Positions 1-32,273 of a stretch of DNA of 32,273 nt are shown here, one piece after another. The stretch is from Candidatus Pacearchaeota archaeon (lineage in GTDB: Archaea; Nanobdellota; Nanobdellia; Pacearchaeales; GW2011-AR1). The notes under the pieces were generated by a model, which was not told the origin of the DNA, made no database searches, and was given only the letters and a program-made list of their open reading frames with translations. The stretch lies in the NCBI GenBank assembly GCA_002688015.1, contig NZBT01000015.1:1-32273 (forward strand), read 5' to 3'. The position numbers and the translations under genes are program-made. Within the stretch, counting starts at the first letter, position 1, and every line of letters begins with the position of its first letter.

Positions 1-802
1 CTTCTGTTCCAGGATCTAAAATATCACATGCTTGTCCTAATGCTTTACATCTGTATTCACTACAAGGCCTAAGCGGATCTTTATTACATTCCTCACATTT
101 CTCTCCTCCAACAGGAGGTTCCCAAGGCAAACACTGGAATGATACTAATTTCTTACTCTTCTCCTTATACAGAAAATAAAATATCGCAAAACCAACTGCT
201 GCCGTCACCAACAAAGAAGGTCCCAAAGCAGCACTCCTTGCAGCAGTAAGTCCTCCTTCTATACCTTCTTTTAATGAGCTTTCAACAATTAATCTATAAG
301 CAATTCTTCCAGCTGTAACTCCCCCGAAAGAGGCTATAGCAAGAGCATTACTTTGATCATCATCCAATCCAAGAAAATTCCCAACCATTAATGCAATTCC
401 TGCAACAACAACTCCCCAACTCAAACCACTAGCAAGATGCCCTGCAGTCCCAGAAAACTCAGTCAGTCCAAGCAAGCTCCCCTCACTATATGGATTCGCA
501 ACAGCCGCAGCCGCAATATCGCCTCCAGCCCCAGCAGCAGGAAGACTCCCAGCTCCCCCAGGAACTTTTAAGATATTATCATTATTAAGGCTCCCCACAA
601 TCGATCCAGTTTTAGTAGGCCCAACAGAGGTTACAGAACGCCCCCTACTAAGGGAACCCTTAGGAAGAGTAAATCTAAGAGCACTAGCATTTTGTATCTC
701 CCCAGATAAAATAAATGCAAACGCAAAACTAAAGCTCACAAGCAAAATGATCTCAAAAACCGCGACTCTTCTAATTAATCCTTTTTCCCTCTTTTTCTGC
801 AT
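1..802 (-). CDS. Partial (3' end outside window) membrane/surface protein; N-terminal signal/TM, Gly/Ala-rich region, second TM, then Cys-rich motif
   Basis: Hand translation from ATG at 802 with no stop to window edge: MQKKREKGLIRRVAVFEIILLVSFSFAFAFILSGEIQ...FQCLPWEPPVGGEKCEECNKDPLRPCSEYRCKALGQACDILDPGTE; missing from ORF track because no stop in window; shares a motif with the 1403-aa protein. Confidence 0.85.
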   Translation of the reverse strand, partial: MQKKREKGLIRRVAVFEIILLVSFSFAFAFILSGEIQNASALRFTLPKGSLSRGRSVTSVGPTKTGSIVGSLNNDNILKVPGGAGSLPAAGAGGDIAAAAVANPYSEGSLLGLTEFSGTAGHLASGLSWGVVVAGIALMVGNFLGLDDDQSNALAIASFGGVTAGRIAYRLIVESSLKEGIEGGLTAARSAALGPSLLVTAAVGFAIFYFLYKEKSKKLVSFQCLPWEPPVGGEKCEECNKDPLRPCSEYRCKALGQACDILDPGTE

Positions 803-867
803 AGACTAATTAGAGAATCATCACTTATAAATATTATGAGAAAGGCCCATTTATTTAATCAGTAAAA

Positions 868-1473
868 CTATTTTGTTTTGTAATTAAAATAAACCCACTT
901 ACTTCTTCCAATTGTTTGCGGTCTCCCTGAGTTCACATCCTGTAACATTACAAAACACTTCAATTTATATTCTCTAGGATTTCCCTCCGGATTTCCAAGA
1001 TCTAATTGAGAACTAGGCAGAAAGACTGAACGATCCGTATAACTAGCATTGCCCCAACTAGGAGTAAGAATTTCTCCCCCCGCAGCAACTTTCCCATTTG
1101 AAGTAGAAAATAAACCATCTCTATCTAATAGGCTCTCTCCATTTTCGTGATAAAAATAAACATTTAACATTGTATCTCTCCCTCTTTGATTATGAATAAC
1201 AAAATTAGGAGAAAGTCTAATTCCTCTTTGTCCTTGCTCAACAGCATTATAATTAACATCAATATTTCCAAAAGAAACAGTTGCTATAGATTCTCCCCTT
1301 GCTAATCTAGAAGCGTCTATTCTCGCTTTGTATTCCATATCTGCTCTATATCTTTCAGCTTCTGCTCTTTTGTTAGATGCTGCAAGTACCGATCCTCCAA
1401 TAATCACTGCATCACAACTAGCTAAGCTTAAAGCTGCAGCCAATCCCAATATAGGTAATGTTTTTCCTTTCAT
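868..1473 (-). CDS. Putative lipoprotein
   Basis: 201-aa ORF; signal peptide with lipobox-like LSLASC; TATA-like TTTAAATA about 25 nt upstream of the ATG. Confidence 0.75.
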   Translation of the reverse strand: MKGKTLPILGLAAALSLASCDAVIIGGSVLAASNKRAEAERYRADMEYKARIDASRLARGESIATVSFGNIDVNYNAVEQGQRGIRLSPNFVIHNQRGRDTMLNVYFYHENGESLLDRDGLFSTSNGKVAAGGEILTPSWGNASYTDRSVFLPSSQLDLGNPEGNPREYKLKCFVMLQDVNSGRPQTIGRSKWVYFNYKTK

Positions 1474-1516
1474 GAAAATTTAAGTTAAAATTGAGTATTT
1501 AAACTTTCGGTTTTAA

Positions 1517-1542
1517 GGGAATAATAAAGTATTTAAATTCCC
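1517..1542. promoter_or_regulatory. TATA box (TATTTAAA) inside inverted repeat GGGAAT-N14-ATTCCC, candidate ArsR operator
   Basis: Exact 6-bp inverted repeat at 1517-1522/1537-1542 bracketing the TATA-like element. Confidence 0.5.
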
Positions 1543-1545
1543 AAG

Positions 1546-1866
1546 ATGTATAAACATATGAATATCCATTCATGTGAACACTTTTTCAAAAACTTCTCAG
1601 ATAGAACAAGATTAGCGATAATCACATCTCTAATAGAAAAACCATTAAGTGTAAACGAAATAGTTGAAAAAACAAGAAATGAACAAAGTAATGTATCACA
1701 CCAATTAAAGAAATTAGTCCATTGTAAAATCTTACTTTCAGAAAGACAAGGAAAGAGAAAAATATATTCATTAAACAACAAGACAATTTCCCCAATATTA
1801 GAAGCAGCCTTTAATCACACCAAAATGAATTGCCAAAACACATGCAATATACAAAAAAATGACTAA
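1546..1866 (+). CDS. ArsR-family winged-HTH transcriptional regulator
   Basis: 'SDRTRLAIITSLIEKPLSVNEIVEKTRNEQSNVSHQLKKLVHCKILLSERQGKRKIYSLN' is a typical ArsR wHTH; Cys-containing C-terminus NCQNTCN; overlaps iscS by 8 nt. Start could be the in-frame ATG at 1558. Confidence 0.85.
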   Translation: MYKHMNIHSCEHFFKNFSDRTRLAIITSLIEKPLSVNEIVEKTRNEQSNVSHQLKKLVHCKILLSERQGKRKIYSLNNKTISPILEAAFNHTKMNCQNTCNIQKND

Positions 1867-3040
1867 AACAATTTATCTTGACACATCAGCAACAACTCCC
1901 TTAGATAAATCTGTCTTCAACGAAATGGAACCTTATTTCTCCGAAGAATATGGAAATGCAGGAAGCATGCATAATAAAGGCTTAATAGCCGCTCAAGCTT
2001 TAAACCGTTCAAGAGACCGCGTAAGCAGAATTCTCAACTGCTTCCCTAAGGAAATAATCTTTACAGGCTCCGGAACAGAATCAATCAATATGGCTCTAAA
2101 AGGAGTAGCAGAAAAATACAAAGATAAAGGTAAGCATATAATTTCAACAACAATAGAACATCATGCAGTTTTAGACACCTTAGATTTTCTTAAAGAACAA
2201 GGTTTTGAAATTACACTTGTAGAAGTAGAACCAAATGGAATTGTTGATCCAAACAAAATAAAAGAAGCAATAAGAAAAGACACAATCTTAGTTTCCGTAA
2301 TGTACGCAAACAACGAAATTGGAACAATACAACCAATTAAAGAAATATCCAAAATAACAGAAGAAAAGGGAATACTTCTCCATACTGATGCATGTCAAGC
2401 AGGAAATTCAGAATCTTTAGATGTAGAATCTTTAGGAGTTGATCTTCTGAGTTTAAACGGATCAAAAATATACGGTCCTAAAGGAATCGGCTGCCTGTAT
2501 AGAAAATCTTCGGTATCTCTGAGTCCATTAATCCACGGAGGAGGACAAGAATTTGGATTAAGAAGCGGAACAGAAAACATTCCTGCAATTGTGGGGTTTG
2601 CTAAAGCGTTAGAAATGTCCCAAAAAAATAAAGAAGATTATACAACTAGGCTTTCTCAACTCAGAGATTACTTAATCGAAAAATTATTAGAAATTCCAGA
2701 TTCTTTTCTCAACGGAGATAAAGAAAAAAGAGTTCCAAATAATGTGAACATAACTTTTCTAAACGCAGAAGGAGAATCAATCTTACTGATGCTCACAGAA
2801 GAAGGAATTTGTGCATCAACAGGCTCTGCATGTACTTCTAAATCTTTAGATCCAAGTCATGTCATCTTGGCATTGGGAAGGCCATATGAAGTTGCACATG
2901 GAAGTATGAGATTTACTTTAAGTAAAGATACAACAAAAGAAGATTTAGAAAAAGTAATTGCTTTAATGCCTTCAATAATCAAAAAACTAAGAGGAATGTC
3001 TCCAGTAATCCTTTCTTTGAATGAGGTAAAAAATGTATGA
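1859..3040 (+). CDS. iscS: Cysteine desulfurase (IscS/NifS family)
   Basis: PLP-lysine region LLSLNGSKIYGPKGIG, catalytic Cys loop STGSACTSKSLDPSHV, N-terminal YLDTSATTPLD. Confidence 0.95.
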   Translation: MTKTIYLDTSATTPLDKSVFNEMEPYFSEEYGNAGSMHNKGLIAAQALNRSRDRVSRILNCFPKEIIFTGSGTESINMALKGVAEKYKDKGKHIISTTIEHHAVLDTLDFLKEQGFEITLVEVEPNGIVDPNKIKEAIRKDTILVSVMYANNEIGTIQPIKEISKITEEKGILLHTDACQAGNSESLDVESLGVDLLSLNGSKIYGPKGIGCLYRKSSVSLSPLIHGGGQEFGLRSGTENIPAIVGFAKALEMSQKNKEDYTTRLSQLRDYLIEKLLEIPDSFLNGDKEKRVPNNVNITFLNAEGESILLMLTEEGICASTGSACTSKSLDPSHVILALGRPYEVAHGSMRFTLSKDTTKEDLEKVIALMPSIIKKLRGMSPVILSLNEVKNV

Positions 3041-3677
3041 TATAGAATCTAAACAAGGAGGTTGGTTTTATTCCCAAACTGTAAAAGATCATTTCTTTGA
3101 GCCAAAGAACTTTGTTAAAACTCAAGAAGAAGCTAAAGAAATAGCACAAGCATCAGATGGAGTAGGAATAGAAGGCTCCCCTGCTTGCGGAGATGTTATG
3201 AAAATGTGGATTAAAGTAAAAGATAACAAAATCGCAGACTGTAAGTGGCAGACTTTTGGATGCGCCTCTGCTATTGCAGCAACATCAATGTTTTCAGTTA
3301 TGGTAACAGAATCTGGCGGTTTACTAATAGATGAAGCATTAAAAATAAAACCTCAAAATATAGTAGACAGACTTGATGGACTTCCAGCAAGAAAGTTCCA
3401 CTGCTCTGTTTTAGCTGATAAAGCATTCAGAGAAGCAGTCAATGATTATTACAAAAAAACAAATCAATTTGATAAGATTGATGAAACTAAAATAAAAGTT
3501 GTAGACAAAATTCTTAACATAACTGATAAAGACATAGAAGAAGCTGCCCTACATGGAGTTAAAACCCTGGATGAATTACAAAAAAGAACGAAGATAGGTG
3601 CCCAAGACAAAAACTGTCTTCCAGAAGCAGAAGAATTATTAAGATATTACAACGAAAAACACTTTAGTGGAAAATGA
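3033..3677 (+). CDS. iscU: Fe-S scaffold protein IscU/NifU-N with C-terminal BFD-like extension
   Basis: Three scaffold Cys (SPACGD, FGCASAIAA, KFHCSVLA); 8-nt overlap with iscS; C-terminal ~70 aa 'LNITDKDIEEAALHGVKTLDELQKRTKIGAQDKNCLPEAEELL'. Confidence 0.9.
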   Translation: MYDIESKQGGWFYSQTVKDHFFEPKNFVKTQEEAKEIAQASDGVGIEGSPACGDVMKMWIKVKDNKIADCKWQTFGCASAIAATSMFSVMVTESGGLLIDEALKIKPQNIVDRLDGLPARKFHCSVLADKAFREAVNDYYKKTNQFDKIDETKIKVVDKILNITDKDIEEAALHGVKTLDELQKRTKIGAQDKNCLPEAEELLRYYNEKHFSGK

Positions 3678-3892
3678 AAAAGAAAATAAAAGGAGACATG
3701 ACAATTGAAAAAATTCTCACTAAATTCCCCAAGGAAGCAGACGAGATTAGAAGAACTTTATTTGAAAATGGAATGCACTGCGTTGGATGTTGGGCAGCTG
3801 CTCTTGAAACATTAGAACAAGGAGCAGAAGTTCATGGAATCGTAGGAAAAGAATTTGAAAATCTTTTAGAAAAATTGAATTCCACGATCTAA
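3674..3892 (+). CDS. DUF1858-like small redox/CxxC protein
   Basis: 72 aa; 'MTIEKILTKFPKEADEIRRTLFENGMHCVGCWAAALETLEQGAEVHGI' fits the DUF1858 pattern; 4-nt overlap with iscU. Confidence 0.75.
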   Translation: MKKKIKGDMTIEKILTKFPKEADEIRRTLFENGMHCVGCWAAALETLEQGAEVHGIVGKEFENLLEKLNSTI

Positions 3893-3893
3893 A

Positions 3894-5528
3894 TTACTCT
3901 CTCTCTTTCAACTTTGTAACATCAACCTCATACCCCTTCTTAAAACCAGCTTGACCTTGCCAGTTAATTCCAGGGCCACAATCTCCCAAAGCAGAACAAA
4001 GCTCAGCATGATCTTTTTCCCAACTGTCTTTTAAACATTCACAATTATCTGAACATTCTTCATCTCCAAAAAGACTCTTTTCAAATGTAACAATACATTG
4101 AGCATTCCCTTGGGCACATATGCTTAGTGTCTCTTCTCCTTCCCAGAATTTAAAGCCTGGACTATTTGAAGGCACACAAACTCCTTTCTTCTGGCTCTTA
4201 TTCAATGTAACAACATCAAATTTCCCTTCCTTCCACAAACAATCTCTTCTATCAGTATTTTCACAATCTTCTTTATCATCTTGAACAAAACATTCTTGCC
4301 ATCTATTTACCACACAAGCAGCCTGACTGAATGTCCCCAAACTCGTCTCTATTTCATCTTCTACACAAGTTTGTTGCCTAAAATCATCACAAGATTCTAC
4401 AACTTCTTCTCCATTAATACATAAGTGTCTGAAAAATCTACTTCCTACAGAATTATCTCCTAAATCCACAGTTCCTATATCAGAATTAATACACCAACTC
4501 TCTCCATGCTTATAATCTTCTCCATTACTAGTATCTTGACAGTTAAGATCAGCACAGATATAATCTCCCATTCTCGGATTTGCATTTTCTTTACTTGCAT
4601 CCCTACAAAAACTTCCTAACAAATAATTACAATTTCCACAATCGACATCATTTGCGTTATCACTATCTGCTCCACATGATTCTGCCTTTGTTTTCACATT
4701 TGCCCAATATTCCGAATCTCTATTAAATGTTTTAGCTGCATCATAAACGTTCCCTGCATTCCCACAAGTATCTACAAAATACACTTCATCTTTTCCAGGA
4801 ACACAAATAGTATTCTCAGTAGGTCCACAATTAGTTCCAAGCTCTTCATCAGTACATAATCTATCTGGATAAAACTCTCCACTAATAGTGCTTGTTCCCT
4901 CAACTCCTGTCGTATCTATTCCTTGAGAGCAAATAGATCTTGTAGTAAATCTACATGTCCTTTCAAACTCAAAGTCAAATACACAGGCTCCTTTTTCTTG
5001 TCCAGCCACAGACAATACACATTGAGTCTCATCTTGTATATCATTTCTATAATTTGTTTGTAATCCTAAATCTGCACTTAATGCCTTACACCTTGTTAAT
5101 GTAACAAAAGCTGCCTGATCTCCTAAAACACAACATCCTAAAGAACACTGTGCTGGTTCTTCTAAAAACCAGACTCCTCCGTCATTATTACAAACAAGTT
5201 CTGGTGTGTTTCCCGAACACGTTCCTTCTATAGAATCTACACAAGTTCCTTCTCTACAAAAACTAGTACTTTCGCAATTTGTAGGCGCCTGTTTATAAAA
5301 TTCATTAGTATTCGGATTTACTTCAGAACTACATTCTTCTATAGGTGCATTTTGACAATAAAGTCCTGATTGTGTTTTTTCACAACAAACAGTAACATCT
5401 GAAGTAGAAACAATCTCTGCAGCAAAAGCTGTTTGAGTCCCAAGTATAAGAAAGACCAAACTAATCAAAAGTACAATCCCTAATCCATATCTTTTTCTTA
5501 TCATTCTATACCATATCCTGGAGGCCAT
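3894..5528 (-). CDS. Secreted cysteine-rich surface protein (paralogue of N-terminal half of the 1403-aa protein)
   Basis: 544 aa; N-terminal TM/signal; dozens of Cys; collinear motifs with the 6333-10544 product (GCCxLGD, CGNCNY, NGESWC, SRxFRxxC, LCxxLGDCG). Confidence 0.85.
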   Translation of the reverse strand: MASRIWYRMIRKRYGLGIVLLISLVFLILGTQTAFAAEIVSTSDVTVCCEKTQSGLYCQNAPIEECSSEVNPNTNEFYKQAPTNCESTSFCREGTCVDSIEGTCSGNTPELVCNNDGGVWFLEEPAQCSLGCCVLGDQAAFVTLTRCKALSADLGLQTNYRNDIQDETQCVLSVAGQEKGACVFDFEFERTCRFTTRSICSQGIDTTGVEGTSTISGEFYPDRLCTDEELGTNCGPTENTICVPGKDEVYFVDTCGNAGNVYDAAKTFNRDSEYWANVKTKAESCGADSDNANDVDCGNCNYLLGSFCRDASKENANPRMGDYICADLNCQDTSNGEDYKHGESWCINSDIGTVDLGDNSVGSRFFRHLCINGEEVVESCDDFRQQTCVEDEIETSLGTFSQAACVVNRWQECFVQDDKEDCENTDRRDCLWKEGKFDVVTLNKSQKKGVCVPSNSPGFKFWEGEETLSICAQGNAQCIVTFEKSLFGDEECSDNCECLKDSWEKDHAELCSALGDCGPGINWQGQAGFKKGYEVDVTKLKERE

Positions 5529-6331
5529 ACAAGGCTCCTTGAGGCAAATGTAAATTCTTCGTCTGTAACAACATTTGATAACTTATAAACCGTACTTCCA
5601 TCTCCAAGTCTATTCTTCTCTATTTTCAAATCAGGATAATATGTAATATAAAGTGAAGTTTCAGAATCTCCTAATGTAGATTCAAAATCTATAATACTTT
5701 GGCTTGTTAGTAGCAAATCATACATTTCACTGTTTAAATCAACAGAAAAACCATCAAAAGTCCTCGTAGTTTCTTTAATTATAGTCATTGGAGTTTCAAA
5801 TTCAAATCTTATTGCTCCAGGAATTATTTTCACATTACTTTTTCCCTTTCCACTAGAGATGGAGAATCCTCTACTTTCATATTCTTCTTGCAAACTTTCA
5901 AAACAATCATTTGCCTTATTTTCAACTAATGAATTAAGCTCTCTTTCAAACTTTGACTTTATCATAGGACTTTGAACAGTACAAGTATCATAATATTCTG
6001 AAGTATAACACAAATACTTCACCTTATTTCCCTCATATAATATAAATCCTTCAGGATCTGCATACCCTCCTTGTGTTCCAAGAAAATCAACATTCGTTCT
6101 TAAATCTTGAGAAACACAATTTCTAAGAAATCCTTGAGGACTAAACTCTGTCCCAGTTATAGTTTCCCCAATACTCGGAAAAAACACAAAAGCAATAACA
6201 ACTGCGGCAACTAACACAATAGCTATAATGACAAATAAAGTAACCTGTCCACTCCTATTCATCCCTCTTTTTCCCCTAAACCTCATGTCTATCTTACCCT
6301 TTCTTAGTTTATAACTTTTTTCTCTTTCCAT
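5501..6331 (-). CDS. Single-pass membrane protein with prepilin-like hydrophobic N-terminus
   Basis: NRSGQVTLFVIIAIVLVAAVVIAFVFF then soluble domain; homologous to the 10522-11301 product; 28-nt overlap with the downstream gene. Confidence 0.8.
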   Translation of the reverse strand: MEREKSYKLRKGKIDMRFRGKRGMNRSGQVTLFVIIAIVLVAAVVIAFVFFPSIGETITGTEFSPQGFLRNCVSQDLRTNVDFLGTQGGYADPEGFILYEGNKVKYLCYTSEYYDTCTVQSPMIKSKFERELNSLVENKANDCFESLQEEYESRGFSISSGKGKSNVKIIPGAIRFEFETPMTIIKETTRTFDGFSVDLNSEMYDLLLTSQSIIDFESTLGDSETSLYITYYPDLKIEKNRLGDGSTVYKLSNVVTDEEFTFASRSLVWPPGYGIE

Positions 6332-6332
6332 T

Positions 6333-9300
6333 TTATGCTATTCCTTGCCTAACAACTATATTACAATCTCCTGGCTTATTATCAAACATATCTTTACATT
6401 TTATATAATACGTTCCCCTATCATCAAATGTAGCTGTATGGATCTTCTCATTTCCATTCATTTGCGTTGTTCCCTCTCCATCAAAGTTAAATTTACACTT
6501 ATTTGCTCTTCCTCCATCTTCTCCAGTAATGTATGAACACTCAGCAGATTCATCAGTAATCAAAACTAATTCCCCTGACCTATCATAAACTCTTGTAACT
6601 CTTGGAGCTTGTGTATCTAAAACAACACTAAACTCTGAATATCCAGAAGCTATATTCCCTCCAACATCAGTACATTCGACATAAAGCAAATGATTCCCAT
6701 TAAATAATTGTAAAGGCACACTATGCTCACTAATTCCTCCTGGAACAAAAGTATCTCCAACTAAAGGCAAATAAGTATCTGATTGAATAGCATATCTACA
6801 AGTTGAAGTCCCATCTACTCCCCCAGAAGTTTTAACATTCACATTCACTGTTCCCGGAGCAACTCCAAATCTTAATTCAGACTCGTCAACAGGCAAAATC
6901 TCATCAATTATCAAACCAGATTGACTTCTTCTAATAACATATTGATAACTTTCTGTATTGGTATTTCTTTCTCTTCTTTCATCTAATTCAACTATTCTTT
7001 CATTACCTTCTCCTTCGTCAACTCTTATAGCACTCAATCCATTTCCATTATCTTCTATAAGCCAGGGCTGATCTTTACACTTAACATAAACTCTGTTTTC
7101 AGGTTCTTCCATTTCCGAAATATCCAAATTAAATTCACATCCCCATCCTTGCAGGACACGGTCCTCCAAATCGTTCTGACAATCAAATTCGTTTTCCATT
7201 AAATCGTAATCCTTGTCAGCCAAACTGAATTTACACTCAGCAGGCTCATTAGTAAATATCGATGCATTCAATTCACTTACAGTAGTATTAACCCACTCTG
7301 TCTCTGGAAATCTAGAAGTAATATGAGGAGCTGTCAAATCTCTCCCTGGCTTAACACAGAAGTTAATTGTATATTCTCTTACATTTTCATTTCCACTAGC
7401 ATCCTTACATCTTGTAAATAAGTTATGATCTACTTTTCTATCAGGATCATATCCTGGCAATCCTAAACTCTCAAGATTAGGAACATTATACACTTGAGTA
7501 TGATTTTTCTTTAACAGTCTATTAATTCCAAAATCAAATTCCATTTCATCAAAGTTATCAGTATGCAAAACATCAAACCTACATGTTCCTGGCTCATTTA
7601 ATTCAAGCCCGAAAACAAGATTATCACTTCCAGAAACACATCCTTCATTGATACTCTCATCAATTCTTTCAATCTTGAATCCATCATTACTAACATCAGC
7701 ATACTCAAATCCAGGAGTTAAAACATTATCAAGAGGACTTATTGAAGGAGCAGTAACATCATCAGGAGCAATGTTTATACATACATCTTCTCCAGTTCCT
7801 TCATTAACTAATTCACATGTCTTCCCCAACGAATCACAAGCATATCTAGAACATGGAAATCCATCTTGCCCACATTTGGAACAGGAAGATCCTCCATCAG
7901 GAGCTTGCCATGGCTGACATGTAAACTGCACAGTCTTCTTCTTCGTATCTCCAACTCCAAGAAGTTTCATCACAACAAGCAACACAACAATTATTATTAT
8001 TGCTATAATTGCAATCGTCGCCGCCGACAATCCTGCTCCCCCAGCAGGCGCTGCAGCAGGAGCAACAGCCCCCTCAGTAACTGTAGCAACTCCGCCCGCA
8101 GTCGAAGTTATAGTGCTCCCAGCAGTAGCAGTTACTGTGCTCCCAGCAGTAGCAGTCACAGATTCTCCAGCAGCCAAAGCATATGTAGCTCCCCCAGCCT
8201 CTGTTATAGAAGCACCCCCAGCTCCCGCAGTAACTTGAATTCCAGCAACAGGGCCTGCTGTTCCAACAGAAAGTGTAGCTCCCCCAGCCCCCACAATAGC
8301 TCCTTTAGTTCCCGCAGCTATAGCGCTTAAAGATGCAGCACTTCCTGCACTAGCGGCCGCAGCCGCTCCCGCAACTGCCCCTGCAACTCCTCCGGCTCCA
8401 ATTAATGAAGATGCTTCTGCCTTTGTCAATCCAGGCCCGACACCTAACAAACTAATTAAAAGGGAAACAGCTCCCGCCCCAGCAGCCGCTCCTGCTAAAG
8501 CCCCTCCAGCTGCAGTCCAAGCAGGATTAGCGCCTAAGGCAGCAGCACTTCCTCCTTCTCCTCCAAGAAGACTGCCAATTATCTTTGATAATGGATTTAC
8601 AGCCGCGCTTCCTGCAGATGATCCCGCAAGAAAAGAAGCAAATACACTTACACTCTCAACCCCAACAACATGTGTCGCTACCAATGCACTAACTCCAATA
8701 AGTCCAGTAACTTTTGAAGTTCCGCCTGCAATATTACTTCCTCCCTCTCCCTCATATTCAGCCATTCCTAATCCTTCAGGAATTCCTAATGTTCCATAAA
8801 AATCAGAGATATCTCCAACTTCAGCAAAATCATTCGGAGAATTTTCATAATCTGAATATTCTTCTATTTTAGATAAATAACTTCTACCTAATTTCGAAGA
8901 TCCTTTAACTCTATAACTTTCAGACAACTCTCCCTGATAATTAACACTTGCTCCACAATCTCCTAAAGACATACAAAGATCATTCATTTGTTGAGTAAAT
9001 CCAGAATCTTCACAATCACAATTAGCTTTACATTTCCAATCTCCTACAGAATTCTTAACATAAATAACAGTACACTTTTGACTTGCAAAGGCACAAAGAG
9101 ATTCCGCAGCTTCACTGTCTGCCTCAACATCCAAATCAAATCCTTCTGGATATTTTGGAGCACAAATATTAAACTTAAACCCTTCATCAACATTAATCTC
9201 TTTAACAAAACAATCTGGATTTCTCTCACACTTATCATCTCTTTCATCCTGTGTTCTTTTTTCTTTTGTAACTTCAGTATTATATTCAAGACATTGTTGC

Positions 9301-10544
9301 CATTTATTTATTCTACAAGCAGCACTTGAAAAAGTTCCCCCTCCTGCTTTTTCTGTTTGCTCCTCAACACAAATCTCATTTCTATAATCTGCACAAGCAT
9401 CTGTTCTTATTTCCCCATCTAAACAAGTTAATCTAAAATGTCTACTTCCTGGAGTATCTATACTTCTAAGTTTCCCTCCTGCTCCTTCATCAACTCCTAT
9501 TGCTCCTTGATAACCACACCAACTCTCCCCATTCTCTCTATCATTTCCTTCTGAATCTTCACATCTCAAATCTTTACAAACAAAGTCTTGTGTACTATCA
9601 TCTAATTTTTCGTTACTTGTCTTCGCTCCACAAGTGCTTCCTCCAAAATAATTACAATTTCCACATATCCCTTGATTCCTCAAGGGATTAGAATCCGTCC
9701 CCAAGGCACAACTATCTACTTTACTTAGAACAAATCCATCATTGAAACTTTGCACTTTATTTGCAGAATAAATATTTTCTCTGTTTCCACAAGAATCAAA
9801 CCAATAAATTTCTCCTCTTCCTTCAACACAATTACTACTTGATTGTGCTTCACATCTTGTTTCCAAATCAGGATTAGAACATAATCTCTCTAGATAAAAA
9901 TCTCCATTAGATTGTAAACACCCTGCTTTCGTCAAAAATCTACAATCATTTTGTTCCAAAGCATTACCCGATGTAAAGACACAAGCCCCTTCTTCTTGCG
10001 CATTTGCTAACAATAAACATGAAAGTTCATTCTGAACATCTTGTCTAAATTCTTCTTCTATTCCTAATAATCTCCCTTGCTTCTCACATTGTCCTTCTGT
10101 TCCAAATCTTGTTTCATCTCCTAAGATACAGCACCCTTCTCTACATTGAGGAATATTCTCAAAAGGATCATCAAACCATGTGTCTCCAGACCTTTCACAT
10201 TCAGCTCTTGTTGCCCCCGCAGTACAACTTCCCTCTCTAGAAGAATAACAAGTCCCTTCTTCACAAATGCTTGTTGCTTCTCTAGGAGCAGGGATACAAT
10301 TTGTTTGACATTGTTCAGCACATTCAGAAGCAGGATAACTTTGACAAATACTTCCATCATTACCTACTTCACAAGTATAAACTCCATTCTGTAAATCACT
10401 TGGTTCCAAAGCAGAAACAGTCTCTATTCCTCCAAATGCATCTCCTAATATATAAGAAAAGGAAAAACTAATACTAACCATCAAAAAGATTTCTAAAATA
10501 ACAATTCCTATTTTCTTCATCTTAAAGTCCTGCAGGAATAGCAC
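6333..10544 (-). CDS. Giant cysteine-rich surface protein, 1403 aa: signal/TM, Cys-rich ectodomain, Gly/Ala-rich hydrophobic region, TM, Cys-containing C-terminal domains
   Basis: Continuous ORF; N-terminal hydrophobic segment; internal TM AATIAIIAIIIIVVLLVVMKLLGV; no enzymatic motif recognised. Confidence 0.85.
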   Translation of the reverse strand: MLFLQDFKMKKIGIVILEIFLMVSISFSFSYILGDAFGGIETVSALEPSDLQNGVYTCEVGNDGSICQSYPASECAEQCQTNCIPAPREATSICEEGTCYSSREGSCTAGATRAECERSGDTWFDDPFENIPQCREGCCILGDETRFGTEGQCEKQGRLLGIEEEFRQDVQNELSCLLLANAQEEGACVFTSGNALEQNDCRFLTKAGCLQSNGDFYLERLCSNPDLETRCEAQSSSNCVEGRGEIYWFDSCGNRENIYSANKVQSFNDGFVLSKVDSCALGTDSNPLRNQGICGNCNYFGGSTCGAKTSNEKLDDSTQDFVCKDLRCEDSEGNDRENGESWCGYQGAIGVDEGAGGKLRSIDTPGSRHFRLTCLDGEIRTDACADYRNEICVEEQTEKAGGGTFSSAACRINKWQQCLEYNTEVTKEKRTQDERDDKCERNPDCFVKEINVDEGFKFNICAPKYPEGFDLDVEADSEAAESLCAFASQKCTVIYVKNSVGDWKCKANCDCEDSGFTQQMNDLCMSLGDCGASVNYQGELSESYRVKGSSKLGRSYLSKIEEYSDYENSPNDFAEVGDISDFYGTLGIPEGLGMAEYEGEGGSNIAGGTSKVTGLIGVSALVATHVVGVESVSVFASFLAGSSAGSAAVNPLSKIIGSLLGGEGGSAAALGANPAWTAAGGALAGAAAGAGAVSLLISLLGVGPGLTKAEASSLIGAGGVAGAVAGAAAAASAGSAASLSAIAAGTKGAIVGAGGATLSVGTAGPVAGIQVTAGAGGASITEAGGATYALAAGESVTATAGSTVTATAGSTITSTAGGVATVTEGAVAPAAAPAGGAGLSAATIAIIAIIIIVVLLVVMKLLGVGDTKKKTVQFTCQPWQAPDGGSSCSKCGQDGFPCSRYACDSLGKTCELVNEGTGEDVCINIAPDDVTAPSISPLDNVLTPGFEYADVSNDGFKIERIDESINEGCVSGSDNLVFGLELNEPGTCRFDVLHTDNFDEMEFDFGINRLLKKNHTQVYNVPNLESLGLPGYDPDRKVDHNLFTRCKDASGNENVREYTINFCVKPGRDLTAPHITSRFPETEWVNTTVSELNASIFTNEPAECKFSLADKDYDLMENEFDCQNDLEDRVLQGWGCEFNLDISEMEEPENRVYVKCKDQPWLIEDNGNGLSAIRVDEGEGNERIVELDERRERNTNTESYQYVIRRSQSGLIIDEILPVDESELRFGVAPGTVNVNVKTSGGVDGTSTCRYAIQSDTYLPLVGDTFVPGGISEHSVPLQLFNGNHLLYVECTDVGGNIASGYSEFSVVLDTQAPRVTRVYDRSGELVLITDESAECSYITGEDGGRANKCKFNFDGEGTTQMNGNEKIHTATFDDRGTYYIKCKDMFDNKPGDCNIVVRQGIA
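8113..8160 (-). repeat. Two-copy 24-bp in-frame tandem repeat in the Gly/Ala-rich region
   Basis: gtgctcccagcagtagcagttact / gtgctcccagcagtagcagtcaca; encodes GSTVTATA-type repeats. Confidence 0.75.
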
Positions 10545-11301
10545 ACCCCCTTATAGCAAGATTCATTTCCTTTTCTGTTTCCTTATCTTTTATCGAATAA
10601 ATTTTTGTTCCTTCATTTACCGTTGTTTTCTCAATATCAAACCTTTGATGTAAAACATTATACCCAACATACTCAAAATAACAATACTTTGCTTCTTCAC
10701 TTGATATCTCATTTCCTATAAGGGCAAGATCATACAAGGAATTGATTATCTCTATATCAAACTTATCAAACCTCTCCGTATTCCCTTGCTTTTCTATAAC
10801 AATTTTTCTATTAATTGTTAAAAAGATTCTATTAAAGGCAAAATCAATTTCATTATTCATCTCTCCAATAGTAATTGTCCCCCACCTACTCTCAACTTCT
10901 TCTTTCAACAAATCAAAACACACTCCTATCCTCTCTTCAGAATTTCTAATAACTTCTTCTTTCAAATCATTTAACAAACTAGGATGCTGACTCACACAAG
11001 GCCCATAATTCCCTTTATTCAAACACAAATAACTAATATTAATTCCATTATACATTATAGAATTTTTATCGTCGACAAATCCCCCATGAGGCAACATTAA
11101 ATCTACGGCGTCATTTACTGCATCCCGAGCACATTTTTCTATAAATCTGCTTGGAAAAAATTCATTCCCCTCTCCTATATCAATTTCGACTCCAGGTCTT
11201 TCAATTGAAAAGAATAAAATCATACTTCCAATTAAAGCAATTGCAATTATCACCCAAATCGTTATTGCTTGCCCTCTCCTTCCAATCTCACCTCTTATCA
11301 T
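10522..11301 (-). CDS. Single-pass membrane protein with prepilin-like hydrophobic N-terminus
   Basis: RRGQAITIWVIIAIALIGSMILFF; collinear with the 5501-6331 product (FxxxCxxDxxxxVD..GG, YLC, SxYDLxL); 23-nt overlap with the giant gene. Confidence 0.8.
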   Translation of the reverse strand: MIRGEIGRRGQAITIWVIIAIALIGSMILFFSIERPGVEIDIGEGNEFFPSRFIEKCARDAVNDAVDLMLPHGGFVDDKNSIMYNGINISYLCLNKGNYGPCVSQHPSLLNDLKEEVIRNSEERIGVCFDLLKEEVESRWGTITIGEMNNEIDFAFNRIFLTINRKIVIEKQGNTERFDKFDIEIINSLYDLALIGNEISSEEAKYCYFEYVGYNVLHQRFDIEKTTVNEGTKIYSIKDKETEKEMNLAIRGCAIPAGL

Positions 11302-11434
11302 TCTTTTCCTCCCAAAGCCGTTTTATCGCCTTTTCAATAGCATGGGATTTATTTCTAAAATCTTCATTTTCCATTAATTTATCAAGAACTTTGTCCGTTT
11401 CTTCATCTATTGTTGCTGAAATCCTTTTTTTCAT
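11288..11434 (-). CDS. Ribbon-helix-helix (CopG/Arc-type) DNA-binding protein, 48 aa
   Basis: Hand translation: MKKRISATIDEETDKVLDKLMENEDFRNKSHAIEKAIKRLWEEKNDKR*; beta-strand plus two helices as in RHH; overlaps the next gene by 14 nt; absent from ORF track (short). Confidence 0.85.
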   Translation of the reverse strand: MKKRISATIDEETDKVLDKLMENEDFRNKSHAIEKAIKRLWEEKNDKR

Positions 11435-11435
11435 C

Positions 11436-11502
11436 GTATTACGAAGTATTAACTTATCTTACTTAGTATTATTCATATTTAAACCTTCCGGTTATAGTAT
11501 TA
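11436..11502. promoter_or_regulatory. Promoter of the Cys-rich operon with four GTATTA repeats around TATA box (TTTAAATATG on minus)
   Basis: GTATTA at 11436, 11446, 11466 and 11497; TATA element at about 11474-11483 between copies 3 and 4. Confidence 0.55.
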
Positions 11503-11578
11503 TTTACACTAAGTAGCAACAGCCTTAAAATTAGTCTTAGTCCAAACAAAAATTCAGAGAATTATTGATAAAATAGAA

Positions 11579-12241
11579 TCAAATTTCTAAATCATAAGTC
11601 TTAACTTCTTCTTTACCGTCGATAGTTATCTTTCTAATTAACTTTCCCTTTCTAATTGACTTTTCTCTTACTTCTTCTGGCTTTGCGTCTTTTGGTATCT
11701 CCACATCACTTATTTCTAAGGTATGTTCAATTTCTACTTTCTTTGCATTATCAGCAGAAGAAACACCCCAAAAGAAAACATCCTTTACTTTATCCCAAAA
11801 CTTTAAATCCAAGTCAAGAGAGCAAAACTTATCATCAATTTTGTCTGCATTCTTTCCAGGTTTGGGTATGCTCTTCTTTATCTTTAAGATTATATCATCA
11901 GTTTTCACATCAACAAGATAAAAATAAGGATTCTCAAATTCTACCAAATCAGATTCAGTCACATCATAAACAAAACTAGCTCCTTTCTTTTTTCCATCCA
12001 AGTTTGGAATTTTATCAAGAGACATAACTTTCCCAGAAAACTTTAATTCTTTATCAAGTTCCCTAACAAATTCAACAAAATCATTCGCCCATTCAAAACT
12101 TCCCTTTATTTTCACTCTTTTTCCTTTATTATAACTAATTAGAAATCTCCTATCATAAGATCCCTTCCCAAATCTAAGAAAATATCTCTTTACACTTTCT
12201 ATATCTTTCCCATCAATTACTTTCTTCAAAAAACTATCCAT
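11579..12241 (-). CDS. Hypothetical protein
   Basis: 220-aa ORF, Lys/Asp-rich; upstream TATA-like TTTAAATAGGG; no family recognised. Confidence 0.7.
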   Translation of the reverse strand: MDSFLKKVIDGKDIESVKRYFLRFGKGSYDRRFLISYNKGKRVKIKGSFEWANDFVEFVRELDKELKFSGKVMSLDKIPNLDGKKKGASFVYDVTESDLVEFENPYFYLVDVKTDDIILKIKKSIPKPGKNADKIDDKFCSLDLDLKFWDKVKDVFFWGVSSADNAKKVEIEHTLEISDVEIPKDAKPEEVREKSIRKGKLIRKITIDGKEEVKTYDLEI

Positions 12242-12314
12242 CTTAACATTAAAAAAGGGCCCTATTTAAACTTTTTTTCAGCAGATTTAAATATGTTCTT
12301 TTCTCTTTATAATA

Positions 12315-13346
12315 ATGGAACTGAATGATAAAGATATAAAAAAATTAATCATTATAGGGATTATTCTACTATTAGCAGTTTTGGTATTTTACCTTATAAG
12401 ACCGATTGCATTAACAATTATAGGCGGTTTAATCTTAGCTTATATCTTTCTCCCGTTATATAAGAAAATAGACTGTGGATTAAATAAGCCTTGGCTTTCT
12501 GCAGCAATTGTTACAGCAATAGCAATCATTCTCCTTATACTCCCTCTTTGGTTTTTCATACCTGTAATAATGCAGCAATTGTTCCAAATGTTTTTGGCTT
12601 TCCAAAACTTAAATATTTCAAGTTTCATTACCTCTATTTTTCCAACAGCATCTGAGCAGTTCATAACTCAAACCTCATTAGCATTTGACAGTTTCGCAAG
12701 CAAATCAACAGCAGGAGCTTTAGGCTATCTAACAAATATCTTCTTGTCATTTCCTACAATTCTTTTACATGTCTTTTTAACAGGATTTGTTTTCTTTTTC
12801 TCATTAAGAGATGGCGGAAAACTGAGAACCTTTCTCTCTGAAATTTCTCCCTTTAATCCAAACCAAAACAAACAACTACATAACCAATTTAAATTAATAA
12901 CAGACTCAATAGTTTATGGACAAGTAGTAATAGGTATAGTCCAAGGTATAATCGCAGGTATTCTTTTACTTATCTTCAATGTTCCAAATCCTTTGGTATT
13001 AACTCTATTAGCAATAATTTTAGGAATAATTCCAGTTATAGGCCCTGGATTCATCTATATTCCTGTAACAATTTATCTCTTTGCAACAGGGCAAGAATTA
13101 ATGGGTGTCATCTATCTATTAGCAAACATAATTTTTGTAACCTTACTAGTAGAGAGCGTATTAAGAACATATATAATAGCAAAAAGATCTGAAAACCCAG
13201 CAATACTTCTATTTGTAGGAATGATTGGAGGATTATTTATCTTCGGTCCATTAGGATTAATCTTGGGCCCTCTAATTTTAGTTTACTTCATAACCTTTTT
13301 GAAAGCGTATAGAGAAAAAACAGTTGGAAGTGTTTTCAAGTCTTAA
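12315..13346 (+). CDS. AI-2E family transporter (UPF0118-type permease)
   Basis: 343 aa, about 8 TM segments; 'YGQVVIGIVQGIIAGILL' and 'ILGIIPVIGPGFIYIPVTIYL' are characteristic. Confidence 0.9.
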   Translation: MELNDKDIKKLIIIGIILLLAVLVFYLIRPIALTIIGGLILAYIFLPLYKKIDCGLNKPWLSAAIVTAIAIILLILPLWFFIPVIMQQLFQMFLAFQNLNISSFITSIFPTASEQFITQTSLAFDSFASKSTAGALGYLTNIFLSFPTILLHVFLTGFVFFFSLRDGGKLRTFLSEISPFNPNQNKQLHNQFKLITDSIVYGQVVIGIVQGIIAGILLLIFNVPNPLVLTLLAIILGIIPVIGPGFIYIPVTIYLFATGQELMGVIYLLANIIFVTLLVESVLRTYIIAKRSENPAILLFVGMIGGLFIFGPLGLILGPLILVYFITFLKAYREKTVGSVFKS

Positions 13347-13384
13347 CTAATTAAATTTATATATCTCTCCCATGTTCAAAATCG

Positions 13385-13687
13385 ATGAATGAAATTGTAT
13401 CTTACATTAAGAAGAATTTAAAAAAAGGATATACAAAAGAGTCTCTTAGATTCGCTTTATTAAATCAAAATTTCTCTAAGTATGAGATAGAGCGCGCTCT
13501 CAAAAAGGTTGATTCAGATCTTGCCTCACAAGCCCCAATTCTTAAAACAAAACCCAAAATTTCTTACGAATCTTATCCTATTCAAGACGATTCAGAATCA
13601 GGAGAAATAGAAAACACAAACGGAAAAGTCAGAATAAAAACAGAAAAACATCATTCTTCTTTCTGGAAAGAATTGTTTGGATTTTAA
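13385..13687 (+). CDS. Hypothetical small protein
   Basis: 100-aa ORF; N-terminal helical 'IVSYIKKNLKKGYTKESLRFALLNQNFSKYEIERALKKV'. Confidence 0.7.
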   Translation: MNEIVSYIKKNLKKGYTKESLRFALLNQNFSKYEIERALKKVDSDLASQAPILKTKPKISYESYPIQDDSESGEIENTNGKVRIKTEKHHSSFWKELFGF

Positions 13688-13690
13688 CAA

Positions 13691-13912
13691 AGCGCCAAGG
13701 ACAGGATTACCTGAGTGAAAACCTCACGAGGGTTGCAGCGGACTTCTTGTCTGCTAGCACTTCGAATCCTAAACGCCAAGGACAGGATTCGAACCTGTGC
13801 TCCCGTGAGGGAATCGGTTTTCAAGACCGACGCGTTAGACCGCTCCGCCACCTTGGCTTTCTTACCATATGGAAAGATGAGGTACTGAGACTTTAGTCTC
13901 TCCACCTTGGCT
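13691..13912 (-). repeat. Copies of the tRNA-Ser termini flanking the intact gene
   Basis: cgccaaggacaggatt (tRNA 3' end) recurs left of the gene at about 13691-13706; ccaccttggctt (tRNA 5' end) recurs right of it at about 13901-13912. Confidence 0.8.
13774..13857 (-). tRNA. tRNA-Ser (anticodon UGA)
   Basis: Reverse complement GCCAAGGTGGCGGAGCGGTCTAACGCGTCGGTCTTGAAAACCGATTCCCTCACGGGAGCACAGGTTCGAATCCTGTCCTTGGCG folds as class II tRNA; 7-bp acceptor GCCAAGG/CCTTGGC, anticodon loop CTTGAAA, long variable arm. Confidence 0.95.
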
Positions 13913-13943
13913 TAACATTCTAACCGATTTTACCCTTTTAAAT

Positions 13944-14711
13944 CTAGCCCTTACCTCTTATCAAAGGAACTAAGTTATCAAAATAAAAATCCCTCGCTGA
14001 GACATTAGCATTTCTTTTCATAATCTCGCTATATAATCTCTCAGGTATAACTCTATTTCTATATAAATAAGAAGAATTAGATAACGCTAAAGATGCAACA
14101 ATTTTTCTTATTCCAATCTGATCTCCATTACTCTCCCAAGAAGAAAGTTCTACTAAATCCTGTTGCATGTTTTCTCCCATTTTCTTGATAGCATCAAGGT
14201 CTCCTCTCAAATAAGCATCTTCAAAAAATCTATGTTTTAAAAGAAATCTATTTGAAGGATCTTTAGATTGAACTCTAGAGACTATAACTCTCTTACTCAT
14301 TTTTCTAGGATCTCCAATAAAATCAACACCGCTTGGAAATTTATATTTTAATATATCAGCAACAGCCAATTCAACCAAAGATTCTTCAATTAAATGGTGA
14401 TATAAATCAAGTTTATCTCCATTAAATACCATATTTCTACTTCCCAAAACCCAATGTGTTCCTTCATGTAAAACGAAAGCCTCATGACATCTCTCAGGAA
14501 GATGAACTTCCCCAGTTGGAAAATCAACAAAACCCACAGCATAGGGGCACTCATTATGTTCTTGATGTGACAATTCAAAATCATAATTTTGTGATTTAAC
14601 TCCAAGTAACCTCTCAATTCTATTTACAGAATGAAGAAAGACATTTCTATTTACATTTACTTCCTTTCCATCTTCATACAGATCTTCAATTCTAATCTTT
14701 CCATCTTCCAT
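13944..14711 (-). CDS. Hypothetical protein, putative zincin-like metallopeptidase
   Basis: 255 aa; HExxH in 'AFVLHEGTHWVLGSR' followed by Glu-rich helix 'HHLIEESLVELAVADIL'. Confidence 0.6.
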   Translation of the reverse strand: MEDGKIRIEDLYEDGKEVNVNRNVFLHSVNRIERLLGVKSQNYDFELSHQEHNECPYAVGFVDFPTGEVHLPERCHEAFVLHEGTHWVLGSRNMVFNGDKLDLYHHLIEESLVELAVADILKYKFPSGVDFIGDPRKMSKRVIVSRVQSKDPSNRFLLKHRFFEDAYLRGDLDAIKKMGENMQQDLVELSSWESNGDQIGIRKIVASLALSNSSYLYRNRVIPERLYSEIMKRNANVSARDFYFDNLVPLIRGKG

Positions 14712-14802
14712 GAAATTTCTTCAAGAAACTAGGTTTTAAACCTTTCTAAATTTACCACTAAAAACTAGGTAATTCTCTTCAGATATTAAACAATAAAAAA
14801 AT

Positions 14803-15108
14803 TTATCCGAAAAGACTTGCTAAACCAGCTGCGCTTTCCGCAGGCTTCTCTTCTTCTTCCTTTTCTTCTGCTTTCGCTTCTCCGCCTTCAGCTCCTCCAC
14901 TTGCTCCAGCAGCAGGGGCAGCACTAGCAACAGCACTTGCATTTGACAATTCAGCTTCAATATCAACATCTTTCAAAGCTGCAAGTAAAGTTTTGATCTT
15001 AGCTTCGTCAACTTCAGCTCCAGTAGCACTTATGACCTTTTTCAAACTTTCCTCGTTCACTGTTTGTCCTAACTTATGCAAAAGCAAAGCTCCATATACA
15101 TATTCCAT
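14803..15108 (-). CDS. rpl12: Large-subunit ribosomal protein P1 (L12e, stalk)
   Basis: MEYVYGALLLHKLGQTVNEESLKKVISATG; acidic tail ending GLASLFG. Confidence 0.95.
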   Translation of the reverse strand: MEYVYGALLLHKLGQTVNEESLKKVISATGAEVDEAKIKTLLAALKDVDIEAELSNASAVASAAPAAGASGGAEGGEAKAEEKEEEEKPAESAAGLASLFG

Positions 15109-16052
15109 TATTCAGTTCCTCCCTTATCATCGTTATCATTTTTCCCCTCTTTCTTTTCCTCAACAGTCTTTTCTTCTTTTACTTCTTCCTTTTTCTCTTC
15201 CTCAACTTTCTCTTCCTTCTTTTCTTCCTCAACAGGCTTCTCTTCTGTTCCAATTAACTTCTCTAGGGCTTGTGCTTCCGCCCCAGCTTTAGCAATAAAG
15301 AATCCAACATTATTCAAATTAACATATCCTAAACTAACACTGAGGTTAAGGCTCTTCCCAATAGCTTCTCTTAGTGCATCTAATGTTCCTTCCTTATCTA
15401 TCTTAATATCAAAATAAGTTGTATCATCACTAGAACTATAAGCCGCAATAGGCTCAAAACCAACTTTCATTGGCGTGATTCCCAACTTTCCTAAAACACT
15501 CACAACATTTCCATCGATCTTTTCACCAGCTTTAACAATTGTGTGTGCTTTCTTAATTGCTAACTTACCATTTTCAACAGCAACTTTAAGGCCTGCTCCA
15601 GAAAGTTCAGAAATCGCAGGCCCTGGCATCAATTCTGTTGGTCCTGGTTCTACATTAATATCTTCAGGAGCAATATCTCCTGCTTTTGCTCTAGCAGGAC
15701 TTTGATTTTCTGTCAATAAACCAGAAAGTTCAAATGCATCTAAATTAGAAAAGAAAATAACAATATCTGCTCCAACTTTTTCTTTTATATTCTGTAAAGC
15801 CCCTTTCTCAATGCTCTCTATTGCTCTTAAAAATAAACTCTTTTTAACAACCATCATTTCAGCTTGCTCTCTTAACTTTTTCTTTATCAAATGAAACTGA
15901 CTTCCTGGAATTCCTTTAGATGATGCAATTAAAACAGTCTTGCTCTCTTTTATCTTATTTGTTAAATCAGAAACAAGTTTCTTCTTATATTCTGGAACAC
16001 TAGAAATTTTCTTCTCATCCTTATTCTCTACTTTTTCTTCCTTCTTAGCCAT
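15108..16052 (-). CDS. rplP0: Large-subunit ribosomal protein P0 (L10e, stalk base)
   Basis: SKGIPGSQFHLIKKKLR...MVVKKSLFLRAI, VEPGPTELMPGPAISELSGAGLKV; start/stop overlap with P1. Confidence 0.95.
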   Translation of the reverse strand: MAKKEEKVENKDEKKISSVPEYKKKLVSDLTNKIKESKTVLIASSKGIPGSQFHLIKKKLREQAEMMVVKKSLFLRAIESIEKGALQNIKEKVGADIVIFFSNLDAFELSGLLTENQSPARAKAGDIAPEDINVEPGPTELMPGPAISELSGAGLKVAVENGKLAIKKAHTIVKAGEKIDGNVVSVLGKLGITPMKVGFEPIAAYSSSDDTTYFDIKIDKEGTLDALREAIGKSLNLSVSLGYVNLNNVGFFIAKAGAEAQALEKLIGTEEKPVEEEKKEEKVEEEKKEEVKEEKTVEEKKEGKNDNDDKGGTE

Positions 16053-16053
16053 T

Positions 16054-16671
16054 TTATTTAATCTCCACCTTAATCGGTTTACTCATAGTTAATTTAACCA
16101 TAACGTTCTTTAGATTATCTCTTTTAGCAGGAAGAGTTTTAACGATCCCTTCATAAATTTTTTGAATATTTTCCATAATCTCTTCATCTTTCATACTCTG
16201 TTTCCCCACAGCAACCTTGACACTTGCTTCTTTAGCTCTTATCTTCAAACTCTTTTCTATTCTATCGAGAACTTCTTTAATCTCTGCATCTCCAACTTTT
16301 CCTAATATTCCAAGTTGAGGACTTGGCATTTTTCCAGCAGGCCCAAGCACTTTTCCAAAATTCGTAGCTACTTTTGGCATTAATCCTGCTTCCGCTATAA
16401 AGAAATCATATTTCTTAACAATATTTTTCAGAGCAGTTTTCTCTCCGTACTTCTTAAATTCAGGCTCTGTAATTGTATCAACCAATTTACTCTTTTCCTT
16501 AAAGAAAGCAGCAACTTTCTTTTCTTTAATCTTGTTAGGTAAATTAATAACAATATTAACAGCGTCCTTTCTCAAATCAACTCCTTTAAAATTCACAATC
16601 AAGTCTACAGTTTGATCAAATTTTCTTTCTTTATCTGCTCTCAAAGTTTCAAGTGCTTTCTTCAGTTCCAT
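16054..16671 (-). CDS. rpl1: Large-subunit ribosomal protein L1
   Basis: 205 aa; 'GLMPKVATNFGKVLGPAGKMPSPQLGIL' L1 signature. Confidence 0.95.
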   Translation of the reverse strand: MELKKALETLRADKERKFDQTVDLIVNFKGVDLRKDAVNIVINLPNKIKEKKVAAFFKEKSKLVDTITEPEFKKYGEKTALKNIVKKYDFFIAEAGLMPKVATNFGKVLGPAGKMPSPQLGILGKVGDAEIKEVLDRIEKSLKIRAKEASVKVAVGKQSMKDEEIMENIQKIYEGIVKTLPAKRDNLKNVMVKLTMSKPIKVEIK

Positions 16672-16676
16672 TTGTG

Positions 16677-16727
16677 CCTCCTACATTAGGCCAGAAAGTC
16701 CATAGAACATATGACTTCTGGATGTAG
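16677..16727 (-). promoter_or_regulatory. Structured 5' leader of the L1-P0-P1 operon with stem-loop abutting the Shine-Dalgarno
   Basis: Minus-strand CTACATCCAGAAGTCATATGTTCTATGGACTTTCTGGCCTAATGTAG, then GAGGCACAAATG; pairs CTACAT/ATGTAG and CCAGAAGTC/GACTTTCTGG. Confidence 0.6.
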
Positions 16728-16770
16728 TTAATCGACAATATTCTTCAGAAAAAGGGTTATTTAAACTTTA

Positions 16771-16965
16771 TCATCCAAATAATCTTCCGATAACTTTCAT
16801 CAAATCTGAAATAGCAAAACCAATTGCTCCAATAATTAAAACTCCAAGAGCAGATACCTTTGCAATTGTACTAAACTCTACTTGACTCGGCTTTTTCAAT
16901 AAGTGCCAAACCCTCTTACTCTGTACAAAAAAACTTCCTAACTTTTGTCCAATTCCCATACTCAC
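16771..16965 (-). CDS. secE: Preprotein translocase subunit SecE (Sec61 gamma)
   Basis: 64 aa; 'QSKRVWHLLKKPSQVEFSTIAKVSALGVLIIGAIGFAISDLM'. Confidence 0.9.
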   Translation of the reverse strand: MSMGIGQKLGSFFVQSKRVWHLLKKPSQVEFSTIAKVSALGVLIIGAIGFAISDLMKVIGRLFG

Positions 16966-16989
16966 TTTAGAAAAAACCTCTTTAAAAAA

Positions 16990-17151
16990 CTATTCCCTTC
17001 CAAGATTATGAATTCTTTCATTCTCATCAAGCATGTCTTGTTCAATTCTTAACCTCAAACTAGGATTATCTATCCCTCCCAATCTATCAATCTGTCTTTC
17101 ATTTAACACATCATAAGGTCTTTTTGTCTCATCTTCATATTTCCTTTTCAT
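16990..17151 (-). CDS. 53-aa microprotein between ftsZ and secE
   Basis: Hand translation: MKRKYEDETKRPYDVLNERQIDRLGGIDNPSLRLRIEQDMLDENERIHNLGRE*; ATG is 1 nt after the ftsZ stop; absent from ORF track (short). Confidence 0.65.
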   Translation of the reverse strand: MKRKYEDETKRPYDVLNERQIDRLGGIDNPSLRLRIEQDMLDENERIHNLGRE

Positions 17152-17152
17152 T

Positions 17153-18244
17153 TTATTCCTCAACAAATCTAATTCCTAATTCTTCCTCTAATTCGTTTGC
17201 CTGTGTTTTTGTTAGCTGATCTGAAACACCAGTAATCTGGTCACTCTTAACCCCTGTGGCAATTATTAAAATTTTAATAGAATTTTCCATATCAGCACTT
17301 ATCTGGGCTCCAGAAATTATCTTTGCATCGGGCTTTACTTTAGATCCAACAATCTCCATTATTTTCTTATATTCATCTAAGCTTAAATCATTCCCCCCAG
17401 TAATGTTAATCAAAGCTCCAGAAGCATTACTCATGTCAACATCTAACAACGGATTGTTCATTGCTTTTTCAATAGCTTCTTTTGCTCTATCTTGAGAATC
17501 AGATTCCCCTATTCCAATCAAGGAAACTCCCCCATTAGACATAACTGCTTTTACGTCGGCAAAGTCAAGGTTCACAAGCCCAGCCTTTGTTATCAATTCT
17601 GTAATACCTTTAACAGCATTTGTTAAAATTTCATCAGCAACTTTAAATGCCGTATGAATAGGCAATTCAGGAGCTAATTCTAACAATTTATCATTAGGAA
17701 TAACAATCAAAGTATCACATATTGCAGCCATCTTTTCTAAACCATATTGACTATTCTCTATCCTTTTATGTCCTTCAACTGTAAATGGTAAAGTCACAAC
17801 TCCAATTGTTAGGGCTCCAGACCTCTTAGCAATTTCTGCTATAACAGGAGCTCCTCCAGTTCCGGTTCCTCCCCCTAAACCGCATGTAATAAATACAAGA
17901 TCTGTCTCCGTAAGTTTTTTCTTTATCTCTTGTTCTGATTCTTTTGCTGCTTCTTCTCCTATTTTTGGATTACTTCCGGCTCCTAATCCATGTGTTAATT
18001 CTCTCCCAACTAAAATCTTAGCATCAACATTAGTATAAAGCAAGTCTTGTGCATCAGTATTAATAGCAATAATCTCACACCCTTTAATACCAATCTCTTT
18101 CATTCTACTTACAGAATTTCCACCTCCACCTCCACATCCAATTACCTTTACACGAGCAGCCTGTTTCTGAAGAAGCGTTTCAAGCTCATGATCAATGCTA
18201 CTTCCTTGTGGTTCTCCTGTATTTTCCAGCATAATTTCTGCCAT
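17153..18244 (-). CDS. ftsZ: Cell division protein FtsZ
   Basis: GCGGGGGNSVSRM, tubulin signature GGGTGTGGAPVIAEIA. Confidence 0.98.
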   Translation of the reverse strand: MAEIMLENTGEPQGSSIDHELETLLQKQAARVKVIGCGGGGGNSVSRMKEIGIKGCEIIAINTDAQDLLYTNVDAKILVGRELTHGLGAGSNPKIGEEAAKESEQEIKKKLTETDLVFITCGLGGGTGTGGAPVIAEIAKRSGALTIGVVTLPFTVEGHKRIENSQYGLEKMAAICDTLIVIPNDKLLELAPELPIHTAFKVADEILTNAVKGITELITKAGLVNLDFADVKAVMSNGGVSLIGIGESDSQDRAKEAIEKAMNNPLLDVDMSNASGALINITGGNDLSLDEYKKIMEIVGSKVKPDAKIISGAQISADMENSIKILIIATGVKSDQITGVSDQLTKTQANELEEELGIRFVEE

Positions 18245-18318
18245 CTTTTATTATATAAGCACCTCACCTAAACGATACAAGAATGATTTATAAGGATTGT
18301 TGTACATCCCTTACTATT

Positions 18319-19011
18319 TCAATTTTCTGTCTTGCTCTTTTCCTCTGCTTTTTCTTCTTTCAATTCGAAACCAATTCCTTTCCCAATCAACTTCTTGAAT
18401 TTCTCAGAATAAGTTTCAACAACTTTTTCAAGAATCTTTGGCCCCTTAACAATAATTTTGTCTTTAACTTCAAATTCAGGAACGAATTTAAACAAAATTT
18501 CAAATAATGCCTTTGCTTTCTTCTCATCATCAGTAACTATCTTAACAATTTCAAACCTGTATTCTAGGTCTCTTCCAGCTAAAGGATTATTAAAATCAAC
18601 TGTAATTCTTGCTCCAGAAACCGTTAAAATCTTAACAAGGTGATTATCTAACGCCAAAACCATTCCTGGCTGAGGATTAATTTCTTGATCTGTGAAGTTT
18701 TTCAAAGAAATAATTCTAACGAGATCTCTTCTTCTTGGACCAAAGGCTTCTCTAGAAGGAACATCAATTTCATACCTTTCTCCAATCTTCTTTCCTTCTA
18801 ATGCTTCGTCTAATCCCTTAACAACCATTCCCTCTCCAATCGCAACAATCATCTCTTGTGGCTCAGCTTTCGGAGCAATTTCTTTTAAATCACTTGGAAT
18901 ATTAGAATCAAAGATCTGCCCATTACTATATCCAGTAAACTTCAATTCTATAAAATCTCCTTTTTTAACTAAAACCTTAGATTTTACGTCTTTCTTTTCT
19001 TCATTATTCAT
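18319..19011 (-). CDS. FKBP-type peptidyl-prolyl cis-trans isomerase (archaeal SlyD-like)
   Basis: 230 aa; 'KKGDFIELKFTGYSNGQIFDSNIP...VAIGEGMVVKGLDEALEGKKIGERYEIDVPSREAFGPR...DFNNPLAGRDLEYRFEIV'. Confidence 0.92.
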   Translation of the reverse strand: MNNEEKKDVKSKVLVKKGDFIELKFTGYSNGQIFDSNIPSDLKEIAPKAEPQEMIVAIGEGMVVKGLDEALEGKKIGERYEIDVPSREAFGPRRRDLVRIISLKNFTDQEINPQPGMVLALDNHLVKILTVSGARITVDFNNPLAGRDLEYRFEIVKIVTDDEKKAKALFEILFKFVPEFEVKDKIIVKGPKILEKVVETYSEKFKKLIGKGIGFELKEEKAEEKSKTEN

Positions 19012-19031
19012 TAAAAGAATTACTTAGAAAC

Positions 19032-19039
19032 CTTTAAAA
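19032..19039. promoter_or_regulatory. Shared TATA box (CCTTTAAAAA) between divergent FKBP and aIF5A genes
   Basis: TTTAAA at 19033-19038 is the main TATA-like element in a 50-bp intergenic region, almost equidistant from both start codons. Confidence 0.5.
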
Positions 19040-19061
19040 ACATTTCTTACAGAACTTAAAT

Positions 19062-19451
19062 ATGGTTTTAAAATTAATTGACGCAACACAAGCAAAACCA
19101 GGGACAGTTATCACTCTTGAAGGAGAAGCAGCAACTGTAAAATCTAATGATATTTCAAAGACAGGAAAGCACGGACATGCAAAATGTAGAATAGAAGCAA
19201 TCGAAATATTCTCTGGAAAGAAGAGAGTTTTAGCAGTTCCTGGACATGAAAGGTTTGAAGTCCCTCTTGTTGAGAAGAAAAAAGCACAAGTTTTATCTGT
19301 CGGAGACACCAGTGCAAGTGTAATGGACTTAGAATCTTATGAGACAGTAGACATCCCTTTCTTAGAAGAAATTAAATCTGATCTTGTCCCGGAAAAACAA
19401 GTTGAATATTGGAATATTGAAGGCAAGAAAGTAATAATGAGGGTCCTCTAA
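19062..19451 (+). CDS. Translation initiation factor aIF5A
   Basis: 129 aa; hypusine-site loop SKTGKHGHAK. Confidence 0.97.
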   Translation: MVLKLIDATQAKPGTVITLEGEAATVKSNDISKTGKHGHAKCRIEAIEIFSGKKRVLAVPGHERFEVPLVEKKKAQVLSVGDTSASVMDLESYETVDIPFLEEIKSDLVPEKQVEYWNIEGKKVIMRVL

Positions 19452-19616
19452 ATGGCAACAAAAATACCAGTAGCACAAGCAAGACTTTTTGCAAACCGTT
19501 TCGTTTGTAAGAAATGCGGACATAAAATGCGTACACAGGCAACAAGAATACTCTCAGGAAAAATTAGATGTAGAAAATGCAACAGTAACGCTCTCCGTTC
19601 AATAAGGAGAAAATAA
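19452..19616 (+). CDS. rpl40e: Ribosomal protein L40e
   Basis: Hand translation: MATKIPVAQARLFANRFVCKKCGHKMRTQATRILSGKIRCRKCNSNALRSIRRK*; two intact CxxC; ATG follows aIF5A stop directly; absent from ORF track. Confidence 0.93.
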   Translation: MATKIPVAQARLFANRFVCKKCGHKMRTQATRILSGKIRCRKCNSNALRSIRRK

Positions 19617-19628
19617 CATTACACAAAG

Positions 19629-21059
19629 ATGGTGAGCGCATTTACAATTTATGATTTAGTATTCCTAGTAATCTTTACCTTAGCTGTTACGATTTTCCTT
19701 TATACACATAGAAAAAATCTTAAGAGGGAAGGGATCCTTTATCTTTATAGAACAAGTTTCGGAATAAATTTTATAGAAAAATTCACAAAACGTTTCTCTA
19801 AAATTCTGAAACCTTCACAGTACATAGTAATTCTTTCAGGATACTTTTTGATGGTTTCAATGGTCTGGCTCTTACTTAAAGTAGCCTGGATTTATATCAC
19901 AAGCCCAATAGCCGCAAGCGCTCTAAAAGTTCCAGTAATCTTTCCTTTAGTTCCGTATCTCCCAGATCTCTTCAAGATAGACTTTCTTCCATCATTTAAC
20001 TTTACTTATTGGATACTTATTATCGCAGTTTTAGCAATCCCTCATGAATTTGCTCATGGAATCTTTGCCCGTCTTAATAATATAAGAATCCATTCAACTG
20101 GTTTCGGCTTTTTAGGGCCATTTCTTGCAGCTTTCGTAGAACAAGATGAGAAAGACATGGGAAAGTCAAGTAGATTTGCTCAACTTTCTGTTCTTGCAGC
20201 AGGAACTTTTGCAAACGTTTTAACTCTAATTTTATTCGCCTTTATATTCTGGATATTTTTCATTTCAGCATTCACACCAGTTGGATTAAATTTCACAGGA
20301 TACAGTTCTGCAGTATTAAATACATCTGATTTAAATCTCCCAGACACGTTCTCCCTAGATAACGATCTTTTAAGAGTTGAAGCAAACGGAAAAGCATACA
20401 TCATTCCTTCACAAAATTTAAAACAAACTCTCGAAAACAATCTCTCTTACATTTTAGTATTTGATGATGCCCCCGCAATTAATGTTGGCCTAGGTGTGTC
20501 AGACACAGAAGAATTATTAAGTAGACAAGTTGCTATTTCAACAATAAATGGAGAAAAAGTAACGTCCTATGAATCTCTTGCCTCAATTCTTTCTGCTCAT
20601 TCTCCAGGAGACAATGTAACAATAACAACAATTTCCAGAGACTCTGTTAGAACAAACAATATAGAAAGAGAGACTTACAATTTAGAATTAGGAGAAAGAG
20701 ACGGAAAAGCATTTCTCGGAATTAAAATCTCAAATCCAAAACCAACTGGAATTTTAGGAGGGATTTATTCTTCAATTGGAAAAATAAAAGATCCTTTAAT
20801 CTTTTTTGATTCAAATCTTGGATCCTTCGGATGGTTCATTTATTACTTCCTTTGGTGGACAGTCCTAATTCTGGCTTCAGTAGCTTTAGTAAACATGCTT
20901 CCCGTTGGAATCTTCGACGGAGGTCGTTTCTTCTATTTAACAATCTGGGCCCTAACAGGATCTGAAAAAGTAGGAAAAGCAGCTTTTACAGCTAGCACAT
21001 GGTTAATTCTAGGAATAGTAGCAGCAATGATGGTTAAATGGCTTCTGATATTTATCTAA
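19629..21059 (+). CDS. Site-2 protease family (M50) membrane metalloprotease
   Basis: HExxH in 'AIPHEFAHGIFARLN', second motif 'NMLPVGIFDGGRFF', multiple TM, central PDZ-like region. Confidence 0.92.
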   Translation: MVSAFTIYDLVFLVIFTLAVTIFLYTHRKNLKREGILYLYRTSFGINFIEKFTKRFSKILKPSQYIVILSGYFLMVSMVWLLLKVAWIYITSPIAASALKVPVIFPLVPYLPDLFKIDFLPSFNFTYWILIIAVLAIPHEFAHGIFARLNNIRIHSTGFGFLGPFLAAFVEQDEKDMGKSSRFAQLSVLAAGTFANVLTLILFAFIFWIFFISAFTPVGLNFTGYSSAVLNTSDLNLPDTFSLDNDLLRVEANGKAYIIPSQNLKQTLENNLSYILVFDDAPAINVGLGVSDTEELLSRQVAISTINGEKVTSYESLASILSAHSPGDNVTITTISRDSVRTNNIERETYNLELGERDGKAFLGIKISNPKPTGILGGIYSSIGKIKDPLIFFDSNLGSFGWFIYYFLWWTVLILASVALVNMLPVGIFDGGRFFYLTIWALTGSEKVGKAAFTASTWLILGIVAAMMVKWLLIFI

Positions 21060-21090
21060 AGTTATTTATATGCTCTTTCTATAAATTCTC

Positions 21091-21519
21091 ATGAAAGAAA
21101 AAGTTGTTGCAATCTCAGGATATTTCGATCCCATCCATGTCGGCCATCTTGAATTAATTGAAAAAGCGAAAAGCCTAGGAGATAAGTTAGTAGTAATTGT
21201 TAATAACACAGAGCAAGCAATCAATAAAAAAGGATTTGAATTCATGCCTTTTCATGAAAGACTCAAAATAGTAAAAGCAATCAAAGGAGTCGATTCTGTC
21301 TTCCCCAGTATTGATACAGATATAAGTGTTTGCAAAGCTCTTGCTGCTATTAAGCCAAATGTTTTTGCAAATGGAGGAGGCAGACACCAAGGGGAAGTTC
21401 CTGAGACTGCATTATGTAAAGAGCTTAATATAGAAATGGTCGATGGTCTCGGAGAAAAGATACAATCTTCTTCTGATCTAGCGAAGAAAGCAGAGGAATC
21501 AAAAGAAAATTCTAGTTAA
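21091..21519 (+). CDS. Cytidylyltransferase-like nucleotidyltransferase
   Basis: 142 aa; 'GYFDPIHVGHLELIEKAK' HxGH motif, C-terminal 'QSSSDL' (ISSTxI-like). Confidence 0.88.
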   Translation: MKEKVVAISGYFDPIHVGHLELIEKAKSLGDKLVVIVNNTEQAINKKGFEFMPFHERLKIVKAIKGVDSVFPSIDTDISVCKALAAIKPNVFANGGGRHQGEVPETALCKELNIEMVDGLGEKIQSSSDLAKKAEESKENSS

Positions 21520-21874
21520 TCCACTCAACGCCCTTCTTTGTAAATACAACTAATCTTATTCCAACGGGAATCGATAATAATGCAGAGATTAAAGCCATAT
21601 GTTCCTTACCATTTCCCGAAGCAAGAGACAAAGCAACTTCAAAATCTCCAGATAACTTTCCCTTTAAACTTGTTAGAATGTCTTCCTTCAAATCAATTAA
21701 GCTCTTTCCAGAATCAACAGTAATTACTTGTGTTTTCGAATTCACAGGGAAGTCAGAAACCTTCTTACTTTTAACAATAAAAATCTTTTCACAATCAATT
21801 CTATTCATCAAACCCTTTACTTGCCCCCAACTTTCTTTATCTTCACCGATAAATGCTACGAACTCCATTTCCAT
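21512..21874 (-). CDS. Small Rossmann-like/CARF-like protein (tentative)
   Basis: 120 aa alpha/beta pattern; 'FEVALSLASGNGKEHMALISALLSIPVGIRLVVF' resembles the second conserved CARF motif region; convergent 8-nt overlap with the upstream gene. Confidence 0.55.
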   Translation of the reverse strand: MEMEFVAFIGEDKESWGQVKGLMNRIDCEKIFIVKSKKVSDFPVNSKTQVITVDSGKSLIDLKEDILTSLKGKLSGDFEVALSLASGNGKEHMALISALLSIPVGIRLVVFTKKGVEWIN

Positions 21875-21918
21875 TTCAAAATAATTATCTTTATAACTAT
21901 TGTTGTTCTTTCTTTTTC

Positions 21919-22356
21919 ATGCCAAGAGATATACCTCTATCCGAATTTACTCTAAGAAAGTATGAAAAACCTTATGAAACAAATTCACGTGAACTAGTCA
22001 GAAAGGTATGCCTCTCCATCGGTTTGCTCCAGCCTGGAGATTCTCGAGATGTTATGGTTGATCTTATTCTTGTCTTAGAAGAAGCAAGAAAAAAGAGAGA
22101 GTGGCTTTCTTCTTTTGATATTAGAGACAAGGTAAAAAAAATAAGAAAGGATTCTTCTGGACTTGCAGAAAGCAATATAAGGAGACAACTCAAGCGTCTT
22201 AGAGATAGTATGATTATCGACAAACAAGAAAACAAATATAGGATGTCTGAATTCGCTCCTCTCTCGGAAATCTTTGAGACAAAAATCGAATCTTTTCTGA
22301 TACCACAGACTATCGAAAGAATAAAAGAATACCTAGGAAAGTTAGATTCCAATTAA
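21919..22356 (+). CDS. Winged-helix DNA-binding protein
   Basis: 'SSFDIRDKVKKIRKDSSGLAESNIRRQLKRLRDSMIIDKQENKYRMSEFAPLSE' wHTH pattern; start at ATG 21919 (MPRDIPLSEF) preferred over 21853, which overlaps the divergent gene. Confidence 0.65.
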   Translation: MPRDIPLSEFTLRKYEKPYETNSRELVRKVCLSIGLLQPGDSRDVMVDLILVLEEARKKREWLSSFDIRDKVKKIRKDSSGLAESNIRRQLKRLRDSMIIDKQENKYRMSEFAPLSEIFETKIESFLIPQTIERIKEYLGKLDSN

Positions 22357-22411
22357 GCAACCTATATTCTCAACATCAATCATTTTTATTAACCCACATG
22401 TTTAGTACACG

Positions 22412-22768
22412 ATGACCCACAAATTTAGATTACCTTTTCTAAGATACCATAAGAATTATCGAGGAGCTGATCAAAGATGGGCAGGACTCGCTCTCGATGT
22501 TTTACGTATCTATCTCGATTGGGAGCCCAAAGGATATCAAAGACAAGGGGCACAAACCCTCGCAGACACAGTAGAAATGTCAATGTTTGAATCCCCACAG
22601 ATGGTGGGCAGAAAAATAGTTATTAAAAAATTAGATGAAAAAGCTTCAACAAGAAAAAAAAGAGGATATACAGAGTACGAAGTTGAAGGCTTTCCTAGAG
22701 AAAAGAGTTTCCCAGATTTCAAAAAATCAATAGATAACATTTACAAAGACTTGTTAAATGACAGATAA
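22412..22768 (+). CDS. Hypothetical protein
   Basis: 118-aa ORF, basic, no family recognised. Confidence 0.6.
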   Translation: MTHKFRLPFLRYHKNYRGADQRWAGLALDVLRIYLDWEPKGYQRQGAQTLADTVEMSMFESPQMVGRKIVIKKLDEKASTRKKRGYTEYEVEGFPREKSFPDFKKSIDNIYKDLLNDR

Positions 22769-22851
22769 CAAAATTTATAAACCCACAAAAACCTTTAAAA
22801 TAACTACTTCTTTATCTTTAAAGAATCAAGAGGTAGTCGGAGCTTAAGAAA

Positions 22852-23397
22852 ATGCCAATTTTCATTATAAAAGTAACAACAAACAAAGAAGAAAGAGCAC
22901 TTGAGATGATTAGCGATAGATCTCAAAAAAAATCTCTTAACGTCTTTAGTATAGTAAAACCACACGGACTTAAAGGATATATTATTTTAGAAGCTTCAGA
23001 CAGAGATACTGCCGAAGAAGCTGCATTTAATTTGCCTTATGTTAAAGGAATAATTGGTAAAACTGTTCCTTACGAAGAGATCAAGGCAATGCTTGAACCT
23101 AAAGTCGAAGACTTTAATATCGAAATAGGAGACATCGTTGAAATGATCGGACAAACATTTAAGGGAGAACAAGCAAAAGTTACAAGAGTTGATAAAGCAA
23201 AAGGAGAAGTCGTTGTTTCCCTTCTCGGAGCTTCTGTTCCAATCCCCGTAACAGTTAAAATGGATAACGTAAAGGTTATAAGGCGTGAATCTGAGGAATC
23301 TCCAGAATCTAACGATGAAGAAGATGAAAAGAAAGAAACTAAAGCACAATCTAAAGCAAGAAATGAAGAAGAGAAAATACTGGAGGAACTAGAATGA
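22852..23397 (+). CDS. spt5: Transcription elongation factor Spt5 (NusG family)
   Basis: NGN domain plus KOW 'IEIGDIVEMIGQTFKGEQAKVTRVDKAKGEVVVSLL'; charged C-terminal extension. Confidence 0.95.
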   Translation: MPIFIIKVTTNKEERALEMISDRSQKKSLNVFSIVKPHGLKGYIILEASDRDTAEEAAFNLPYVKGIIGKTVPYEEIKAMLEPKVEDFNIEIGDIVEMIGQTFKGEQAKVTRVDKAKGEVVVSLLGASVPIPVTVKMDNVKVIRRESEESPESNDEEDEKKETKAQSKARNEEEKILEELE

Positions 23398-24146
23398 AAG
23401 TAAAATTACTTGTCGACGGAGGAAAGATGGCCCCGGGCCCTGCAGTAGCTCAGCAACTTGGTCCTATGGGAATCAATCTAGGTAAGGTAATAGAAGATGT
23501 TAATGAAGCAACAAAATCATTCTCTGGAACAAAAGTCCCTGTTGAACTTGATGTCGATCCTAAAACAAAATCTTATGAAATTCAAGTTTTCTCTCCACCC
23601 GTAGCAGAACTAATAAAAAAATCTTTGTCTTTAGAAAAGGGATCTGGGGAAGCAGGAAAATATAAAGTCGGAAATGCATCCATCGAATCTTTGATAGGGA
23701 TAGCAAAAACAAAATCTCCCGATTTGCTTGCTAAAGATTTGAAGGCAGCATTAAAATTAATTGTTGGAACTTGTGTTTCTTTGGGAATATTAATAGACAA
23801 TAAAGATCCAAAGGAAATTCAATCAGAAATTGATTCAGGAAATTATGATACAGAAATAAAAGAAGAAAAAACTGAACCTTCTCCAGAAAAGAAACTAAAG
23901 CTGGAAAAATTCTTCAAAGTTAGAAAAGCGCAGCAAGAGAAACAGAAAGTAGCTGAAGAAGCTGCAGCTGCAGAAGCAGAAGCTGAAAAAGAGAAAGCAA
24001 AGATAGCCGCTGCAGCCGCTGAAGCCGGGGAAGGAGAAGCTCCAGCCGAGGGAGAAGAAGCTAAGGAAGGAGAAACCCCAGAAGGAGAAGCTCCAGCCGA
24101 GGGAGAAGAAGCTAAGGAAGCTCCAGCCGAAGAAAAGAAAGAATAA
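23394..24146 (+). CDS. rpl11: Large-subunit ribosomal protein L11 with long Ala/Glu-rich C-terminal extension
   Basis: 'VDGGKMAPGPAVAQQLGPMGINLGKVIEDVN'; about 90-aa low-complexity tail; 4-nt overlap with spt5. Confidence 0.95.
   Translation: MKVKLLVDGGKMAPGPAVAQQLGPMGINLGKVIEDVNEATKSFSGTKVPVELDVDPKTKSYEIQVFSPPVAELIKKSLSLEKGSGEAGKYKVGNASIESLIGIAKTKSPDLLAKDLKAALKLIVGTCVSLGILIDNKDPKEIQSEIDSGNYDTEIKEEKTEPSPEKKLKLEKFFKVRKAQQEKQKVAEEAAAAEAEAEKEKAKIAAAAAEAGEGEAPAEGEEAKEGETPEGEAPAEGEEAKEAPAEEKKE
24030..24120 (+). repeat. 40-bp perfect direct repeat (51-bp period) in the L11 tail
   Basis: gaaggagaagctccagccgagggagaagaagctaaggaag at 24030-24069 and 24081-24120 (first base read as g in both); 17-codon in-frame period. 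Confidence 0.85.
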
Positions 24147-24190
24147 TCTCAAAACAAAGCTTAAATACCCTTTCTTCCAAATTTACTTAA

Positions 24191-24264
24191 GGGGATATAG
24201 TCCAGTTTGGTTAAGATACGAGGTTTGGGACTTCGTGACCGCGGTTCAAATCCGCGTATCCCCA
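24191..24264 (+). tRNA. tRNA-Pro (anticodon UGG)
   Basis: GGGGATATAGTCCAGTTTGGTTAAGATACGAGGTTTGGGACTTCGTGACCGCGGTTCAAATCCGCGTATCCCCA; acceptor GGGGATA/TATCCCC, anticodon stem CGAGG/CTTCG, loop TTTGGGA. Confidence 0.95.
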
Positions 24265-24303
24265 TTTCCATAACTTTAAAAACTTAAATTTCAAGATAAA
24301 AAC

Positions 24304-24531
24304 ATGGCAGCAAAGAAAAAGAAAATAAAGGCAGCAGGAAAATTCGGATCAGGATATGGTGTTAGAGCTAGAAAGAACTATAATAAAATAGAATTTACTC
24401 AAAGAACAACACAAAAGTCTCCATTTCATCCTACTGGAAAAGCAAAAAGAATTGCAGCAGGAATCTGGAAATGTTTGAAAACAGGAAAGGTCTTTGCCGG
24501 TCCTGCTTATTCATTAGAAGAAAATAAATAG
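24304..24531 (+). CDS. rpl37ae: Ribosomal protein L37Ae (eL43) with degenerate zinc ribbon
   Basis: 'GKFGSGYGVRARKNYNKIEFTQRTTQKSPFHPTGKAKRIAAGIWKCLKTGKVFAGPAY'; scaffold matches L37Ae but CxxC motifs are mostly lost. Confidence 0.85.
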   Translation: MAAKKKKIKAAGKFGSGYGVRARKNYNKIEFTQRTTQKSPFHPTGKAKRIAAGIWKCLKTGKVFAGPAYSLEENK

Positions 24532-24561
24532 ATTTAAAACCTTGAAAAAACACAGATAAAA

Positions 24562-24699
24562 ATGGCACAATACAAATGTTTCAAATGCGAAAAAGCAATT
24601 TCTTCAAAACAGCTTGATAAGAGATTTGTCTGTCCCCATTGTGGAAGCAAGATATTTTATAAACCAAGAACTCAGATTGTTAAGCTAGAAGCTATCTAA
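24562..24699 (+). CDS. rpoP: DNA-directed RNA polymerase subunit P (Rpo12)
   Basis: Hand translation: MAQYKCFKCEKAISSKQLDKRFVCPHCGSKIFYKPRTQIVKLEAI*; absent from ORF track (short). Confidence 0.92.
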   Translation: MAQYKCFKCEKAISSKQLDKRFVCPHCGSKIFYKPRTQIVKLEAI

Positions 24700-24706
24700 T
24701 TTTAAA

Positions 24707-25069
24707 ATGCCCGAAATAAAAGAGCAAATACAAGAACAAATACAAGAACTCCAATCAATAGAGCAAAATTTACAACTTTTCTTACAACAAAAACAAGCTT
24801 TTCAAGTAGAACTTAACGAATCCGTCAATGCTCTCTCTGAGTTGGAGAATACCAAAGACCCAGAGGCATTCAAAATAATCTCTGGAATAATGGTAAAAAC
24901 CCCTATTGATTCTTTAAAAAAAGATTTAGATGAAAAGAAAAATCTTTTACAAGAAAGAGTAAAAGCAATCGAAAGGCAAGAATCTCTATTAGAAAAGAAG
25001 TCAGTAGAATTAAGGGAAAACATAACAAAAGAGATGTCTTCTCAAGAGAATAAAGACGAAAGCAAATAA
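24707..25069 (+). CDS. pfdB: Prefoldin subunit beta
   Basis: 120 aa coiled coil; 'IQELQSIEQNLQLFLQQKQAFQVELNESVNALSELE...YKIISGIMVKT'-type pattern. Confidence 0.9.
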   Translation: MPEIKEQIQEQIQELQSIEQNLQLFLQQKQAFQVELNESVNALSELENTKDPEAFKIISGIMVKTPIDSLKKDLDEKKNLLQERVKAIERQESLLEKKSVELRENITKEMSSQENKDESK

Positions 25070-25117
25070 CTTTAATACTACAATAATCTTTATATATTGA
25101 CTAGAGTAACTTAAACA

Positions 25118-25510
25118 ATGGCATTTGATTTCAAAAAATTGGTGGGAAAGGAGCCTTATGAAGAGGACTATGTAGAAATTGATCTTGACTCTGTTTCTCC
25201 TGAAGAAAATAAGGTAATTGTCAAGCCCTTCACATTAAAAGAATTCGGAGATATTAATGAAATCTTAAATTCTCTAAGGGATGGATACACTATAGCAGTT
25301 ATTGATATAAAACCATTAAAATCAAAAGACCTTATTGAATTAAAGCGTGCCGTCGCTAAAATAAAGAAAACAGTTGATGCTCTTGAAGGATCTATAGCAG
25401 GCTTCGGAGAACACACAATTATTGCAACGCCACAGTTTGCAGACATTCAGAAAACAGTAGCAAAACCAACAGAAAACAAAGAAGACAAGGCTGATTTCTT
25501 ACACGGTTGA
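25118..25510 (+). CDS. sepF: Cell division protein SepF (archaeal)
   Basis: 130 aa; 'VKPFTLKEFGDINEILNSLRDGYTIAVIDIKPLK...AVAKIKKTVDALEGSIAGFGEHTIIATP'; N-terminal amphipathic MAFDFKKLVG. Confidence 0.88.
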   Translation: MAFDFKKLVGKEPYEEDYVEIDLDSVSPEENKVIVKPFTLKEFGDINEILNSLRDGYTIAVIDIKPLKSKDLIELKRAVAKIKKTVDALEGSIAGFGEHTIIATPQFADIQKTVAKPTENKEDKADFLHG

Positions 25511-25597
25511 TTATAACTTTTCTACAGAAAATATACTAAATCTATCACCTTATTTGTTTATCAATCTCTATTATAATAGGACTCCTATTATATAGGG

Positions 25598-26005
25598 TCA
25601 TCTTTTAGCTAAAGAAAAGACGGTCTTTAACGCTACAACAATTGTAGCGGGAATAAACAACAATAATAGCGTTCCTAAAATAGTCGTAATAAATTCATTA
25701 AGATCAAACTGCCCAAGTGCAGCAGAAAGCACTAGACCTTGAATTCCCGCAAAACTAACTACAACTAATGAAACAGAGGCAATCAAAAAAGTTTGCACAT
25801 CTTTTTCAGAAACAAAATACCCCACAACTAATCCTAATATTGCTAAAATAGCAAGCAGCCCAGGACTAATACTTTTCTGTCCTATCAGCGTCGCAAAGAT
25901 TCCTATGATGACAGCAAGAATAATTCCTATTAAAAAAGCCCAGGCTCCAATTAAATTCTCCCTCGATCTTATAGGCATTTTACCCTTTTCAACATAACCA
26001 ATCAA
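25598..26005 (-). CDS. Small multi-pass membrane protein
   Basis: 135 aa with four hydrophobic segments. Confidence 0.7.
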   Translation of the reverse strand: MIGYVEKGKMPIRSRENLIGAWAFLIGIILAVIIGIFATLIGQKSISPGLLAILAILGLVVGYFVSEKDVQTFLIASVSLVVVSFAGIQGLVLSAALGQFDLNEFITTILGTLLLLFIPATIVVALKTVFSLAKR

Positions 26006-26052
26006 TAACGAATATTTATTTAAACTTTCTTATACCTTTGAATACATCTAAG

Positions 26053-26109
26053 CTTTTCAATAGTTTGAAAAGAAAAACGAAAAGTTTAAATACTACTGTA
26101 ATTGAAAAG
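26053..26109 (+). promoter_or_regulatory. Promoter of surface protein gene: inverted repeat CTTTTCAA-TAGT-TTGAAAAG, TATA box TTTAAATA (26085-26092), further TTGAAAAG copy
   Basis: Direct reading; TATA box lies about 30 nt upstream of the ATG at 26122. Confidence 0.5.
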
Positions 26110-26121
26110 TTACAACAAAAA

Positions 26122-27777
26122 ATGATGAACACAAAAAAATTATTCAGTGTTTTCGCTTTCTTGGCGATAATTGTTCTCTCACTTTCAGTTGTATCAGCTT
26201 TAAGTCTAGGTTCAACATCTAATGATTTAACAGAATCTCAATCTTCAACAACTTTAACTCTAACAAATACAAACACAACAGACATGCAAAACGTAACATT
26301 CTCAATCAGTTCAATTATATCAGGATCAAACCAAGTCATTTTTAACACACCTGCAGCTATATCAAATCTTGCTGCTTCAGGAACTTCACCCGTAACAGTT
26401 TCATATTCAAGTATCATAGGAGATTTTGATTTCGGAAGATATGACACTACATTAACAGCAACAGGAACTTCTTCAAGCGCAACACAAACAATTACATTCC
26501 AAAAGGGCTTCTGTGAGTCAGGAGAAGTTGGTGGAAACTTATCTATAAAGGATATTAACATAGATAACACAGGAACAGGAGATGAAGATGAGTGGTTCTT
26601 GTTAGATGATCTTGAAATTGAAGTAGAAGTAGAGAACGACGGAGATATAGATATAGACGAAATAATTATAGAATTAGGATTATTTAACTCAGATGGAGAA
26701 AATATTATAGATGATCTTGACTTTGAGAACGATGACGAAGAAAAGATTGATGCAGGAGATATTGAAGAATCTGGAGAAGACGACGAATTAACAGAGAGAT
26801 TTATATTCAGAGTCCCAGCAGATCTTGAAGACGAAAATTACAAATTAACAGTAAAAGCATATAGTGATGATCTTGGAGAAAGTGTTGAATGTACTGATAC
26901 TGCAAGCGAACTTGACACAAATGACATATACAAGACAATTGATGTTGAAAGAGAAGATGATGAAGGTAAATTTATTGCCTTTGAGGATAATAAACTCTCA
27001 GTTGAAGAAGCAACTTGTGGAGAAGAAATAACATTAGACACAACAATATTCAACATTGGAGATGAAGATCAAGATAGAGTAAGAGTAAATCTAAGAAACA
27101 CAAAGCTTGGATTAGACATGACTGAAGAAATAACAAGCGACTTAGATAAGGGAGATGACTCAGATGTAACATTCACATTTACTGTTCCAAACGATGCAGA
27201 AGATGGTACACACTTATTGGTTCTTACTGCAGAATATGATTACAAGAAATCTTCTGGAGCATACAGAGAAAGTTCTGATGAAGAGAAGAGAATTCCTTTG
27301 AAAGTTATTGGATGTGGCACTCCAAGCACACCAACAGAAGGAAGAATTGCAACAATTGCAGCTACACTTGAATCAGACGCAGTTGCTGGTAGAGAATTGA
27401 TTGTAAAATCAGAAATAACAAATATTGCAGGCTCAACAAGGTCCTTTGTAGTTGATGCAACAGGATACGACTCATGGGCAACTCTAGAATCAATATCACA
27501 AAGATTGATAACTTTATCTTCTGGAAACTCAAGAGAAGTTACATTCACATTCTTACCAAATAGAGATGCTACAGCAGAACAAAAGACTTTTGTAATCTCA
27601 GCTCAATCTGGTGAAGTAGTAGAGACAAGAGAAGTAGCAGTAACTCTAGAAAGTCCAGCTACAGGATTCTCTAGCCTATTTGCAGGAGGCAACACATTAA
27701 TCTGGACAATTGGAATAATCAATATTGTTCTAATAATCCTAATCATAATTGTTGCTGTAAGTCTAGCAAGAAGATAA
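26122..27777 (+). CDS. Surface (S-layer-like) protein with signal peptide, NEW3/CARDB-like domains, acidic core and C-terminal TM-basic tail
   Basis: Signal MMNTKKLFSVFAFLAIIVLSLSVVSA; C-terminal PATGFSSLFAGGNTLIWTIGIINIVLIILIIIVAVSLARR; the ORF-track start at 26038 lies upstream of the TATA box. Confidence 0.85.
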   Translation: MMNTKKLFSVFAFLAIIVLSLSVVSALSLGSTSNDLTESQSSTTLTLTNTNTTDMQNVTFSISSIISGSNQVIFNTPAAISNLAASGTSPVTVSYSSIIGDFDFGRYDTTLTATGTSSSATQTITFQKGFCESGEVGGNLSIKDINIDNTGTGDEDEWFLLDDLEIEVEVENDGDIDIDEIIIELGLFNSDGENIIDDLDFENDDEEKIDAGDIEESGEDDELTERFIFRVPADLEDENYKLTVKAYSDDLGESVECTDTASELDTNDIYKTIDVEREDDEGKFIAFEDNKLSVEEATCGEEITLDTTIFNIGDEDQDRVRVNLRNTKLGLDMTEEITSDLDKGDDSDVTFTFTVPNDAEDGTHLLVLTAEYDYKKSSGAYRESSDEEKRIPLKVIGCGTPSTPTEGRIATIAATLESDAVAGRELIVKSEITNIAGSTRSFVVDATGYDSWATLESISQRLITLSSGNSREVTFTFLPNRDATAEQKTFVISAQSGEVVETREVAVTLESPATGFSSLFAGGNTLIWTIGIINIVLIILIIIVAVSLARR

Positions 27778-27813
27778 GTTTTTATCTGAAGTTTCATACT
27801 TTAAACGAAGATT

Positions 27814-27836
27814 AAAGATTTGTTTAGCAAATCTTT
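27814..27836 (+). terminator. Stem-loop AAAGATTTG-TTTAG-CAAATCTTT followed by T-rich tract
   Basis: 9-bp perfect stem, 5-nt loop, then TTAATCTCTTTTTAT; between surface protein and archaeosortase genes. Confidence 0.6.
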
Positions 27837-27862
27837 TTAATCTCTTTTTATCTTGTGTTTAC

Positions 27863-28408
27863 ATGAATTCAAAATCTGTTTACTCTCTAATAACAAGATA
27901 TCTAATTCTTGTTATTGTAGCTATTCCAAATCTATTTATTTTTTACAAGGTTTTTACGCCTCTAACAGTCTATCTAAGTTACCTAGTTCTGAGTCTTTTC
28001 TCCCAAGTTCAATTAACTCTCCCAAGCACACTTAACCTTAGTTCCCTAACTATCGAAATAATCCCTGCTTGTGTTGCAGGAGCAGCATATTATCTATTAC
28101 TATTATTAAATTTAACAACGCCTATGGCTCTTAAAAAGAGAATTAAGAGCATATTATTTCTTTTCACAACGTTCTTAATACTCAACGTAATTAGAATATC
28201 AGCCTTTGCTTTAATCATAACGAATGGATACACTTATTTTGATTTAGCACATAAAGTAACATGGTATTTTGGATCCACGATCCTCGTTATCTTAATATGG
28301 TTTGCTAATGTCTATATTTTCAAGATAAGAGAAATCCCAGTATACTCTGATTTCTTATCAATTTCCAAAGACATTAAACATAAAAAGTCTAAAAAGCGTA
28401 AAAGATAA
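27863..28408 (+). CDS. Archaeosortase/exosortase family transpeptidase
   Basis: Multi-TM with Cys 'EIIPACVAGAAYYLLLLL', Arg 'ILNVIRISAF', His 'AHKVTWYFGSTILV' in the family order. Confidence 0.9.
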   Translation: MNSKSVYSLITRYLILVIVAIPNLFIFYKVFTPLTVYLSYLVLSLFSQVQLTLPSTLNLSSLTIEIIPACVAGAAYYLLLLLNLTTPMALKKRIKSILFLFTTFLILNVIRISAFALIITNGYTYFDLAHKVTWYFGSTILVILIWFANVYIFKIREIPVYSDFLSISKDIKHKKSKKRKR

Positions 28409-29028
28409 TGCTAACAGAAATATTCTCAAGCATTACTGAATTTATAGTCAATCTTATAGGCTCTCTCGGATATCTCGGTATTTTTCTCGGTATGACTGTA
28501 GAAAGTTCATTCTTTCCTTTCCCAAGCGAAATAATCCTAATCCCAGCAGGAGTTCTTGTTCAAAGAGGAGAATTAGCCTTCTCTCTCGTATTCCTTGCCG
28601 GCCTTCTAGGAAGTTTAGCAGGAGCTCTGATAAACTATTTCCTAGCTCTATACCTTGGCAGACCTCTTGTAATGTCTCTAATTAACAAGTATGGAAAAGC
28701 ACTGGTCATAAGCAAGAAAAGTGTACTCAAATCAGAATCTTTCTTCAACAAACACGGAGAAATAACAACCTTTGTGGGAAGATTAATCCCAGCAATAAGG
28801 CAACTTATTTCTCTTCCAGCAGGATTCTCTAAAATGAACCTGTCTAAATTCATAATCTTCACTTCTCTAGGGGCCGGGATCTGGGGAGCTCTCTTAATCT
28901 ATATAGGGATCCTATTCGGAAATAATCAATCTCTTATAGAACAAAATCTAAATGTTATTACTCTATCTTTAATTGGAATATCTCTTGCAATAACCTTAAT
29001 CTATCTATTGATTAAAAAGAAAAAATAA
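28408..29028 (+). CDS. DedA/SNARE-associated (VTT-domain) membrane protein
   Basis: 'ESSFFPFPSEIILIPAG...GSLAGALINYFLALYLGRPLV...GRLIPAIRQLISLPAGFSKM'. Confidence 0.93.
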   Translation: MLTEIFSSITEFIVNLIGSLGYLGIFLGMTVESSFFPFPSEIILIPAGVLVQRGELAFSLVFLAGLLGSLAGALINYFLALYLGRPLVMSLINKYGKALVISKKSVLKSESFFNKHGEITTFVGRLIPAIRQLISLPAGFSKMNLSKFIIFTSLGAGIWGALLIYIGILFGNNQSLIEQNLNVITLSLIGISLAITLIYLLIKKKK

Positions 29029-29688
29029 CTAAAATCCTGCTCTCTCTCTAGCTTGAACTAATGCTTCAACTTCAAATTTTTCAACAGCATCAAGAAGCCC
29101 ACAATCAGCTATATCCATAATGTAACACGATAGTCCTTTCATCTTAATCTCTGTCTTTTCTCCTTTCTGAATTAAAATAACAACACTTCCTATATGAGTA
29201 TCACAAGTAGCATGTTCAAATTTATTTTCTTCAGCGATTCCTTTATCTGGAATAGCTCCTTTAGCACTGAGTCCATTGTCTCTCAAAAAATTAGTCAGTC
29301 CAGCTACAGCAACAGCATTAAACTCACACTCATCCTCTTCTCCTCCAAGCCCAGTAGAATTAACACTTATAAAAACAGTCTGCTTAATCGGAAGAAAAAT
29401 CTCTCCAGTTATTGGAACTTCATTCTTTCTAGGATCCTTTCTCAAGTAAAGATTATACTTTATAAGTTCCCCATTAGGAGAATTAAAATATCTATAATAA
29501 TGGAAAACAGGAATCTCTCCAAACGTTTCCTTTGTAAAAACAAGGCCATCATATTCAAATTTCTTAGTACTTTGAATTCCAACACTAATTAATAAAAAAA
29601 ATAATATCAATCCAGCCATAACTACAAGAATCCAATAGAGCTGTTTTGTCTCCTTATTTATCTTTTTCGTAGTTCTTTTTTTAGCCAT
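29029..29688 (-). CDS. Hypothetical single-pass membrane protein
   Basis: 219-aa ORF, N-terminal TM 'WILVVMAGLILFFLLISVGI'. Confidence 0.75.
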   Translation of the reverse strand: MAKKRTTKKINKETKQLYWILVVMAGLILFFLLISVGIQSTKKFEYDGLVFTKETFGEIPVFHYYRYFNSPNGELIKYNLYLRKDPRKNEVPITGEIFLPIKQTVFISVNSTGLGGEEDECEFNAVAVAGLTNFLRDNGLSAKGAIPDKGIAEENKFEHATCDTHIGSVVILIQKGEKTEIKMKGLSCYIMDIADCGLLDAVEKFEVEALVQARERAGF

Positions 29689-29733
29689 TTTTCTTCTATT
29701 CTATCATTCTTTCTTTTCAATCTTTTATAAATT

Positions 29734-30270
29734 TTATTGTCCAAATGTCTTATAAAGAAAAGCATCAACAGCCCTCAAATCTCCCTCAATAAAGACACAA
29801 TTTTCTTGTTGATAAGCTAGATTTTCTTCAGATTCTGTAAAAACTACCAGATTTTCAGAACAATCCTTTTTAACAATGTCTCCTTCACAATTTTCATAAC
29901 AAGCTTCTTGTGTTCTTGAAGCGTATCTCCCTAAAGTACTTTGAACCTCACTAAAGATTAAATTATCTCCAACATCTAAGTATAAGGGCTTATTCAAATA
30001 ATCATTAACTGTTTTAAAAGTAACAACATTAATTTCCTCTATCTCTAATCTAGGAGTACTTAATCTAATCAAATCATTCCCAAACCTGACTGAAGAACCG
30101 TCATCATAATCTCCTAAATCTCCAGAATCATTTGAATCATCTCCAATAAAACTACTAAATGCGTATCCAACAGTTCCAAAAATAAGAACAGCTAACATAA
30201 AAAAACTCATCATCTTAATATTTCTAGATCTCTCTCTTTCAACTTGATCTCGGCTTTTTATTCTTCTCAT
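29734..30270 (-). CDS. Hypothetical single-pass membrane protein
   Basis: 178-aa ORF, N-terminal basic region then TM 'MMSFFMLAVLIFGTVGYAF'; CYENC motif. Confidence 0.75.
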   Translation of the reverse strand: MRRIKSRDQVERERSRNIKMMSFFMLAVLIFGTVGYAFSSFIGDDSNDSGDLGDYDDGSSVRFGNDLIRLSTPRLEIEEINVVTFKTVNDYLNKPLYLDVGDNLIFSEVQSTLGRYASRTQEACYENCEGDIVKKDCSENLVVFTESEENLAYQQENCVFIEGDLRAVDAFLYKTFGQ

Positions 30271-30309
30271 GTATTAATTTAAATTCAAGGGTTTAAAAAC
30301 TATTCCAAT

Positions 30310-30371
30310 TAAAGGAAAAAAGAATAAAAGAAAATAAAAAAAAGAAAAAAAGAAAGAAAAAATTTCTTTCT
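30310..30371 (-). terminator. Poly-U-rich terminator downstream of the S-layer gene with 9-bp palindromic stem
   Basis: AGAAAGAAA-AAA-TTTCTTTCT at 30351-30371; minus strand continues into a long T-rich tract. Confidence 0.55.
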
Positions 30372-30381
30372 ATTTTTAGGT

Positions 30382-32273
30382 TTAAGCTTCTACTAATGAG
30401 ATGCTTGCGGATGTAGTTCCGGTGTACTTCTTACCAACACCAGTATCAACTGTTTGAGTAGTCAATGCTTTAGCAGCATTTGCTGTATCAACTGCGTTAT
30501 ATCCTGCTACTAATGTAGCAACATTACCAGATCCTCTATCGAATGTTTCAATTAAGAAACTTCCAGATCCAACGCTAGTCTTTGCTTCCCAGTCAGCTCC
30601 ACACAATGGTGTAGCACTGTCTAATAGGTCAGCAGCAACACTGTTCACACATGATCCTCCAACAACAATCAAACTCTTTCCAGCGACACTTCCTACTTCT
30701 CCATCACTAACAGCAACATTTCCTAATTCGGAAACAGTTCCTCCACTTACAGTACTTGAAATAGATGCAGAGTTTTCAGCTACATAAACAAGTGCTTCCA
30801 CTTGATCATCTGGGTAACTTATCGAAGCAGTGTATAGATTGCTATCACTCTGATCCAGAGTAAAGACAGATCCCCACAGGTCAGTATCACTGTAGATATC
30901 TTCGTCTACTTCGTGTCTAATCTCTTGTCCGAATGTACCTGATGTATCACCATCAGCTTCAACAGTTCTTATCAAGTCTCCAACTCCAACTCCATTACTT
31001 GATCCGTCATAACCAGAGTCTGTTGTAACAATAACAGCTTCGTAGTTGTTTGCATCGTCCTTTTCTTCAAAGATAATCAATGCAGGATTAATGATATTTC
31101 CTCCTTGAGGACTTGTAAGATAAACTGTTACATCGGGCGCACCCAAAACGTTATTACCAGTATTCGTAAAGTTGTAATTCAACTTACCAACTGCTCCAAT
31201 AACAGATTGTTCTCCTGTACCACTATTCGCACCAGCAGTTAAGTTAAGAGCTGTACCTCCAACTGTCCAGTTATCTCCAATTGTATTTGCAGAAACAGCA
31301 ACAGAGGTATATCCATCTCCATCTTGGAATCTAAAGTTAGAAACGTTCGAAAGATTTCCTCCTGCTCCATCCCAGTTGTTTAAGGTAACGTTAGTAGGCT
31401 CATAGAATGCAATTTTTGCCCCTTTACTTGTTTTAATAGTTGGGAACAAAATCATATCTTGTCCTGTAGATTCAGGCATAGATATTCTAACTTGCCTTGC
31501 TTTACCTGTAGTCGTAGATGCAAAAGTATACGTATATGCGTAATCTTTTCCTTCAAGACTAATAGTTCCAGCTCCTTCTGTGTCAGCCTTAAATGTCTTA
31601 GATTCAGAAGTATGTACATTCTTAAGCGTAATCTCATCTTGTGAAGCATCAGTCGCATCACTACTGTTTGTTATAGAAGTTACTTGATATAGACCACCTT
31701 CTTTATCATTTGCTAGAACAACATAACCTGTTTGGTTTATAAGTTCTTTCTCAGCAACAACAAATCTGTTTCTACTTCCATCAGCAAGATCTTGTCTGTC
31801 TGAAGCAGCATCAGTCTTGTTATAAACCCAAGTAATTGCATCAGCTGTACTTCCAGAATGATGGCTCTTGAAATTAACTCCAAGTCTACCACTTCCAGCA
31901 GCATCGATTTCAATAATCTCTCTGTTTGCATCACCAACTTGACTCGTCAATCCAACAAAGTCAACTTTGAAACTACCAAAGATAGGGTCAACAAATGACT
32001 GTCCAGGAACTATTGCATCCAAATCATCAGTCGCAGCAGCAGCATGGAAGATAATCTTACCTATACCAAGTCCTCCTGGGTTTGTTGCTTGTGTTCCATT
32101 TGCAAGTTCAAATTCTACTTGTGTTCCATCAATCAAATCTTCATCTGTACCAACTTTAATTGCACTACCATCAACCAAAGTAATCCTATTGGATCCTACA
32201 GTTATAGTAGAACTTAAAGCGATATTTGTCTCATCAGATAAACGGAGATTGGATAGGAGTGGGAGGACAAATC
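30382..32273 (-). CDS. S-layer protein, 5' end outside window
   Basis: Frame stays open to window edge (…FVLPLLSNLRLSDETNIALSSTITVGSNRITLVDGSAIK), so the ORF-track TTG start at 32178 is artificial; C-terminal 'VVGGSCVNSVAADLL...GNVATLVAGYNAVDTANAAKALT' matches the S_layer_C pattern. Confidence 0.88.
   Translation of the reverse strand, partial: FVLPLLSNLRLSDETNIALSSTITVGSNRITLVDGSAIKVGTDEDLIDGTQVEFELANGTQATNPGGLGIGKIIFHAAAATDDLDAIVPGQSFVDPIFGSFKVDFVGLTSQVGDANREIIEIDAAGSGRLGVNFKSHHSGSTADAITWVYNKTDAASDRQDLADGSRNRFVVAEKELINQTGYVVLANDKEGGLYQVTSITNSSDATDASQDEITLKNVHTSESKTFKADTEGAGTISLEGKDYAYTYTFASTTTGKARQVRISMPESTGQDMILFPTIKTSKGAKIAFYEPTNVTLNNWDGAGGNLSNVSNFRFQDGDGYTSVAVSANTIGDNWTVGGTALNLTAGANSGTGEQSVIGAVGKLNYNFTNTGNNVLGAPDVTVYLTSPQGGNIINPALIIFEEKDDANNYEAVIVTTDSGYDGSSNGVGVGDLIRTVEADGDTSGTFGQEIRHEVDEDIYSDTDLWGSVFTLDQSDSNLYTASISYPDDQVEALVYVAENSASISSTVSGGTVSELGNVAVSDGEVGSVAGKSLIVVGGSCVNSVAADLLDSATPLCGADWEAKTSVGSGSFLIETFDRGSGNVATLVAGYNAVDTANAAKALTTQTVDTGVGKKYTGTTSASISLVEA

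Follow-up and report, generated by a model that had tools for sequence, protein, structure and literature searches.

Gene organization of the locus

The stretch of DNA analysed here (the window) is an entire 32,273-base contig, C15, of a 592-kb, 83% complete MAG whose closest named relatives are Candidatus Pacearchaeota and Nanoarchaeota MAGs. A first-pass annotation of this DNA, which rightly took it to come from a DPANN archaeon, had described five minus-strand open reading frames (ORFs), an RHH regulator at the head of an operon followed by two single-TM proteins (TM1 and TM2) and two large Cys-rich proteins (Long and Short), and all five are present (Table 1). A further gene, B-only, was overlooked in that reading and is the third gene after Long and Short; it is cut by the contig end, and a C-terminus that matches it is found at the start of contig C16 (G000:C16:3-356). 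Short and B-only are separated by genes on the other strand (1546-3892) encoding an ArsR-type regulator, an IscS/NifS-like protein, a NifU-like protein and a DUF1858 protein. Elsewhere in the window, positions 26038-27777 (+) encode a 579-aa protein with CARDB and weak Ig-like matches, which is another likely surface protein.

Table 1. Coordinates of the module and of the cut genes at the two ends of the window.
Feature	Position	Strand	Evidence or remark
RHH (CopG-type) regulator, 48 aa, operon head	11288..11434	-	Pfam RHH_1 E 7.7e-06, above curated cut-off
TM1, class III (prepilin-like) signal RRG-Q, one TM, ~220-aa exported domain	10522..11301	-	
Long: A + hydrophobic middle + B, 1395 aa from ATG, 64 Cys	6333..10520	-	
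A domain of Long including signal peptide, 43 Cys, homologous to Short	8841..10520	-	
Middle of Long: Ala/Gly-rich, hydrophobic, no Cys, strong TM at about aa 836	7941..8840	-	
B domain of Long, 21 Cys, Ig-like	6336..7931	-	Alignment and Big_13
TM2, class III-like signal RSG-Q, one TM, mixed alpha/beta exported domain	5501..6331	-	
Short: A domain only, 43 Cys	3894..5528	-	Conserved start probably ATG at 5504
Start of the B-only gene, encoding an N-terminal signal, several hydrophobic segments and the first part of B; truncated at the contig end	1..802	-	
S-layer protein, C-terminal part, cut by contig end	30382..32178	-	Pfam S_layer_C (PF05124) E 2.5e-06

The homologies proposed between the two modules are borne out by alignment. 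Short is 38% identical to the first ~500 aa of Long (E 7.3e-80) and TM2 is 30% identical to TM1 (E 7.5e-31), values that rule out chance similarity of the two modules. Among the motifs listed as common to Long and Short, GCCxLGD, CGNCNY, SRxFRxxC and LCxxLGDCG occur in both proteins, but NGESWC reads HGESWC in Short.

Overlaps of 23 nt (TM1/Long) and 28 nt (TM2/Short) had been reported and taken to suggest translational coupling and fixed stoichiometry, but neither figure holds. The first holds only if Long starts with a GTG at 10544; its ATG at 10520 lies 1 nt past the TM1 stop. The second counts from an ATG at 5528, and if Short starts instead at the Met that the alignment shows to be conserved (M9, 5504), the overlap shrinks to 4 nt. 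The commonest distances in relatives are -4 nt for TM2/Short and -4 to +1 nt for TM1/Long, and in the window the RHH and TM1 genes overlap by 14 nt. The idea of coupling survives, but the reported overlaps on which it was built rest on doubtful start codons, and fixed stoichiometry is not supported in that form.

The first-pass annotation had recognized no named family in these proteins, and our searches concur. Profile searches of Pfam, NCBIfam and PDB with A, TM and B matched no characterized family, B giving only Ig-like matches. With Foldseek, an AlphaFold2 model of Short (pLDDT 88.4) gave no significant match in PDB or a viral model library, and a model of TM2 (pLDDT 90.8, pTM 0.78) gave no match in PDB at E <= 0.001.

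Domain architecture of Long, Short and B-only

Long consists of two domains, A and B, each of which occurs separately elsewhere. The A domain (~540 aa, 43 Cys) constitutes all of Short, and the B domain (~530 aa, 21 Cys) comes after the Cys-free middle of Long, in which 3-5 hydrophobic segments are predicted. Of 52 B sequences, 43 match the Pfam Ig-like domain Big_13, the best at E 1.4e-06. The earlier description of Long as a Cys-rich protein fits its Cys content but leaves out both the Cys-free hydrophobic middle and the Ig-like B domain. The repeat-like middle also stands out in base composition as a GC peak (0.48 vs about 0.35).

In relatives, a B-only gene commonly comes after Short, and two loci (L069 and L084) have an undivided A-B protein as their second module. 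By these architectures, Short and B-only together amount to a split Long. Because Long and B-only carry hydrophobic segments of their own in most Pacearchaeota, they may be anchored independently of TM.

Conservation of the cluster and origin of the two modules

Of 58 genomes, the MAG itself included, 41 contain the A domain (31 of 34 in the MAG's own family), as do 90 of 287 genomes sampled across the phylum. Synteny was counted in 80 named loci of relatives, many of them on cut contigs. The genes usually run in the order PCNA, small regulator, TM1, Long, TM2, Short and B-only, followed by four pilin-like genes, a divergent HTH gene and an S-layer gene; all four pilin-like genes are visible in 28 of the 80 loci and are conserved across the class. 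Of 77 complete cases for Short, 75 have a co-directional TM gene immediately before it; for Long, a TM gene comes first in 56 of 59. The same cluster recurs in distant families of the class, lying downstream of PCNA and upstream of the four pilin-like genes, and the TM gene adjoins an A gene in 12 of 16 of these families. Adjacency of the two gene types in relatives, which the first-pass annotation had put forward as a check, is kept across the class.

PCNA and divergent DNA primase genes are conserved neighbours upstream of TM1 in Pacearchaeota (L062-L101, L102-L181). Beside the primase gene, many relatives encode a ~600-aa membrane protein with Cys motifs (e.g. L070:2659-4452), for which no Pfam match over its cut-off was obtained.

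In trees built from 53 loci (106 sequences), TM1 separates from TM2 and A-long from A-short, with supports of 0.995 and 1.0 and 0 of 106 sequences misplaced. Because both gene types split cleanly by copy in these loci, the trees point to one ancient block duplication as the source of both modules. The split is older than the sampled group, which rules out a recent duplication. Cognate TM/Cys pairs also co-vary more than swapped pairs (partial r of distance matrices, other two genes removed, 0.32 and 0.41 for cognate pairs, 0.13 and 0.28 for swapped pairs), a difference we take as no more than suggestive, since significance is also clear for one swapped pair.

Fusions and pairing of TM proteins with exported partners

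In 12 ORFs at 11 loci, belonging to the remaining four of the 16 distant families (f57, f39, f58 and f13), TM, A and usually B are joined in one chain. These ORFs (460-1306 aa) start with a class III-like signal, and the profile match spans nearly the whole TM domain (e.g. positions 7-251, E 6e-51). Each of the eight fusions inspected has a single hydrophobic segment, which is N-terminal, with no further one separating A from B. Since they are fused into one chain in four families, TM and A-B are likely to work as one unit; since the fusions have a single N-terminal TM, B is expected on the same outer side as A. A cytoplasmic B domain, considered under the positive-inside rule, was dropped on the latter ground.

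The pairing extends beyond the locus. For all 36 TM-family genes whose neighbour is in view, most of which sit at other genomic places, the next gene begins within 50 nt, has the same orientation and is of exported type (one with an N-terminal hydrophobic segment); among other genes in the same loci, 18 of 122 have such a downstream neighbour. What follows is A, A-B, a protein of 1606-2512 aa or a few-Cys protein of 343-712 aa, except for one TM gene that precedes a pilin-like gene. Many relatives encode a TM-family protein of ~630 aa and, close after it, an exported protein of 1606-2512 aa from a different unnamed family (L099-L101, L250, L252, L256 and L257; spacing -4 to +31 nt). Downstream of the B gene at L138, L141 and L165 lie additional TM genes, whose exported partners (582-706 aa) are poor in Cys.

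Two other explanations of the pairing bear on these data. Operon partners need not bind each other, and the TM and Cys-rich proteins could be merely co-transcribed surface proteins with no physical link; the fusions, the 36/36 adjacency at many loci and the co-duplication make this very improbable. The TM proteins could also be membrane chaperones or export helpers, each serving one large client and staying outside the final structure, as might be expected of genes that precede unrelated large exported proteins, Cys-rich or Cys-free, of 343 to 2512 aa. We regard such an assembly role as unlikely: the fusions keep the TM domain in the product, and the TM proteins have prepilin-type signals and no recognized chaperone domain.

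Cysteine pairing and a predicted disulfide between A and B

Conserved Cys columns number exactly 43 in Short and 21 in B-only. Several Cys of Short are lost in pairs, namely C478-C498 (12 times together, 1 alone), C492-C496 (6 together, 1 alone), C242-C308 (5 together, 0 alone) and C49-C66 (4 together, 0 alone), as are C108 and C117 of the TM proteins (7 together, 0 alone). A VKOR-type disulfide enzyme is encoded in the MAG.

In counts that are not phylogenetically independent, the number of Cys is odd in 66 of 75 Short and 41 of 54 B-only proteins and even in 41 of 55 Long proteins. In f31, a second lineage with separate A and B genes, A has 43 and 41 Cys, and B has 23 and 23. Since A and B have odd numbers and Long an even number, the simplest reading is that A and B would be joined by one disulfide, which would be inter-chain where the genes are split. 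The odd numbers in Short and B-only could instead come from homodimer bonds.

At first pass, every TM protein had been proposed to be the partner of the Cys-rich ectodomain encoded in its own module, the two forming a disulfide-stabilised complex at the cell surface. That proposal gains from these results together with the fusions, the co-duplication and the adjacency, and neither of the outcomes named at first pass as counting against it, placement in a characterized family or loss of adjacency in relatives, turned up in our searches. Complex formation between TM and Cys-rich partners is well supported by the sequences.

Prepilin-type signal of the TM proteins

Class III signals are the type cut by archaeal prepilin peptidases. 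Over 125 aligned TM sequences, position +1 is Gln and position -1 is Gly, Ala or Ser in every case (125/125 for each), and Lys or Arg is found at -3 in 106 and at -2 in 103, in a leader that is usually short. Together with a stretch of ~20 hydrophobic residues, these features make up a class III signal. Position +5 is Phe in 97 sequences, Trp in 14, Tyr in 8 and Ile in 6; it is aromatic in 119, and Glu, usual at this position in major pilins, is absent from all 125. The TM proteins have a prepilin signal, but because they lack Glu +5 and the TM2 model has no pilin match, they are not classical pilins. On the same two grounds, a role as major pilins was rejected.

Among 38 relatives, 36 encode a prepilin peptidase (family A24), 37 a T2SSE-family ATPase and 34 TadC; none of the three was found in the MAG itself, an assembly that is 83% complete.

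Regulator slot and S-layer neighbourhood

Upstream of TM1, 58 loci could be compared. A small DNA-binding gene heads the operon in 41 of them, partly in keeping with the dedicated regulator that had been suggested, but its product is an RHH protein in only 13, the window included, and a ~61-aa winged-helix protein in 28; the remaining 17 have neither. The regulator slot is kept, usually overlapping the TM1 start, while the regulator type is swapped.

In the MAG, the end of contig C1 (L262:6756-11683) carries all four pilin-like genes together with the HTH gene and a truncated S-layer gene, of which the 5' part is present. This end and the right edge of the window are probably neighbours, because they hold 5' and 3' S-layer parts, respectively.

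In 23 of 80 loci the operon can be seen to have an S-layer gene next to it, and in the MAG such a gene comes after the pilin-like genes. This arrangement would suit a static envelope scaffold, that is, a disulfide-linked layer between membrane and S-layer held by an uncut class III-like anchor, with no filament. Near-universal retention in tiny genomes fits such a structural role, as does a TM2 fold that matches no pilin. We nevertheless think a static scaffold rather unlikely, if less so than an assembly role, in view of the invariant Gly/Ala/Ser followed by Gln with a short basic leader, the four more pilin-like genes in the same operon and the prepilin peptidase in nearly all relatives.

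Proposed function

Pairing, co-duplication, fusion, signal type, disulfide pattern and synteny can all be read from the sequences. In our judgement they make it fairly probable that the module encodes a prepilin-anchored, disulfide-rich extracellular complex, perhaps a pilus-tip-like adhesin. Each TM protein would enter the membrane by its class III signal, with its body outside, and would be made together with the exported protein of the next gene, which it would bind and anchor. The partners would be A-B (Long), A alone (Short) and B alone (the third gene), A and B probably being joined by one disulfide. With the four further pilin-like proteins, and beside the S-layer, a type IV pilus-like tip or short stalk would probably form, presenting large disulfide-locked ectodomains for adhesion or cell-cell contact. 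We infer from sequence features that the prepilin peptidase cleaves the signal, that the TM proteins enter a filament and that the complex is adhesive; host contact is plausible for Pacearchaeota.

To our knowledge, most Pacearchaeota surface proteins lack names, and a search of the literature on Pacearchaeota and DPANN cysteine-rich surface proteins found no description of the TM/A/B system. The gene set appears to be ancient and undescribed, and its carriage by tiny Pacearchaeota archaea makes it a strong candidate for touching other cells. A wider reading, which we put forward tentatively and with less than even confidence, is that it represents an undescribed archaeal surface machine, in which prepilin-signal anchors of a new fold each hold their own ectodomain from several unrelated families, A and B are linked by a conserved inter-chain disulfide, and the whole serves cell-cell or host contact across the class.

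The module bears on how small DPANN archaea grip other cells, for which it offers a concrete, near-universal candidate gene set. Several predictions follow: binding between cognate partners, cleavage between Gly and Gln, and one A-B disulfide between separately encoded chains. If the rule that one prepilin-like TM gene precedes one large exported protein is true, many hypothetical surface proteins of the class could be annotated as pairs.

Comparison with known systems

In bacterial type IVa pili, PilY1 and four minor pilins form a priming and adhesive tip complex (PMC7541494). The cluster described here resembles it in linking four small proteins with prepilin signals to a giant exported non-pilin protein. 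It differs in having no sequence or Pfam relation to PilY1, A being without a Pfam or PDB match and so without the PilY1 C-terminal domain or vWA. It differs also in that the giant proteins each have their own TM partner gene, are Cys-rich, and come in A, B and A-B forms with an Ig-like B.

The TM proteins share with archaeal type IV pilins (surveyed in PMC4858521) a basic leader, Gly or Ala followed by Gln, and a hydrophobic stretch, and relatives encode prepilin peptidase, ATPase and TadC, none of which was found in the MAG itself. Unlike those pilins, the TM proteins have no Glu +5, their predicted fold is unmatched, and each is either paired with a giant ectodomain or fused to one. The text of that survey (PMC4858521) contains none of the terms DPANN, ARMAN and Nanohalo.

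Conserved pilus loci with CpaF, TadC and coiled-coil proteins have been described in cluster 2 DPANN, including Pacearchaeota, and host contact has been proposed for them (PMC11291902). The module differs from these loci in having neither CpaF nor TadC beside it, and its proteins are Cys-rich or Ig-like, not coiled coils. Neither CpaF nor TadC is among its conserved neighbours; where a single contig holds both, as in four genomes, their distance from it is ~15 to 100 kb.

Archaeal S-layer proteins (PF05124), whose models (S_layer_N and S_layer_C) match none of TM, A and B, are alike in being encoded by a neighbouring gene and in belonging to the same cell surface.
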